64,000 nucleotides of DNA. It comes from Mycobacterium barrassiae (GTDB taxonomy: Bacteria; Actinomycetota; Actinomycetes; Mycobacteriales; Mycobacteriaceae). Positions within the stretch are counted from its first letter, which is position 1; each line of letters starts with the position of its first letter. The stretch covers positions 203,367 to 267,366 of the forward strand of contig NZ_JACKUK010000023.1 of the NCBI RefSeq assembly GCF_025822765.1. Reading direction: 5' to 3'. The notes under the pieces are model-generated. The model was not told the DNA's origin and searched no databases. It was given only the letters and a program-made list of their open reading frames with translations. This document shows positions 1-64,000 of the stretch, in pieces. A program made the translations under genes and the position numbers.

Positions 1-714
1 ATCGACGAGCGTCTGCGGTTGGGTGTTCATCACCTGATGGCCGGCGTCGATCCGCACCAGTTGGTCTACCTGCAGCATCTCAGCGAAACGTTCCTGCCAC
101 GCTGGCGGCAGGCTTTTGTCCCGCTCACAAAGCACATACGTCGACGCAACAGATCCCAGATGGTCATAACGCCAGTCGCGATAGGTGTAGGAGCTCATCG
201 GCCACATGTCGTGTCCCAGCTTCGCAAGGAATGCCTCCCTGTCGGGCGCCGACATGTCATTGCAGAACATGACCGCGAAGCGTTCTTCGAAGCTCGTCGT
301 TGCCGGATCGAGCGGATAGCCGACCTTGTCCTCGTGCTCGCCGTGCAGGCATTCGCCGATCAGTTCCAGCAAGTTGGTTCCGGCAGGCGGCGCCGAACAC
401 GATACGTAGACGAGTTTGCGGAAGAGCGTCGGCGCGAATTCGACCATGCGCGGCATCTGCATACCTGCCTGCGAATGTCCCACCAGCACGACATCGCGCA
501 TGCCCGTCGCCTCGATATCGCTGACGAGTTCACGGGCGATGTCGTCGAATTCCATTGCGGAAGCGTCGCGCCCACGCTTCGTGCCGCAGCCGGGCACGTC
601 GAGCGGGATGCAGTCGATACCTTCGAATGCCGACAGCAGGCCAGTCACGTCGTCCCAGACCCAGCTGCCCTGGCCGCCCCCGTGCAGCAAGGCGAAGTTC
701 GTCGCCGCCACCAT
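1..714 (-). CDS. Alpha/beta hydrolase (methylesterase-like), 3' end cut by the window
   Basis: The frame is open from an ATG at 714 to base 1, giving 238 residues without a stop, so the C-terminus lies outside the window. The N-terminus FALLHGGGQGSWVW is an oxyanion-hole HG motif. The nucleophile elbow GHSQAG, a later acidic residue in CERDKS and the histidine of AGHQVM complete a Ser-Asp-His triad in the expected order. This resembles the hydroxynitrile lyase/methylesterase branch of the superfamily, a comparison made from memory. An AGGA-type ribosome binding site precedes the ATG. It lies 64 bp downstream of the flavodoxin gene on the same strand. The substrate is unknown. Confidence 0.8.
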   Translation of the reverse strand, partial: MVAATNFALLHGGGQGSWVWDDVTGLLSAFEGIDCIPLDVPGCGTKRGRDASAMEFDDIARELVSDIEATGMRDVVLVGHSQAGMQMPRMVEFAPTLFRKLVYVSCSAPPAGTNLLELIGECLHGEHEDKVGYPLDPATTSFEERFAVMFCNDMSAPDREAFLAKLGHDMWPMSSYTYRDWRYDHLGSVASTYVLCERDKSLPPAWQERFAEMLQVDQLVRIDAGHQVMNTQPQTLVD

Positions 715-778
715 CGCTTCCGTCCTTGTATCGACCCGCAATAGTAGTTCGCGACGGTGCACGCCGGAGTCTCTTCGG

Positions 779-1231
779 CTACCCCATCAGCTGTGCCGCG
801 ACCGTGGCGCCGAGCTCCCAACAGGCCTCCAGGTCGCTCTTGCTCGGCTTGCCCGACACCACAACGTATTCGGCGGCTTTCGTCCAACCCAGGCCGGTCG
901 TGATGGCGGTGACGCCGTTCTCCGCTCCCTCGGTGCCCTCGTTGCCGTGCAGGTACAGGCCGAATGGCCGCCCCCGCGTGGCGTCCAGGCACGGGTAGTA
1001 GCAGACGTCGAACGCATGCTTGAGGGCGCCGCTCATGTAGCCGAGGTTGGCCGGGCTTCCGAGCACATAGCCGTCGGCCTCCAGCACGTCAACGGGTGAG
1101 ACGGACAACGCAGGCCGACGCACGACCTCGACACCTTCGATCTCCGGATCGGTGGCACCTTTGACGACGGCTTCGAACATCTCCTGCGTGTGCGGGGACG
1201 GCGTGTGGTGCACGATCAACAATCGGGCCAT
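779..1231 (-). CDS. Flavodoxin-like / NAD(P)H-dependent FMN reductase family protein
   Basis: The 150-residue product starts MARLLIVHHTPSPHTQ, a flavodoxin phosphate-binding loop of the form hydrophobic strand plus T/S-rich turn. GSPANLGYMSGALKHAFD is the segment that usually contacts the isoalloxazine ring. It is probably a cytoplasmic FMN-binding oxidoreductase, and it corresponds by position to Rv2771c of M. tuberculosis as I recall it. The ATG follows the stop of the upstream hydrolase by only 2 bp, so the two are very likely cotranscribed and translationally coupled. No partner reductase or substrate can be read from the sequence. Confidence 0.8.
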   Translation of the reverse strand: MARLLIVHHTPSPHTQEMFEAVVKGATDPEIEGVEVVRRPALSVSPVDVLEADGYVLGSPANLGYMSGALKHAFDVCYYPCLDATRGRPFGLYLHGNEGTEGAENGVTAITTGLGWTKAAEYVVVSGKPSKSDLEACWELGATVAAQLMG

Positions 1232-1233
1232 AA

Positions 1234-1980
1234 CTAGTCGAGTGTTCCCCAGAAGCGGGTGAGTGCGTCCGCGCCGCGAGTCGGGTCTTCGACCATCCAC
1301 CAGTGCCCTAACCCGTCCAACACCTCTGTGCGGGCACCGGCTCGTTCGGCTGCGCGACGCCGGATTTCCTCTGAACCGACGAACGTGTCCGCGGTGGCCA
1401 GCAGTGAAAGACCCGGCCGGGCAGCACATCGTTGCAAGCCTCCGCCGGCCTCGGCCATTTCTCCCGGCTGTGCCGCCGAGCGGTAGAGCGACAGAACCGC
1501 CCTGCCCATGTCCGGGCCTTGGGCTGCAGCGATCGCCGTTGCGATGTCCGTCGGGAGGAAGGGGGCCCACTGGGCGACGCGATCCTCGACCGCGCCGCCG
1601 AACATCGTTTCGACGAGTTGCTCGCCCTCACCTGGCGTCTGCCACACCTGAGCCAAGTCGTGCCAGACGTAGTCGGGGTCGAAAATTCCGACGACGTCGC
1701 TGGCCCAGCTTCGAACCAACTCGGGTTGATGCATCATCGCGTTGACCACATGCAGCCCGCCCCAGTCGTGCCCGACAAGATCCAACGGACCGTCGATGTT
1801 CTCGAGCTCGCCTTCCAGCCAGTCGCGGTATACGAGGTAGGTCGCCGGGAAGGCGTCAGGCAGGGGTGCACCGAATCCGGGCGGGGACAGCCGCACCACA
1901 TCGTCGCGTCCGAGAGCTTGGACGAGCGGACCCCAAATCGCTTCGGTCTCCGGATTCCCGTGCACCAAAACCACAGTCAT
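1234..1980 (-). CDS. Alpha/beta hydrolase with Asp nucleophile (haloalkane dehalogenase/epoxide hydrolase-like)
   Basis: The core motifs are LVHGNPETEAIW (oxyanion loop) and VGHDWGG. The elbow therefore carries Asp rather than Ser, as in haloalkane dehalogenases and epoxide hydrolases. A C-terminal histidine in GLGHWWMVEDP completes the triad. I chose the ATG at 1980 (MTVVLVHG) because an AAGG ribosome binding site sits 9 nt upstream. The in-frame ATG at 1989 is directly abutted by that site and would be badly spaced. The product is 248 residues. Enzyme class is supported, but the substrate (halide, epoxide or ester) is not. It probably heads a short operon with the flavodoxin gene. Confidence 0.75.
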   Translation of the reverse strand: MTVVLVHGNPETEAIWGPLVQALGRDDVVRLSPPGFGAPLPDAFPATYLVYRDWLEGELENIDGPLDLVGHDWGGLHVVNAMMHQPELVRSWASDVVGIFDPDYVWHDLAQVWQTPGEGEQLVETMFGGAVEDRVAQWAPFLPTDIATAIAAAQGPDMGRAVLSLYRSAAQPGEMAEAGGGLQRCAARPGLSLLATADTFVGSEEIRRRAAERAGARTEVLDGLGHWWMVEDPTRGADALTRFWGTLD

Positions 1981-2001
1981 GCTGAACATCCTTGCACCGC
2001 G

Positions 2002-2465
2002 TCAGGTCCGCTCCTCCATCTCGACCGCTTTCTTCATGGCCTCGCGCGCGCGGCTGCGGTCACCCGCGTAGTCATAGGCACGAGCGAGCCGATACCACCG
2101 TCGCCAGTTGTCCGGATCGGCTTCCAATTCGGCGAGCACGGTCGCGAACAGCGCGTCGGCGGCGTCGCGCTGAATACGTCCGGACGGCATCCGCGGCAGC
2201 GAGCTGACGTCGAGTTCCATGCCCTCGTCCTTGACGATCCTGCCCAGCCGCTGGTGCGTCAGCCCGGCCCGCAGCGTGCTGACCATGACCCACATGCCGA
2301 TCAGGGGCATGATCATCAACGCCAGACCCAGACCGATCGCTGCGGGTTCGCCAGAAGTGATGAACGCCATCGCAATTCGGCCGAGCAGGATGAAATACAC
2401 GATCAGCGCCACGCACATGAAGCCGATCAGCAGCTGGATGCGCAGGGCCTGCGATCGCTCGCTCA

Positions 2466-2466
<1 letters not shown>
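2002..2466 (-). CDS. Two-TM membrane protein with a TPR-like C-terminus (Rv2772c-like)
   Basis: The 154-residue protein has two hydrophobic helices at about residues 10-30 and 41-63. A cytoplasmic tail follows, with a single TPR-like helical hairpin near residues 105-150 (DPDNWRRWYRLARAYDYAGDRSRAREAMKKAVE). Its ATG overlaps the dapB stop by one base (TGATG), implying translational coupling to dapB. The same pair, dapB plus a small membrane protein, is found in M. tuberculosis by recollection. No function is known to me. A role near peptidoglycan-precursor or lysine metabolism is only a guess from linkage. Confidence 0.85.
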
Positions 2467-3212
<746 letters not shown>

Positions 3213-3256
3213 GTTGGTGACGCTGGACCGCCCGTTGACTTCCCCAGCTGCCCGTT

Positions 3257-3379
3257 GAGACTGCTGTCAGAGCAACGGTTCTGCGAAAAATCGCGCGCTG
3301 GCAGCAGTCTCGATCCGCTGCTCCACGTTCACTCTGCGCCCACGCCGCGAAAGCGCGAGCAATTGCGGCGTAGACGCAG
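3257..3379. terminator. Two hairpins between aldR and dapB
   Basis: The first hairpin pairs GAGACTGCTG (3257-3266) with CAGCAGTCTC (3302-3311), a perfect 10-bp stem. The second pairs 3334-3348 with 3365-3379 over 15 positions with two mismatches, closing a loop that includes GAAAGCG. Both lie after the aldR stop at 3389 and before dapB, so they probably end aldR transcription. Neither has a long U tract, which is common in mycobacteria. These 188 bases hold no gene that I can see. Confidence 0.5.
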
Positions 3380-3388
3380 GGTCAACGG

Positions 3389-3904
3389 CTACAGCGGGGA
3401 TGCGCCCCGCAGGTGTTCGAATATCAGCGACGTCTGCGTACCTGCCACGTCGGCGTCGGCGTTGAGGTTCTCCACCACGAACGACCTCAGGTCCTCGGTG
3501 TCGCGCGCGGCGACGTGCAGGATGAAGTCCTCGGCGCCTGCCAGGAAGTAGACGTCCATCACCTGTGGCTTGCTGCGGATGTGCTGAATGAAGTTGCGGA
3601 TCTTGCCGCGCGCGTTGGATTGCAGACTCACCGAGATCATCGCCTGCAGAGTCAGACCGATGGCCGCAGGGTCGATATCGGTGTAGAAGCCGCGGATGAC
3701 GCCCAGGTCCTGGAGCCGCCGCAGCCTGGCGTGACACGTCGACGGGGCGATGCCCACGACGTCGGCCAGAGCGCTGTTGGAGATGCGCGCGTCGCCGTGC
3801 AGGGTCAGCAGGATCCGCCGATCCACGTCGTCGAGTTCGATGGCCTGAACATCCTTCGGCGGACGTGTTTGACGCGCCGCCGGTTTCGACAGTTCTTCGG
3901 CCAT
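3389..3904 (-). CDS. aldR: Lrp/AsnC family regulator, AldR type
   Basis: The product is 171 residues. A winged helix-turn-helix lies near residues 22-70 (LDDVDRRILLTLHGDARISNSALADVVG and APSTCHARLRRL), followed by a C-terminal RAM amino-acid-binding domain. It is divergent to ald, as is Rv2779c in M. tuberculosis, whose product is known to control ald in response to amino acids. The start codon ATG sits 6 nt after a TAGTAT hexamer that is part of an inverted repeat. Autoregulation is therefore likely. Family assignment is firm, and the AldR name rests on linkage. Confidence 0.9.
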   Translation of the reverse strand: MAEELSKPAARQTRPPKDVQAIELDDVDRRILLTLHGDARISNSALADVVGIAPSTCHARLRRLQDLGVIRGFYTDIDPAAIGLTLQAMISVSLQSNARGKIRNFIQHIRSKPQVMDVYFLAGAEDFILHVAARDTEDLRSFVVENLNADADVAGTQTSLIFEHLRGASPL

Positions 3905-3908
3905 GCAG

Positions 3909-3927
3909 TGATACTAACGAAGTATCA
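3909..3927. promoter_or_regulatory. Inverted repeat between aldR and ald, candidate AldR operator
   Basis: TGATACT and AGTATCA form a perfect 7-bp inverted repeat around a 5-bp spacer, beginning 5 bp from the aldR ATG. On the minus strand the right half contains TAGTAT, the probable aldR -10 element. Occupancy by a dimeric regulator would block aldR and could influence ald, whose ATG is at 3996. Confidence 0.6.
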
Positions 3928-3995
3928 ACAGGGTTATTGCCAATACATCGAACATTCTTCACACTTTACACAGCACTTCGACTATAGGAGCGGTC

Positions 3996-5111
3996 ATGCG
4001 CGTCGGCATCCCGACCGAGATCAAGAACAACGAGTACCGCGTCGCCATCACCCCGGCCGGCGTCGCCGAGCTGGTCCACCGAGGCCATGAGGTACTCATC
4101 CAGGTGGGCGCAGGCGAGGGGTCTGCGATCTCCGACAACGATTTCAAGCGCGCTGGCGCGCAGATGATCAACAGCGTCGACGAGGTCTGGGAAGAGGCCG
4201 ACTTGCTGCTCAAGGTCAAGGAGCCGATCGAGGCCGAGTACTCGCGCCTGCGCGAGGGCCAGACCTTGTTCACCTACCTGCACCTTGCGGCGTCAAAGCC
4301 GTGCACCGACGCACTGCTCGCGTCGGGCACCACGTCGATCGCCTACGAGACCGTGCAGTTGGCCGACGGCTCCCTGCCGCTGCTCGCCCCCATGAGCGAG
4401 GTCGCGGGCAGGCTCGCCGCCCAGGTCGGCGCATATCACCTGATGCGCAGCCACGGCGGTCGCGGCGTGCTCATGGGCGGCGTGCCCGGCGTCGCACCGG
4501 CTGAGGTCGTCGTCGTCGGCGGCGGCGTGGCCGGCTACAACGCCGCCCGCATCGCGAAGGGCATGGGCGCCCACGTGTCCGTGTTCGACGTCAACATCAA
4601 CACGCTGCGCAAGATCGACAACGAGAACAGCGGAGCCATCGAGACCCGCTACTCGTCGATGCTCGACCTCGAGGACGCCGTCAAGGAGGCGGACCTGGTG
4701 ATCGGCGCGGTCCTGGTGCCGGGCGCCAAGGCTCCGAAGCTGGTGAAGAATTCGACTGTCGCACATATGAAGACGGGTGCGGTGCTCGTCGACATCGCGA
4801 TCGATCAGGGCGGGTGCTTCGAGGACTCGCGGCCCACCACCCACGACGATCCGACCTTCGCGGTGCACGACACGGTGTTCTACTGCGTCGCGAACATGCC
4901 GGGCGCGGTGCCGCGCACGTCGACCTACGCGCTGACCAACGCGACGATGCCGTACGTCCTGAAGCTCGCGGACAAGGGCTGGCAGGCCGCCTGCGAGTCA
5001 GATCCGGCGCTGGCCAAGGGCCTGTCGACGCACCAGGGGTCGCTGCTCTCCCAGCAGGTCGCCGCCGATCTGGATCTGCCCTTCACGGATCCGGCCACGC
5101 TGCTGGCCTGA
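3996..5111 (+). CDS. ald: L-alanine dehydrogenase
   Basis: This enzyme interconverts L-alanine and pyruvate plus ammonia with NAD(H), and in mycobacteria it also reduces glyoxylate. Its 371 residues match the hexameric family length. [22 protein letters not shown] is the canonical N-terminus. The substrate region around [11 protein letters not shown] and the Rossmann fingerprint [20 protein letters not shown] are intact, as is the catalytic DIAIDQGGC segment. An AGGAG ribosome binding site precedes the ATG by 6 nt. The gene is divergent from aldR and convergent with the YchJ gene, with no base between the two stop codons. Confidence 0.97.
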
Positions 5112-5501
5112 TCACCGGTACAACTCCCCGTCCACGTACAACCACCGACGGGCTCGAAAGGCGAAGCGGGACCGCTCATGTAGCGTCCCGCTTCGTCTGT
5201 CTTCCCGGTAGTGCGCGCGGAATTCGACCTCACCCGTCGCATCACCGGGCTGCCCGTCGACGGTGTCGATGATCTCCAGCCCGGTCCAGGTCAACGCGGT
5301 GTCGGGCGTCAACGTCTCCGGCCGCGTCCGCGGATGCCACGTCTGCCAGATGTAGTCGAGGTCGCCGACCGCATACGCGCTGTAGCGCGAGCGCATCAGC
5401 TGCTCGGCGGTCTCGGCAAGGCGCTCGCCGAGATGTAGTGGTAGACAACAGCGTCCGAACGGTTCCTCCGACCCACACGGGCACAGCTCGGTCGGGCGCA
5501 T
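5112..5501 (-). CDS. YchJ / UPF0225 family protein with SEC-C motif
   Basis: The 129-residue protein opens CPCGSEEPFGRCC, the SEC-C zinc-binding cluster. The YchJ-type NTF2-like domain follows (AEQLMRSRYSAYAVGDLDYIWQTWHPRTRP), ending in RSRFAFRARRWLYVDGE. The family is widespread and its biochemical role is unsettled. It follows the beta-lactamase gene by 8 bp and may share its transcript. Its TGA stop and the ald TGA stop together form the palindrome TGATCA. Confidence 0.9.
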   Translation of the reverse strand: MRPTELCPCGSEEPFGRCCLPLHLGERLAETAEQLMRSRYSAYAVGDLDYIWQTWHPRTRPETLTPDTALTWTGLEIIDTVDGQPGDATGEVEFRAHYREDRRSGTLHERSRFAFRARRWLYVDGELYR

Positions 5502-5509
5502 CGTGACCG

Positions 5510-6397
5510 TTAAGCGATGAGGGTCGGAAAGACCAGTGCAGTCAGCTCGCCGACGAGCGGACGCATGTTCTCCGCCTTCGGGTCGTCGGCCTTCGTCCGC
5601 GTCATGATCGCGAGCAGGAGTTGTTCGCCCTCAGGGCCGTACGCGATGCCGACGTCGTTCGTACTGCCGTAGTCGCCGCTGCCGGTCTTGTCGGCGGTGG
5701 TCCAGCCCGGCGGAAGCCCGGCCCGCATGCTCGACGTCTGATTGGCGCGCATCCAGTCCTCGAGCAACCGACGCTGAGGTGGTGCGAGCACATCGCCGGT
5801 CAGTAGCGCGCGGAAGCCCCCACCGAGCGCCTCCGGCGTACTGGTATCACGCAGATCGCCGGGAATCGCCGTGTTCAGCTCGGTCTCCCAGCGGTCGAGC
5901 CGCGTACGTTCGTCGCCGATACTGCGCGCGAAGGCGGTGATCGCCTGTGGGCCGCCGATCCTGGTCAACAGCAGGTTGGCGGCGGCATTGTCACTCTGTT
6001 GCAATGCGGCCTGGCACAGTTCGGCCAGCGTCATGTCACCGCCGGCACGCGATTGCGTGACGGGCGAATTCGGTAAGATGCCCGCCGGGTCGACGAACAT
6101 CGTGTCGTCCAGCGACAGCTCGCCGTGCTGGGCCATCTGCAACACCCGCCCCGACGCGTAGGCCTTGAACGTCGAGCACATCGCGAACGGATCTTGGGCA
6201 CTATGCGCCACCGTTTTGCCGGACACCAGGTTCGCCGCGAAGACGCCGATGGCCGCGTTGTTCCGCTGCTCGAGGTCTTGGATCGACGCGTCCACCGACG
6301 ACGAGGGGTCGGCCAACGCGATCGTGTGCGAGGATGCGGCCACCGCTGCGAGTGTCAAGCCGCCGAGCAGGACGTGTCGCCGAGAAAGTGGAGTCAT
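5510..6397 (-). CDS. Class A beta-lactamase, Tat-exported
   Basis: This is a serine beta-lactamase that hydrolyses beta-lactam antibiotics after export. Residues 1-30 form a twin-arginine signal peptide (SRRHVLLGG). The active-site motifs are S75-T-F-K78, SDN at 135-137, the general-base glutamate in WETELN at about 171, and KTG at 237-239. The second motif is SDN, whereas I recall SDG for M. tuberculosis BlaC. A TAGTGT hexamer ends 7 nt before the ATG at 6397, and an in-frame GTG lies at 6406. A 19-bp palindrome covers the start. The gene lies between pepR and ychJ. Confidence 0.93.
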
Positions 6398-6406
6398 TGA
6401 CTCCAC
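6388..6406. promoter_or_regulatory. 19-bp perfect palindrome on the beta-lactamase start codon
   Basis: On the gene strand the sequence GTGGAGTCAATGACTCCAC has 9-bp arms around a central A that is the first base of the ATG. If transcription starts at that ATG, as the TAGTGT element 7 nt upstream suggests, the palindrome is centred on the start site. It would then act as a DNA operator rather than as an RNA hairpin. Confidence 0.6.
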
Positions 6407-6415
6407 ACTAGGCGA

Positions 6416-7762
6416 TCAGCGTGTCATCGCCCGAAGCGGCTGCGGCAACATCCTTTTCGAAGTTTGCGGGCCGAGCACAGCGCCACCGTACTGGCGGGAC
6501 AGCAGTTTGCGTGCGACTGCGTTGACCTCATCGAGCGTCACCGCCTCGATCTTGGCGAGGGTGTCTTCGATGCTGCGATGCGTACCGTAGTTCAGCTCGC
6601 TGCGGCCGATCCGGTTCATTCGGGAGCCGGAGTCCTCGAGACCGAGCACCAGTCCCCCGCGCAGTGAGCCCTTCGCGATGCGGTATTCCGTCTCGGTGAT
6701 GCCGTCGCGGGCGACTTCCTCGAGCACGTCGGCGGTGACCCGCACGACTTCGGGGAAGCGCTCAGGCAGGCACGCCGCGTAGATCGACAGCGCCCCGCCG
6801 TCGGCGAAGGTGTCCACGGTCGAGTAGACCGAGTACGCCAGCCCACGGGTTTCCCGGATCTGTTGGAACAGACGGGAACTCAGGCCGCCGCCCAGCGCGG
6901 TGTTGAGCACCGAAAGCGCCCAGCGGTGCTCCCAGTGCCTGCCCGGGGTCCGGACGCCCAGCGAAAGATGGGTCTGCTCGGCGTCCCTGTTGACCAACTC
7001 CAAGGTGGGCCGGCCCGTGACGCGCCCGGTGCCCTTGCGCGGCGGCACCGGCTTGCGGCCGCGAACCAGCCGCGGGCCGAAGTGCTCGCGCACCAACGTC
7101 ACGACCTCGTCATGCTCGACGTTTCCGGCGACTGCGACGACCATCCGCTCCGGCGTGTAGCGACGCATGTGAAACGAATGCAGTTGCGTCCGCGTCATCG
7201 CCGCGATCGACTTTGCGCTGCCGATCACCGGCCGACCGACCGGGTGCGAACCGAACATCGCCGACAGGAAGACGTCGCCGAGGGTGTCTTCGGGATCGTC
7301 GTCACGCATGGCGATCTCCTCGAGCACGACATCGCGCTCGATCTCGACATCCTCTGCGGCACAACGCCCTCGCAACACCACGTCGGCCACCAGGTCGACG
7401 GCCAACTCGAGGTCGGTGTCGAGCACATGCGCGTAGTAGCACGTGTGCTCGCGCGTGGTGAACGCGTTCAGCTCACCCCCGACCGCGTCGACGGCTTGCG
7501 CGATGTCGACCGCGGTGCGCGTCGGGGTGGACTTGAACAGCAGGTGTTCCAGGAAGTGCGCCGCACCGGCAACGCTGGGTCCCTCGTCACGGGAGCCGAC
7601 GTCGACCCAGACCCCGACCGATGCCGAATGCACCGACGGGATGTACTCGGTGACCACGCGCAGGCCACCGGGCAATACGGTGCGACGCACCTGGGACCGT
7701 GTAGATGACTCCGCGTTGCTTGTGCCGCGGCGCAACGCCCTAACTCGTCGCCGTTGCGGCAT
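6416..7762 (-). CDS. pepR: M16-family zinc metallopeptidase PepR
   Basis: The 448-residue product is an M16 peptidase similar to mitochondrial processing peptidase beta subunits. The inverted zinc motif HFLEH lies near residue 68, with the downstream glutamate segment present. [24 protein letters not shown] and the C-terminal [21 protein letters not shown] are family hallmarks. The ATG at 7762 gives [10 protein letters not shown] and overlaps the end of gpsI by 23 bp. M. tuberculosis has the same gpsI-pepR order. The substrates are not known. Confidence 0.92.
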
Positions 7763-10004
7763 CTGCTGGTGCAGTCTCCGATGGGGCATCTGCGGCATCG
7801 TCTTCGGCGACGAGAACCAGCGAGATCTTCCCGCGGTTGTCGATATCGGCGATCTCCACGCGCAGCTTGTCGCCGACCTTGACGACATCCTCCACCTTGG
7901 CGATCCGCTTGCCACGGCCCAGCTTGGAGATGTGCACCAAGCCGTCCCGGCCGGGCAGCAATGACACAAAGGCGCCGAAATCGGTTGTCTTGACGATGGT
8001 TCCGAGGAACCGCTCACCGACCTTGGGCAGCTGCGGGTTGGCGATCGCGTTGATCTTGTCGATCGCGGCCTGCGCCGCCTCACCGTTGGAGGCGCCGACG
8101 AACACGGTGCCGTCGTCCTCGATCGAGATCTGCGCGCCGGTCTCCTCGGTGATCGAGTTGATCATCTTGCCCTTGGGCCCGATGACCTCACCGATCTTGT
8201 CGACCGGCACCTTGATCGTGGTGATGCGCGGTGCGTACGGGCTCATCTCGTCGGGCGTGTCGATGGCCTCGGCCATCACCTCGAGGATGGTCAGTCGCGC
8301 GTCCTTGGCCTGCGCCAGCGCTGCCGCCAGCACCTGCGACGGGATGCCGTCGAGCTTGGTGTCCAGCTGCAGCGCGGTGACGAAGTCCTTGGTGCCCGCG
8401 CACTTGAAGTCCATGTCGCCGAACGCATCCTCGGCGCCGAGGATGTCGGTGAGCGTGACGAAGCGCCGCTCGGTGCCGCCACCTTCGGTTTCGACATCGT
8501 CGGACACCAGACCCATCGCGATGCCCGCAACCGGAGCCTTCAGCGGCACACCGGCATTCAGCAGCGACAGCGTCGACGCACACACCGAGCCCATCGACGT
8601 CGAGCCGTTGGAGCCCAGCGCCTCAGACACCTGGCGGATCGCGTACGGGAACTCCTCGACGCTAGGCAGCACGGGCACCAGGGCCCGCTCGGCCAGTGCG
8701 CCGTGGCCGATCTCGCGGCGCTTGGGCGAACCGACGCGACCGGTCTCACCGGTCGAATACGGCGGGAAGTTGTAGTGGTGCATGTAGCGCTTGGAGGTCT
8801 CGGGTCCCAGCGAGTCGATCTGCTGCGCCATCTTGACCATGTCGAGGGTGGTGATACCCATGATCTGGGTCTCGCCGCGCTCGAACAGCGCACTGCCGTG
8901 TGCCCGCGGGACCACGGCCACCTCGGCGCTCAGCGCGCGGATATCGGTGATCCCGCGGCCGTCGATGCGGAAGTGGTCGGTCAGAATCCGCTGACGTACA
9001 AGCTTTTTGGTCAGCGACCGGAATGCCGCGCCGATCTCCTTCTCGCGGCCTTCGAACTGCTCGGCCAGCCGCTCCAGCACCTCGACCTTGATCTCATCGG
9101 TGCGATCGTTGCGCTCTTCCTTGCCTGCGATGGTCAGCGCCTTGGACAGCTCCTCGGTGGCCACAGCGGCGACAGAGTCGAACACATCGTCCTGGTACTC
9201 CGGGAACACCGGGAAATCGGCGGTCGGCTTGGCCGCCGCGTCGGCCAGCTCCTGCTGCGCGGCGCACAGCGCGGCGATGAACGGCTTCGCGGCCTCGAGG
9301 CCCTCGGCGACCACGGTTTCGGTCGGGGCGCCCGCGCCACCGTCGATCAGCGCGACGACGTTCTCGGTCGCCTCGGCCTCGACCATCATGATCGCTATAT
9401 CGTCACTGTCGTCGGCTACCTTGCGGCCCGCGACCACCATGTCGAAGACGGCTCCTTCGAGCTGCTCGACGGTCGGGAAGGCGACCCACTGGCCGTCAAT
9501 CAGTGCGACACGCACACCGCCGACCGGGCCGGAGAACGGCAGACCCGACAGCTGGGTCGACGCCGAGGCGCCGTTGATGGCCAGCACGTCGTAGAGGTCC
9601 TTGGGGTCAAGGCTCAACACGGTCACGACGACCTGGACCTCGTTGCGCAGACCCGACACGAAGGTCGGACGCAGCGGCCGGTCGATCAGGCGGCAGGTCA
9701 GGATCGCGTCCGTCGACGGCCGGCCCTCGCGGCGGAAGAACGAGCCGGGGATACGCCCGGCGGCGTACATCCGCTCCTCGACGTCGATCGTCAGGGGGAA
9801 GAAGTCGAAGTGGTCCTTCGGGCTCTTGCTGGCCGTGGTGGCCGACAACAGCATGGTGTCGTCGTCGAGATAGGCGACGACGGAGCCGGCGGCCTGCTTG
9901 GCCAACCGACCGGTCTCGAAACGGATGGTGCGGGTGCCGAAGCTCCCGTTGTCGATGACGGCGGTGGTCTCGTATACGCCGTCTTCAAGTTCAACTACAG
10001 ACAT
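7740..10004 (-). CDS. gpsI: Polyribonucleotide nucleotidyltransferase / guanosine pentaphosphate synthetase
   Basis: PNPase degrades RNA phosphorolytically from the 3' end and can add 3' tails. The 754-residue product carries two RNase PH-like domains (for example [26 protein letters not shown]). A KH domain ([16 protein letters not shown]) and a C-terminal S1 domain ([17 protein letters not shown]) follow. The start [18 protein letters not shown] at 10004 was chosen over an upstream in-frame start because the upstream residues are not PNPase-like. About 300 bases separate it from lppU. It is followed by overlapping pepR. Confidence 0.97.
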
Positions 10005-10307
10005 AGGTGTCCGTATGGCCTCTCTGGATTCACAGTTTCCACTGTTCAGCTGTTTCGCGTCGTCACAGCGTGTGAACCACCGGCCTCGATTTGGCCACGG
10101 CCATCGATCGAAGCTGTCGGGTGTCCTACCCGGCAACCACTACCGAAGACCGCGCGATCAGGCGGGTCCTGTCGTGAGACGCGGGAACGGTGCTCGCGGA
10201 TCTGCGATCACCGCACCCAGACGTTCGAGCCGAAACCGGCAGTCGAACTCATCCATCCTACATTGCAGCAGGTACGGCACCGAAATCCCAGGGGCCTCCC
10301 GCGTGCC
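10005..10307 (-). other. Long gpsI leader region
   Basis: This 303-base interval has no gene I can support. On the minus strand a TAGGAT hexamer at 10260-10255 is a candidate -10 and would give a leader of about 240 nt. PNPase mRNA is autoregulated through its leader in some bacteria, but I could not define a convincing conserved fold here. Confidence 0.35.
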
Positions 10308-10811
10308 TCAGGCGACGTCCTCGACGCAGACGGTGAAGTTGCGCTCGTCGTAGGGATAGCCCACACCCGTGGCGCACTGGTCCACGTCGGCGACGTTCTC
10401 CAGGATCTCGGTGACGCGCTGGCGGTTGGGCACCGAGGCGTCGTCGCAGTCCACCCGCACCGGATCCTTGTCGTTGGTGGGGTCGATGCTCATGCAGTCG
10501 CCCACCACCCAGTCGATGTCCATGCAGATCGTCGTGGTGGCATCGGAGAAGGCGCCGCGCATCGAGTAGTAGGAGTCGACATCCGCGGGGCAGAGGTCGC
10601 TGTCCTCGACGGTGGCAGCCACCTTGAAGTTGGAATCCCGGCTACCGCAGTCGACCTTGGTCACTTCGGGCCGTTCCGGGGTGCCGCCCGTCTTGAGGCA
10701 GTCGCCCACCGCCAGGTTCGCAGCGGAGCCGGACGAACAGCCGGTCAAAGCCCCCATCGAAGCCAGCAGGCCCGCGATCGCCGCTGCGGCGATCGCGGAG
10801 AGGTTCCGCAC
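10308..10811 (-). CDS. lppU: Lipoprotein LppU
   Basis: The 167-residue protein has a type II signal peptide ending in LTGC, with the lipid-modified cysteine at about position 25. The mature part has several cysteines (GDCLKTGG, KVDCGSRDSNF, ICMDIDWVVGDCMSID), suggesting disulfide-bonded extracytoplasmic repeats. It corresponds by position and character to Rv2784c LppU. The start lies 10 bp after the rpsO stop, so the two are probably cotranscribed. Its function is unknown. Confidence 0.88.
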   Translation of the reverse strand: MRNLSAIAAAAIAGLLASMGALTGCSSGSAANLAVGDCLKTGGTPERPEVTKVDCGSRDSNFKVAATVEDSDLCPADVDSYYSMRGAFSDATTTICMDIDWVVGDCMSIDPTNDKDPVRVDCDDASVPNRQRVTEILENVADVDQCATGVGYPYDERNFTVCVEDVA

Positions 10812-10821
10812 GTGCGTCGGG

Positions 10822-11091
10822 TCAGCGACGCAGGCCGAGCCGGTCGATCAAGGAGCGGTAGCGCTCCACGTCGACCTGGGCGACGTACTTCAGCAGGCGA
10901 CGCCTGCGGCCGACGAGCAGCAGCAGCCCGCGCCGCGAGTGGTGGTCGTGCTTGTGCTGCTTGAGATGCTCGGTGAGATCAGAGATGCGCCTGGTCAGCA
11001 GCGCGACCTGGGCCTCCGGCGAGCCGGTATCGGTGTCGTGCAGGCCGTACTCGCTGAGAATGGTCTTCTTCTGTTCGGCAGTGAGCGCCAC
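10822..11091 (-). CDS. rpsO: 30S ribosomal protein S15
   Basis: S15 is a primary 16S rRNA-binding protein of the 30S platform. The 89-residue sequence is a full match in length and motifs ([60 protein letters not shown]). A GGAG ribosome binding site lies 8 nt before the ATG. As in many bacteria it is close to the PNPase gene, here with lppU in between. Confidence 0.98.
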
Positions 11092-11191
11092 GAATTACTC
11101 CATCTATCGGTCCGCGAACAAGGGGTTTGTGTCCCCGTAAGAAGCGCAGCCACCGCGAACTGCAGCACGCGCTCGGTCGGGCGAGAGTCTA
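11092..11191 (-). promoter_or_regulatory. rpsO promoter and structured leader
   Basis: On the minus strand TAGACT (11191-11186) fits the -10 consensus and would give a leader of about 90 nt. The leader contains GGGG and CCCC blocks separated by 7 nt just before the Shine-Dalgarno region. S15 often autoregulates through such leaders, but the match to a known class is not established here. Confidence 0.4.
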
Positions 11192-11227
11192 GCAGCGCCG
11201 CCCCTGAGCTGCGAAATCCGCCGACTG

Positions 11228-11273
11228 CACGCTTGTTAGCACCCGGTCCTGGGCTTTCGTGTCAACAAGCGTG
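11228..11273. terminator. Hairpin after ribF (CACGCTTGTT / AACAAGCGTG)
   Basis: A perfect 10-bp inverted repeat (11228-11237 with 11264-11273) encloses 26 nt containing a smaller CCC/GGG stem. It lies 17 bp beyond the ribF stop and upstream of the rpsO promoter, so termination of ribF transcripts is the simplest role. A near-copy of the repeat is at 35291-35338. Confidence 0.55.
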
Positions 11274-11289
11274 GCACTCGGCGCAGAGT

Positions 11290-12264
11290 TCAGTGGGCGG
11301 CCAGGATGGCGCGGGCGCGTTCGGTGTCGACGCCCATCGCGGTGACCAGGTCCTCGACCTTGGCGAACTTCTCCTGCCCGCGGATGCGCGCGACGAAATC
11401 GACGGCGACATGCTGGCCGTACAGGTCTGCCGACGTGTCGAGCACGAACGCCTCCACCGTGCGGGTCCGCCCCGAGAACGTCGGGTTGGTACCGACCGAC
11501 ACCGCCGCCTGATAGCGCTCACCTGGGACGACGGTCCCGGCGATCGGTCCGTGGCCGAGCACGGTGAACCACGCCGCGTAGACGCCGTCGGCAGGGATGG
11601 CCGAATACATCGGCGGCGCCACGTTGGCGGTCGGAAAGCCCAGCACCTTGCCGCGTCCATCGCCGCGGACCACCACACCCTCGACGCGATGGGGGCGCCC
11701 AAGGGCCTCGCTGGCGGCGACGACATCGCCGGCGTCGACGCACGAGCGGATGTAGGTCGACGAGAACGTGACGGTCTCGTCGCGGTGGTGCTCGGACACC
11801 AGCGTCATGCTCTCTACCGCGAAGCCGAACCGCTCGCCCGCCTTGCGCAGCAGGCTGACGTTGCCCGCGGCCTTCTTGCCGAACGTGAAGTTCTCCCCGA
11901 CGACCACCTCGACGACATGCAGGCGCTCGACCAGCAGTTCGTGGATGTAGCGCTCGGGCGTCAGCTTCATGAAATCCGACGTGAACGGCATGACCAGGAA
12001 CACGTCGATGCCCATTTCCTCGACGAGCTCAGCACGCCGTGCCAGCGTCGTCAGCTGGGCGGGATGGCTGCCGGGGAAGACGACCTCCATCGGATGCGGA
12101 TCGAAGGTCATCAACACCGTCGGCACGCCGCGCGACCGACCCGCCTTCACCGCGTGGTTGATCAGCTCCTGATGGCCTCGGTGAACACCGTCGAACACGC
12201 CGATGGTGACGACACATCGGCCCCAGTCCGTCGGGATCTCGTCTTGTCCCCGCCAGCGCTGCAC
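11290..12264 (-). CDS. ribF: Bifunctional riboflavin kinase / FAD synthetase
   Basis: This enzyme converts riboflavin to FMN and then to FAD. The N-terminal nucleotidyltransferase domain has GVFDGVHRGHQ and the later segment FVLVMPFTSDF-like core. The C-terminal kinase domain carries GRGKVLGFPTANV and the catalytic NPTF motif (GTNPTFSGRTRTVEAF). The 324-residue length is standard. The GTG start lies 6 nt from TAGGCT (12276-12271 on the minus strand), predicting a leaderless transcript that is divergent from mntR. Confidence 0.97.
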   Translation of the reverse strand: MQRWRGQDEIPTDWGRCVVTIGVFDGVHRGHQELINHAVKAGRSRGVPTVLMTFDPHPMEVVFPGSHPAQLTTLARRAELVEEMGIDVFLVMPFTSDFMKLTPERYIHELLVERLHVVEVVVGENFTFGKKAAGNVSLLRKAGERFGFAVESMTLVSEHHRDETVTFSSTYIRSCVDAGDVVAASEALGRPHRVEGVVVRGDGRGKVLGFPTANVAPPMYSAIPADGVYAAWFTVLGHGPIAGTVVPGERYQAAVSVGTNPTFSGRTRTVEAFVLDTSADLYGQHVAVDFVARIRGQEKFAKVEDLVTAMGVDTERARAILAAH

Positions 12265-12270
12265 AGCGCA

Positions 12271-12336
12271 AGCCTACGGCGCGGCCGCCACGACGGTCCG
12301 GCTAGATCACCACATCAGGCGACAACTGCCTAGAAT
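12271..12336. promoter_or_regulatory. Divergent leaderless promoters of ribF and mntR
   Basis: For ribF, the minus-strand hexamer TAGGCT (12276-12271) ends 6 nt before the GTG at 12264. For mntR, TAGAAT (12331-12336) ends exactly 7 nt before the GTG at 12344. Neither gene has a clear ribosome binding site, which fits leaderless initiation. Confidence 0.55.
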
Positions 12337-12343
12337 TTGACCT

Positions 12344-13048
12344 GTGAATCCGAACGGTAACCCGCGCGACCTGACGATGGTCGCCCAGGATTACCTCAAA
12401 GTCATCTGGACGGCCCAGGAGTGGTCGCACGAGAAGGTCAGCACGAAGATGCTGGCCGAGCGGATCGGGGTGTCCGCGAGCACCGCGTCGGAGTCCATCC
12501 GCAAGCTGGCCGATCAGGGACTCGTCGATCACGAGAAATACGGCGCCGTGACGCTGACTGCCGCCGGCCGCGCGGCCGCGCTGGCGATGGTGCGCCGGCA
12601 CCGGTTGATGGAGACCTTCCTCGTCCGCGAGCTCGGCTACAGCTGGGACGAGGTGCACGACGAGGCCGAGGTGCTCGAGCACGCCGTGTCCGACACGATG
12701 CTCGATCGCATCGACGCCAAGCTCGGCCATCCCACCCGCGACCCGCACGGCGATCCGATTCCCGCCGCGGACGGCCATGTGCCGACCCCCGATGCGCGGC
12801 AGCTGTCGATCTGCCGCGACGGCGACACCGGAGTCGTCGCCCGGATCTCGGACGCCGATCCGGAGATGTTGCGGTACTTCGACAGCGTCGGCATCAGCCT
12901 GGACTCGCGGCTGATGGTGCTGGCCCGGCGTGACTTCGCGGGCATGATATCCGTCGCCGTCAAGCCCGCCGGTTCGGGTGAACACGAAAAGGGCACCACA
13001 GTGGAGTTGGGAAGCCCTGCCGCAGAAGCGATCTGGGTGGTCAGCTAG
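12344..13048 (+). CDS. mntR: DtxR/MntR family metal-dependent repressor
   Basis: The 234-residue regulator has an N-terminal winged helix (LTMVAQDYLKVIWTAQEW through VSASTASESIRKLADQGLVDHEKYG). A metal-binding dimerisation domain follows (RHRLMETFLVRELGYSWDEVHDEAEVLEHAVSD). A C-terminal SH3-like FeoA domain completes it. The Cys position of DtxR is occupied differently from iron-type IdeR, and synteny matches Rv2788 (SirR/MntR), so manganese sensing is favoured. It is divergent to ribF and convergent to truB, with one base between stops. Confidence 0.9.
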   Translation: MNPNGNPRDLTMVAQDYLKVIWTAQEWSHEKVSTKMLAERIGVSASTASESIRKLADQGLVDHEKYGAVTLTAAGRAAALAMVRRHRLMETFLVRELGYSWDEVHDEAEVLEHAVSDTMLDRIDAKLGHPTRDPHGDPIPAADGHVPTPDARQLSICRDGDTGVVARISDADPEMLRYFDSVGISLDSRLMVLARRDFAGMISVAVKPAGSGEHEKGTTVELGSPAAEAIWVVS

Positions 13049-13049
13049 C

Positions 13050-13991
13050 TCACAACGTGGCAGGGCGCAACACGACGACAGACCGCGTGCGCGCCGCTTC
13101 GTCGCGCAGCAATGCGATCACCTTCCCGTCGGGCGACGTCGCGGCGTAGGTCCCGTCGATGCCGGCCGGCTCCAGTGCCCTGCCGTGCCGGGTGTGCTCG
13201 GCCTCCTCGGCAGTGAGGTCACGGCGCGGGAAGGTGAGCAGACACGCCTCGTCGAGCGAGTAGGAAAGGCGCGGCCGTTCGGCCAGCTCATCGAGAAGTA
13301 CGGCCTGGTCGAGCCCGAAGCGCCCGACACGGGTCCGTCGCAGCGCAGTGAGATGTCCACCGACGCCCAGCGCCTCGCCGACGTCCCGTGCCAGGGCGCG
13401 GATGTACGTGCCGCTGGAGCAGTCGACCTCGACATCGACGTCGAGCAGGTCGCCGTCGCTTCGTACGTCGAGCACATCGAAGCGGTCGATGCGGACCCTG
13501 CGCGACTCGAGTTCGACGGTCTGCCCTTCGCGCGTCAGCTTGTAGGCCCGTTGACCGCCGACCTTGATGGCACTGACGGCCGAAGGGATCTGGTCGATGT
13601 CACCGCGCAGCGCGGCCACCGCCGTCTGGATCTGCGCCTCGGTCACATGGGCGGCCGAAACCGTCTGCAGCATTTCGCCTTCGGCGTCCTCGGTCGACGT
13701 GGTCTGGCCCAGCCTGATGGTCGCGGCGTAGGACTTGTCGGTGGCGGTCAGCATGCCGAGGATCTTGGTGGCCCGGTCGATGCCGACGACCAGGACTCCG
13801 GTCGCCATCGGGTCGAGAGTGCCTGCGTGCCCGACCTTTCGGGTGCCGAAGATGCGCCTGCAGCGGCCGACGACGTCATGACTGGTCATGCCCGCCGGCT
13901 TGTCCACCACGACAAGTCCGGCTGTGCTAGTTCCCCGGTCGCTTCGCTCTCCCCTGGCCTGCGGCCGTGGGCCCAGCCCGCCGGAACTCAC
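13050..13991 (-). CDS. truB: tRNA pseudouridine(55) synthase
   Basis: TruB makes the universal pseudouridine-55 in the tRNA T arm. The catalytic aspartate lies in [16 protein letters not shown], preceded by [16 protein letters not shown]. Later motifs YAATIRLG and [15 protein letters not shown] are family hallmarks. The product is 313 residues. The GTG start shares GTGA with the pptT stop, a 4-bp overlap that couples translation. The first 24 residues before the conserved core are low in similarity and a later start is possible. Confidence 0.96.
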
Positions 13992-14668
13992 AGCACGATC
14001 GCCGTCAGCGCCAACCCGTCACGCACGGACCACCGGCCCGACAACGTCTCCACCGGCGGACCCGACAGTGCGGCCGGATCGATCAGGATCCGTGACTCGA
14101 ACTGACCCGAGGTGCCGCTGTCGTCGACGTCGAACGTGATGTGTGCATCCTCGAATCCCAGCCAGCGTTTCGTCAGCGGAAACCACGCCTTGTAGGTGGC
14201 TTCCTTGGCGCAGAACAGGATTCGATCCCAGTGCAGTCCGTCGGGCAGCGCACGCAGTTCGGCGCGCTCCCCCGGCAGGCTGACGGCGTCGAGGACGCCA
14301 TTCGGCAGGACGCCGTGCGGCTCGGCGTCGATACCCACCGAACGAACCTCGCCGTGCCGGCCCACCGCGGCTCCGCGGAAGCCCTCGCAGTGGGTGAGGC
14401 TGCCGACGATGCCGTCGGGCCAACACGGTTCGCCCTTCTCCCCCTTGAGAATCGGCACGGGTCCGACACCGAGTTCGGACAGCGCTTCGCGCGCGCAATA
14501 GCGCACGGTGATGAATTCGTTGCGCCGCTTGGCCACCGACTTGGCGATCAGCGGCTCTTCTTCGGGCAGCGGCTTCAGTTCCGGTGGGTCGGTGTACATC
14601 TCGGCGGCGGCGAGCGCCTGCGCATCGCCGGGCAGTACGCCAGAGAGCAGGGTGGCCATGACCGTCAT
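13988..14668 (-). CDS. pptT: 4'-phosphopantetheinyl transferase PptT
   Basis: PptT activates acyl and peptidyl carrier proteins of mycolic-acid, lipid and siderophore synthesis by transferring phosphopantetheine from CoA. The family motifs are SVGIDAEPH (magnesium-binding Asp and Glu) and [16 protein letters not shown]. The N-terminal [16 protein letters not shown] is also typical. The start [10 protein letters not shown] at 14668 gives 226 residues and overlaps the pptH stop by 4 bp (ATGA). A longer reading frame extends upstream but only inside pptH. Essentiality is known for the M. tuberculosis orthologue. Confidence 0.97.
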
Positions 14669-15615
14669 GGCTGCCTGGCCTTGATCCGCTCCTGCACCTT
14701 CTGGGCGTGGTCGCGCATCTCCTGGGTGATCTCGAAGTGTCCGCCGAACTCGTTGAGATAGCCGGGCGCATACTTCGGGTCCGGGAGCACCTGACGAAGC
14801 CAGCGATAGGGCTTGCGGCGGCGCCATTCCCGCGGATACCCGACGGAGACCTCTTCATGGCGCACCCCGTCGTACCAGGTGGTGCGTGGGATGTGCAGAT
14901 GCCCGTACACCGAACACACCGCGTTGTAGCGGGTGTGCCAGTCGGCGGTGGCCGTGGTGCCACACCACAGCGAGAACTCGGGATAGAACATCGCGTCGCA
15001 GGGTTCGCGGACCAGTGGGAAGTGGTTCACCAAGACGGTCGGCGTCATCCAGTCGAGGTCCTCGAGCCGCTTGCGGGTGGAGGCCACCCGGTCGCGGCAC
15101 CACGCATCACGCGTGGCGTAGGGCTCGGATGACAGCAGGAACTCGTCGGTTCCGACGACATTGCGCTCGCGGGCGATGGCCAATCCCTCTGCCTTGGTCG
15201 CGGCCCCCTGCGGCAAGAACGTGTAGTCGTACAGCAGGAACATCGGCACGATGGTCGCCGGACCACCCTCTTCGGTCCACACCGGGAACGGGTGCTCGGG
15301 GGTGATGATGCCCATCTCGTCGCACATGTTGACGAGGTAGTCGTAGCGGGCCTTGCCGAAGATCTGCATCGGATCGCGGTTGGTGGTCCACAGCTCGTGG
15401 TTGCCTGGCACCCAGATCACCTTGGCGAAGCGCTTCCGCAGCAGGTCCAGCGCCCAGTGGATCTCGTCGGTGCGCTCGCCGACGTCGCCCGCGACGATCA
15501 GCCAGTCGTCGGGGGTGGACGGGTAGAGCGACTCGGTGACGGGCTTGTTGCCCGTGTGACCGGTGTGCAGGTCGCTGATGGCCCAGAGAGTGGGCTGCCG
15601 GCCGTCACGTGTCAC
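14665..15615 (-). CDS. pptH: Metallophosphoesterase, phosphopantetheinyl hydrolase PptH
   Basis: This calcineurin-like phosphoesterase has AISDLHTGH, GDVGER, PGNHELW and the C-terminal GHLH (VYGHLHIPRT), all metal-ligand motifs. The M. tuberculosis orthologue Rv2795c is reported to remove phosphopantetheine from carrier proteins, opposing PptT. The GTG at 15615 was chosen because GGAGG lies 4 nt upstream, and it gives 316 residues. A longer frame starts at 15660. The overlap with pptT couples the antagonistic pair. Confidence 0.92.
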   Translation of the reverse strand: MTRDGRQPTLWAISDLHTGHTGNKPVTESLYPSTPDDWLIVAGDVGERTDEIHWALDLLRKRFAKVIWVPGNHELWTTNRDPMQIFGKARYDYLVNMCDEMGIITPEHPFPVWTEEGGPATIVPMFLLYDYTFLPQGAATKAEGLAIARERNVVGTDEFLLSSEPYATRDAWCRDRVASTRKRLEDLDWMTPTVLVNHFPLVREPCDAMFYPEFSLWCGTTATADWHTRYNAVCSVYGHLHIPRTTWYDGVRHEEVSVGYPREWRRRKPYRWLRQVLPDPKYAPGYLNEFGGHFEITQEMRDHAQKVQERIKARQP

Positions 15616-15770
15616 AGCCCTCCAGCCTACGTGCGGGTAGCGAAACCTCTCGCACTCCAACTAGAACAGGTTCTCGTTTCCGCTTCGGCCGGTCCGCCCC
15701 GGCCGCTACACTCCCGGGCAGGGTCGGTCCCGATGACGGCGGCCGCGCCGCCACGACACTAAGGGGTGGA

Positions 15771-16364
15771 ATGGTCGCCAAGCTGCGCATTCTCGCAGCG
15801 TTGTGTGCGCTGGTCGCGGCGGTCGTCGTAATGAGCCAGTCCAATTCCGACGGCCCTCTGCAGGTCCGGGCCGCCGACATTCCGATGACCAACGTCACAA
15901 CCAGCATCAAGTACCCGGTCGTCGAGACCGTCGACCCGGACCCGTTCAGCCCGTGCCGCGACATTCCGCTCGACGCCGTCGCGGCGCTCGGCCTCGCCTT
16001 CACGCCGCCGTCCCCCGAGGAGGGGCTGCGGTGCAAGTACGACGCCGGCAACTATCAGTTGACCATCGAGCCGTTCGTGTGGAAGAAGTTCGAGGAGTCC
16101 TTGCCCGCCGACGCCGTCCAGCTCGACATCGACGGTCACCGCGCTGCGCAGTGGTGGGTGATGAAGCCGACCGACTGGAACAACCGGTGGTGGATCACCT
16201 GCGCGATGGCGTTCGACACCAGCTACGGCATGATCCAGCAGACGCTGTTCTACTCACCGATCTACTCCAACCCCGCCCCCGACTGCATGCAGACCAACCT
16301 GCAGCGCGCCCACGACCTGATCCCCTATTACAAGTTCCAGGGCGACGGCGACACTAGCCAGTGA
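15771..16364 (+). CDS. Secreted or membrane-anchored DUF3558-like protein
   Basis: The 197-residue product has a hydrophobic N-terminal helix (LRILAALCALVAAVVVM). The mature domain follows with PFSPCRDIPLDAVAALGLAF and later EGLRCKYD, ITCAMAF and APDCMQTNL. The pattern of four cysteines after an FxPCxxIP motif matches the actinobacterial DUF3558 family, which is usually lipid-anchored. Here no proper lipobox is seen. The ATG at 15771 has AAGGGGTGGA before it. The gene converges on the next one with an 11-bp tail-to-tail overlap. Confidence 0.75.
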   Translation: MVAKLRILAALCALVAAVVVMSQSNSDGPLQVRAADIPMTNVTTSIKYPVVETVDPDPFSPCRDIPLDAVAALGLAFTPPSPEEGLRCKYDAGNYQLTIEPFVWKKFEESLPADAVQLDIDGHRAAQWWVMKPTDWNNRWWITCAMAFDTSYGMIQQTLFYSPIYSNPAPDCMQTNLQRAHDLIPYYKFQGDGDTSQ

Positions 16365-17415
16365 TCTTGTCCATCGGGCTCGACCGTTCGAGCATGCCGA
16401 TGGCCTCTTCACCGTCCCACCGGTAGCGCACGCCGGCCTGCTGAAGCGCCGGAAACGTCCAGTTGGCCATCTTCTCCAGCATCTCCGCGGGGACCTCGCT
16501 GGGATCGGTGATGTCGTGTGTCGACACCACCGTCTCGCCCTCGATTCGCACTGTGCCGCTTTCGGTTTCGAGCACGACCGAGACGTCCCCGCCGCGAGCC
16601 TGCAGCCGCCGCAGCCACGGCGCTGCCACGACCCGGGCCGGAATCAGCTTCCCCTCGCCGAGATAGACGTACCCCTCGTTGAACGCCGGCTCGCCGTCGG
16701 GCCGCGGCGGATAGGCGATGTAGCCGAACGCCCTACCGTCCGGGAACAGCGCCGACTGCCAGCAGTGTCCCCAGAAGCCCTCCAGCCTGCGCACGCCCTG
16801 GCGGCGGATTCGCAGGCCGGTGCCGCTGAAGTCGTGTTGTTCCCCCGCCACGTGAACCGCGCCCGTCGCACGGAACAGCTGCTCGTAGCGCGGCCCTCCC
16901 ATCAGGTCGCCCACGATCGATGTCTTCAGCTGCGCGTCAGCGTCGGCCTGCAACGCGCCCTGCACCCACGGCGGGACCGCCATCTTCGCCTCGACCTCGA
17001 AGCGCAGATCGACCCGAGGCCCGTCCTTGCGCCCCGCGATCAGATCGGTCGACGACGTCGCAACGGCCTGCCCGTCGAACGTCATCGACCACACGTCGAA
17101 CGGTTCGACACACCTGAACACCAGCGGGCCAGCACCCAGCACCGTCGGCCTCCCGTCCGGACCCGCCGACGGCAGACTCTTGCCCTCGTCACGCAGCCGG
17201 TACACCCGGCCGTCGGCGAAGGCGACATTGACCTGCACGCCGTGCGCCTCCCAATTCGCGGCGACGGCCTCGATTCCGATGCGCGGCAGCCCGACCTCAC
17301 CGCGATCGTCGAGGACCCAGAAGCTCACCGAATCCCGCATCTCCGGGTCGTCCGGTCGCTCGGCGAACATGTATTCGCGCAGCGGGTCGATGCCACCGGT
17401 CAGATCAATCGGCAT
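16354..17415 (-). CDS. Conserved hypothetical protein cotranscribed with sulfotransferase
   Basis: I do not recognise a characterised family with certainty. The 353-residue protein is soluble and rich in beta-strand patterns (SFWVLDDRGEVGLPRIGIEAV, VDLRFEVEAKMAVPPWVQG). It contains HDFSGTGLRIRRQGVRRLEGFWGHCWQSALFPDG, reminiscent of lipocalin-like hydratase/AttH-type proteins, but this is a weak impression. It overlaps the upstream sulfotransferase by 11 bp, so the two are coexpressed and may act on the same lipid or steroid-like substrate. Confidence 0.8.
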   Translation of the reverse strand: MPIDLTGGIDPLREYMFAERPDDPEMRDSVSFWVLDDRGEVGLPRIGIEAVAANWEAHGVQVNVAFADGRVYRLRDEGKSLPSAGPDGRPTVLGAGPLVFRCVEPFDVWSMTFDGQAVATSSTDLIAGRKDGPRVDLRFEVEAKMAVPPWVQGALQADADAQLKTSIVGDLMGGPRYEQLFRATGAVHVAGEQHDFSGTGLRIRRQGVRRLEGFWGHCWQSALFPDGRAFGYIAYPPRPDGEPAFNEGYVYLGEGKLIPARVVAAPWLRRLQARGGDVSVVLETESGTVRIEGETVVSTHDITDPSEVPAEMLEKMANWTFPALQQAGVRYRWDGEEAIGMLERSSPMDKITG

Positions 17416-18538
17416 GCGAGGCTCCCAAGTAGGTGTCGACGTAGGTGGCGAACAGCGGGCGAATTGCGTTGAGGTCCAAGCCGAACACCTCAGGATCAGC
17501 CTTCGGATGCGGTTCCCGGTTCTCGGCGTTCTCGGCCCACCAGGTGCGCATGCCGTCCTCGAACTCGTCGGTCACGGGCTCACCGAGCCAGTCGTACATC
17601 CGGCGTACCTCGCCTACCGGGTCGTTCTGCATCGCGCGAAAGTGGATGTCGTAGAAGCGATCATCGGCGCCCGCGGCCCGGAACTTCAGCACGCGGTCCA
17701 TGCCCGTCGACCATTGCTTGACGTTGAGCTCACCGAGGTACCGATGGTCGACCTCGTCAGTGAATCCTCCGACGATGTCGGTGTACACGTCGACGACCGA
17801 CAGCATCACGTCGGTCGGGTCGCGGTGCGTCATCACGAATCTCGCATCGGGAAACACCCGGTCGAGGTAGTCGAGCGAGATCACGTGGGCCGGCGACTTC
17901 AGCCGCCACGGCCGTCTCGGCTCCCCCCACTGCAGAAGCTTGAGCACGCGTCGCTCGTAGCGGTAGGTGGAGGTGAAGTCGGCGCGCTCGAGCAGCCAGT
18001 CGGAGTAGGACGGGATCTGCGCGAAGGCCTGAAACATCTGGGATTTGAAGTCGAGCGCCATCAGGTCGAGGCATTCCATCGGCCCCTGAACGTCGTTGGG
18101 CACGTGATGGCGGGTACCGACGGTGACGGGTCGCTGATCGGGCGGGATCCTCGGATCCTCGCCGCGGACCGTCGACGGCGGCGGGCACGGCCGAGTGGAC
18201 TCCCAGCTGCGCAGGTAACGGCCGTGCGGATCCCGGGCCAGCAGGAACGACAGCGCGGTCGATCCGGTGCGGGGTAGGCCGAGGCCGAACAGCGGCGCGT
18301 CGATGGGCTCGTCGTCGATCTCGGGGTGCCTGCGGTACCAGTCCTCGACCTGCAGTCGCTGGCACAGATGCAGCCCCAGGCGGTCGTAGACGAACGCCTC
18401 GCCCCTGGCGTTCAGTCGCGCTTCGTCCTGCAGGGCGCGCACCAGGATCTCCAGGCCCTCGCGGAACGAATCGTCGCCGAAGTCGTCGAGGCCGGTGCGC
18501 TCGACGGCGGCGGCCATCAACTCGGCCGGTGATGCCAC
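17405..18538 (-). CDS. Sulfotransferase family protein (PAPS-dependent)
   Basis: The 377-residue enzyme has the 5'-phosphosulfate loop GLPRTGSTALS near residue 85. The 3'-phosphate strand VMTHRDPTDVMLSV lies near residue 240, both needed for PAPS binding. Such enzymes sulfate lipids, sterols or sugars, and the acceptor cannot be predicted. The GTG start has GGGAGG 7 nt upstream. Its promoter region is shared with the divergent TetR gene through a 14-bp palindrome. Confidence 0.88.
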   Translation of the reverse strand: MASPAELMAAAVERTGLDDFGDDSFREGLEILVRALQDEARLNARGEAFVYDRLGLHLCQRLQVEDWYRRHPEIDDEPIDAPLFGLGLPRTGSTALSFLLARDPHGRYLRSWESTRPCPPPSTVRGEDPRIPPDQRPVTVGTRHHVPNDVQGPMECLDLMALDFKSQMFQAFAQIPSYSDWLLERADFTSTYRYERRVLKLLQWGEPRRPWRLKSPAHVISLDYLDRVFPDARFVMTHRDPTDVMLSVVDVYTDIVGGFTDEVDHRYLGELNVKQWSTGMDRVLKFRAAGADDRFYDIHFRAMQNDPVGEVRRMYDWLGEPVTDEFEDGMRTWWAENAENREPHPKADPEVFGLDLNAIRPLFATYVDTYLGASHAD

Positions 18539-18575
18539 GCCGCACCTCCCGATCGTCGAGAGCTCCCAAATTGAT

Positions 18576-18589
18576 GACAGTATACTGTC
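18576..18589. promoter_or_regulatory. Palindromic operator with shared -10 between TetR and sulfotransferase genes
   Basis: GACAGTATACTGTC is a perfect 14-bp palindrome. Read on either strand it contains TATACT, a strong -10 hexamer. On the plus strand it ends 9 nt before the TetR ATG at 18596. On the minus strand it would start sulfotransferase mRNA near 18571, leaving a short leader with the GGGAGG site. One repressor dimer could silence both directions. Confidence 0.7.
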
Positions 18590-18595
18590 GCCATT

Positions 18596-19213
18596 ATGGG
18601 CGAGGCGTCAATAGCGAATCGGCGGACCTACGACAACCGGGCCCGTCAGCAGAAGGCCGCCCAGACCCGAGAACGCATCGTCACGGCGGGCAGTGAATTG
18701 GTGCACGCCTTCGACTCCTGGAACTGGCGGGACCTCACGTTCAAGGCGGTGGCGGAGCGCGCGGGTGTCGGTGAGCGGACCGTGTACCGCCACTTCCCCA
18801 CCGAACGGCACCTGCACGACGCGGTGATGCAGCGGCTCGAGTCCGAGGCCGGGGTCTCCTATGAGGACGTCGACCTGACCAACATCGGCGAGGTCACCGC
18901 CCGCGTATTCGCCGCACTGCAACGGTTCTCGGTGCACCCGTCCGTCGAGACGCCGCAGGACCCGACGTTCGTCGGCGTCGACGCGCGCCGGCGCGATGCG
19001 CTGATGCGCGCAGTGTCGGCGGCGGCCCCCGGCTGGTCGATCGCCGAACAGCGGGTCGCCGCGGGCCTGCTCGACGTGCTCTGGAATGTGCCCTCCTACG
19101 AACGACTGGTCGGGGTGTGGGGCGTCGACGGTGCCACCGCAACCCGGGCGATCGGCTGGCTGATGACACAGGTCGTGACGGCAATCACCGACGACGACCC
19201 ACCACCTGCGTAG
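18596..19213 (+). CDS. TetR family transcriptional regulator
   Basis: The 205-residue protein has a basic N-terminus and a TetR helix-turn-helix at about residues 28-75 (TRERIVTAGSELVHAF, TFKAVAERAGVGERTVYRHFPTERHLHDAV). A helical ligand domain follows. It is divergent to the sulfotransferase gene, with a perfect palindrome on its own promoter, so it most likely represses itself and that operon. Its stop codon TAG is the first half of the probable -10 hexamer of the next gene. Confidence 0.9.
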   Translation: MGEASIANRRTYDNRARQQKAAQTRERIVTAGSELVHAFDSWNWRDLTFKAVAERAGVGERTVYRHFPTERHLHDAVMQRLESEAGVSYEDVDLTNIGEVTARVFAALQRFSVHPSVETPQDPTFVGVDARRRDALMRAVSAAAPGWSIAEQRVAAGLLDVLWNVPSYERLVGVWGVDGATATRAIGWLMTQVVTAITDDDPPPA

Positions 19214-19216
19214 CCT
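19211..19216 (+). promoter_or_regulatory. Candidate -10 of the CocE/NonD hydrolase gene
   Basis: TAGCCT fits TANNNT, contains the TetR stop codon, and ends exactly 7 nt before the GTG start at 19224. A leaderless transcript independent of tetR is therefore possible. Confidence 0.45.
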
Positions 19217-19223
19217 GTGTGAC

Positions 19224-20906
19224 GTGACCGCCGTATCCGATTCCACGACTGCATCGCCGGCCGCGGGAAAGTTCAAGACGTTCACCGGCCGGACGTTGAG
19301 CAGAGTCCTGCACCTCCCACCCCGAACGTGCGACTTCACCGTGCACCCTGTGCGGGTGCCGATGCGCGACGGTGTCGAACTGGTCGCCGACCACTACGCG
19401 CCGACGACGGCCACTCCCGCGGGCACGCTGCTGGTGCGCTGTCCGTACGGCCGGGGGTTCCCCTTCTCCACGTTGTTCGCCGGTGTGTACGCCACCCGCG
19501 GTTATCACGTCGTATTCCAAAGCGTGCGCGGCACATTCGGCTCCGGCGGCGAGTTCGAGCCGATGGCCAACGAGGTCGCCGACGGTGCGGACACCGTCGA
19601 GTGGTTGCGCAACCAGCCATGGTTCACCGGTTCCTTCGCGACCATCGGCCTGTCGTACCTGGGCTTCACCCAATGGGCACTGCTCAACGATCCGCCGCCG
19701 GAGATGAAGGCCGCCGTCATCACCGTGGGTCCGCACGATGTCAGCGGCCCCCGCTGGGGTACCGGCTCCTTCGGGCTCAACGACTTCCTCGGCTGGAGCA
19801 ACCTCGTTGCGCACCAGGAGGATCCCCGGCTGCGCGCGTTGATCGCGCAGGTACGCGCACGCCGTGCGCTGGCGCGCGCCACCAAGGGGCTACCGATCGG
19901 AGAGGCCGGACGCGCCCTGCTGGGCGACCGCGCGCTGTGGTGGGAGGAGTGGCTCGACCATCCCGAACCCGACGACCAGTATTGGGCGCCCCGGCATCTC
20001 CGGGATGCACTGAAGCGCACCGACATCCCGGTGTTGTTGGTCGGCGGGTGGCAGGACCTGTTCCTGGAGCAGACGCTGGCGCAGTACGACGCGCTCAAGA
20101 GTCGCGGGGTCGACGTCGCGATGACCGTCGGAGCGTGGACGCATACGCACGTCATGTACAAGGGCGCCCCTACCGTGATCCGCGAATCGCTCGACTGGCT
20201 CGGCGCCCACCTCGGCGGGCAGGGCACGTCGCGAAGCCCGGTGCGAGTCGAGATCAAGGGGAAAGGCTGGATCGACCTGCCAGAGTGGCCGCCGGCCATG
20301 CCGGAACGCGTGCTCTACCTGCAGCCGACCGGCAGGCTGGGCGACGCGGCTCCGCCGGACACGGCGCCGCCGAGCCGATTCACCTACAACCCCGTGGACC
20401 CGACACCGACCATCGGCGGCCGATTGCTCGCCCCCGAGGGCGGCTATCGCAAGGACGACAAGCTCGCCGAACGACCCGACGTGCTGTGCTTCACCGGCGA
20501 CCGGTTGCCGACCGACCTCTACGTCGTCGGCACCCCGGTCATCGAGCTGTCCCATTCCTGCGACAACCCCTATCACGACCTGTTCGTACGCATCAGCGAA
20601 GTGGACGCCAAGGGTGTGTCCCGGAACGTCAGCGACGGATACCGCCGCAGCCCAACGGCTTCGACGGGTGCTGACACCGTTCGCATCGAACTCGATCCGA
20701 CCGCGCACCGGTTCCGCGCCGGCTCGCGGATCCGGGTGCTGGTCGCCGGGGGCTCGCATCCACGGTTCGTGCGCAACCTCGGCACCGCCGAGCCGATGGC
20801 CCGCGGCCGTGAGCTGATGGTGTCGACGCACACGGTGCATCTCGGGGACGGCGGCGTATCGCGGCTCGTACTACCCGCGGGGCCGGAGCCGCCCTCCGCC
20901 CGCTGA
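19224..20906 (+). CDS. CocE/NonD family hydrolase (X-Pro dipeptidyl-peptidase S15 type)
   Basis: The 560-residue enzyme has the S15 architecture. An alpha/beta hydrolase domain carries the nucleophile in IGLSYLGFTQW and an aspartate region in VLLVGGWQDLFLEQTLAQYDAL. A histidine follows in GAWTHTHVMYKG. A C-terminal jelly-roll domain holds VSDGYRRSP and LVAGGSHPRFVRNLG. Members hydrolyse esters or amides such as cocaine, acylated amino acids or antibiotic precursors. Rv2800 of M. tuberculosis is the likely orthologue. The start is GTG 10 bp after tetR. Confidence 0.9.
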   Translation: MTAVSDSTTASPAAGKFKTFTGRTLSRVLHLPPRTCDFTVHPVRVPMRDGVELVADHYAPTTATPAGTLLVRCPYGRGFPFSTLFAGVYATRGYHVVFQSVRGTFGSGGEFEPMANEVADGADTVEWLRNQPWFTGSFATIGLSYLGFTQWALLNDPPPEMKAAVITVGPHDVSGPRWGTGSFGLNDFLGWSNLVAHQEDPRLRALIAQVRARRALARATKGLPIGEAGRALLGDRALWWEEWLDHPEPDDQYWAPRHLRDALKRTDIPVLLVGGWQDLFLEQTLAQYDALKSRGVDVAMTVGAWTHTHVMYKGAPTVIRESLDWLGAHLGGQGTSRSPVRVEIKGKGWIDLPEWPPAMPERVLYLQPTGRLGDAAPPDTAPPSRFTYNPVDPTPTIGGRLLAPEGGYRKDDKLAERPDVLCFTGDRLPTDLYVVGTPVIELSHSCDNPYHDLFVRISEVDAKGVSRNVSDGYRRSPTASTGADTVRIELDPTAHRFRAGSRIRVLVAGGSHPRFVRNLGTAEPMARGRELMVSTHTVHLGDGGVSRLVLPAGPEPPSAR

Positions 20907-20983
20907 GCAAATGAATTGCTCGCCTTAATGGGACAATTCCCGAATGGCAAGCTTTTCATAGAAAACGCATATTCGAACGATAA

Positions 20984-21031
20984 AAAGGTGGCAGGGGAAA
21001 CGGGTCCGAGACCCATTCACCTGCCACCTTT
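20984..21031. terminator. Bidirectional terminator hairpin
   Basis: A 12-bp perfect stem pairs AAAGGTGGCAGG (20984-20995) with CCTGCCACCTTT (21020-21031), and an inner GGGTC/GACCC stem is nested inside. A-rich bases on the left and T-rich bases on the right suit termination from both directions. It lies between the convergent CocE gene and the small secreted-protein gene. Confidence 0.85.
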
Positions 21032-21038
21032 CTTGCGC

Positions 21039-21272
21039 TCAGTCACCCAGGATGAAGGCGGGCGACGAGAAGGGTCCCCACACCTGCGGGGGTGAGATCA
21101 CCGGAGGCTCGGTGTAGATCGAGACGTGCCCCGGCCGCTGAGTCGTGGTGGTTCCCGCCGATTCATGCGTGGTCGTGACGCTGGAGGCGGCGGCGCCTGG
21201 TGCCGACGCGATGGCGGCGGCGACGGCCCCGGCGCCGATCAACAGTGCGAGAGTGTGCGGCTTGGTGTTCAT
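21039..21272 (-). CDS. Small secreted protein of unknown function
   Basis: The 77-residue product has a Sec signal peptide (MNTKPHTLALLIGAGAVAAAIASAPGAAA), giving a mature peptide of about 48 residues. That peptide is rich in Thr, Ser and Pro (TTTHESAGTTTTQ, YTEPPVISPPQVWGPF). The ATG at 21272 follows AGGAG by 8 nt, whereas the longer frame from 21344 lacks a site. No family is recognised. It is followed by the strong bidirectional terminator. Confidence 0.75.
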   Translation of the reverse strand: MNTKPHTLALLIGAGAVAAAIASAPGAAASSVTTTHESAGTTTTQRPGHVSIYTEPPVISPPQVWGPFSSPAFILGD

Positions 21273-21424
21273 ACGAATTTCTCCTAGATCCATTTCTTGT
21301 CGTGTCAGACAATCGACGAATTTGTCGCTGTCTGTGTCATACAAGATTCAATCTAGGGAGAGATATTGCGGGCGGCTCCTACCTCAAATGAAATTCAAAT
21401 ATCCGCTATTTCTGGCAACCTGCG

Positions 21425-21991
21425 TCAGGCGACGGTGCGGCGGACCTGTGCGGCGATCTCTTGGAGTGCGGCATCGTCGTGCACCGGCGGCGCCCAGTCG
21501 GGCTCGAGGGGTAGCGGAACCCAGCTCTTGCACCCCGCATAGTCGGGCGTGCGTTGCAGTCGTATCGGCGCGCGCAGCGGGCTGGCCTGCACCACGAGCA
21601 CGGTGAGACGGTGTTTGGGCCGGAAGTCCAGCCGGTCGGCCCGCACCGAGTCGGCCGTCCAGATGTGCAGGGATTCGATCTCGTCGAGATTCTCGGGCCT
21701 GCTGACCTCAACGGCGGCAACGACTTTCGCGCCAGCTCGCAGGACGACCTCGTCGGCGGTGCTGTCGGCAGCGGCGGCATCGAGCAGATCGCGGTGTTCG
21801 GGCCTGACTCGCTCGGCGTGGCTGTGCGCCACCGTCGGGAAGAACAGGAAGCGCGAGGCGCTGAGCGCGAACCGTTTCTCGTGAATGCCGCCCTTGCGCA
21901 GCAGCACGGTTTGTCTGCCGTCCAGCAGCCCGTGCACGGCCGCGCCCCACTCCTTGAGCGCGGGCTGGGTGAGTGTGCCCGTCTCCGCCAT
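21425..21991 (-). CDS. DUF1802 family protein
   Basis: The 188-residue protein starts LKEWGAAVHGLLDGRQTVLLRKGGIHE. It continues FFLFPTVAHSH-like (RFLFFPTVAHSHAERV), which is the family signature of DUF1802. A later LHIWTADSV segment and a conserved KSWVPLPLEP end block are also present. The biochemical role is not known. The ATG at 21991 lies 5 bp after the DUF2277 stop on the same strand, so the pair is one operon. Confidence 0.85.
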   Translation of the reverse strand: MAETGTLTQPALKEWGAAVHGLLDGRQTVLLRKGGIHEKRFALSASRFLFFPTVAHSHAERVRPEHRDLLDAAAADSTADEVVLRAGAKVVAAVEVSRPENLDEIESLHIWTADSVRADRLDFRPKHRLTVLVVQASPLRAPIRLQRTPDYAGCKSWVPLPLEPDWAPPVHDDAALQEIAAQVRRTVA

Positions 21992-21996
21992 CGCGG

Positions 21997-22269
21997 CTAG
22001 CCGGCCCCGGCGGCCATCCGCGCCCGCACCTCGGGGCGCCGCAGCGGCGGAACGGTCTTGGGCGGTTGACGGCGCGGCTGCAGCCCACCCAAGAGCCGGG
22101 TGGTGGTCGCGGTGACCTCGGCGACCGCTTCCTCGAAGGCCTCGGCGTTGGCGCCGGACGGCCGTGTGATGCCGCTGACCTTGCGGACGTACTGACGCGC
22201 GGCGGCCTCGATCTCCTCGGGAGTGGCCGCCGGTTCCAGGCCGCGTAGCTCCGTGATGTTTCGGCACAT
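21997..22269 (-). CDS. DUF2277 family protein
   Basis: The 90-residue protein begins MCRNITELRGLEPAATPEEIEAAARQYVRKVSG. This is the MCRNI hallmark of DUF2277 and its helical core. It ends in a basic, proline-rich tail. Function is unknown. The start lies 22 bp from the divergent echA16 start, and a TATCGT hexamer 6 nt upstream overlaps the echA16 -10 element. It is followed by DUF1802. Confidence 0.88.
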   Translation of the reverse strand: MCRNITELRGLEPAATPEEIEAAARQYVRKVSGITRPSGANAEAFEEAVAEVTATTTRLLGGLQPRRQPPKTVPPLRRPEVRARMAAGAG

Positions 22270-22275
22270 GGCTCC

Positions 22276-22285
22276 ACGATAGGTT
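22276..22285. promoter_or_regulatory. Overlapping divergent -10 elements of DUF2277 gene and echA16
   Basis: On the minus strand TATCGT (22281-22276) ends 6 nt before the ATG at 22269. On the plus strand TAGGTT (22280-22285) ends 6 nt before the ATG at 22292. The two hexamers share two bases, so the promoters should be mutually exclusive. Confidence 0.5.
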
Positions 22286-22291
22286 CGACCC

Positions 22292-23059
22292 ATGACCAAC
22301 CCCAACAACACCGACGTCCTGCTGATCGACACCCAGGATCGGGTGCGCACGCTGACACTGAACCGCCCGCGGTCCCGCAACGCGTTGTCGTCGGAGCTTC
22401 GGACGAAGTTCTTCCAGGCGCTGCGGGACGCGGAGGCTTCGGATGACGTCGACGTCGTCATCTTCACCGGTGCCGATCCGGTGTTCTGTGCGGGGCTGGA
22501 CCTCAAGGAACTCGGCGATTCCACCGAACTGCCCGACATCTCGCCGAAGTGGCCGTCGATGACCAAGCCGGTGATCGGCGCGATCAACGGCGCCGCGGTG
22601 ACCGGCGGGCTGGAGCTGGCGCTGTACTGCGACATCCTGATCGCCTCGGAGAACGCCAAGTTCGCAGACACCCACGCCCGGGTCGGGTTGATGCCCACCT
22701 GGGGGCTGTCGGTCCGGCTACCGCAGAAGGTCGGCGTCGGACTGGCCCGCCGGATGAGCATGACGGGCGACTATCTCTCGGCCGCCGAGGCACTGCGGGC
22801 CGGACTGGTCACCGAGGTGGTGCCGCACGACGAGCTCCTGCCGGCCGCGCGGCGGGTGGCGGCCTCCATCGTCGGCAACAACCAGAAAGCCGTACGCGCC
22901 CTGCTCGCGTCGTATCACCGCATCGACGAGGCCGGCACCTCCGAGGCGCTGGCGATCGAGGCCGAGTCGGCCCTCGAGTGGATGCGCACGGCCACCGGCG
23001 ACGACATCGCCGCCAACCGCGCCGCGGTGTTCGAGCGGGGTCGCGCGCAGGTCCGGTAA
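22292..23059 (+). CDS. echA16: Enoyl-CoA hydratase/isomerase family protein EchA16
   Basis: The 255-residue crotonase-fold enzyme has RSRNALSSELRTKF, the oxyanion-hole segment FCAGLDLKELG, and INGAAVTGGLELALYCDILIASENAKFADTHARVGLMPTWG. This is the usual active-site region with the second catalytic carboxylate position. It probably hydrates or isomerises an acyl-CoA in lipid breakdown. Its place next to dinF-side genes matches Rv2831. A leaderless start is likely (TAGGTT 6 nt upstream). Confidence 0.92.
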   Translation: MTNPNNTDVLLIDTQDRVRTLTLNRPRSRNALSSELRTKFFQALRDAEASDDVDVVIFTGADPVFCAGLDLKELGDSTELPDISPKWPSMTKPVIGAINGAAVTGGLELALYCDILIASENAKFADTHARVGLMPTWGLSVRLPQKVGVGLARRMSMTGDYLSAAEALRAGLVTEVVPHDELLPAARRVAASIVGNNQKAVRALLASYHRIDEAGTSEALAIEAESALEWMRTATGDDIAANRAAVFERGRAQVR

Positions 23060-23099
23060 CCGCGCGTGCCATACGATTCCGCGAGTTCGCGTGGCCTCG

Positions 23100-23105
23100 T
23101 ACGCT
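23100..23105 (+). promoter_or_regulatory. Candidate -10 of the 23113 methyltransferase gene
   Basis: TACGCT ends exactly 7 nt before the GTG at 23113, and no Shine-Dalgarno is seen. This predicts a leaderless transcript separate from echA16. Confidence 0.4.
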
Positions 23106-23112
23106 GTCGAGC

Positions 23113-23679
23113 GTGAACGAAGCACACGAATACTGCGGCAGCGACGAGTGGCGTCAGATGATTCGCGAAGTCATCCTGCCGTGGGCGCTGGGCGAAACCG
23201 ATCTCGGCGACGACGTTCTCGAGGTCGGGCCAGGATACGGCGCCACCACCGACGTGCTCGGCGCGTCGACCGCACGACTGACATCGGTCGAGATCGACGA
23301 CAAGCTCGCCGCGTTGCTCCGTGAGCGCTTCGCCGACAATCCCTCGGTCGAGATCGTCAACGGCGACGCCACGGCACTCGACTTCGCCGACGGAAGGTTC
23401 ACGGGCGCAGCCTGTTTCACGATGCTGCACCATGTGCCGACCGTGGAGCTGCAGGACAAGCTGTTTGCGGAGATCGCGCGGGTCCTGAAGCCCGGTGCGG
23501 CGCTGGTGGCCAGCGACAGCCTTGGTAGCGACGAACTGGCCGTCGCGCATGAAGGCGACAACTACAACCCCGTCGACCCGGATTCACTGCCGTCTCGGTT
23601 GGCCGCCGCCGGATTCGGCGACGTACACGTCAGGACCAACGACTACGGCTGGACGATGATCGCGCGCATACCCGGCTGA
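23113..23679 (+). CDS. Class I SAM-dependent methyltransferase
   Basis: The 188-residue protein has motif I VLEVGPGYGATTDVL. The acidic end of strand 2 is LTSVEIDDKLAALL. Motif II is IVNGDATALDF and post-II is AACFTMLHHVP. The core fold is complete and short, suggesting a small-molecule or lipid substrate. The GTG start at 23113 was chosen because the longer frame upstream lies inside echA16. It converges on the secreted-protein gene with one base between the stops. Confidence 0.88.
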   Translation: MNEAHEYCGSDEWRQMIREVILPWALGETDLGDDVLEVGPGYGATTDVLGASTARLTSVEIDDKLAALLRERFADNPSVEIVNGDATALDFADGRFTGAACFTMLHHVPTVELQDKLFAEIARVLKPGAALVASDSLGSDELAVAHEGDNYNPVDPDSLPSRLAAAGFGDVHVRTNDYGWTMIARIPG

Positions 23680-23680
23680 C

Positions 23681-24133
23681 TCAGGGGCTGGGCGGGATGT
23701 TGATGTCGACGCGGACCAGTTGCTCGATTCCCGGCTGATAGGTGACCGGTTCGGACGGCGTCGGGCCGAACGTCGGACTCAGCTCCCCTCCGGGTCCGGC
23801 GAACTGGACGTTGAACGACGGCATGGCCGGGGCGCTGGTGATGTAGAGCGCCTCGCAGATGCCGTCCTGCAGCCGCGACCGGAAGAACTGGCCGTAGGCG
23901 ACTTTGGGGGTGTCGGTGGCCGTTCCACCCTCGGAGAGAATCACCGACGAACCTCGACGAACAGGGCCGAGTGCTGCGGCACCGACACATTGGTCGGCGT
24001 CGTCGACCTGGGTGAACGGCTGGTGGATCAGCACATAGACGGCGGTGGGCACGGTCGGCTCTGCCGCCGACTGCGGCGCCGCGACCAGGCTTGCCGATGT
24101 GACGACGGCAAGTGCGTATCCGAGCCGTTTCAT
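23681..24133 (-). CDS. Secreted protein of unknown function
   Basis: The 150-residue product has a Sec signal peptide (MKRLGYALAVVTSASLVAAPQSAAE). The mature domain has two cysteines (DDADQCVGAAAL and LQDGICEALYI) likely to form a disulfide. The repeated strand pattern has no family match I can name. AGGAG precedes the ATG by 7 nt. An IS110 transposase remnant ends 14 bp upstream on the same strand, so the native promoter may have been displaced. Confidence 0.8.
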   Translation of the reverse strand: MKRLGYALAVVTSASLVAAPQSAAEPTVPTAVYVLIHQPFTQVDDADQCVGAAALGPVRRGSSVILSEGGTATDTPKVAYGQFFRSRLQDGICEALYITSAPAMPSFNVQFAGPGGELSPTFGPTPSEPVTYQPGIEQLVRVDINIPPSP

Positions 24134-24147
24134 GGGTTTCTCCTATG

Positions 24148-24420
24148 TCAAGCCGCTGCCATTTGGCAAGTGGTTTGACGGTTGTTGTGGTCGGTGAGCA
24201 GGTGGTTGAAGACGACGCGGGCGAGGCGGCGTTTGAGGCCGCGCAGTGCTTCGGGGGTGGAGTCGCCTTGCACGAGGCGATGCCGGTAGTAGGTCTGGCC
24301 GAGACCGTCGAGGCGGATTTGGGTGACCGCGATGCGGTGCAGCGCGGCGTTGAGTTGACGGTTGCCCGAAGGTGACGGTTGGGCCGGTCGGCGGACATAC
24401 CTCAGTGGGGGCGGTGCCAC
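24148..24420 (-). pseudogene. IS110-family transposase remnant (C-terminal part)
   Basis: The reading frame GNRQLNAALHRIAVTQIRLDGLGQTYYRHRLVQGDSTPEALRGLKRRLARVVFNHLL matches the conserved C-terminal transposase_20 region of IS110/IS116/IS902 elements. That region normally follows an N-terminal DEDD domain of about 250 residues. That domain is absent here, and the frame begins in unrelated sequence near 24375-24420. Only the tail of the element remains, so it is inactive. No terminal repeats are visible. Confidence 0.8.
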
Positions 24421-24574
24421 GCTCCTATCAAGTCACGCCGGCCGGTCCTTCACACCTGATGCCGACAAAACGCATGCACGCCAACCCGAAGGCGGAGCCT
24501 ATGAGCCAGACACCAGATGATCAGGATCCAACCACCGCAAGAAGCGGTGCCCTCACCCTGACACTGACGCGAGC
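24421..24574. other. Intergenic remnant beside the IS110 fragment
   Basis: This stretch holds no gene I can support. It may be degraded flank of the IS110 element or the 3' region of dinF. A plus-strand frame runs through it but has no recognisable features. Confidence 0.3.
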
Positions 24575-25918
24575 CTAACCGGTGCCCGGTACCAGCCAGC
24601 GACCGGAAAAGGCTCGCCAGCCGACGAACACCAGCCGCAGCACCATGAACGTCGACAACCCGGCCCAGATGCCGAGCAGTCCCCAGCCGAACGCCAGCGA
24701 CAGCCAGATCAACGGCAGGAACCCGACCACTGCGCTGATCAACGTGGCATTGCGCATGAACTTGGCGTCGCCGGCACCCAGCAGCACACCGTCCAGCGCG
24801 AAAACGATTCCGGCGATTGGCAATTGAGCCACCATGAACCACCACGGGACGCCGATGGCGTCGAGCACCGAACGGTCGTCGGTGAACACAGTCGGAAACA
24901 CCGAGGCGCCGACCGCGAACACACCGGCCAGCACCGCGGAGGCGAGCGTCGAGAAGATGGTGACCCGCCAGGCCACCGACTTCGCATGCGCCAGCTGCCC
25001 CGCTCCGAGCGCGGCACCCACCAACGACTGCGCGGCGATGGCGAGCGAGTCCAACACCAGGGCAAGGGTGTTCCACAGTTGCAGCACCACCTGATGCGCC
25101 GCGACCGCGGCAGCGCCGAACCTGGCGGCGACGGCTCCCGCGGAGACGAAGCAGGCCTGAAACGCCAAGGTGCGCAACAGGAGATCTCGCCCCAGCACGA
25201 CCTGGGATCGCAGCACCGTGGGGTCGATCCGCAACGGCACCCGCTCCACGTAGAGCGCGCGCAGGAACAGCAGGGCGGCGAACCACTGCCCGACCAGGTT
25301 CGCCACGGCCGAGCCCGCCAGCTCGAGCCTCGGAAGGCCAAGCCACCCGTACACGAGCAACGGGCACAGCACCGCCGACAGCGCGAAGCCCGTCACGACG
25401 TAGCGCAGTGGGCGCACCGTGTCCTGCACACCGCGCATCCAGCCGTTGCCCGCCGCCGAGACCAGGATGGCCGGAACGCCGAACGTCGCGATCCGGACCC
25501 ATGGCAGCGCGGCGTCGGCGATCTCGCCGCCCCCGGAAGACCCAGCGAGTGCCGACACCAGCGGCACGGCCGCCACCTGAACGACCAGGACGATCAGCCA
25601 GCCAAGACCAACGGCCATCCAGGTGGCCTGCAGACCCTCGCCGACCGCCGCCCGCCGGTCACCGGCACCGAAGAACCGCGCCGAGCGGGCGGTGGTGCCG
25701 TACGACAGAAACGTCATCTGCGAACTCAGCGTCGCCAGGATCAGCCCGCCGATCGCCAGGCCGGCCAGAGCCAGCGCGCCCAGACGCCCGACGATGGCGA
25801 TGTCGAACAGCAGGTAGATCGGCTCCGCGGCGAGCACCCCGAGCGCGGGTAGAGCCAGGCCCGCGATGCGGCGACCGGTTGCCGTCGGCGCCGCGGATTC
25901 GTGGGACGGATCAGCCAA
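24575..25918 (-). CDS. dinF: MATE-family efflux protein DinF
   Basis: The 447-residue membrane protein has about 12 hydrophobic helices, beginning IAGLALPALGVLAAEPIYLLFDIAIVGRLG. This is the MATE entry motif with the characteristic LxDxxxVGxLG pattern. A second half-repeat follows around residues 230-300. It probably exports cationic drugs or metabolites with Na+ or H+ exchange. Rv2836c has the same position next to the DHH phosphatase gene. The start follows cnpB by 42 bp on the same strand. Confidence 0.92.
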   Translation of the reverse strand: MADPSHESAAPTATGRRIAGLALPALGVLAAEPIYLLFDIAIVGRLGALALAGLAIGGLILATLSSQMTFLSYGTTARSARFFGAGDRRAAVGEGLQATWMAVGLGWLIVLVVQVAAVPLVSALAGSSGGGEIADAALPWVRIATFGVPAILVSAAGNGWMRGVQDTVRPLRYVVTGFALSAVLCPLLVYGWLGLPRLELAGSAVANLVGQWFAALLFLRALYVERVPLRIDPTVLRSQVVLGRDLLLRTLAFQACFVSAGAVAARFGAAAVAAHQVVLQLWNTLALVLDSLAIAAQSLVGAALGAGQLAHAKSVAWRVTIFSTLASAVLAGVFAVGASVFPTVFTDDRSVLDAIGVPWWFMVAQLPIAGIVFALDGVLLGAGDAKFMRNATLISAVVGFLPLIWLSLAFGWGLLGIWAGLSTFMVLRLVFVGWRAFSGRWLVPGTG

Positions 25919-25960
25919 GGCGCCTGCCGACAGGGTCAGCGAAGGCGCGCGTCGACGACG

Positions 25961-27446
<1,486 letters not shown>

Positions 27447-27457
27447 GTGCGAACCTC

Positions 27458-30163
27458 CTAGGTTCTCTGCTTCTCGACGAGTTCGTACGTCTCGATGACG
27501 TCGCCTTCCTTGATGTCGGAGTACGTCAGCGTCAGACCGCATTCGTACCCGTCGCGCACCTCGGTGACGTCGTCCTTCTCGCGACGCAGCGACGACACAG
27601 TCAGGTTCTCCGCGACGACGACGCTGTCACGAAGCAGACGCGCCTTCGAGTTACGCCGGATGACACCGGAGGTGACGAGGCAGCCGGCGATGTTGCCGAC
27701 CTTCGACGACCGGAAGATGGCGCGGATCTCGGCGCGGCCGAGCTCCTTCTCCTCGTAGACCGGCTTGAGCATGCCCTTCAGCGCGCTCTCGATCTCGTCG
27801 ATCGCCTGGTAGATCACCGAGTAGTACCGGATCTCCACACCCTCGCGGTTGGCCAGCTCGGTGGCCTTGCCCTCGGCGCGGACGTTGAACCCGATGATGA
27901 TCGCGTCCGAGGCCGACGCCAGGTTGACGTTGGTCTCGGTGACGCCGCCGACGCCGCGGTCGATGACCCGCAACTCGACCTCGTCGTCGATCTGGATGCC
28001 CAGCAGGGCCTCCTCGAGCGCTTCGACCGTGCCAGCGTTGTCGCCCTTGAGGATCAGGTTCAGCTGGCTGGTTTCCTTCAGCGCCGAATCCAGGTCCTCG
28101 AGGCTGATCCGCTTGCGAGTCCGCGCGGCCATGGCGTTGCGCTTGCGCGCACTGCGCCGGTCGGCGATCTGGCGGGCGATGCGGTCCTCGTCGACAACCA
28201 GGAAGTTGTCACCGGCGCCCGGCACCGACGTGAAACCGATGACCTGCACGGGCCGCGACGGCAACGCCTCCTCGACGTCGTCGCCGTGCTCGTCGACCAT
28301 GCGGCGCACACGCCCGTAGGCGTCGCCCGCCACCACCGAGTCGCCGACCCGCAGCGTGCCGCGCTGGATGAGCACGGTGGCCACGGGACCGCGACCGCGG
28401 TCCAGGTGCGCCTCGATCGCGACGCCCTGGGCCTCCATGTCGGGGTTGGCCCGCAGGTCGAGCGCGGCGTCGGCGGTCAGCACGACAGCCTCGAGCAGCG
28501 CCTGGATGTTCGTGCCCTGCTTCGCCGAGATGTCGACGAACATCGTGTCGCCGCCGAATTCCTCTGGCACCAAACCGTATTCGGTCAACTGGCCACGGAT
28601 CTTGGCAGGGTCAGCGCCTTCCTTGTCGATCTTGTTGACCGCGACCACGATCGGCACATCGGCGGCCTGCGCGTGGTTGATGGCCTCCACCGTCTGCGGC
28701 ATGACGCCGTCGTCGGCGGCGACCACCAGGATCGCGATGTCGGTGGCCTTCGCGCCACGGGCACGCATCGCGGTGAACGCTTCGTGGCCCGGGGTGTCGA
28801 TGAAGGTGATCGGCCGCGGCGTGCCGTCGAGGTCGACCTCGACCTGGTAGGCGCCGATGTGCTGGGTGATGCCGCCTGCCTCGCCCTCGCGGACGGTGGC
28901 GTTGCGGATCGTGTCCAGCAGTCGGGTCTTGCCGTGGTCGACATGACCCATGACGGTGACCACCGGCGGACGAACCTCGAGGTCCTCCTCGCCGCCCTCG
29001 TCCTCGCCGTAGGTGAGGTCGAAGGACTCGAGCAGCTCGCGGTCCTCGTCCTCGGGCGAGACGACCTGCACGACGTAGTTCATCTCGCTGCCGAGCAGTT
29101 CGAGCGTCTCGTCGCCGACGGACTGCGTCGCCGTGACCATCTCGCCGAGGTTGAACAGCGCCTGCACCAACGAAGCCGGGTTGGCGTCGATCTTCTCGGC
29201 GAAGTCGCTCAGCGAGGCACCGCGGGCCAGGCGAATGGTCTCACCGTTGCCGTGCGGGAGCCGGACACCACCGACGACCGGCGCCTGCATGTTCTCGTAT
29301 TCGGCGCGTTTCGCCCTCTTCGACTTACGGCCACGCTTGGGCGCGCCACCGGGACGACCGAAGGCACCCGCCGCGCCCCCGCGCTGGCCGGGACGACCGC
29401 CACCTCCGGGACGACCGCGATAGCCGCCGCCACCGGCGGGCGCGCCGCCACCACCGCCGGCGCCACCGCCGCGGTAGTTACCGCCACCGCCGCCGGGACC
29501 GCCCGCACGACCACCACCGCCGCCGCCGGGTCCACGGCCACCGGGACCCGGACGCGGTCCACCGGGCCGACCGCCGGCAGGGACGCCCGGACGGGGCCCG
29601 GCCGGACGCGGAGGCATGTTGCCCGGCGACATGCCGGGCCGCGGAGCTCCTGGCCGCGGCGCGCCGGGACGGGGCGCCTGCGGACGCGGAATCGGCCGGT
29701 CAACCGGCTGCTGCGACGAGAAAGGATTGTTGCCGACGCGCGGGGCACGCGCGGCGGGCTTGGGCGCACCGGGCGCACCGGGTGCCGGGCCGGGCCGGGG
29801 CCCTGGTGTCGGACCTGGCTGCGCCGGGGGTGCAGCCGGAGGCGCGGTTGGTGCCGCGGCGGCTGCCGGAGGCGGCGCGGGTGCCGCCGGTTCCGCTGGC
29901 GGCGCGGGCTTGGGTGCGGCCGGCTTCGCGGCCGGTTTGGCCGGCGCGGCGGCGGCAGCGCCGTTTCCGTCTGTCTTGGCCGCCTTCTCCGCGGCCGGCT
30001 TGCCACCGCCGAACGACTCACGCAACCGGCGGGCGACGGGGGCCTCCACAGTGGAGGACGCGGATTTGACGAATTCGCCCTGATCGCTCAGGCGGGCGAG
30101 TACTTCCTTACTTGTGACACCGAGTTCCTTGGCCAACTCGTGTACACGGGCCTTACCTGCCAC
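27458..30163 (-). CDS. infB: Translation initiation factor IF-2
   Basis: IF-2 brings initiator fMet-tRNA to the ribosome and drives subunit joining. The 901-residue protein has an N-terminal IF2_N domain ([25 protein letters not shown]). A very Pro/Gly/Ala-rich linker of about 250 residues spans roughly 50-290. The GTPase domain follows with GHVDHGKT near residue 400, DTPGHEA and NKID, then beta-barrel domains. The GTG start is preceded by AGGAG. A 928-residue frame on the opposite strand is an antisense artefact of codon bias. Confidence 0.98.
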
Positions 30164-30230
30164 TACAACTCCTGTCTAGGAGGCCGCAGCGGTGGTGGGC
30201 GCCGCGCCTCGGGTTAGCTATGACACATGG

Positions 30231-30593
30231 TCATCGGGACTTCACGGTGTGCTCATGTTCTTCGCAACCTGTTCTGTTGCCGGGTGTCGGAGCCGCTCTG
30301 ACGTGCTCCATTACCGCGGTGGTATCTGGTTTACCGCTGATGCGCAGCGCTCGGACGAATGCTTGCCGCCGGATTGCTGCGTCTAGACACTGCGGATCGA
30401 GGTGCAACCAGGCACCCCGCCCCGGCAGCTTTCTCGCAGTGTCAACGGTCACGGCGCACTTGCCGTTCCCCTCATCCACCGCGACCACACGAAGCAGTTC
30501 GACGGCCAGCTCTCGCCTCCGACAGCCGATGCACGTCCGGACCGGTCCTTCTGGTCTTCTGTGCGGAGCAGCCGAAGTCTCGCGCTGGATCAC
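30231..30593 (-). CDS. ylxR: YlxR family RNA-binding protein
   Basis: The 120-residue protein has RTCIGCRRRELAVELLRVVAV and LPGRGAWLHLDPQCLDAAIRRQAFVRALR, the DUF448/YlxR signature. It lies between nusA and infB as in most bacteria. Its C-terminus is extended and charged. Members bind RNA or RNase P in some species, so the role here is inferred. The GTG start lies 5 nt from a TAGACT hexamer, a possible internal promoter for infB. Confidence 0.93.
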   Translation of the reverse strand: MIQRETSAAPHRRPEGPVRTCIGCRRRELAVELLRVVAVDEGNGKCAVTVDTARKLPGRGAWLHLDPQCLDAAIRRQAFVRALRISGKPDTTAVMEHVRAAPTPGNRTGCEEHEHTVKSR

Positions 30594-30670
30594 GGTTCAG
30601 TCTAGCCACACCTGGTCGTCACACCGAAATACCAGGGACTCGAACCGCCGCTGATCCGTCGCTGGTGGCC

Positions 30671-31672
30671 TCACCCAGCCGGTACTGCCTCCGCATCACT
30701 GCGGATATCGATGCGCCAGCCGGTCAGGCGCGCCGCCAGGCGGGCGTTCTGCCCTTCTTTGCCGATCGCCAGCGACAACTGGAAATCCGGCACCACGACA
30801 CGGGCGGCCCGCGCAGTCTCGTCGATGACGCTCACCGACACGACCTTGGCCGGCGACAGCGCGTTGGCCACGAACTTCGCCGGATCGGGATCGAAGTCGA
30901 TGATGTCGATCTTCTCTCCCGACAGCTCGCTCATCACGTTGCGCACCCGCTGGCCCATGGGTCCGATGCAGGCGCCCTTGGCGTTGAGTCCGGGGACGCG
31001 CGACGTCACCGCGATCTTCGAACGGTGGCCGGCCTCGCGCGCGACCGCGACGATCTCGACCGACCCCTCGGCGATCTCGGGCACCTCCAGCGAGAAAAGC
31101 TTGCGCACCAGGTTGGGATGCGTGCGCGACAGCGTGATCAACGGTTCGCGGGCCCCGCGCGTCACGCCGACGACGTAACAGCGCAGACGATCGCCGTGTT
31201 CGTAGCGCTCCCCCGGGACCTGCTCGGCGGCGGGGATGACGCCCTCGGATCCCTTGGTTTCGCTGCCCATCCGGACGACGACCAGGCCGCGGGCGTTGGC
31301 GCGGGCATCGCGCTGGATGACGCCGCCGACGATGTCACCCTCGCGGGCGGAGAACTCGCCGTAGTTCTTCTCGTTCTCGGCGTCGCGCAGCCGCTGCAGG
31401 ATCACCTGACGCGCGGTGGTCGCCGCGATGCGGCCGAAACCTTCTGGTGTGTCGTCCCATTCAGAGATGACGTTGCCGTCTTCGTCGGTTTCGCGTGCCA
31501 GCACCTGGACCACGCCGGTCTTGCGATCGATCTCGATGCGGGCGTCGGCCTGGTGGCCCTCGGTATGCCGATAGGCCGTCAGCAACGCCGACTTGATGGT
31601 TTCGACGACGACGTCGACCGAAATGCCCTTGTCGGCCTCGATGGCATGCAACGCCGCCATGTCAATGTTCAC
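30671..31672 (-). CDS. nusA: Transcription termination/antitermination factor NusA
   Basis: NusA binds RNA polymerase and modulates pausing, termination and rRNA antitermination. The 333-residue protein has the N-terminal domain ([38 protein letters not shown]). An S1 domain follows ([27 protein letters not shown]). Two KH domains follow ([19 protein letters not shown] and [24 protein letters not shown]). It lacks the C-terminal acidic repeats of E. coli NusA, as is normal for mycobacteria. Its GTG overlaps the rimP stop by 4 bp. Confidence 0.97.
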
Positions 31673-32208
31673 CGCGGAGCCTCCTTCTCAGATAGACCGG
31701 CCAGCTCCAGTTCGCGCTGATTCGGAGGTGAGAACTCAACCTGTACAACCGCTTTGGCGATGCTGCTCATCGATATCTCGCGGACCGAGAGTGCGGCGCT
31801 GCGCGGATCGCGCACGACCAATCGCACAGTGCCGTCGCGGGTTTCCCCCAATCGGCCGGTCAGTTCGGCGCCGTCGGACAGCGTCAGGTCGACCTTGCGG
31901 CCGCGGGCCCGACGGAAATGCTTCTCAGTGGTCAGCGGCCGGTCCACGCCCGGCGAGGTGACCTCGAGGACGTAGGGGGTTGCGCTGCGGTCGACACGAT
32001 CCAGCAGTTCGGATGCCGACCGGGACAACGCGGCGGCCGCGTCCAGGTCCAGGCCCTGATCGCCGTCGGCCACCACGGTGATGCGAGGGGGGCGCGCGGC
32101 GGCGTCGATGACCACGTTCTCGATCTCGTAGCCTGCGCGCGCGAACTCACCGTCAAGTAGCTCGACCACCTGTTTCTGCGACGGCAATCCCGCTGAGCGC
32201 TCCGTCAC
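31669..32208 (-). CDS. rimP: Ribosome maturation factor RimP
   Basis: RimP supports 30S maturation. The 179-residue product has the N-terminal domain [45 protein letters not shown]. The conserved [30 protein letters not shown], and an SH3-like C-terminal domain, follow. The GTG at 32208 was chosen because GAGGAG lies 7-8 nt upstream and the longer frame upstream has no family likeness. It starts the nusA operon and is divergent from the lipoprotein gene. Confidence 0.94.
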
Positions 32209-32363
32209 GGCGAGCTCCTCATCTTGAGTTGTCTCCGACCACTGGTTCGGTGTGTCTTCGGCGCGAAACCGGAACAGACACTGGACCTGCGTATCAACGA
32301 TACGCCAGCGCCGGGGTGCTAAACGGCAAAAAGCGCGGTGGCGATGGGCACCCCCCACAATGG

Positions 32364-32369
32364 CAAGAT
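32364..32369 (+). promoter_or_regulatory. Candidate -10 of the Tat lipoprotein gene
   Basis: CAAGAT, a one-base departure from TANNNT, ends 7 nt before the GTG at 32377. This is weaker than the other leaderless candidates. Confidence 0.3.
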
Positions 32370-32376
32370 GTTGCAC

Positions 32377-32886
32377 GTGCCGAGCCCCCCGCTGACCCTC
32401 AGCAGGCGTCAACTCCTGGTCGGAGCAGCGGCATTGACACTGCTGGGAGCCTCGGTGTCGGCGTGTGGATCGTCGGAACCGCCGCCGGAAATCGCCGAGC
32501 TGGCGGCCCAACTGGACCGGGCCCGAGCCGACAGCCAACTCGCGACCGACGCGGCAGCCGCCGCGAAAGGGGCGACCGTCGAGGCGTTGACCACGGTGGC
32601 ATCAGAGCGGTCGGCACATGCGGAGGCCCTGTCCGACGAGCTGGTCAGGATGCGCGGGGCCGATGCGCCCACGAGCACCACACCCCCATCCACCGAGACG
32701 ACTGCCGAGCCCGCCAAGGCGCCGACCGTTCAGGACGTCATCGACGCGCTGCGCACCTCGGCCGATAGCGCGGCCAGCCTGGCCGCCAAGATGTCGGGGT
32801 ATCGCGCCGGGCTGCTCGGCTCGATCGCCGCGGCCTGCACCGCCGCCTACACCGTCGCGCTGACGCCTCCGGAGGAGCCGCAGTGA
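32377..32886 (+). CDS. Tat-type lipoprotein, Rv2843-like
   Basis: The 169-residue product has the twin-arginine motif [16 protein letters not shown] and a lipobox ending in SVSAC, so it should be exported folded and lipid-anchored. The mature part is rich in Ala, Ser, Thr and Pro, with a helical region of heptad-like charge ([28 protein letters not shown]). The start is uncertain among GTG 32377, ATG 32368 and GTG 32338. Its stop overlaps the next start (GTGA). Function is unknown. Confidence 0.8.
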
Positions 32887-33440
32887 CCTCGCCCCAGCCG
32901 TCGCCAACAACTACTACGACGTCACCAACGACCACCTCCCCGACCACCTCCCCGACCACAACGACGTCGTCGCGCGCCGCCGAACCCACCAGCCCGACGC
33001 GACCGCAGAATCCCGCCGACGGCGCACTGTTCGACGCGATCGCCACCGCGCAGGCCGCGATCTACGGCTACGGGATCGTGTCGGCGCATTCGTCGCCCGA
33101 CATGAACTACCTGGTGTCGTCGTCCATGGCGCAGCACCGCAAGCGGCGCGAGGAAGCACTGGCGATGCTGGAGGCGCGGTCGGTGGAGGCGCCGCTGCCC
33201 GCGGCCGGCTATCAGTTGCCGATCGAGGTCGACAACCCCACCGACGCGGCGAATCTCGCGGTGCGCATGGAAGAGGACGCCGCCGTCGCGTGGCGCGCCG
33301 TCATCGAGCAGGCCACCGACGAACAGGAGCGCGCGTTCGGCGTCAGCGCGCTGACGGAGTGCGCGGTCACGGCGGCGGAGTGGAGCCGGGTGCTGGGCAC
33401 GAAGCCGATCACGGTCGCGTTCCCGGGCGGCAGCGAATAA
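32883..33440 (+). CDS. DUF4439 ferritin-like protein with Thr/Pro-rich head
   Basis: The 185-residue protein has an N-terminal tract of about 40 residues made almost only of Thr, Ser and Pro (repeated TTSPTT units). A four-helix ferritin-like DUF4439 domain follows (GALFDAIATAQAAIYGYGIVSAHSS, AQHRKRREEALAMLEARSV, RMEEDAAVAWRAVIEQATDEQERAFGVSAL). Metal-ligand Glu and His positions look plausible but are not proven. The GTG overlaps the lipoprotein stop by 4 bp, so the proteins probably work together at the cell envelope. Confidence 0.82.
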   Translation: MTSPQPSPTTTTTSPTTTSPTTSPTTTTSSRAAEPTSPTRPQNPADGALFDAIATAQAAIYGYGIVSAHSSPDMNYLVSSSMAQHRKRREEALAMLEARSVEAPLPAAGYQLPIEVDNPTDAANLAVRMEEDAAVAWRAVIEQATDEQERAFGVSALTECAVTAAEWSRVLGTKPITVAFPGGSE

Positions 33441-33448
33441 TCCCCTCA

Positions 33449-33506
33449 CGAGCAGACGCCAACTCCCCCTAAATCGCCCAACTTTGGGGGTTTTCGCGTC
33501 TGCTCG
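33449..33506. terminator. Convergent-junction hairpin between DUF4439 gene and proS
   Basis: CGAGCAGACGC (33449-33459) pairs with GCGTCTGCTCG (33496-33506), an 11-bp perfect stem. Inside it CCCCC and GGGGG can pair, followed by TTTT. It lies between two convergent genes and probably terminates both. It ends only 4 bp before the proS stop. Confidence 0.7.
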
Positions 33507-33509
33507 CGG

Positions 33510-35252
33510 TCAGGAAGTCAGGGCCGTCGCAATCTCGGCGGCCGCATCGCCCACGGGCACTTCCCGCGTTTCGCCGGTGAAGCGGTTGCGCAGCTCCACG
33601 ACGCCGTCGGCCCAACCGCGGCCGACCACGACGATCCACGGCACTCCGAGCAGCTCGGCGTCCTTGAACTTGACGCCGGGCGACGCCTGCCGGTCGTCGA
33701 GCAGCAGTTCGAGCCCGCGACGGTCGAGTTCGGCGGCCAACTCCTCGGCGCCGGCGCGGGCGGCGGCGTCCTTGTTGGCGATCACGACGTGCACGTCGAA
33801 CGGAGACACCGACGACGGCCAGCGTAGGCCCAGGTCGTCGTGATGCTGTTCGGCGATGACGGCGACCAGTCGCGACACCCCGATGCCGTACGAGCCCATC
33901 GTCAACCGGACCGGCTTGCCGTTCTCGCCGAGCACGTCGACTTCGAACGCGTCGGTGTACTTACGGCCCAGCTGGAAGATGTGCCCGATCTCGATGCCCC
34001 TGGCCGACACCAGCGGCCCTGCCCCGTCGGGTGACGGATCCCCGTCGCGCACCTCGGCGGCTTCGATGGTGCCGTCGGCGACGAAGTCACGCCCGGCGAC
34101 CAGGCCGACGACGTGCCTACCTGGTTCGTCAGCCCCGGTGATCCAGGAGGTGCCGTCGACCACCCTCGGGTCGACGAGATAGCGAACGCCGTTGGCCAGC
34201 AACGCTTTCGGGCCGATATAGCCCTTGACCAGAAACGGGTACTTCTTGAAGTCGTCTTCGTCGAGCAGGGCATACTCGGCGGGATCGACGGCTGCGCCCA
34301 GGCGCTTGTCGTCGACTTCGCGGTCGCCGGGCACGCCGACGGCGAGCAGTTCCCAGTCGCCGCCGGGCACGCGGGTCTTGAGCACGACGTTCTTCAGCGT
34401 GTCGGCGGCGGTCACCTCACGGTCGAGCGCGGCGTTGGCCCACTCGACCAGCGTGGCGATCGTCGGGGTGTCAGGTGTGTCGTACACCTTGGCCTCGGGC
34501 TGCCCCTCGATCGGCAGGGCCTCCGGCACCGCGGTGACGACGGCCTCGACGTTGGCGGCGTATCCCGATCCCAGGCAGCGCACGAAGGTGTCCTCGCCGA
34601 TCTCGCTTTCGGCCAGAAACTCCTCGGATGCGCTGCCGCCCATCGCTCCGGACACCGCCGACACGATCACGTACCTGACGCCCAGCGTGTCGAAGATCTG
34701 CTGATATGCGATCCGATGCGCCTGGTAGACGGTTTCCAGCCCGGCGTCGTCGACGTCGAACGAATACGAGTCCTTCATGACGAACTCGCGGCCCCGCAGG
34801 ATGCCTGCGCGCGGCCGCGCTTCGTCGCGGTACTTGGTCTGGATCTGGAACAGCAGCAACGGGAAATCCTTGTAGCTGCTGTACTCGCCCTTCACCGTCA
34901 AGGCGAAGAACTCCTCATGGGTGGGCCCGAGCATGTAGTCGTTGCGGCGACGGTCCTGAAGCCGGAAGACGCCGTCGCCGTACTCGGTCCAGCGGTTGGT
35001 GGTCTCGTAGGGCCCCCTGGGCAGCAGCGCCGGGAACAGGATCTCCTGTCCGCCAATGGCGTTCATCTCGCGGCGGACCACAGCCTCGATCTTGCGCAGC
35101 ACCCGCAGACCCAACGGCAGCCAGCTGTACAGCCCGGGCCCGATCGGACGGATGTAGCCGGCCCGGATCAGCAGCTTGTGGCTGGGAACTTCGGCGTCAG
35201 CCGGATCGTCGCGCAGAGTGCGCAGGAACAGCTCGGACATGCGGGTGATCAC
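33510..35252 (-). CDS. proS: Prolyl-tRNA synthetase
   Basis: This enzyme charges tRNA-Pro. The 580-residue protein is the bacterial type with class II motifs ([76 protein letters not shown]). An editing (INS) domain lies between motifs 2 and 3, and the C-terminal anticodon domain closes it. GTG 35252 gives [16 protein letters not shown], matching known orthologues. The longer frame upstream is noise. A TAAGGT hexamer 8 nt upstream suggests a short or absent leader. Confidence 0.98.
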
Positions 35253-35260
35253 AGCCGACA

Positions 35261-35266
35261 ACCTTA
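35261..35266 (-). promoter_or_regulatory. Candidate -10 of proS
   Basis: On the minus strand TAAGGT fits the TANNNT consensus and ends 8 nt before the GTG at 35252. Confidence 0.4.
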
Positions 35267-35290
35267 CTGACCGGCACTGGGTCGCCGAGC

Positions 35291-35338
35291 GCACGGTTGT
35301 TTGCGGGGCTTCTCGCGATTTACGTACAACAAGCGTGC
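35291..35338. terminator. Hairpin after the efpA paralogue, same motif as 11228-11273
   Basis: GCACGGTTGTT (35291-35301) pairs with AACAAGCGTGC (35328-35338) at 10 of 11 positions. The sequence AACAAGCGTG is identical to that of the ribF hairpin. It lies 12 bp after the stop of the upstream efflux gene and before proS. Confidence 0.5.
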
Positions 35339-35350
35339 AGTCGGCGGGGG

Positions 35351-36853
35351 CTACAGCTCGCCGGCCTCCACCGCCTCGCGGGTGTGCTGGGCCGTGGCGA
35401 TCTGGCGAGCGGAGAAGCCGATCCAGAACGCGGCGATGCCGACGATGACCGCGACGCCCGCGACCCACAGCAGCGAGTACGTGTAGCCGTAGCCCAGCGC
35501 GTCGAGTTGGGCGGGCGTCATGTCCTTGACCGGGCCGGTCGTGCCGCCGAGGTACAGCGTGCGCGAGGTCTGCACGGCCTGGATGACGACCAGCACCAGC
35601 GGGCCGCCGAGGTTCTGCACCATGAGCGTGATCGACGACACCGGACCGATCTCTCGGGGGCCGACCTCGGCGACGGCGCACAGCGGCAGGATCACCGCGA
35701 TCACCCCGATCCCGAAGCCGCCGACGACGATCGGCGCGAACAGGTTGGGGAAGTACGGAATGCTGCGAGTGAGCGTCGAGCCGTACAGCATGGCCGCGAG
35801 CACGAACGCCCCGCCGCCGATGATGAGCCAGCGCGGCGCGATATGCGGTGCGAGTTTGGCCGCCACCACGCTGCCGACGCCGAACGCGAGCGCGAACGGG
35901 ATGAAGCAGATGCCCGCCTTCAACGCCGAGTAGCCGAGCACGTCCTGCACCAGCAGCCCGATCATCACCGTCAGCGTCAGCATCACGCCGCCCGCGAGGA
36001 ACAGCGCGACGAAAGTCATCACCCGGTTGCGGTTGTCGAACACCGAGAACGGCACGATCGGGTGCTCTGCGGAGCGTTCCACCACCAGGAACGCGATGAA
36101 GAAAATCGCCGACGCGATGCCCGCGCCGATCACCCACGGATCGACCCATGCGCGCGGCGGGCCCTGGGTGAACACGAACACCGCCGACGAACAGCCCAGC
36201 GTGGCCAGCAGGGCGCCGGTCACGTCGAGCTTGAGCCGTTCGTGGTGCGTCTCGGCCAGCCGGAGCACCGCGATCGTGATGATCGCGATGCCGATCGGCA
36301 CATTGATCAGAAACGCAAGACGCCACGAGATGACGGTGAGCGCGCCGCCGAGGACCAGGCCCAGCACCGAACCGACGCCCTGCATGGCCGCCGACACCGC
36401 CAACGCGCGGTTACGGGCCTGCCCGACCGCGTACGTCGTCGCAATCAAAGCCAGGCCGGTCGGCGCGGCCACCGCGGCACCGGTGCCCTGCACGGCCCTC
36501 GCGACGATCAAAGTGATGCCGTCCGTGGCGAGCCCGCACACCAGCGACGCGATCGTGAACACGCCGACACCGGACAGGAACGCTCGCTTGTGGCCGATGG
36601 CATCGCCGATGCGCCCGCCGAGCAGCAACAGCCCGCCGAACGCCAGCACGTAGGCGGTGATCACCCAGCTCTTGGCGACGTCGGACAGATCCAGATCGGC
36701 CTGCATCCGCGGCAGCGCGACGATCACGATGGTGCCGTCGAGCGTCGACATGAGCTGCATGCCGGTGATCGCGACGATCGCGATGCCGAGCACCGACGAC
36801 GACAACGGTGTGGTGGCCCGGTCCGACCCTGAGGAACCGCCCACCGCAGACAT
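35351..36853 (-). CDS. EfpA-type MFS drug exporter, tandem paralogue
   Basis: The 500-residue protein has about 14 hydrophobic helices of the DHA2 drug/H+ antiporter type. Motif C-like [13 protein letters not shown] and motif [13 protein letters not shown] are present. It shares long blocks with the adjacent upstream gene ([37 protein letters not shown]-like, [10 protein letters not shown]). It lacks the N-terminal extension and is less like M. tuberculosis EfpA than its neighbour is. A hairpin separates the two. TAGGCT 8 nt upstream gives it its own candidate promoter. Confidence 0.9.
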
Positions 36854-36878
36854 GGCTTGCCAGCCTACCGAGCGTGGT

Positions 36879-36927
36879 GATTTCGGCGTGCGCAGTCACC
36901 CTGAGCGTGACTCAGCACGCCGAAATC
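36879..36927. terminator. Hairpin between the two efpA-type genes
   Basis: GATTTCGGCGTGC (36879-36891) pairs perfectly with GCACGCCGAAATC (36915-36927), and AGTCAC/GTGACT forms an inner stem. It lies 15 bp after the efpA stop and about 25 bp before the paralogue's start. It could uncouple expression of the two exporters. Confidence 0.65.
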
Positions 36928-36942
36928 GCAGGGGTTAGACGG

Positions 36943-38523
36943 TTAGAGCTCGCCCTGTTCGAACGCGTCCTTGACTTCCTGCGCGTGCGCCACCTGCGCG
37001 GCCGTGTAGCCGATGAACAGTGCGGCGAGGCCGACGATCACGGCGACCGCGGCCACCCACAGCAACCCGTAGGTGTAGCCCTGATCCAGGGCGTGCAACT
37101 GCGCGGCGTTCATGTCCTTGACGGGTCCGTTGGTGCCGCCCAGGTACAGCGTGCGCGACGTGATGACCGCCTGGATCACGGCCAGCACGACCGGCCCGCC
37201 GAGGTTCTGCAGCATCAACGCGATCGCAGACACCGGGCCGATCTGATCGAAACCCACGCCGGCGATCGCCGACACGGTCAACGGGACCACGATCATGCCG
37301 ATGCCGAAGCCGCCGACGGTGATCGGGAGGACCAGGTTCGGGAAGTACGGGATGTTGGCGTCCAGCGTGGAGCCGTAGATCATCGCGCCGAGCACCAGCA
37401 CACCGCCGGCGATCACGAGCACGCGCGGCGGGAACAGCGACACCAGTGCCGACGACACCCCGAGTCCGATGCCGAGCGCGATCACGAACGGGATGAAGCC
37501 GATGCCCGCGCGTAATGCGCTGTAGCCCATGATGTCCTGCACGTAGAGCCCGATCAGCACGGTCAGCGTGAACATGACGCCACCGGCGAGGAATACCGCG
37601 GCGAACGTCGCGACCCGGTTGCGGTCCTTGAACAGGTCCAGCGGCATCACGGGGTTCTCGGCTGTGCGTTGGACGTAGATGAACGCCAGCAGGAACGCGC
37701 CGGCGGCCAGGCCCGAACCGATCGTCACCGGCGAGATCCAGCCCTGTTCGGGTCCCATCGAGAAGGCGAACACCGCGGCGGTGCAGCCCAGCGTGGCGAG
37801 GATGGCGCCCGCAGCGTCCAACTTCAGCCGCTCGCGATGGGTTTCGCGCAGGGTCCTGCGGGCGAGGTGGATCATCAGCAGCCCGATCGGGACGTTGATC
37901 AGGAACGCCCAGCGCCAGGACACCTCGGTGAGCGCGCCACCGACGATCAGACCCATGACCGATCCGATACCCGTCATCGCTGCGAAGATCGCCGTCGCGG
38001 CGTTGCGCGCGGGCCCCTTCGGGAAGGTCGTGGCGATCAACGCCAATGCGGTCGGGGACGCGATCGCCGCGCCGACACCCTGCAGCAGCCGTGCCGTCAC
38101 CAGGGTCGCCTCGTTCCAGGCGAGACCGCACAGCACCGAGGCGATGGTGAAGAGTGCGACGCCGACGATGAAGGTGCGCTTGCGGCCGATGACGTCGCCG
38201 AGGCGACCGCCCAACAGCATCAGCCCGCCGAACGTCAGAACGTAGGCGGTGATGACCCAGCTGCGACCAGCGTCGGAGAGGCTCAGCTCGTCCTGAATCT
38301 TAGGAAGCGCGACGATGGCGACGGTGCTGTCCATGGTGGCGAGCAACTGCATACCGCCGATGGCAATGACTGCCGCGATGAACCTTCGCGACGGCAGCCA
38401 AGCCGGGTAGCTGCTGCTTCGCTCCCTCACCGGGTCGCCCACCTGCGCGGGAAACGACCGTTTTGCCCCGCCTTCGGCGTCGCGGAACATCGCTGCCCGC
38501 TCTGCGTCATTGAGAGCCGTCAT
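36943..38523 (-). CDS. efpA: Multidrug MFS exporter EfpA
   Basis: The 526-residue protein opens MTALNDAERAAMFRD and continues YPAWLPSRRFIAAVIAIGGMQLLATMDSTVAIVALPKIQ. This is the closest match here to M. tuberculosis EfpA (Rv2846c) as I recall it. About 14 helices are visible, with motif A GGRLGDVIGRKRTF. It probably exports lipids or cationic drugs. The start lies 8 nt from TAAGGT in a short AT-rich interval rich in palindromic words. It precedes a tandem copy and follows cysG. Confidence 0.95.
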   Translation of the reverse strand: MTALNDAERAAMFRDAEGGAKRSFPAQVGDPVRERSSSYPAWLPSRRFIAAVIAIGGMQLLATMDSTVAIVALPKIQDELSLSDAGRSWVITAYVLTFGGLMLLGGRLGDVIGRKRTFIVGVALFTIASVLCGLAWNEATLVTARLLQGVGAAIASPTALALIATTFPKGPARNAATAIFAAMTGIGSVMGLIVGGALTEVSWRWAFLINVPIGLLMIHLARRTLRETHRERLKLDAAGAILATLGCTAAVFAFSMGPEQGWISPVTIGSGLAAGAFLLAFIYVQRTAENPVMPLDLFKDRNRVATFAAVFLAGGVMFTLTVLIGLYVQDIMGYSALRAGIGFIPFVIALGIGLGVSSALVSLFPPRVLVIAGGVLVLGAMIYGSTLDANIPYFPNLVLPITVGGFGIGMIVVPLTVSAIAGVGFDQIGPVSAIALMLQNLGGPVVLAVIQAVITSRTLYLGGTNGPVKDMNAAQLHALDQGYTYGLLWVAAVAVIVGLAALFIGYTAAQVAHAQEVKDAFEQGEL

Positions 38524-38556
38524 AGCGAGTTACCTTACAGTAATCTTAAGAATCCT
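38524..38556. promoter_or_regulatory. AT-rich promoter/operator interval of efpA
   Basis: This 33-bp gap between cysG and efpA is markedly AT-rich for the window. It contains the palindrome TTACAGTAA and the minus-strand -10 candidate TAAGGT (38537-38532) 8 nt before the ATG. A repressor such as a TetR-family protein could bind here, but no regulator gene is adjacent. Confidence 0.45.
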
Positions 38557-39753
38557 TTAACCGCCGAAGGCCGCCACGGGCCCGATCACGATGATCGCGG
38601 GGGGCCGAATGCCCTCTTCGCGGATGCGCACCGGGGCGTCGGCGAGGGTCGCCCGCAACGTTCGCTGCGCCGCCGTGCTGCCGTGCTGCACGACTAGTAC
38701 CGGAGTATCCGCAGGTCGGCCACCGTCCAACAGCACCTTGGCGAATTGTTCGACGCGTTCGACCGCCATCAGCAAAACGATCGTGCCGGACATCGCGGCC
38801 AAAGCATCCCAATTCACTAACGATTCCGGATGGTCGGGCGCAACATGGCCGCTGACCACCACGAACTCGTGCGTGACGGCCCGATGTGTGACCGGAACGC
38901 CCGCCAGCGCAGGAACTGCTATGGCACTCGTCACACCCGGCACGACGGTGACCGGAATCCCCGCATCTGCGCACGCGATCACCTCTTCGTATCCGCGCGC
39001 GAACACGAACGGGTCGCCGCCTTTGAGCCGCACGACGAATTTGCCGGCCCTTGCCCGGTCGATGAGGATCTCGTTGATCGCGTCCTGGGCCATCGCACGC
39101 CCGTACGGGATCTTCGCGGCGTCGATGACCTCGACGTGCGGTGGCAGCTCGGCGAGTAGTTCCGGCGGCGCCAGCCGGTCGGCCACGACGACATCGGCGT
39201 GGGCCAGCAGTCGCCGTCCGCGCACAGTGATCAGTTCGGGGTCGCCGGGCCCTCCGCCGACGAGCGCCACCCCACCGGGCTGTACGCCGGGCGTCTCCGC
39301 CGCGATGAGCCCCTGCTGGAGCGCCTCGTGGATCGCCGAGCGCATCGCCGCGGACCGGCGGTGCTCCCCGCCTGCGAGCACACCGACCGAAAGCCCCTCG
39401 TACTCGAACGACGCGGGCGTGACGGCGGTGCCCTCGCGCGCCACGTCGGCGCGCACACAGAAGATCCGTCGCGCCTCGGCCTCGGCGACCACCGCGGCGT
39501 TGACGGCGGGATCGTCGGTGGCCGCAATCACATACCAGGCGCCTTCCAGGTCGCCGTCACGAAACTCTCTGAGCTCCAAGGTGATTCCAGCCATCGCCTC
39601 GACGGCCGGGGTGGCACTTCGGGCGATGACGTGCACGTCGGCCCCGTTGGCCACCAGCAGCGGGAGCCGACGCTGCGCCACGGTGCCGCCACCGACGACG
39701 ACGACCTTCCTGCCCGACAGGCGCAGGCCGACGAGGTAGGCGTTCTCACTCAC
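38557..39753 (-). CDS. cysG: Siroheme synthase (uroporphyrinogen-III C-methyltransferase / precorrin-2 dehydrogenase)
   Basis: The 398-residue fusion has an N-terminal precorrin-2 dehydrogenase domain (VVVVGGGTVAQRRLPLLVANGADV). A C-terminal tetrapyrrole methyltransferase domain follows (LVGGGPGDPELITVRGRRLLAHADVVVADRL, RLKGGDPFVFARGYEE). It supplies precorrin-2 for siroheme and for cobalamin. Its start overlaps cobB by 4 bp, placing it in the cobalamin operon. Confidence 0.95.
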   Translation of the reverse strand: MSENAYLVGLRLSGRKVVVVGGGTVAQRRLPLLVANGADVHVIARSATPAVEAMAGITLELREFRDGDLEGAWYVIAATDDPAVNAAVVAEAEARRIFCVRADVAREGTAVTPASFEYEGLSVGVLAGGEHRRSAAMRSAIHEALQQGLIAAETPGVQPGGVALVGGGPGDPELITVRGRRLLAHADVVVADRLAPPELLAELPPHVEVIDAAKIPYGRAMAQDAINEILIDRARAGKFVVRLKGGDPFVFARGYEEVIACADAGIPVTVVPGVTSAIAVPALAGVPVTHRAVTHEFVVVSGHVAPDHPESLVNWDALAAMSGTIVLLMAVERVEQFAKVLLDGGRPADTPVLVVQHGSTAAQRTLRATLADAPVRIREEGIRPPAIIVIGPVAAFGG

Positions 39754-41117
39754 CCGGCGAGCTTAGAGGTTGTGGCCGCGGCGACGAAGCGGGCCATGGC
39801 GTGTGGGTGTGCGGCCGGATGGGTGTGGAGGTAGCTGGCGTGCACACCGCCGGTCACTGCACCGTCCCTGACGGCGTCGACATCACGGCCGGAGTACACC
39901 CATGCCGGTTGATAGCTGTCGGCGAATGTGACTGCGGTGCGGTGGAACTCGTGGCCGACGGCACGGTCACCGACGGCATGCAGCGGTGACTCGGTCACGG
40001 CGACGGCATTGCGATACCCCAACGTGAGGCGATCGGTGAAACGCGCCGAACCGGAAAGCACTCCGCACATCGGGTAGCCGTCGAGGTCGTCGACCAGATA
40101 GGTCAGCCCCGCGCATTCTGCGTGCACGGGCGCCCCCGACGCGGCGAGACTCCTGATCTGCTGGCGCGCAATGTCGTTGTCCGACAGCTCCGTGCTGAAC
40201 TGTTCCGGGAACCCGCCAGGCAGCACCAGCGCGGCGGTCTGCAGCGGTAGCGGGTCGATCAGCGGGTCGAACTCCACAACCTCTGCGCCGGCCGCGTGCA
40301 GCAGTTCCCGGTGTTCGGCATAGCCGAAGGTGAACGCCTTCCCCGCCGCGAGTGCGACGGTCACGGGCTCGCCCGCGATCGGCGTCACGCCCGGATCCCA
40401 GAGTTCGTCGACGACCCGGCTGGTCGCGATGCCTGCGATCGCCTCGAGGTCGACGTGACGGCCGACCTGGCCGACCATCGCGTCCACGGCAGCACGCGCC
40501 TGCCTGCCGTGCTCGACGGCGGTGATGAGGCCGAGATGCCGTGATGGCACCGACAATTCGTCGACGCGCGGAATGACGCCGAAGACCGGGACTCCGGCAT
40601 GCTCACACGCCTGCCGCAGGACCTCCTCGTGACGCGGTGAGCCGACGCGGTTGAGGATGACGCCTGCGATCCGGATCTTCGGGTCGAATGTCGAGAAGCC
40701 GTGCAGCAGCGCCGCGACGCTGTGACTCTGACCGCGGCTGTCCACCACGAGGACAACCGGGGCGCCGAGTAGCGCGGCGACGTGCGCGGTCGACCCCTCG
40801 GCGGCGCCGGTGAAGCCGTCCGCGATCCGGCCGTCGAACAGGCCCATCACCCCCTCGACGACCGCGATGTCGGCGCCGGCGCTGCCATGCCGGAACAGCG
40901 GGCCGATCAGCTCGTCGCCGACCAATACCGGGTCGAGGTTGCGGCCCGGCCGATCCGCCGCTAGCTCGTGGTATCCGGGGTCGATGAAGTCGGGACCCAC
41001 CTTGAACGGTGCGACGGCGCGGCCCGCGCGGCGCAGCGCTCCCATCAAACCCGTTGCCACGGTGGTTTTTCCGCTGCCCGAAGCCGGTGCGGCGATGACG
41101 ACGGCCGGCGTACTCAC
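39750..41117 (-). CDS. cobB: Cobyrinic (hydrogenobyrinic) acid a,c-diamide synthase
   Basis: CobB amidates the a and c side chains of the corrin ring, using glutamine and ATP. The 455-residue protein has the P-loop APASGSGKTTVATGLMGAL. VEGVMGLFDG follows, and a C-terminal class I glutamine amidotransferase domain has the catalytic Cys in PVHAECAGL. The start is either of two adjacent GTG codons (41120 or 41117). I prefer 41117, which makes a GTGA overlap with the cobO stop. Confidence 0.94.
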   Translation of the reverse strand: MSTPAVVIAAPASGSGKTTVATGLMGALRRAGRAVAPFKVGPDFIDPGYHELAADRPGRNLDPVLVGDELIGPLFRHGSAGADIAVVEGVMGLFDGRIADGFTGAAEGSTAHVAALLGAPVVLVVDSRGQSHSVAALLHGFSTFDPKIRIAGVILNRVGSPRHEEVLRQACEHAGVPVFGVIPRVDELSVPSRHLGLITAVEHGRQARAAVDAMVGQVGRHVDLEAIAGIATSRVVDELWDPGVTPIAGEPVTVALAAGKAFTFGYAEHRELLHAAGAEVVEFDPLIDPLPLQTAALVLPGGFPEQFSTELSDNDIARQQIRSLAASGAPVHAECAGLTYLVDDLDGYPMCGVLSGSARFTDRLTLGYRNAVAVTESPLHAVGDRAVGHEFHRTAVTFADSYQPAWVYSGRDVDAVRDGAVTGGVHASYLHTHPAAHPHAMARFVAAATTSKLAG

Positions 41118-41728
41118 CACTCGATGCCCTTCTGGCCCTTGCGGCCGGCATCCATCGGGTGCTTCACCTTGGTCATCTCGGTGACGAGGTCGGCGGCGTC
41201 GAGCAGTGGCTGCGGCGCGTCGCGGCCGGTGATGACGACGTGCTGGGTGCCGGGCCGCGACGTCAGCACCGCGATCACGTCATCGACGTCGACCCAGCCC
41301 CACTTCAGCGGATAGGTGAACTCGTCGAGCACGTAGAAGTCGTGGCGCTCCTCGGCCAGTCGGCGGGTGATCTCCGCCCAGCCGTCGGCCGCGGCCGCCG
41401 CATGATCGTCCTCGCTGCCGTGCTTGCGCGACCATGACCAGCCCGCGCCCATCTTGTGCCATTCGACGGGGCCGCCGATCCCGTGCTCGTCGTGCAGGCG
41501 GCCCAACTGGGCGAAGGCGGCCTCCTCGCCGACCTTCCATTTGGCGCTCTTGACGAACTGGAACACCGCGACCGAGAAACCCTGATTCCACGCCCGCAGC
41601 GCCATGCCGAACGCCGCCGTCGACTTGCCCTTGCCTGCTCCGGTGTGGACCGCCAGCAGTGGGGCGTTGCGGCGTGCGCGTGTGGTCAGCCCGTCGTCGG
41701 GGACGCTGGCCGGTTGACCCTGAGGCAT
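41114..41728 (-). CDS. cobO: Cob(I)yrinic acid a,c-diamide adenosyltransferase
   Basis: CobO attaches the adenosyl group to the corrin cobalt. The 204-residue enzyme has the P-loop LAVHTGAGKGKSTAAFGMALRAWNQG and the CobA/BtuR core (QFVKSAKWKVGEEAAF). YVLDEFTYPLKWGWVD and later SRPGTQHVVITGRDAP follow. It lies between the chelatase gene (15 bp upstream) and cobB (overlapping). Confidence 0.95.
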   Translation of the reverse strand: MPQGQPASVPDDGLTTRARRNAPLLAVHTGAGKGKSTAAFGMALRAWNQGFSVAVFQFVKSAKWKVGEEAAFAQLGRLHDEHGIGGPVEWHKMGAGWSWSRKHGSEDDHAAAAADGWAEITRRLAEERHDFYVLDEFTYPLKWGWVDVDDVIAVLTSRPGTQHVVITGRDAPQPLLDAADLVTEMTKVKHPMDAGRKGQKGIEW

Positions 41729-41743
41729 CTCTGACTCCCCGAC

Positions 41744-43567
41744 TCAGGCGGCGGTACGTACGACGTCGGTGAGGTTGTCCGCGCGCAGCTGCGCCAGCCG
41801 AACCGCGGGCGCGCGGAGATGGTCCGCCAGCTGCTCCGCCAAACCCAGTCGGACATAGGAGGTTTCGCAGTCCACGACGACCGCGGCCGCCCCCTCGGCG
41901 ACCAGCCGGGCAGCCGCCTCTCTCGTGCGGCCCAACGGATCCGGGCCGCCGGTGGCGCGTCCGTCGGTGAGCACGACCACCAGGCTGCGGCGGGCACGGT
42001 CACGCGCCTTCTCCCTGACCACGACGTCGCGCGCGGCCAGTAGGCCCTGCGCCAGTGGTGTTTTGCCTCCGGTGTCGAAGCGGGCCAGTCGCCGGCCTGC
42101 GATGTGCACCGACGAGGTCGGCGGCAACAGCAGTCGCGCGTCGTCTTGGCGGAACGTGATCACGGCGACCTTGTCGCGCCGCTGGTAGGCGTCGCGCAGC
42201 AGTGACAACGCGGCCCCGCTGACCGCCGCCATCCGGTCGCGGGCCGCCATCGAGCCCGAGGCGTCGACCACGAAGATCACCAGATTGCCTTCGCGGCCTT
42301 CACGAACGGCGTGGCGCACGTCATCGACCATCGGCCGGGGGCGCCCGGGCGCACGCTGATGCCCCGCCGCGGCCAGCAGCGTCCCGAACACGTGCAGCCC
42401 GTGACCGTCAGCGACATTCGTCGTCGACGACACGACGGTGCCGGTGCGGTTGCGCGCTCGCGACCTGCGTCCCGGTGCTCCCTCTCCCACGCCGGGGACG
42501 ACGAGCGCCCGGGTCCGGAACACTGCGGACGGTGGCGCGCTGGGACGGGCGGCTGAACTCGAATTCCCCTGCGGCACAGGGTGGTCGGACATATCGCCAT
42601 TGGACGGCTGGCCACCGCCGGGCGGGTCGGGGTCGGGCTCCTGGTCGGCGGACTCCCCCGCCTGCTGCATCGCCTCGTCGAGTTGTTCTGGATTCAGGCC
42701 GGGGTCGTCGAAAGGGTCGCGGCGACGCCGGTGCGGCAGCGCGAGTTCGGCCGCCACCCGGATGTCCTCCTCCGCGACGGTGTCCGCCCCACGCCAGGCG
42801 GCGTGCGCGACCGCCGTGCGGGCCACCACCAGATCGGCCCGCATACCGTCGACGTCGAACGCCGCGCACAGGGCGGCGATTCGTCGTAATTCGCTGTCCG
42901 GCAACTCAACCGAGCCGATCCTGTCGCGGGCCGCGGCGACGCGGTTGGCCAGTTCGGCGTCGGCGGCCGCGTAGCGTTCGGCGAAGCCGGCCGGGTCGGC
43001 CTCGAACGCCATCCGCTGCCGTACGACCTCGACCCGGACGTCGACATCGCGGGAGGCGTGCACGTCGACGGTCAGTCCGAACCGGTCGAGCAACTGCGGA
43101 CGCAGTTCGCCCTCTTCGGGATTCATGGTTCCGACGAGCACGAAGCGCGCTTCGTGGCTGTGCGAGACGCCGTCGCGCTCGACATGCACCCGGCCCATCG
43201 CGGCGGCGTCGAGAAGCACGTCGACCAGGTGGTCGTGCAGCAGGTTGACCTCGTCGACATACAGCACGCCGCCGTGGGCGCGGGCCAAAAGGCCGGGCGA
43301 GAACGCATGCTCACCGTCGCGCAGCACCTTTTGCAGGTCCAGCGAGCCGACCACGCGGTCCTCGGTCGCACCGATCGGCAACTCGACCAGCGCCGCACCG
43401 TCCACCGCCTCCAGCACCTTGGCGAGACCACGCACGGCGGTCGACTTCGCCGTGCCCTTCTCCCCCCGGATCAGTACGCCGCCGATCTCAGGGCGCACCG
43501 CGCACAGCAGCAGCGCCAGACGCAGCCGGTCATGGCCGACGATCGCGCTGAACGGATAGGTCGTCAT
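41744..43567 (-). CDS. Magnesium/cobalt chelatase ChlI-ChlD fusion
   Basis: The 607-residue protein fuses an AAA+ ATPase domain with a C-terminal von Willebrand A domain. The Walker A is [14 protein letters not shown] near residue 42 and Walker B is [12 protein letters not shown]. The MIDAS motif DASGSM lies near residue 432. An acidic, Pro-rich linker joins them ([13 protein letters not shown]). In this operon a role in inserting cobalt into the corrin ring, with CobN elsewhere, is more likely than magnesium chelation. The ATG at 43567 overlaps the GNAT stop (ATGA). Confidence 0.92.
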
Positions 43568-44010
43568 GACTTGACCATCGGGACGTGCGGGATGCCGTCG
43601 TCCAGGAATTCCGCTCCGTCGCGCACGAATCCGTGCCGCGCGTACATCTCCTCGAGATAGGTCTGCGCATTGATGCGGCACGGGTAGTCGCCGACCTCGG
43701 CGAGCGCGGCCTGCATCAGCCGGGTGGTGTGCCCCTGGCCGCGCTGGTCGCGTTTGGTGCAGACCCGACCGATGCGAAAGCCCTTTTGACCGCCGGGATG
43801 CTCTTCCATGAGCCGCAAGGTGGAAATGACCTCTCCGTCGGGCCCCTCGAGCCAGAAGTGCCGAGTTTCGGTGAGCAGGTCGCGTCCGTCCAGTTCGGGG
43901 TACGGGGTGGCCTGCTCGACGACGAACACCTCGACGCGCAGCTTGAGCAGTTCGTAGAGCGTCTCGGCGTCCAGGTCCTTGGCCCAGCTTCGGCGCAGCG
44001 CAACCGTCAT
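43564..44010 (-). CDS. GNAT acetyltransferase, ElaA-like
   Basis: The 148-residue protein matches the ElaA type of GCN5-related acetyltransferases. Its segments include [48 protein letters not shown] and the acetyl-CoA loop [22 protein letters not shown]. It is the first gene of the chelatase-cobO-cobB-cysG run and is translationally coupled to the chelatase. The same pairing is found in M. tuberculosis. Its substrate is unknown. Confidence 0.92.
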
Positions 44011-44179
44011 CCGGCGCTCACCGGCCGAACGCGGTCCGCGACACCCCGGTCCATGGCTACCTGCGGGTCAGACACCCGTTCGATCACCCTCCGTGGTCGG
44101 TTATGTATCGGCTTGGCGGGTTTCAGGTTATCCCGCTGGCATCCCCCGACGTTGGCCCAGGTCGGCTGCGGCCCACGAC

Positions 44180-44185
44180 TAAGGT
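44180..44185 (+). promoter_or_regulatory. Candidate -10 of the 44193 hydrolase gene
   Basis: TAAGGT ends exactly 7 nt before the GTG at 44193. The AAGG within it could also serve as a ribosome binding site, so the leaderless reading is uncertain. The interval 44011-44179 holds no other feature I can name, and I found no cobalamin riboswitch in it. Confidence 0.4.
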
Positions 44186-44192
44186 GGCTCTC

Positions 44193-45221
44193 GTGACCGA
44201 GTGGGAGCCAGACGTGCTGGCCGGTTACCGGCAGCAGACGTTCGACCTGGGGCCTGATCCCGACGGCGAGGGAAACCTCGTCGCCACCCTGGTGCGCCGC
44301 GGCGAGGCGCGTCCCACGGCCAGCCACGCCGTTCTGGTGGTGCACGGTTTCACCGACTACTTCTTCCATACCCAGCTGGCCGATCACTTCGCCGATCGCG
44401 GGTTTGCCTTTTACGCACTAGACCTGCATAAATGCGGTCGATCGTGGCGCGAGGGCCAGACGCCGCACTTCACCACCGACCTGGCCCGTTACGACAACGA
44501 GCTGACGCGTGCACTGGACATCATCAACGCCGAGACCGGCGCCGACGTGCTCGTCTACGGTCACTCGGCGGGCGGGCTCATCGTGTCGCTGTACCTGGAC
44601 CGGCTGCACCGCCGCGGCCTGACGCAGCGCAAACGCGTCAGCGGACTGGTGCTCAACAGTCCCTGGCTGGATCTTCAGGGCCCCTCGGTGCTTCGCGCCA
44701 AACCCACCGGCGCCGCGATCGCCGCGCTGTCACGGATGCGCAAGCTGTCCGTCGTGCGTTCGCCCACCCCTGGCGGTTACGGCACGACGCTGCACCGCGA
44801 CTACTACGGCGAATTCGAATACGACCTCAGATGGAAGCCGATCGGCGGGTTTCCGGTCACGTTCGGCTGGATCCACGCGATCCGGCGGGGACACGCCAGG
44901 CTGCACCGCGGGCTCGACGTCGGTGTGCCCAACCTGATCCTGCGCTCCGATCGCAGCGTGCGCGAGGTGAAGGATCCCGACGCGATCCAACGCGGCGACG
45001 CCGTGTTGGACGTCAAACAGATCGCCCGCTGGGCCGGATGCATCGGCAACCGGACCACCGTCGTACCGATAGTCGACGCCAAGCACGACGTGTTCCTATC
45101 CGTGCCCGAGGCGCGACAGGCCGCCTACGACGAACTCGATCGCTGGCTCGACACCAATTTTTCCGAGAGCGCGAAGAATTCCGAACCTCCTGCGCGCCAA
45201 CACAACCCGAACAAAGGGTGA
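44193..45221 (+). CDS. Alpha/beta hydrolase (lysophospholipase/monoglyceride-lipase-like)
   Basis: The 342-residue protein has VLVVHGFTDYFFHTQLADHFADRGFAFYALDLHKCGRS and the nucleophile elbow VYGHSAGGLIVSLYL. An acidic residue (VPIVDAKHD) and histidine in the same segment complete the catalytic order. It matches the Hydrolase_4 group acting on lipid esters. The GTG at 44193 was chosen over the ATG at 44103. It precedes mtr by 4 bp, the same arrangement as Rv2854-Rv2855, so cotranscription is likely. Confidence 0.88.
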   Translation: MTEWEPDVLAGYRQQTFDLGPDPDGEGNLVATLVRRGEARPTASHAVLVVHGFTDYFFHTQLADHFADRGFAFYALDLHKCGRSWREGQTPHFTTDLARYDNELTRALDIINAETGADVLVYGHSAGGLIVSLYLDRLHRRGLTQRKRVSGLVLNSPWLDLQGPSVLRAKPTGAAIAALSRMRKLSVVRSPTPGGYGTTLHRDYYGEFEYDLRWKPIGGFPVTFGWIHAIRRGHARLHRGLDVGVPNLILRSDRSVREVKDPDAIQRGDAVLDVKQIARWAGCIGNRTTVVPIVDAKHDVFLSVPEARQAAYDELDRWLDTNFSESAKNSEPPARQHNPNKG

Positions 45222-45225
45222 GATC

Positions 45226-46641
45226 ATGGACCATTTCGACATCGCGATCATCGGCACCGGTTCGGGCAACTCCATCCTCGATGAACGGTACGAGGACAAG
45301 CGGGTGGCGATCTGCGAGCAGGGGGTGTTCGGCGGGACCTGCCTCAACGTCGGCTGCATCCCCACGAAGATGTTCGTGTACTCCGCCGGTGTCGCTCAAC
45401 AGATAAGGGAGTCGTCGCAATACGGCATCGATGCTCACATCGACGAGATTCGCTGGGCCGACATCGTCTCGCGAGTGTTCGGCCGCATCGATCCGATCGC
45501 CGCCGGCGGGGAGAACTACCGTCGGTCATCGCCGAACGTGAGGGTCTTCGCCAGCCACACCCGTTTCACGCCGACAAAACCCGACGGCCGCTACGCGTTT
45601 CGCACCGAGGACGGCGATGAGTTCACCTCCGACCAGGTGGTCATCGCGGCGGGCTCGCGGGCCGTCGTGCCGGAGGCCGTCACGGCGTGCGGGGTGAACT
45701 ACCACACCAGCGACACCATCATGCGCATCGCGGACGTGCCCGAGCACCTGGTCATCATCGGCGGCGGTTTCATCGCATGCGAGTTCGCCCATATCTTTTC
45801 GGCTCTCGGCAGCCATGTGACGCTGCTGATCCGCGGCGGCACCCTGCTGCGCGGCCACGACGACGACATCGCCATGCGCTTCACCGACATCGCGTCGAGG
45901 AAATGGGAGATCCGCAACCACCACGAGCTGGCCGACGCACACAACGTCGGCGACGGCGTGGAGATCACGTGCACGGACGGCACGAAGGTGCGCGGCGACG
46001 CCCTGCTGGTCGCCACGGGGCGCATACCCAACGGTGATCGGCTCGACGCCGAACTTGCCGGGGTGAAGGTCAACGCCAACGGCCAGGTCGTGGTCGACCA
46101 GTACCAGCGCACCACCGCGCGCGGGGTGTTCGCACTCGGCGACGTGTCGTCGGACTATCAACTCAAGCATGTGGCCAACCACGAGGCCCGAAGGGTGAAA
46201 CACAATCTGTTGCAGGACTGGGACGACACCGACGCGCTGATGCCGTCAGACCATCGCAACGTGCCGTCCGCGGTGTTCACCGACCCGCAGATCGCCAGCG
46301 TCGGCCTAACGGAAAATGAAGCTCGGGCAAAGGGTTTCAGAATCAAGGTGAAGATTCAGGACTTCGGCGACGTCGCGTACGGCTGGGCGATGGAGGACAC
46401 GACGGGGATCGCGAAGATCATCGTCGACGACGACAGCGGCCTGATCCTCGGCGCACACATCATGGGGCACCAGGCGTCATCACTGATTCAGCCGGTGATC
46501 CAGGCGATGAACTTCGGCCTGCCCGCCCAGGACATGGCCCGCGGCCAGTACTGGATTCATCCGGCGTTGCCCGAGGTGATCGAGAATGCGCTGCTGGCGA
46601 TCTGCGGCGAACCGCCCTGGCCCCCTTCGAAGCGGCACTGA
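45226..46641 (+). CDS. mtr: Mycothione reductase
   Basis: Mtr reduces mycothiol disulfide with NADPH, keeping the main actinobacterial thiol reduced. The 471-residue flavoprotein has the FAD fingerprint IAIIGTGSGNSILDERY and the redox pair GGTCLNVGCIPTKM. The NAD(P) loop is IIGGGFIACEFAHIF. The C-terminal dimer motif HPALPEVIENALLAI carries the catalytic His-Glu. The length fits the family. It follows the hydrolase gene and ends one base before convergent nicT. Confidence 0.96.
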   Translation: MDHFDIAIIGTGSGNSILDERYEDKRVAICEQGVFGGTCLNVGCIPTKMFVYSAGVAQQIRESSQYGIDAHIDEIRWADIVSRVFGRIDPIAAGGENYRRSSPNVRVFASHTRFTPTKPDGRYAFRTEDGDEFTSDQVVIAAGSRAVVPEAVTACGVNYHTSDTIMRIADVPEHLVIIGGGFIACEFAHIFSALGSHVTLLIRGGTLLRGHDDDIAMRFTDIASRKWEIRNHHELADAHNVGDGVEITCTDGTKVRGDALLVATGRIPNGDRLDAELAGVKVNANGQVVVDQYQRTTARGVFALGDVSSDYQLKHVANHEARRVKHNLLQDWDDTDALMPSDHRNVPSAVFTDPQIASVGLTENEARAKGFRIKVKIQDFGDVAYGWAMEDTTGIAKIIVDDDSGLILGAHIMGHQASSLIQPVIQAMNFGLPAQDMARGQYWIHPALPEVIENALLAICGEPPWPPSKRH

Positions 46642-46642
46642 C

Positions 46643-47737
46643 TCAGTCGGCGGGCACCCAGCGTTTCTCGACCTGACCGAAGCGCCAGACGGCGAGGGCG
46701 ATCAACCAGGCTGTGACGAACAAGCCGACGATCATGAACCCGACGGACTCGAGGTTCGCAGATCCGATCGCGGCGATCGGGCCGGATTCGACTCCCAGGC
46801 GCTCGACCAGCAGGCCGGTCAGCACGATGACGCCGATGACCAGGGCAACGATCACCGAGAGCACCGTCACGGTCAGGTTGTAGTAGACCTTGCGGATCGG
46901 TTTGAGGAACGCCCAGCCGTAGGCCCTCGCCATGAAGATGCCATCGAGCGCGTCGAACAGGCTCATCCCGGCCGCGAACAACACTGGCAAGACGAGGATG
47001 GCGTACCAGGGCAATGTGAATGCCGCCGTACCCGCGGCCAGCACAAGAAGTGCCACCTGCGTGGCGGTATCGAATCCCAGCCCCATCAGAAGCCCGACCG
47101 GGTAGAGATGCCATGGCTTGCTCACGCGGCGCATGACCCTGCCGAGGAGCCTGGCGAGGAAGCCGCGCTGCTGAAGCTGCCGCTCGAGTTCGGCCTCATC
47201 GAAGTCACCGGTCCGCATTTGGCGGAAGACCTTGGCGATGCCCACCGCGGCGAACAGATTCGACAGTCCGATCAGGATCAAGAATGTGCCGGCGACGAGC
47301 GAACCGATCAGGCCGAGAGTCTGCAGCATCGGCGAGCCCTCATCCTGCACGGGGCCGACCACCGCGCGAACGCCGATAGCCAGCAGGAACGCCAGACCGA
47401 ACACGACGCTGGAATGACCGAGCGAGAACCAGAACCCGGCAGTCAGGGAGCGGGTGCCCTCCCCGACCAGCTTGCGGGTGGTGTTGTCGATGACGGCGAT
47501 GTGGTCAGCGTCGAACGCGTGTCGAACTCCTAACAGGTAGGCCGTCACGCCCAGGCCGACGCCGAAGACACCGGCCGAGCCGAGCGTGATGTGCTGAGGG
47601 GCGACGCCGAAAACCAGCACTCCCCAGCCGAAGACGTGAAGCGCCAGGACAATACCGCCCATCGCGGCGATCGTCGTCCAATCTTTTCTGTCGAGTCGAG
47701 TGGACGGGGATGCCTGCAGCTGCTCGACGACGGCCAT
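46643..47737 (-). CDS. nicT: Nickel/cobalt transporter NicT (NiCoT family)
   Basis: The 364-residue membrane protein has about eight hydrophobic helices and the NiCoT signature RHAFDADHIAVIDNTTRK near residues 72-88. The second motif is LGHSSVVFGLAF, and the third is LGFDTATQVALL. It takes up Ni(II) or Co(II), useful for urease, hydrogenase and the cobalamin genes next door. Its promoter carries a clean -35, 17-bp spacer, -10 and a metalloregulator-like inverted repeat. In M. tuberculosis nicT is on the other strand relative to mtr. Confidence 0.94.
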   Translation of the reverse strand: MAVVEQLQASPSTRLDRKDWTTIAAMGGIVLALHVFGWGVLVFGVAPQHITLGSAGVFGVGLGVTAYLLGVRHAFDADHIAVIDNTTRKLVGEGTRSLTAGFWFSLGHSSVVFGLAFLLAIGVRAVVGPVQDEGSPMLQTLGLIGSLVAGTFLILIGLSNLFAAVGIAKVFRQMRTGDFDEAELERQLQQRGFLARLLGRVMRRVSKPWHLYPVGLLMGLGFDTATQVALLVLAAGTAAFTLPWYAILVLPVLFAAGMSLFDALDGIFMARAYGWAFLKPIRKVYYNLTVTVLSVIVALVIGVIVLTGLLVERLGVESGPIAAIGSANLESVGFMIVGLFVTAWLIALAVWRFGQVEKRWVPAD

Positions 47738-47744
47738 GATGCCG

Positions 47745-47789
47745 ACCCTAGGCGGCTGTGCGTTATCTGTCTAGCTGAACACATGTTCA
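47745..47789 (-). promoter_or_regulatory. nicT promoter with ArsR/SmtB-like operator
   Basis: On the minus strand TAGGGT (47750-47745) ends 7 nt before the nicT ATG at 47737. TAGACA (47773-47768) lies 17 bp upstream as a -35. Directly upstream is TGAACA-2-bp-TGTTCA (47776-47789), an inverted repeat of the type bound by ArsR/SmtB metal sensors. A nickel sensor could sit here. An ArsR gene is 1.3 kb away. Confidence 0.65.
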
Positions 47790-47971
47790 TTCGAGCCTCA
47801 ATCTCGCAGACGATCCATGGCCGGAGCGCACCCCGCGCCCGCGCCAGCCGTGGACCGACGTGCGAGATGTGAGATCGGAAGCGACGGCGGGGTGATCACC
47901 CGAGCACGATGCCCTGCTGGGGCAGGTCCGTACTAGCCATGTGATACCCCACCGTCGCCGAGCGCTCGGCC

Positions 47972-48262
47972 TCAGGCCGGCCGCCCACCGGGACCGGTCG
48001 TCCCCACGTAGTTGCCGTTGTTGTAGTGGTCGGTGTAGGTGGTGCCGTCGCTGGCGCGATAGGTGCACGCCGAGCTCCTCAGGTCGACTGCGACGGCGGT
48101 TTGGTAGGTGCCGCCGGCCGCCTTGCACTCGGTCTTGATGGTGTTCTCGTTGATCGGCTTACCGAACGCGCTAGGCGCGGCGATCCCGGCGACTGCGGGC
48201 ATCGCGAGCGAGGCCGACAGCGCGGCGATGACCGCCGCGCGTTTGAACAGTGGATGTTTCAT
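47972..48262 (-). CDS. Small secreted protein with two cysteines
   Basis: The 96-residue product has a Sec signal peptide (MKHPLFKRAAVIAALSASLAMPAVAGIAA). The mature part contains IKTECKAAGGTYQT and SSACTYRASDGTTYTDHYNNGNYVGTT, with two cysteines that may pair. No family is recognised. The ATG at 48262 was preferred over the frame from 48292. The 234-bp gap to nicT carries the nicT promoter. A link to metal handling is unsupported. Confidence 0.75.
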   Translation of the reverse strand: MKHPLFKRAAVIAALSASLAMPAVAGIAAPSAFGKPINENTIKTECKAAGGTYQTAVAVDLRSSACTYRASDGTTYTDHYNNGNYVGTTGPGGRPA

Positions 48263-48572
48263 GACTTTCTCTTTCTGTTGAGAACCAGACACGGAGCGGC
48301 CTGGTCGTTTGGTTGACGAAAGCAGTGTCGGAAGCGAGGTTTCGGAAGTGCTGTTGCGATCGTGAAATATGCAGGTGAAGACGCTTTTAGCGAGGTCGAA
48401 ATCCCGGATCCGTCCGCCGCGATGTGCTCGCGGGCACGGGGGCTGTCACCCACATCGGTGATGGCCCGGTCGCGTCGCCCGCGATTTCACAAATGCATCA
48501 CGATCGCCGAATGTTCGCCCGGCACCGTTTCTCCGGATGGCCAACCGGGCCTACGAACTGAGGAGAGATGTG

Positions 48573-48659
48573 ATGGACATCGTGACCTATGGATGCGTCG
48601 GCTACATCCTGATCATGGGGCTGGCGTTGTATTACGCCCACCGCAATCGGGGCGAATGA
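48573..48659 (+). CDS. Predicted 28-residue membrane peptide
   Basis: The ATG at 48573 opens MDIVTYGCVGYILIMGLALYYAHRNRGE and ends in TGA at 48657. AGGAGAG lies about 6 nt upstream. A single hydrophobic helix with one cysteine is followed by a basic HRNR tail, so it would insert with the C-terminus inside. It converges with the ArsR regulator. No gene of this size is recognisable, so it is a prediction from the ribosome binding site and hydrophobicity only. Confidence 0.5.
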   Translation: MDIVTYGCVGYILIMGLALYYAHRNRGE

Positions 48660-48706
48660 AACACCCGACCGACCGGCGGATGCGGATTCGCCGGTCGGCT
48701 AGCGCA

Positions 48707-49048
48707 TCAGCGGTGCCGAGCGCCGATCCAGTGCAACAGATCGTGCACGGTCTCATCTTCGAGGCGGTAGCTGACCGATCGACCTACGCGTGTCGACGAC
48801 ACCCAGCCCTGTTGGCGGAGCACCCGAAGCGCCTGTGACACCGCGTTCTCGTTGCGCCCCAAGGCCGTCGCGAGATCGCCGACGCAGATCCCGGGCGCCC
48901 GGTGCAGCGCCAGCAAGATTTCAAGCCGGTTCGGATCGGACAACAGGTCGAAGCGCTGCGCCCAGCCCGACGTGTCGACGTCGGCAAGGGCCGACGTAGC
49001 GCGCCGCACGACCGCTTGGGCCTCTGCTTGCTCGCCGGTTTGCGCCAC
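48707..49048 (-). CDS. ArsR/SmtB family metalloregulator
   Basis: The 113-residue protein has a winged helix-turn-helix (RFDLLSDPNRLEILLALHRAPGICVGDLATALGRNENAVSQALRVLRQQGWVSSTRVGRSVSYRLED). The C-terminal HDLLHWIGARHR contains Asp and His residues that are typical helix-alpha5 metal ligands. Only one cysteine is present, in the recognition-helix region, so the sensor type is unclear. The GTG at 49048 lies 6 nt from TAGATT. It may regulate nicT. Confidence 0.88.
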   Translation of the reverse strand: MAQTGEQAEAQAVVRRATSALADVDTSGWAQRFDLLSDPNRLEILLALHRAPGICVGDLATALGRNENAVSQALRVLRQQGWVSSTRVGRSVSYRLEDETVHDLLHWIGARHR

Positions 49049-49054
49049 CAATCA

Positions 49055-49060
49055 AATCTA
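49055..49060 (-). promoter_or_regulatory. Candidate -10 of the ArsR gene
   Basis: On the minus strand TAGATT ends 6 nt before the GTG at 49048, predicting a leaderless transcript. No copy of the nicT-type TGAACA repeat is found here. Confidence 0.45.
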
Positions 49061-49094
49061 ATCCCTCGGACGGCCGAAACCGCCCAGCAACGGC

Positions 49095-49946
49095 CTATCG
49101 CTTTGTCGCGGTGATCACCACGTACTCGGCGTCCCAGTGCGAGCGGCCTGCGACTCCCTGGTCCCAAGTGGCCACGAAATGCAGGAAATCCCGGTCCAGC
49201 TCGTCGACCCGGTCCGGTTGGTCGGCGTTGAACCGGTAGGCGGCGATGGTCGGACCGTAGTTGCGCTTCCAGTACTCGCGAAACTCGAGCGGATTCGAGC
49301 AGTGGTCCATCCGCACGGTCTGTCGCCGGAACGTGAGGTCGCTGACCCGGTCCCCGAACAACTCGCGGACGTGGCTCTCATCGCCCCACAACGGCGGCGG
49401 CTTGGCTCCCGGCGGAGGCGGCGGTGCATACGGCTTCATCGTGGCGAACAAGTTGCCGATGAACCCCTGTGGCGTCCAGTTGATCATCCCGATGGTCCCG
49501 CCGGGCCGCACGACACGGACGAGCTCGTCGGCGGTCACCTGGTGATGAGGTGCGAACATCGCACCAACGCAGGACATTACGACGTCAAAGCTGTTGTCGG
49601 CGAACGGTAGCGCCTCGGCGTCGGCCTCGATCCATTCCAGCTCGACATCGCGTTCGGCTGCGATGCGCCGCCCGACATCGAACAGTTCGGGGGTCAGATC
49701 GCTCGCCGTCACAACGGCTCCCGTCGAGGCGGCCGGAACCGCCGCATTGCCCGAGCCGGCGGCGACGTCGAGCACCCGCTGGCCCGCACGTACGCCGCAC
49801 GCGCGAACAAGTTCGGCGCCGAGCGAGGGAATCAGCTCGGCCGCGACGGCGGGATAATCGCCCGACGCCCACAGCGCACGGTGCTTGGCTTTGAGCTCAC
49901 GGTCGGCTCCGCCCGACTCGATGACGGCTATGCCTTGGTTTGTCAT
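49095..49946 (-). CDS. Class I SAM-dependent methyltransferase
   Basis: The 283-residue protein has motif I VLDVAAGSGNAAVPAA. DADALPFADNSFDVVMSCVGAMFAPH follows (the motif II/post-II region), and LVRVVRPGGTIGMINW after it. It belongs to the UbiE/methyltransferase_11 type. The C-terminal half, with CSNPLEFREYWKRNYGPTIAAYRF, is typical of a mycobacterial subgroup with unknown substrate. The ATG at 49946 has AGAAGGG upstream. It lies on the same strand, 46 bp from the ArsR gene. Confidence 0.88.
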   Translation of the reverse strand: MTNQGIAVIESGGADRELKAKHRALWASGDYPAVAAELIPSLGAELVRACGVRAGQRVLDVAAGSGNAAVPAASTGAVVTASDLTPELFDVGRRIAAERDVELEWIEADAEALPFADNSFDVVMSCVGAMFAPHHQVTADELVRVVRPGGTIGMINWTPQGFIGNLFATMKPYAPPPPPGAKPPPLWGDESHVRELFGDRVSDLTFRRQTVRMDHCSNPLEFREYWKRNYGPTIAAYRFNADQPDRVDELDRDFLHFVATWDQGVAGRSHWDAEYVVITATKR

Positions 49947-50213
49947 TTCCCGACCCTTCTGGCTTGTACCGCTCGGCGAGCGGTTCGGTGATGAATCCAA
50001 CGGTGCCGGGGCTTGCTTTGACGATTGTTGGCGAATCGTGAAATCCGCTGGTGACGGGCGTCGGTTATGGCTCCATCCTGCACTCCTGGCGACCGCACGT
50101 ACAGCCTGAACTGGCTGTTTCCAGCAACGACTCAGCTTGTCTCCAGCGCGGACGACACAGAGGCGCTCTCACTTCAACGGGTCCCCGGGCCGACAGCAGT
50201 TTCACACCTGCGA
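49947..50213. other. Intergenic region between the AfsR-type gene and the methyltransferase gene
   Basis: These 267 bases hold the 3' flank of the AfsR-type gene and the upstream region of the methyltransferase. I found no gene, no strong hairpin and no confident promoter. Confidence 0.3.
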
Positions 50214-53060
50214 TCAGCAGTACCGACCCAGTGCCGCACGCGCGCGGAGCACCGCCTCCACTCCACTCGGCGCTGCGACGAGCTCGGAGTCAGACTCCGT
50301 CTGCTCCGATGCCAATGGTGATGCTCTCCCCGCCTTGATCAGCGCGCGATGAAGCGCGAGGGCATCGTCAGCGGCACCCACCCGCTTGAGAAACCGAGTG
50401 GCATACCGCAGGTTGAGCCACTGTTGACTCCAATCCCCCACCCTGTCCCAATGATCCAGCACCGCGATGAGATCGTTTGCCGCAGTGGAAGGTTCCCCAT
50501 GAACCGCCCGGGTCGCAGCCGCCTCCATCAGCGCGATGCCTTCCCACCAGAAGTTCTGTACAGACGACGCGAGCTCGGCCGCCTCGTCGAAAACAGTCAG
50601 CGCCCGATCCGGCTCCGACTTCTTGAGCACCAACCCGAGTGCGTACCGCGCCATCGAACGCGCCGTCGGATTGCCGGTTTCGTCGGAGACCCATACCGCC
50701 TCTTCTGCGGCGGCCAATCCCTTCTCCGGAGTGCGCAACGCGGATTGGCATATCGCGATGTAGAAGAGCGTCCACACCAGCCGAATCGGGTCGTCGTCGC
50801 GCCGCGCCTTTTTCATCTCCGTCTCGTAATGCGCCAGCGCGGTCTGCGGATCCCCCTCGTACAGAGCCACGTCCGCGAGGACGTCCCCCAGGTAGGCGAC
50901 GCGCCCGTTTCCGCGGGCCGGATCGCGGCCGTCGGCGAGTGTGGCGAGTGCACGGACGCGGTCGTGATCGCCTTGGTTCCACGCACCACGCGCAGCGAAT
51001 CCGAGGACGGCTGGGAACAGCGGGTGGTCCGGTTCGGCGACCCGCAGGAGACGCTCCGCCCAGCCTGACGCCTCGTAGCCCACACGCAGGTGGCCTAACT
51101 CAGACAATGAGCTGACCAACCGATACGCCAGGTCGACGTGGGAGTCGGTGATGGCATATTCGAACGCCACGCGCAGGTTGCCGAAGTCGGGCAATGTCCG
51201 CTCGACCCACGCCTGCTCGTCCGGACCGTGCATTCCCGCGGCGGTTCGCTCTGCCAGCGCCGTGTAGTACTGCGCGTGGCGCTCATGGCATCGGTCATCG
51301 CCACCGGCCGCCTCGAGGCGCTCGCGGCCGTAGGCGCGCAGTGTCTCCAGTACCCAGTACCGTGCGGTCGTCGCGCCTGCGCGCATGGTCACCATGGACT
51401 TGTCGACGAGACTGCTGAGCAGTTCGAGCGTGTCTTCCTCGGCATCGCGGTCCGCACCGCACACCCCATGTGCGGCTTCGAGATCGAACCCGCCCGCGAA
51501 CACGGACAGTCGGGTGAACAGCGACTGCTCCCGTTCGGACAGCAGCCGATAGGACCAGTCGATGGTGGCGGCCAGGCTCTGTTGCCTTGGCGAGGCTCCG
51601 CGGGCGCCTCCACTGAGCAGGCGCAGCCCGTCCAACCGCCGGGCCAGGTCGAGGCTGCCCATCGACCTGATCCGCGCCGCGGCCAGTTCGATGGCGAGCG
51701 GAAGACCGTCGACCTGACGACAGATCTCGGCGACCGCACCCACGGGCTCGCGGTCGAGGTCGAAGTCGGGTCGGCCCGCCTTGGCTCGGTCGGCGAACAA
51801 CGCGGTCGCATCGGCAAGTTCCATCGGGGGCACCGCGACGATTCGCTCGCCCTCGACCCCAAGCGACTCGCGACTCGTCGCGAGCACCGAAACCCTCGGA
51901 CAGTTCTTCACGATGCGATCGACGACGTGCGCCGCGGCATCGAGCACATGTTCGCAGTTGTCCACGACCAACAAAAGCTCACGCGTGCACAAGTATTCGA
52001 TGATCGTCGACTCGATATCGAGGCCCTGCCGTTGCTGCAACCGCAACGCCGCGGCGAGGGCGAAGCCGACTGCGGCGGCGTCCTCGACCGGCGCCAGTTC
52101 GCACAGCCACACGCCATCACGAAAGCGATCCCGTTCACCGGCGGCCGCCTCCAGTGCCAGCCTGGTCTTGCCGACACCGCCGACTCCGGTGAGCGTGACC
52201 AACGGGCCGTCGCGCAGCGCTTCGGACACCATCGACAGCTCCTGCTGACGACCGATGAAGCTCGTCGCGCGCCGGGGCAGCACCACCTGGGACACCGACG
52301 GCGCAGAAGGCGTTTCCGGCGGCCTGACCTGGTCGCCCTCGAGGAGCTGCTCGTGTACAGCGCGCAACGACGCACTCGGGTCGACGCCGAGTTCCTCGAC
52401 GAGCCGGTCACGCATCTGCCGGTAGGTATCGAGAGCCTCGGCCTGGCGGCCGCTGCGGTAGAGGGCCAACATCAACTGTCCCGCCAGGCGTTCGTCGAGC
52501 GGATTGGCGTGCACCGCGGCGGTGAGGTCGGCCAGCAGCTCGCTATGTCGGCCTGCCTGCAGCGCGGCGTCGTTGCGGTCCAGAACAACCGAAAGTCGTT
52601 CCAGCTCAAGGGAACGCCGGTGATCGTTGATCCATGGGGTGTCGAGCGTCGCGAACGGGTCACCGCGCCAAAGCCCGAGCGCATGCTCGAAAAGATCGGT
52701 CGCCGCGGCCGGTGAGCTTGCCGCCCGCGCTTCAGCCACCAGCCCGCGGTACCGATGAACGTCGACGGTGGTGGGGTCAGCCTTCAGCACATAGCCGCCC
52801 GGTCCCCGAACGATCTCCACCTCGTCGGTCACCGAGAGCGCGGTCCGTAGCCGGGAAAGATAGCCCGCGATGGCGTTTCGCGCGCGGTGCGGAGGCTCGT
52901 CTGCCCACACCCGATCGATGAGTCGTTCGGCGGACACCGCGTGATTCACATCGATCAGCAGAGCGACGAGCACGCATCGCTGCCGCGCGTGCCCCACATC
53001 GATTCGGGTCCCGTCGACCAGAACTTCGACATCACCGAGTAACCGGAATTGCACTGCCAT
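50214..53060 (-). CDS. AfsR/SARP-type regulator with NB-ARC ATPase and TPR-like repeats
   Basis: The 948-residue regulator starts with an OmpR-like winged helix (MAVQFRLLGDVEVLVDGTRIDVG, residues 1-95). A BTAD domain follows at about 96-240. An NB-ARC/STAND ATPase has Walker A GVGGVGKTRLALEAA near residue 290-300 and LLLVVDNCEHVLD as Walker B. A long helical repeat region makes up the C-terminal half. Such proteins activate secondary-metabolism or stress genes after ligand-driven ATP binding. No biosynthetic cluster is next to it, so targets are unknown. Confidence 0.9.
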   Translation of the reverse strand: MAVQFRLLGDVEVLVDGTRIDVGHARQRCVLVALLIDVNHAVSAERLIDRVWADEPPHRARNAIAGYLSRLRTALSVTDEVEIVRGPGGYVLKADPTTVDVHRYRGLVAEARAASSPAAATDLFEHALGLWRGDPFATLDTPWINDHRRSLELERLSVVLDRNDAALQAGRHSELLADLTAAVHANPLDERLAGQLMLALYRSGRQAEALDTYRQMRDRLVEELGVDPSASLRAVHEQLLEGDQVRPPETPSAPSVSQVVLPRRATSFIGRQQELSMVSEALRDGPLVTLTGVGGVGKTRLALEAAAGERDRFRDGVWLCELAPVEDAAAVGFALAAALRLQQRQGLDIESTIIEYLCTRELLLVVDNCEHVLDAAAHVVDRIVKNCPRVSVLATSRESLGVEGERIVAVPPMELADATALFADRAKAGRPDFDLDREPVGAVAEICRQVDGLPLAIELAAARIRSMGSLDLARRLDGLRLLSGGARGASPRQQSLAATIDWSYRLLSEREQSLFTRLSVFAGGFDLEAAHGVCGADRDAEEDTLELLSSLVDKSMVTMRAGATTARYWVLETLRAYGRERLEAAGGDDRCHERHAQYYTALAERTAAGMHGPDEQAWVERTLPDFGNLRVAFEYAITDSHVDLAYRLVSSLSELGHLRVGYEASGWAERLLRVAEPDHPLFPAVLGFAARGAWNQGDHDRVRALATLADGRDPARGNGRVAYLGDVLADVALYEGDPQTALAHYETEMKKARRDDDPIRLVWTLFYIAICQSALRTPEKGLAAAEEAVWVSDETGNPTARSMARYALGLVLKKSEPDRALTVFDEAAELASSVQNFWWEGIALMEAAATRAVHGEPSTAANDLIAVLDHWDRVGDWSQQWLNLRYATRFLKRVGAADDALALHRALIKAGRASPLASEQTESDSELVAAPSGVEAVLRARAALGRYC

Positions 53061-53135
53061 CCCGTACAGGATTCACCAGACCGACAGACGCGTCCGGCAA
53101 TTCGCTGTTAATGGGGTCACAGACCGAGCTGTCGG

Positions 53136-53858
53136 TCAGTCCAGGAATCCGTGCAGCAGCGTGGCCGAACCTTCGACGTGCGCCCGCATCGCGGACGCCG
53201 CACCCTCACAGTCGCCCGCGAGGATCGCCATCACGATCGCCTCGTGCTGTTCGTCGGAGTGCGCGATGTTGCGCGGCAGCAACGGGATCTGGTCCAGCAA
53301 GCCGTTGAGCCGCATCCGGTTCTCGGCGACGAGCGGCACGAGCGACGGCGACCCGGCCGCCTCGGCGATCGCCAGATGCAGTCGCGAATCCAGCCTCCGG
53401 TAGTCATCGGGTGCTGCACCGCGGACGTCGGACAGCCGCGCCCACAACTCCTCCCGCTCCGCGGCGGTCAGTGTGCGGTTGGCGGCCATCCGCGCGGCAC
53501 CGACCTCCAGGATCTCGCGCAGCCGCAGCGCATCGTCGATCTCTGCGCGGGTTACTCCGTCGGTGCCGCCGGTCTGCCGGGGCAGTTCGTCGGCAAGGAA
53601 CGTGCCGCCGTAGCGTCCTCGCCGGGACAGCAGATATCCCGCGTCGGCCAACGACTTGATGGCCTCGCGTACGGTGTCGCGGCTGACTCCGAGCCGAGCG
53701 GCGAGTTCCCGCTCAGGCGGCAGCGACTCCCCGGGCCGCAGTACCCCGAGCCGGATGGTCTGCAGCAGACGCCCCACGGTGTCCTCGAACGCATTGCCCG
53801 GCCGCACCGGGCGCAGCAGTGCCTCGCTGGCCAGTGGTACGTCGGGATCCGCGGTCAT
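53136..53858 (-). CDS. GntR/FadR family transcriptional regulator
   Basis: The 240-residue regulator has a GntR winged helix (LLQTIRLGVLRPGESLPPERELAARLGVSRDTVREAIKSLADAGYLLSRRGRYGGTFL). An FCD helical domain with the conserved Asp/His metal or effector site follows (EIDDALRLREILEVGAARMAA, RLDSRLHLAIAEAAG). It is the last gene of the glnA4 operon, 15 bp after the SDR gene, and is the best candidate for the inverted repeat upstream of the permease. Confidence 0.9.
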   Translation of the reverse strand: MTADPDVPLASEALLRPVRPGNAFEDTVGRLLQTIRLGVLRPGESLPPERELAARLGVSRDTVREAIKSLADAGYLLSRRGRYGGTFLADELPRQTGGTDGVTRAEIDDALRLREILEVGAARMAANRTLTAAEREELWARLSDVRGAAPDDYRRLDSRLHLAIAEAAGSPSLVPLVAENRMRLNGLLDQIPLLPRNIAHSDEQHEAIVMAILAGDCEGAASAMRAHVEGSATLLHGFLD

Positions 53859-53873
53859 GGTCTAGGGCACGGA

Positions 53874-54647
53874 TCAGAGTGGGGTCACATAGTGGCCGCT
53901 TATGCCACCGTCGACGAGGAACGACGAGGCAGTGATGAACGACGCGTCGTCGCTGGCCAAAAATGCCACCGCGGCGGCGAGTTCCTCCGGTTCAGCGAAC
54001 CGTCCGACCGGAACGTGCACCAGCCGTCGCGCCGCCCGCTCCGGGTCCTTGGCGAACAGTTCCTGCAGCAGTGGCGTGTTCACTGGCCCCGGGCACAGCG
54101 CGTTCACCCTGATGCCCTGCCGTGCGTACTGCACCCCCAGCTCGCGGGACATGGCCAACACGCCACCTTTTGACGCGGTGTAGGAGATCTGCGATGTCGC
54201 CGAACCCATCACCGCCACGAACGACGCGGTGTTGATGATCGACCCCTTCTGGTTCGGGACCATGTGCCGCAGTGCCGCCTTGCAGCACAGGAACACCGAC
54301 TTCAGGTTCACGTCCTGCACCCGCTGCCACGCGTCGAGGCCGGTGTCCTCGATCAGGTCGTCCTCGGGCGGCGAGATACCCGCGTTGTTGAACGCGATAT
54401 CGACCGACCCGTGCGTCTTCGCGGCGGTGTCGAACAACGTATCCACAGCCACTTCGTCCGAGACATCCACCGGCACAAAGGTTCCGCCGAGTTCATCGGC
54501 GACCTCTTTGCCTGCGATCGGATCGATGTCACCGATGACGACGGTCGCGCCCTCGGCCTGCATGCGTCGTGCGGATGCCAGCCCGATTCCGCTCGCACCG
54601 CCGGTGATGACGGCCACCTTGCCGGCCAACCGCTGAGTCAGATCCAT
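53874..54647 (-). CDS. Short-chain dehydrogenase/reductase
   Basis: The 257-residue enzyme has the NAD motif VAVITGGASGIGLASARRM. The catalytic triad is in NTASFVAVMGSATSQISYTASKGG, with the Ser, Tyr and Lys of YxxxK. NAGIS is also present. It matches Rv2857c in place. In this operon it is the natural candidate for oxidising the hydroxyl of a gamma-glutamylated intermediate. Its ATG abuts the aldC stop (TAGATG) and is preceded by GGAGG. Confidence 0.93.
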   Translation of the reverse strand: MDLTQRLAGKVAVITGGASGIGLASARRMQAEGATVVIGDIDPIAGKEVADELGGTFVPVDVSDEVAVDTLFDTAAKTHGSVDIAFNNAGISPPEDDLIEDTGLDAWQRVQDVNLKSVFLCCKAALRHMVPNQKGSIINTASFVAVMGSATSQISYTASKGGVLAMSRELGVQYARQGIRVNALCPGPVNTPLLQELFAKDPERAARRLVHVPVGRFAEPEELAAAVAFLASDDASFITASSFLVDGGISGHYVTPL

Positions 54648-56015
54648 CTAGAGGGCCTCCTGGACTGCGAAGAATACGTTCTTGGTTTCGGTGAAGGACA
54701 GCGGCGCGTCCGGCCCGAGCTCGCGGCCGAGACCGGACTGTTTGAATCCGCCGAACGGGGTGTTGTATCGCACCGACGAGTGCGAATTGACCGACAAGTT
54801 ACCGGATTCCACCGCGCGTGACACCCGCAGCGCCCGGGAGAGATTGTCCGTCCAGATCGACCCCGACAACCCGTACGGGGTGTCGTTCGCGAGAGCGATG
54901 GCATCGGCCTCATCGTCGAACGGCAGCACCACCACGACCGGTCCGAAGATCTCCTCGCGGACGGTGCGGTCGTCACGCTGCGGCGTCAGCACGGTGGGCG
55001 GGAACCAATACCCGGGTCCCGAAGGCGCGTCACCCCGGAACGCGACGGGCGCGTCATCGGGCACGAAGGAGGCGACGGTGTTCCAGTGGGCCTTCGACAC
55101 CAGCGGACCCATCTCGGTGTCCGTCGAGCGTGGATCGCCGACGACGACACCCTTGACCGCCGGCTCCAGCAGCTCCATGAACCGGTCGTATACATTGCGC
55201 TGCACCAGGATTCGACTACGCGCGCAGCAGTCCTGGCCGGCATTGTCGAACACCCCGTACGGCGCGGTCGCGGCCGCCTGCTCCAGATCGCAGTCGTCGA
55301 ACACGATGTTTGCGCTCTTGCCGCCCAGTTCCAGCGTGACGCGCTTGACCTGGGTCGCGGCACCGGCCATCACCCGCGTGCCGACCTCGGTCGAGCCGGT
55401 GAACACGATCTTGCGCACATCGGGATGGGTGACGAATCGTTCGCCGACAACCGAACCCTTGCCGGGCAGCACCTGGAAGAGATCAGCGGGCAGCCCCGCG
55501 TCGATTGCGAGTTCGCCCAACCGGATCGTCGTCAGCGGGGTCCATTCGGCGGGCTTGATCAGCACGGCGTTCCCGGCGGCCAGGGCGGGCGCGAAACCCC
55601 ATGACGCGATGGTCATCGGAAAATTCCACGGCGTGATGACGCCGACGACGCCGAGCGGTTCGTTGAACGTGACGTCCAGCCCACCCGCGACGGGAATCTG
55701 CTTGCCCGACAGTCGCTCCGGGGTCGCCGAATAGAACTGAAGGACGTCACGGACGTGCCCGGCCTCCCACTTGGCGTTGCCGATCGGGTGCCCGGAGTTG
55801 GCGACCTCCAGCTCAGCCAACTCGTCGACGTGGGCGTCCACCGCCGCGGCGAAGGCTCGCAGCGCCGCTGCTCGCTCGGCCGGCGCCAACCGCGCCCACT
55901 GCCTCTGTGCCGATTTGGCGCGTGCGACAGCGTCGTCGACGCCCGCCTCATCGGTCTGCTCCACCGTGCGCAGCAGGTCCTCGGTCGCGGGGTTGATGAC
56001 GTCGGAGGTGCTCAA
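54648..56015 (-). CDS. aldC: NAD-dependent aldehyde dehydrogenase AldC
   Basis: The 455-residue enzyme has the ALDH motifs TPWNFPMTIASWGFAPALAAGNAVLIKPAEWTP and FTGSTEVGTRVM. The catalytic glutamate is in TLELGGKSANIV and the cysteine in NAGQDCCARSRILV. It oxidises an aldehyde to an acid, here most likely a gamma-glutamyl aldehyde. The TTG start at 56015 overlaps the upstream stop (TTGA), with AAGGGTGGG just upstream. It matches Rv2858c. Confidence 0.94.
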   Translation of the reverse strand: MSTSDVINPATEDLLRTVEQTDEAGVDDAVARAKSAQRQWARLAPAERAAALRAFAAAVDAHVDELAELEVANSGHPIGNAKWEAGHVRDVLQFYSATPERLSGKQIPVAGGLDVTFNEPLGVVGVITPWNFPMTIASWGFAPALAAGNAVLIKPAEWTPLTTIRLGELAIDAGLPADLFQVLPGKGSVVGERFVTHPDVRKIVFTGSTEVGTRVMAGAATQVKRVTLELGGKSANIVFDDCDLEQAAATAPYGVFDNAGQDCCARSRILVQRNVYDRFMELLEPAVKGVVVGDPRSTDTEMGPLVSKAHWNTVASFVPDDAPVAFRGDAPSGPGYWFPPTVLTPQRDDRTVREEIFGPVVVVLPFDDEADAIALANDTPYGLSGSIWTDNLSRALRVSRAVESGNLSVNSHSSVRYNTPFGGFKQSGLGRELGPDAPLSFTETKNVFFAVQEAL

Positions 56016-56749
56016 GCGCCCACCCTTTCGTTCGCATAGGCCGCTGCGGCCTCGACGGCCGCCGCGAACAGCCTGAGGTCGTCCAGCCGTTCTTCGGGAT
56101 GCCACTGGACAGCCACGACAAAGTTGTGGCCAGGCATTTCCACCGCCTCGATCACGTCGTCGCTGTCCTGCGCGCTGACGATCAACCCGTGGCCCAGCGT
56201 GTCGATGGCTTGATGGTGGTAGCACTGCGCGTCCGACGACTCGCCGATGATCGCGGCCAGTCGCGTGCCGGCGATCGTGCGCACCGACGATGTGGAGAAC
56301 ACTGCGTTGCCCTGCTGATGGCGGGTGTGGCCGAGGACGTCGGGCAGGTGCTGATGCAACGTGCCGCCGAGCGCGACGTTGAGCACCTGGGCGCCACGGC
56401 AGATGCCCAGTACCGGCATGCCGCGCTGAATCGCACCGCGTACCAACGCGAATTCGAAGGCGTCGCGCATGCGGTTGTCTTCGACCGGCTCGTCGGTGGC
56501 GGGATGCCGGTCCTGGCCGTAGCTGGCGGGTCCCACGTCCCGTCCGCCGGTGATGATCAGCCCGTCGAGCCCGTCGAGCACCGTGTCGGCGATGTCGGCG
56601 TCGACCGGCTGCGGCGGCAACAGCACCGAGATGCCCCCGGCGAGGCCGACACCCTCGAAGTAGATCGCGGGCAGGAAGCTGGCCCGAACGTCCCACACGC
56701 CGGTCTGCGCCTGCTGCAGGTAGGTGGTCAACCCGAGAACGGGCCGCAC
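56012..56749 (-). CDS. Gamma-glutamyl-GABA hydrolase-like class I glutamine amidotransferase (PuuD type)
   Basis: The 245-residue enzyme has RPVLGLTTYLQQAQTGVWD and ITGGRDVGPASYG. The nucleophile cysteine lies in PVLGICRGAQVLNVALGGTLHQHLP, and the His-x-Glu pair in AVQWHPEERLDD. It releases glutamate from gamma-glutamyl compounds, as PuuD does in putrescine use. The GTG at 56749 starts at the domain edge. A TTG at 56839 gives 30 extra low-complexity residues. Rv2859c is the orthologue. Confidence 0.9.
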   Translation of the reverse strand: MRPVLGLTTYLQQAQTGVWDVRASFLPAIYFEGVGLAGGISVLLPPQPVDADIADTVLDGLDGLIITGGRDVGPASYGQDRHPATDEPVEDNRMRDAFEFALVRGAIQRGMPVLGICRGAQVLNVALGGTLHQHLPDVLGHTRHQQGNAVFSTSSVRTIAGTRLAAIIGESSDAQCYHHQAIDTLGHGLIVSAQDSDDVIEAVEMPGHNFVVAVQWHPEERLDDLRLFAAAVEAAAAYANERVGA

Positions 56750-56825
56750 CTTGTTTCCGCGAGCTGGGCCCCCGCGTGAGCTGGGGAACGCGGAGTCCCC
56801 CTTTTTGGCCCAACTCGGCGCGGAA

Positions 56826-58217
56826 CTAGAGCCGCTCAAAGCCCCGCACCCTTTCCCAATCCGTGACCGCGGCGTTGAACGCGGTCAGCTCGACGCGGGC
56901 GTTGTTGAGGTAGTGCTCGACGACGTCGTCGCCGAACGCCGCGCGTGCCACCTCGGACTTCTCGAACAGCCCCGCGGCCTCGGAGAGCGTCGTCGGAAGC
57001 CGTTCTGCGCCACTGGTATACGCGTTGCCCTCCATCGGGTCGGGCAACTCGAGTTCACGTTCGATGCCGTAGAGACCACCGGCGATCAGGGCCGACACCG
57101 CGAGGTACTGATTGACGTCTCCGCCAGGTGCGCGGTTCTCCATCCTCATCCCGTGGCCGTGCCCGACCACCCGCAGTGCACAGGTCCGGTTATCAAGACC
57201 CCACGCGATCGCGGTCGGCGCGAAACTGCCGTCGACGAATCGCTTGTAGGAGTTGATGTTCGGCGCGTAGAACAGCGAGAGTTCCCTCAGCGTCGCGAGC
57301 TGGCCGGCGATGAAGCTGCGGAACATCGGCGACATACCCAGCGGATCGGAGTCGTCGGCGAACACGGCGGAGCCGTCCTCACCGCGGAACGAGATGTGGA
57401 TATGGCAGCTGTTGCCTTCGCGCTCATCGAATTTCGCCATGAACGTCAGGCTCTTGCCGTGCTGATCGGCGATCTCCTTGGCACCGTTCTTGTAGATCGT
57501 GTGGTTGTCGCAGGTGACCCGCGCATGGTCGTAGCGGAAGGCGATCTCCTGCTGACCGAGGTTGCACTCCCCCTTGACGCCTTCGCAGTACATGCCCGCA
57601 CCCGCCATGCCCAGCCGGATGTCGCGCAGCAACGGCTCCATCCGCGTCGAGGCCAGCATCGCGTAGTCGACGTTGTAGTCCGTCGCCGGAGTCAGCCCGC
57701 GGTATCCCTTCGCCCAGGCGTCGCGGTAACCGTCGTCGAACACCATGAATTCCAGTTCGGTGCCCACGTAAGGCACGAGTCCCTTTTCGGCCAGCAGGTC
57801 GATCTGCCGGTTGAGGATGCTGCGCGGTGCCTGGGTGACCGGGTTTCCGTCGGTCCACGACAGATCGGCCATCACCAACGCGGTGCCCGGCAGCCACGGC
57901 AGCAGCCGAAGGGTCGAGAAGTCGGGCGTCATCACCATGTCGCCGTAGCCGGTCTCCCAGCTCGAGATCGCATAGCCGTCGACGGTGTTCATGTCGACGT
58001 CGACGGCCAGCAGGTAGTTGCAGCACTCGGCACCGTGCTCGGCGACATCCTCGACGAAGAGCCGGGCCGAGACCCGCTTACCGGTGAGCCGGCCCTGCAT
58101 ATCGCAGAACGCGACGATCACGGTGTCGATGTCGCCCGCGGCCACCAGCCCTCCGAGGTCGGCCTGCGACAAGATGCCTTTAGAGAAGCCCTTGGAGAGG
58201 CCCGGAGCGGCGCTCAT
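56826..58217 (-). CDS. glnA4: GlnA4-type glutamine synthetase homologue (gamma-glutamyl amide synthetase)
   Basis: The 463-residue protein has the glutamine synthetase fold with TELEFMVFDDGY, GECNLGQQEIAFRY, FDEREGNSCHIHISF, NINSYKRFVDG and ENRAPGGDVNQYLAV. The Tyr adenylylation site of true GlnA is absent. In Streptomyces the related GlnA4 makes gamma-glutamylethanolamide, and GlnA3-type enzymes use polyamines. The operon with hydrolase, ALDH and SDR fits such a role. It probably shares its upstream region with the divergent permease. Confidence 0.92.
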   Translation of the reverse strand: MSAAPGLSKGFSKGILSQADLGGLVAAGDIDTVIVAFCDMQGRLTGKRVSARLFVEDVAEHGAECCNYLLAVDVDMNTVDGYAISSWETGYGDMVMTPDFSTLRLLPWLPGTALVMADLSWTDGNPVTQAPRSILNRQIDLLAEKGLVPYVGTELEFMVFDDGYRDAWAKGYRGLTPATDYNVDYAMLASTRMEPLLRDIRLGMAGAGMYCEGVKGECNLGQQEIAFRYDHARVTCDNHTIYKNGAKEIADQHGKSLTFMAKFDEREGNSCHIHISFRGEDGSAVFADDSDPLGMSPMFRSFIAGQLATLRELSLFYAPNINSYKRFVDGSFAPTAIAWGLDNRTCALRVVGHGHGMRMENRAPGGDVNQYLAVSALIAGGLYGIERELELPDPMEGNAYTSGAERLPTTLSEAAGLFEKSEVARAAFGDDVVEHYLNNARVELTAFNAAVTDWERVRGFERL

Positions 58218-58356
58218 TCTCAGCGACCCTGCCCTTCGTCAATGTTCAAGTGCGTTCGAGACCCTCGGTGGTCGAAACGACGGGGACGACGAGTAGTCAA
58301 CCATTGAATTTGCCCCACCCTGGTGATCATCCCGGTCTTTTCCATAATTGTCGCGC

Positions 58357-58393
58357 CCAAAGGTAGGACGCCAGACCTTTGGCAGTCTATTCT
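58357..58393 (+). promoter_or_regulatory. Permease promoter with 8-bp inverted-repeat operator
   Basis: CCAAAGGT (58357-58364) and ACCTTTGG (58375-58382) form a perfect 8-bp inverted repeat around 10 bp. TATTCT (58388-58393) fits the -10 consensus. The expected -35 falls inside the spacer of the repeat, so a bound repressor would block the promoter. The GntR gene of the opposite operon is the likely source. Confidence 0.6.
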
Positions 58394-58429
58394 CCGTATG
58401 CCCCCCAACCGCTAGAAGGAGCACCCCGC

Positions 58430-59962
58430 ATGGCCGACGAAAAGATGAAGAGCTCGGGCGGCGTCACCTACAGCCAGGCAGGCGAGGGCTACTTCGAGAA
58501 GCGGCAGCTCAAACGGACCGCCGGCTTCTGGGGCCTATGGGGCATCGGCATCGCGGCCGTCATCTCCGGCGACTTCTCCGGCTGGAACTTCGGCATCGGC
58601 GCGGCCGGCTGGGGCGGCTTGGCGATCGCCTCGATCCTCATCGTGATCATGTACTTCGGCATGTTGTTCTCGATCGGCGAGATGTCGGCGGCCATGCCGC
58701 ACACGGGCGGCGCGTACTCGTTCGCGCGCGCGGCGATGGGGCCGTGGGGCGGGTTCGTCACCGGCTTCGCCGAGACGATCGAGTACGTGTTCACCACCGC
58801 CGTGGTCGTCTTCTTCTCGGCGGCCTACGCCAACGCCGTCACCACCGACCTGTTCAACCTGTCCCTGCCGATGTGGTTGTGGTGGATCATCCTCTACGCG
58901 ATTTTCGTGGGGCTGAACTCGTGGGGTGCGGAGATCTCGTTCAAGTTCGCGCTGGTCGTGGCGATCATCTCCATCGGCATCCTGGTCCTGTTCGGTGTCC
59001 TCGCGATCGCCAACGGCGCAGTCGACTTCAGCAAGCTGTTCGACATCGCGCCCGATCCGGCGGCGGCGGGTTCGTCGACGTTCCTTCCGTTCGGCTGGGT
59101 CGCGATCCTTTACGCGCTGCCCTTCGCCATGTGGTTCTTCCTCGGCATCGAGGAGCTCCCCCTGGCGGCCGAGGAAGCCCATGATCCCGCGCGTGACATT
59201 CCGCGGGCGGGTCTCTGGGGTCTGGTTTCCCTCGTCGGCTGCGGCGCGATCGTGTTCTTCCTGAATCCCGCGGTCACCGGATCAGAGGCGCTGGGTGGGT
59301 CCGACGAACCGTTGCTCGACGGCTTCCGGGCATTCCTGCCCGCCAACCTGGCCGCGGTGCTCTCGGCGTTCGCTTTGATCGGCCTGCTCGCCAGCCTGCA
59401 GGGCATCATGTACGCCTACGGCCGCAACATGTACTCGCTCAGCCGTGCCGGCTACTACCCGAAGACGTTGTCGCTGACCGGGTCCCGTCAGACGCCGTAC
59501 GTGGCACTGCTGGCGGGTGCGGTGATCGGGTACGTCGCACTCCTCATCGTCAACTACAACGAGGGTGCGGGCGCAGTCGTCCTCAACATCGCCGTCTGGG
59601 GCGCGGTCCTGGCCTACGGCCTGCAGATGATCTCGTTCGTGCTGCTGCGCCGCAAGTTCCCCAATGCGAAGCGCCCGTGGGTGAGCCCCACCGGCAACTG
59701 GGGCGCGATCGTGGCACTCGTGATCGCGACGATCACGTTCATCGGCGTGCTCGTCAATCCGGACTACCGGCCCGCGGTCATCGCAATCGTGATCTTCTAC
59801 GTGTTCGGCCTGCTGGTGTTCGGGTTCTACGGCAGGCATCGCCTGGTGCTCTCGCCCGAAGAGGAGTACGCGGTGACCGGCGGCCTGCACGGATACGACC
59901 CCGCGGCCGAGGGGCTCGGCGGCACCATCGAGGACGAAATCCTCAAGGGGCATACCGAGTAG
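58430..59962 (+). CDS. APC-superfamily permease, ethanolamine permease-like
   Basis: The 510-residue protein has about 12 hydrophobic helices, beginning YFEKRQLKRTAGFWGLWGIGIAAVISGDFSGWNFGIGAAGWGG. This matches ethanolamine-permease type APC transporters as I recall them. MPHTGGAYSFARAAMGPWGGFVTGFAETIEYVFTT is a further hallmark. The ATG at 58430 has AGAAGGAG 8 nt upstream. It is divergent to glnA4 and probably brings in that enzyme's amine substrate. Confidence 0.88.
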   Translation: MADEKMKSSGGVTYSQAGEGYFEKRQLKRTAGFWGLWGIGIAAVISGDFSGWNFGIGAAGWGGLAIASILIVIMYFGMLFSIGEMSAAMPHTGGAYSFARAAMGPWGGFVTGFAETIEYVFTTAVVVFFSAAYANAVTTDLFNLSLPMWLWWIILYAIFVGLNSWGAEISFKFALVVAIISIGILVLFGVLAIANGAVDFSKLFDIAPDPAAAGSSTFLPFGWVAILYALPFAMWFFLGIEELPLAAEEAHDPARDIPRAGLWGLVSLVGCGAIVFFLNPAVTGSEALGGSDEPLLDGFRAFLPANLAAVLSAFALIGLLASLQGIMYAYGRNMYSLSRAGYYPKTLSLTGSRQTPYVALLAGAVIGYVALLIVNYNEGAGAVVLNIAVWGAVLAYGLQMISFVLLRRKFPNAKRPWVSPTGNWGAIVALVIATITFIGVLVNPDYRPAVIAIVIFYVFGLLVFGFYGRHRLVLSPEEEYAVTGGLHGYDPAAEGLGGTIEDEILKGHTE

Positions 59963-60053
59963 GAGCCGCGCCCAACAACCGCTAGGCCGCAGGTCGGCGG
60001 CCGCAATTGACCCATGTCACACCCGCCCCAGGTTTCGACACGGGCACCGCGGG

Positions 60054-60059
60054 TAATGT
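60054..60059 (+). promoter_or_regulatory. Candidate -10 of the NAGGN amidotransferase gene
   Basis: TAATGT ends exactly 7 nt before the GTG at 60067 and no ribosome binding site is visible. The gene pair therefore appears to have its own promoter, separate from the permease. Confidence 0.45.
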
Positions 60060-60066
60060 CGTTGGC

Positions 60067-61866
60067 GTGTGCGGAGCCGCCGGAGAGGTGCGTCTCGACG
60101 ACCAAAAACCTGATGTCACCGCGGTGTCGGCGATGGCGGAGGCCATGTCCCCCCGAGGTCCCGACGGTGCCGGTGTGTGGTCACAGGGCAGGGTCGCGCT
60201 AGGCCATCGTCGCCTCAAGATCATCGACCTGACCGAAGCCGGGGCCCAGCCCATGGTCGACTCGGAACTCGGGCTGTCCATCGCCTGGAACGGCTGCATC
60301 TACAACTACAAGGAACTGCGCCAGGACCTGGTCGACCGCGGTTACCGCTTCTTCTCGACCAGCGACACCGAGGTGCTGCTCAAGGCCTACCACCAGTGGG
60401 GCGACCGGTTCGTCGACCACCTCCAGGGCATGTTCGCCTTCGCGATCGTCGAGCGCGACAGCGGCCGGGTGCTGCTCGGCCGCGACAGGCTGGGCATCAA
60501 GCCGCTGTATCTCACCGAGAACTCCGCGCGTATCCGGTTCGCGTCCTCGCTTCCCGCACTGCTCGCCGGTGGTGGCGTCGACACCCGCATCGACCCCATC
60601 GCGCTGAGCCATTACCTGTCCTTCCACTCCGTCGTCCCGCCGCCGCGCACGATCCTGCGCGGCGTGACGAAGGTGCCGCCCGCATCGATCATCGCGATCG
60701 AGCCCGACGGTCGCAGAACCACCACGACCTATTGGGAACCGGACTTCCGGCGGCGGCCCGACACCGCCGACTGGTCCGAACGCGACTGGGAGGACGCCGT
60801 TCTCGAGGCGCTGCGCCTGGCCGTCAAGCGGCGACTGGTCGCCGACGTGCCGGTGGGCTGCCTGCTTTCGGGTGGCGTCGACTCCAGCCTCATCGTCGGG
60901 TTGCTCGCGGAGGCGGGCCAGACCGGGCTGTCGACGTTCTCGATCGGCTTCGAATCCGTCGGCGACGTCAAGGGCGACGAGTTCAAGTACTCCGACATCG
61001 TCGCCGAGCGTTTTGGCACCGACCACCACCAGATCCGGATCGACACCGATCGGATGCTGCCCGCCCTCGACGGCGCAATCGGCGCCATGAGCGAGCCGAT
61101 GGTCAGCCACGACTGCGTCGCCTTCTATCTGCTCAGCCAGGAAGTGGCAAAGCACGTCAAGGTGGTGCAGTCCGGCCAGGGCGCCGACGAGGTGTTCGCG
61201 GGTTACCACTGGTATCCGCCGATGGCCGACGCGACCTCCCTGGACGACGCGGTGGCCAAATACCGCACCGCGTTCTTCGACCGCGACAAGAACGGCATCG
61301 CCGAGTTCGTCACCCCGGACTACCTCGCCGAGGGCGATCCGTCCGCGGAGTTCGTCACCGAGCGCTTCGCGCGCCCAGGCGCCGAGACCGGCATCGACCG
61401 CGCCCTGCGCCTCGACACCACCGTCATGCTGGTCGACGATCCGGTCAAGCGCGTCGACAACATGACGATGGCCTGGGGCCTTGAGGGCCGCGTCCCGTTC
61501 CTCGACCACGAGCTCGTCGAGCTGGCGGCCACCTGCCCGCCCGAGCTGAAGATTGCGCACGACGGCAAGGGTGTGCTCAAACAGGCTGCCAGGAGGGTGA
61601 TTCCGGCCGCGGTCATCGATCGGCCAAAGGGGTACTTCCCCGTCCCCGCCCTCACTCACCTGGAAGGGCCCTACCTGGACATGGTCCGCGACGCGCTGTA
61701 CGCACCGGCCGCCAAGGAGCGCGGCCTGTTCCGGCCGGAGGCCGTCGACCGGCTATTGGCCGACCCGAACGGACGGCTGACCCCGCTGCGTGGCAATGAG
61801 CTCTGGCAGCTCGCGCTGCTCGAGCTGTGGCTGCAGCGACACGGCATCAACGGGTCGGCGGCGTGA
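60067..61866 (+). CDS. N-acetylglutaminylglutamine amidotransferase (asparagine synthetase-like)
   Basis: The 599-residue enzyme starts with GTG followed by TGC, so processing exposes Cys2 (CGAAGEVR), the Ntn nucleophile. A class II glutamine amidotransferase domain (residues 1-200; SPRGPDGAGVW, LGHRRLKIIDLTEAGAQPM) precedes the AsnB ATPase domain with LLSGGVDSSLIVGLL near residue 270. With the adjacent gene it should make the osmoprotectant N-acetylglutaminylglutamine amide. The earlier in-frame ATG at 60007 would bury the cysteine. Confidence 0.9.
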   Translation: MCGAAGEVRLDDQKPDVTAVSAMAEAMSPRGPDGAGVWSQGRVALGHRRLKIIDLTEAGAQPMVDSELGLSIAWNGCIYNYKELRQDLVDRGYRFFSTSDTEVLLKAYHQWGDRFVDHLQGMFAFAIVERDSGRVLLGRDRLGIKPLYLTENSARIRFASSLPALLAGGGVDTRIDPIALSHYLSFHSVVPPPRTILRGVTKVPPASIIAIEPDGRRTTTTYWEPDFRRRPDTADWSERDWEDAVLEALRLAVKRRLVADVPVGCLLSGGVDSSLIVGLLAEAGQTGLSTFSIGFESVGDVKGDEFKYSDIVAERFGTDHHQIRIDTDRMLPALDGAIGAMSEPMVSHDCVAFYLLSQEVAKHVKVVQSGQGADEVFAGYHWYPPMADATSLDDAVAKYRTAFFDRDKNGIAEFVTPDYLAEGDPSAEFVTERFARPGAETGIDRALRLDTTVMLVDDPVKRVDNMTMAWGLEGRVPFLDHELVELAATCPPELKIAHDGKGVLKQAARRVIPAAVIDRPKGYFPVPALTHLEGPYLDMVRDALYAPAAKERGLFRPEAVDRLLADPNGRLTPLRGNELWQLALLELWLQRHGINGSAA

Positions 61867-63629
61867 CCGCGTTGGGACCCGATCACACCGAGGCGATCAC
61901 GCTCGGTCTGCACGACGCGTCACCGCAACACCTGGTCGACGCCATGGCCGACGACGTGGTCATCGAAATGGGTTGGGGCCGACTGATATTCGGGCAGACC
62001 TTCGCGGATCCGGCCAAGCTCGCCGAGGTCCTGCGCCACGAAGGGCCCGGTCGCCGGGACATCTGCATCTACGCCCGCGAGCCGCACGTCCTCGTCTCGA
62101 TGGCGCCCGCCGAGTTGTTCATCGACCCCAGCCACACCTACCGGCTGAGGTTCTCCGACGACGACGCATCGTCCCCGGCCCCCACCGGATTCACCGTTCG
62201 CTCCCTCGAACGGGCCGAAGAGGCCGAGGAGATCAACCGGGTCTACATGCGCTGCGGCATGGTGCCGGCACCCGTGGAGGTGCTGTGGGAAAACAGCGAA
62301 CAACGCGACGCGCTCGACTATCTGGTGGCCGTGCGTGACGATGACGGCTCGCTGGTGGGCACCGTGACCGGCGTCGATCACAAGCGGTTGTTCGATGACC
62401 CCGAGAACGGTTCGAGCCTGTGGACGCTGGCCGTCGACCCGACCACCAGCCTGCCCGGCGTCGGCGCTGCGCTCACCCGTGCGCTCGCGAGCCTCTACCG
62501 CGAACGCGGCCGGGCCTACATGGATCTGTCGGTGGCCCACGACAACTCCGCCGCGATCGGACTGTACGAGAAGCTGGGCTTCGAGCGGGTCCCGGTGATG
62601 GCCGTCAAGCGCAAGAACGCCATCAACGAACCGTTGTTCACCCATCCGCCCGAGACCGTCGACGATCTGAACCCGTACGCGCGGATCATCGCCGATGAGG
62701 CGATGCGCCGAGGGATCTGGGTCGAGATCCTCGACGCCGAGGCAGGCGAGATGCGGCTGTCCCACGGCGGGCGCAGCGTCATCACCCGAGAGTCGTTGTC
62801 GGAGTACACCTCTGCGGTGGCCATGGCGCGATGCGATGACAAGCGGCTGACGCGGCGGCTGGTGGCGGAGGCGGGCATCCAGGTGCCGAAGGGTCGGCTC
62901 GCCACCTTCGACGAGCACGACCACGCCTTCCTCGAAGAGGTCGGCGACGTCGTGGTCAAGCCCACCCGCGGCGAACAGGGCAAGGGCATCACCGTCGGCG
63001 TCGACGGCCCCGAGGAACTGGACGCCGCACTGCGCCGGGCCCGTGAAGAGCACCCCGCGGTGCTGATCGAGCAGCGTGCTCCCGGCGACGACCTGCGCCT
63101 CGTGGTGATCGACGGCAAGGTGGTGGCCGCCGCCATCCGCCGGCCGGCCGAGATCCTCGGCACCGGCCACCACACGATCCGCGAACTGATCGAAACGCAG
63201 AGCAGGCGCAGGGCGGCCGCCACCGGCGGCGAGTCCCGCATCCCGATCGATGACGTGACCGAGGCGACGGTCGCCGAGGCCGGGTATTCCTTCGACGACG
63301 TGCTCCCCGAAGGCGAGAGCTTGCGGGTGCGCCGGACGGCGAACCTGCATCAGGGCGGCACCATCCACGATGTGACGGCGACAGTGAACCCGCACCTGTG
63401 CGAGGTCGCGGTCCGCGCCGCCGAAGCCATCGGCATCCCCGTGACGGGCATCGACCTGTTGGTGCCCGACGTCACCGCGCCGGAGTACGTCTTCATCGAG
63501 GCCAACGAACGCCCCGGGCTGGCCAATCACGAGCCACAGCCCACCGCAAAGGCTTTCGTCGACTACCTCTTCCCGGGCAGCCCGGCGCTGCCGCAGGCAT
63601 GGACGCCCGACGAGGCGCCCGTCCACTAG
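61863..63629 (+). CDS. N-acetylglutaminylglutamine synthetase (GNAT fused to ATP-grasp)
   Basis: The 588-residue protein has an N-terminal region of about 110 residues. A GNAT acetyltransferase domain follows at about 115-260 (LWTLAVDPTTSLPGVGAALTRALASLYRERGRAYMDLSV). A C-terminal ATP-grasp domain follows (VVVKPTRGEQGKGITVGVDG, VLIEQRAPGDDLRLVVIDGKVV, FIEANERPGLANH). This architecture is diagnostic of the NAGGN synthetase. The GTG overlaps the previous stop (GTGA). A 124-bp tandem duplication begins at its last codons. Confidence 0.9.
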   Translation: MTALGPDHTEAITLGLHDASPQHLVDAMADDVVIEMGWGRLIFGQTFADPAKLAEVLRHEGPGRRDICIYAREPHVLVSMAPAELFIDPSHTYRLRFSDDDASSPAPTGFTVRSLERAEEAEEINRVYMRCGMVPAPVEVLWENSEQRDALDYLVAVRDDDGSLVGTVTGVDHKRLFDDPENGSSLWTLAVDPTTSLPGVGAALTRALASLYRERGRAYMDLSVAHDNSAAIGLYEKLGFERVPVMAVKRKNAINEPLFTHPPETVDDLNPYARIIADEAMRRGIWVEILDAEAGEMRLSHGGRSVITRESLSEYTSAVAMARCDDKRLTRRLVAEAGIQVPKGRLATFDEHDHAFLEEVGDVVVKPTRGEQGKGITVGVDGPEELDAALRRAREEHPAVLIEQRAPGDDLRLVVIDGKVVAAAIRRPAEILGTGHHTIRELIETQSRRRAAATGGESRIPIDDVTEATVAEAGYSFDDVLPEGESLRVRRTANLHQGGTIHDVTATVNPHLCEVAVRAAEAIGIPVTGIDLLVPDVTAPEYVFIEANERPGLANHEPQPTAKAFVDYLFPGSPALPQAWTPDEAPVH

Positions 63630-63872
63630 CTGGCTGTAGGTCGAGTCAAGTGTTTCAGCGGCCATAGGGGGTCTACGTCCCGTGCGGGGGCGTTTGGATG
63701 TTGTAGCAGTTGGCGTGCGTGTGTTGAGGGGCGGGAGCCTGGCGTCCAACTAGCTGGCTGTAGGTCGAGTCAAGTGTTTCAGCGGCCATAGGGGGTCTAC
63801 GTCCCGTGCGGGGGCGTTTGGATGTTGTAGCAGTTGGCGTGCGTGTGTTGAGGGGCGGGAGCCTGGCGTCCA
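63625..63872. repeat. Perfect 124-bp tandem duplication (two copies)
   Basis: Copies at 63625-63748 and 63749-63872 are identical over 124 bp. The first copy begins in the last bases of the NAGGN synthetase gene, and the flanking bases differ on both sides. A minus-strand frame through the unit (MDARLPPLNTRT) appears once per copy but has no coding evidence. It behaves like a minisatellite and could vary in copy number between isolates. Confidence 0.9.
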
Positions 63873-64000
63873 CGCTGATGTATGCGACCTCATGAGATGG
63901 GTCATCTGGCGTCGTTCGGACTGCCGTGGAGGCGAAGGGTCGGGTGCCAAGCTAGTTACGGCGTAATCCGCGGTGGATCCGCCATAGCGCTAACGGCATC
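63873..64000. other. Unassigned 3' end of the window
   Basis: I see no supported gene here. The sequence after the tandem repeat has an inverted CTCATGAG word and may be the edge of a mobile element or gene lying outside the window. Confidence 0.25.

What the first reader, a model, noticed from the sequence alone, without database searches (positions are those of the whole stretch)
53136..59962. Possible complete ethanolamine (or polyamine) route by gamma-glutamylation, with transporter and regulator
Six genes fit one pathway. The permease looks like an ethanolamine permease and GlnA4 would attach glutamate. The SDR and AldC would oxidise alcohol to aldehyde to acid, and the PuuD-like enzyme would cut off glutamate, leaving glycine if the substrate is ethanolamine. 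A GntR regulator closes the operon. A similar first step is described for Streptomyces GlnA4. The full mycobacterial route, without a eut microcompartment, appears little studied.
Basis: partly seen in the sequence, partly recalled or inferred. Interest (0 to 1): 0.78.

Follow-up and report, generated by a model that had tools for sequence, protein, structure and literature searches.

The report
Mycobacterial ethanolamine-use genes and their switch
Six neighbouring genes in a mycobacterium look like a complete kit for importing ethanolamine and turning it into glycine, a route already proposed for related bacteria; a DNA control site beside them also stands before the other known ethanolamine operon in about a dozen related species, which points to one shared switch.

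Summary
In detail: GntR/FCD, SDR, ALDH, PuuD-like amidase and GlnA4 form a tight minus-strand operon (53136-58217) with a divergent permease (start 58430). The ethanolamine reading is well supported; the polyamine one is not. The route is not new: the Streptomyces cluster SCO1610-1615, with all four enzyme steps, was proposed in 2019, and a Phaeobacter equivalent in 2023. I add three lines of evidence. (1) Of the 80 named loci closest to this permease, 64 carry all six genes. (2) Two such permeases without the cluster lie next to or near EutB. (3) A palindrome, AAAGGT-N10-ACCTTT, sits in the divergent promoter (58358-58381), is found once in this 5.9 Mb genome and tracks the GntR gene over 98 congeners (both 41, neither 53, discordant 4). 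Of 27 exact copies in those genomes, 11 lie at glnA4 clusters, 12 upstream of eutB operons, 4 elsewhere. The GntR protein is probably the repressor of a two-route ethanolamine regulon, which I did not find described. This genome itself has no eutB. In sister species the permease is often replaced by another APC subfamily or absent. No assay was possible.

The parts
53136..53858 (-). GntR/FCD regulator, last gene of the operon; 50% identical to the GntR/FCD protein that stands in the EpuRI position of a Streptomyces-like (unnamed) genome
53874..54647 (-). SDR dehydrogenase, proposed gamma-glutamylethanolamide -> gamma-glutamyl-aminoacetaldehyde
   Evidence: closest solved chain 4wec_A, E 1.8e-143
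54648..56015 (-). ALDH (AldC), proposed aldehyde -> gamma-glutamylglycine; TTG start inferred from overlap with the PuuD stop (the HMM scans used 54648-56045)
56012..56839 (-). PuuD-like amidase (Peptidase C26), proposed gamma-glutamylglycine -> glutamate + glycine; true start uncertain, many homologues align only from about residue 20-30
56826..58217 (-). GlnA4, proposed gamma-glutamylethanolamide synthetase; metal and glutamate ligands kept, E327 flap residue replaced by F332 (my reading of the alignments)
   Evidence: residue list from PMC6529630 section 12
58295..58306 (.). P2, AGTCAACCATTG; reverse strand CAATGGTTGACT holds one operator-like half-site next to TTGACT; centre 69 bp from P1 in 18 of 22 loci with both
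58358..58381 (.). P1 palindrome CAAAGGTAGGACGCCAGACCTTTG (arms AAAGGT/ACCTTT, 10-base spacer), proposed GntR operator
58388..58393 (+). TATTCT, -10-like box of the permease promoter directly downstream of P1
58430..59962 (+). APC permease of the ethanolamine-permease (TIGR00908) type, divergent; the open frame begins at 58379

Best explanation
This is an ethanolamine-utilisation divergon. The permease imports ethanolamine. GlnA4 joins it to glutamate with ATP, giving gamma-glutamylethanolamide. The SDR oxidises the alcohol to the aldehyde, ALDH oxidises that to gamma-glutamylglycine, and the PuuD-like amidase releases glutamate (recycled) and glycine. The GntR/FCD protein represses the divergent promoter by binding the AAAGGT-N10-ACCTTT palindrome and probably lets go when ethanolamine or an early intermediate is present. 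In relatives that also have eutBC, the same protein probably controls that operon through the same palindrome. Shown here: gene content, conservation, the palindrome and its distribution. Inferred: every chemical step in this organism, the repressor-operator contact, the sign of control and the inducer.
For: Similar cluster with a biochemically tested GlnA4 in S. coelicolor (PMC6529630). Flap E327->F as described there. All six genes in 64 of 80 named loci. Permease homologue within 5 kb of GlnA4 in 21 (own included) of the 28 class genomes that have one at E <= 1e-90, in 10 families (coordinates). The same permease type (72%) next to EutB-EutC in L170 and (67%) about 0.9 kb from a convergent EutB in L148. 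No EutB in this genome. P1 found once in the genome. P1 and GntR gene: both in 41, neither in 53 of 98 genomes. Exact palindrome: 23 of 27 sites at glnA4-cluster or eutB operons. P1-like site at 13 of 16 eutB loci in GntR+ genomes and 0 of 16 in GntR- genomes. EpuRI shifts the glnA4 promoter and its own (PMC8998196 passages).
Against: No assay. The permease scores below the TIGR00908 cut-off, though the EutBC-linked L170 permease also does (322.6), while a Streptomyces-like cluster permease is above it (500.5). Only 7 of 98 genus genomes, own included, have this permease at over 80%; others have a TIGR00907-type one in its place or none. EpuRI also shifted promoters of genes the authors tie to mono- and polyamines. 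Harth 2005, title only in a reference list, reports glutamine synthetase activity for all four M. tuberculosis glnA genes; the review PMC9397018 says the glnA2-4 products lack it (passage). eutB-linked sites score 15.0-31.0 in my matrix, below the training sites (31.9-42.5), and 3 GntR+ eutB loci have none. G044 has P1 without a GntR match. Association counts are not corrected for shared ancestry.
Confidence: 0.88

Rival explanations
1. Polyamine (putrescine/spermidine) catabolism of the Puu type.
For: GS-like ligase, ALDH and PuuD-like hydrolase resemble PuuA, PuuC, PuuD; EpuRI shifts polyamine-associated promoters in S. coelicolor (passage).
Against: No PuuB-type oxidase or aminotransferase among the six genes; an SDR has no role there; GGputSyn 199 of 650 bits and PuuD equivalog 90 of 266 bits; palindrome shared with eutB operons.
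Confidence: 0.05
2. The substrate is another amino alcohol (alaninol, 3-aminopropanol) or a simple amine handled as in the recalled ipu pathway of Pseudomonas, giving alanine or beta-alanine.
For: The chemistry fits any primary amino alcohol; pocket specificity was not resolved here.
Against: Permease type and palindrome are shared with ethanolamine ammonia-lyase operons; S. coelicolor GlnA4 is called specific for ethanolamine among the compounds tested (PMC6529630 section 14).
Confidence: 0.07
3. P1 is bound not by the cluster's GntR but by another regulator, such as the nitrogen regulator GlnR, so the eutB link only reflects nitrogen control.
For: M. smegmatis needs GlnR to grow on ethanolamine (PMC4222082 passage); G044 has P1 but no GntR match.
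Against: P1 is found once in this genome and follows presence or absence of gntR in 94 of 98 genomes; PMC8998196 states that GlnR does not bind the glnA4 promoter in S. coelicolor (passage).
Confidence: 0.1

Closest known systems
Streptomyces coelicolor SCO1610-1615 ethanolamine cluster (GlnA4 SCO1613, EpuRI SCO1614), PMC6529630
   Same: SDR, ALDH, GlnA4, amidotransferase, regulator and, in other Streptomyces, a permease; same proposed steps to glycine + glutamate
Phaeobacter sp. MED193 gamma-glutamyl ethanolamine route, PMC10132767 (similar steps proposed for Chromohalobacter salexigens)
   Same: Same four chemical steps; the proteins rise on phosphorylethanolamine (passages)
   Different: TRAP transporter EtoX and an RpiR regulator in Phaeobacter instead of an APC permease and GntR
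EutBC ethanolamine ammonia-lyase with Eat-type permease
   Same: Same substrate and permease family; in 13 of 16 eutB loci of GntR+ congeners a P1-like palindrome
   Different: No glutamylation; B12-dependent lyase giving acetaldehyde (recalled); no EutB in this genome
E. coli Puu putrescine pathway
   Same: Logic of gamma-glutamyl protection and release (recalled)
   Different: Oxidase instead of SDR (recalled); equivalog HMM scores far below cut-offs

Membership tests
GlnA4-type gamma-glutamyl ethanolamine cluster | GS-like ligase with metal and glutamate ligands kept but the ammonium-site E327 lost | tested here: met
   alignment to own paralogues; residues; D50 and Y179 positions are ambiguous
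GlnA4-type gamma-glutamyl ethanolamine cluster | SDR, ALDH and gamma-glutamyl amidase in the same cluster | tested here: met
GlnA4-type gamma-glutamyl ethanolamine cluster | Ethanolamine permease in the cluster | tested here: inconclusive
   TIGR00908 best but 343 < 381.75 bits; linkage to GlnA4 and EutB supports it
GlnA4-type gamma-glutamyl ethanolamine cluster | Cluster regulator orthologous to EpuRI | tested here: inconclusive
   50% identical to the GntR/FCD protein in the EpuRI position of a Streptomyces-like genome; SCO1614 itself was not compared
GlnA4-type gamma-glutamyl ethanolamine cluster | Ligase activity on ethanolamine | not testable with these tools
   needs an enzyme assay
EutBC ethanolamine pathway | EutB present in the genome | tested here: not met
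   no PF06751 match in G000; the control rings in E. coli
EutBC ethanolamine pathway | Microcompartment shell proteins | not tested
   no search made
Puu polyamine pathway | GlnA4 over the gamma-glutamylputrescine synthetase cut-off | tested here: not met
   199 of 650 bits
Ipu isopropylamine/alaninol pathway | IpuC-like substrate range | not tested
   recalled pathway only

The most novel reading that the evidence does not exclude
One GntR/FCD repressor, acting at AAAGGT-N10-ACCTTT, governs ethanolamine use in mycobacteria as a dedicated regulon: it controls both chemically unrelated routes (gamma-glutamylation and ammonia-lyase) and whichever permease gene currently occupies the divergent slot, and its operator is lost where the regulator is lost.
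Probability: 0.78. Interest if true: 0.6.

Novelty: new member of a known kind. Interest (0 to 1): 0.5.

Why it matters
It makes a firm, testable prediction for what glnA4, a little-studied glutamine-synthetase paralogue of mycobacteria, does, and offers candidate genes for the published growth of M. smegmatis on ethanolamine (M. smegmatis itself was not examined here). The palindrome gives a cheap handle on function: where it and its GntR occur, the downstream genes are predicted to serve ethanolamine. It also shows a transporter gene being exchanged while enzymes and control site stay.

Tried and rejected
Polyamine reading: rejected on HMM scores and the missing oxidase.

Co-conservation of all six genes within the genus fails for the permease: 7 of 98 at over 80%, four more at 45-52%, although GlnA4 is in 76 (E <= 1e-80), PuuD in 93 (E <= 1e-50) and GntR in 42 (E <= 1e-40). 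So I looked at the slot itself. Of 15 loci whose ORFs I listed there, 12 show a permease with another N-terminus. Three of those were scanned and are TIGR00907-best. In L051-L053, L063 and L074 the gap is too short for a permease.

A first genus-wide palindrome search used an 11-base spacer by my miscount: matches in 4 of 98 genomes, none at these operons; its reversed control matched in 5. I keep it as a spacing control. The correct 10-base search is.

P2 could not be assigned to GlnR or to a clear -10/-35 pair. No structure was predicted. The nearest solved relatives of GlnA4 are 11zs and 5dm3; that 5dm3 is the C. salexigens enzyme is recalled. A class-III aminotransferase and an APH-type kinase near two permeases (L152, L167) reached no NCBIfam cut-off in the families listed.

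Full report
What is there. The minus strand from 58217 down to 53136 holds GlnA4, a PuuD-like amidase, an ALDH, an SDR and a GntR/FCD regulator, nearly end to end; the likely ALDH start shares bases with the PuuD stop and the SDR start abuts the ALDH stop. The permease runs the other way from ATG 58430. The genome is 5.9 Mb in 49 contigs and unnamed. Among the closest named loci for the permease is Mycolicibacterium novocastrense (93%), so the host is a Mycobacterium in the wide sense (inference).

Pathway. GlnA4 keeps the metal and glutamate ligands of glutamine synthetase but has F in place of the E327 flap residue, as described for S. coelicolor GlnA4 (PMC6529630 section 12), which made gamma-glutamylethanolamide with a Km of 0.47 mM for ethanolamine (section 14). 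That paper already proposes the SDR, ALDH and amidohydrolase steps to glycine and glutamate (passage), and PMC10132767 reports the equivalent proteins raised in Phaeobacter on phosphorylethanolamine (passages).

Conservation. In 98 genus genomes GlnA4 is found in 76, PuuD in 93, GntR in 42, this permease at over 80% in 7, own included, and EutB in 32, not in the window's genome. EutB is commoner where GlnA4 is missing: 13 of 22 against 19 of 76 (not corrected for ancestry). In class genomes GlnA4 is found in 85 of 197 (E <= 1e-100) and permease homologues in 28 of 197 (E <= 1e-90); 21 of these 28, own included, lie within 5 kb of GlnA4 by the coordinates of the two calls. The other seven are G239, G127, G211, G122, G208, G232 and G049; that of G049 is next to EutB. 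In the printed rows only L120 and L158 of the 64 depart from the window's gene order. Two of the 9 are contig ends by their coordinates (L111, L168). Of the other seven, L170 has EutB-EutC directly before the permease, and L148 has a convergent EutB about 0.9 kb away; those permeases are 72% and 67% identical to the window's. Five show no such neighbour among the ORFs I looked at. This supports ethanolamine as the cargo.

Transporter exchange. I read synteny in 40 fetched genus loci and listed the ORFs of the slot in 15. In 12 of the 15 the slot or its surroundings holds another type of permease; the three scanned are TIGR00907-best. L042 holds both types. In L051-L053, L063 and L074 there is no room for one. 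Seven loci with more distant GlnA4 (L054-L056, L066-L068, L078) have only the four enzymes and lack P1; that they are slow growers is my guess.

P1. The divergent promoter holds P1, CAAAGGTAGGACGCCAGACCTTTG (58358-58381), just before a TATTCT box, and P2 (58295-58306). In 18 of 22 loci with both elements the centres are 69 bp apart (L041 and L105 appear to be the same genome). P1 is found once in the genome. A P1 pattern (up to 2 mismatches) is in 44 of 98 genus genomes with no reversed-pattern match. Against the sets agree in 94 of 98: both 41, neither 53, GntR only G077, P1 only G002, G044, G070. G077 has a weaker site at glnA4; G002 keeps a 74-residue gntR match; G070 is a fragmented assembly, 73% complete; G044 remains an exception. 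L063 has gntR and P1 but no permease at the locus, while L051-L053 have glnA4 but neither gntR nor P1, so P1 goes with the regulator rather than the transporter.

Two-route regulon. The exact palindrome AAAGGT-N10-ACCTTT was sought in all 98 genomes: 27 sites in 26 genomes. By coordinates, ten are at glnA4, one at a second permease site of the G033 cluster, twelve upstream of eutB (three directly, nine before the permease in front of eutB), four elsewhere (G035, G029, G015, G044). The G035 site lies at the end of an ALDH gene just before an APC permease. The reversed pattern matched in 2 genomes; an 11-base spacer matched in 4, none at these operons. None of the 16 GntR- genomes with EutB has an exact site. 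Scoring fetched regions with a matrix from 26 sites, 13 of 16 eutB loci of GntR+ genomes carry a site and 0 of 16 loci of 15 GntR- genomes do. The eutB-linked scores (15.0-31.0) lie below those of the training sites (31.9-42.5). Misses among GntR+: G041, G056, G083. Not fetched: G088 and further eutB copies in G050, G087 and G091; G036 has only about 190 bases upstream. One of 63 other stretches passed the listing score of 8. In three Streptomyces-like genomes a GntR relative (48-50%) stands where EpuRI is described, with weaker palindromes (1-2 mismatches) on both sides; of the other 5 class loci examined, 2 have one near the glnA4 start. At that looseness some chance matches are expected. 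EpuRI is reported to shift the glnA4 promoter and its own (PMC8998196 passages), and also other amine-gene promoters, which cuts against strict ethanolamine specificity there.

What is new. The search listings, and the passages read from them, showed no description of this palindrome or of shared control of glnA4 and eutBC; most subscription papers are not held. PMC4222082 (passages) reports GlnR-dependent growth of M. smegmatis on ethanolamine, and PMC3706326 (passages) an ethanolamine module induced under nitrogen stress; the passages seen do not name glnA4 as the route. The cluster is a new member of a known kind; the regulon is the part worth testing.

Noticed in passing
60007-63629 +: Two genes for the osmolyte N-acetylglutaminylglutamine amide (TIGR03104 1025 bits, TIGR03103 879 bits) follow the permease on the same strand; among the 80 named loci they accompany glnA4 only in Mycobacterium, and one of the pair lies near the permease in two Kineococcus loci.
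   Followed up: partly
L057-L062, L064, L065, L076, L077: By the PuuD-like amidase is kept in 18 of the 22 genus genomes that lack GlnA4; in 8 of these 10 fetched loci no other cluster gene was seen, so it may have another job.
   Followed up: no
L069 (G063): GlnA4 is missing while PuuD, ALDH, SDR, GntR and P1 remain, and the genome has a eutB with the exact palindrome upstream.
   Followed up: no
L152, L167: The same permease type stands near a class-III aminotransferase and a kinase-like ORF (APH in L167), possibly a kinase plus phospho-lyase ethanolamine route (the route is recalled).
   Followed up: partly
L045, L046 (G066, G033): A 50-51% permease beside a 488-490-residue ORF that looks by eye like a sugar kinase sits divergent to a TIGR00907-like permease with its own P1 site between them.
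   Followed up: no
58295-58306: P2 keeps a 69 bp centre spacing to P1 in 18 of 22 loci and occurs without P1 in three Nocardioides loci (L115-L117) and in L052; role unexplained.
   Followed up: partly
50214-53060 -: AfsR/SARP-like regulator next to the cluster; matches nearby in only some of the 40 genus loci.
   Followed up: no
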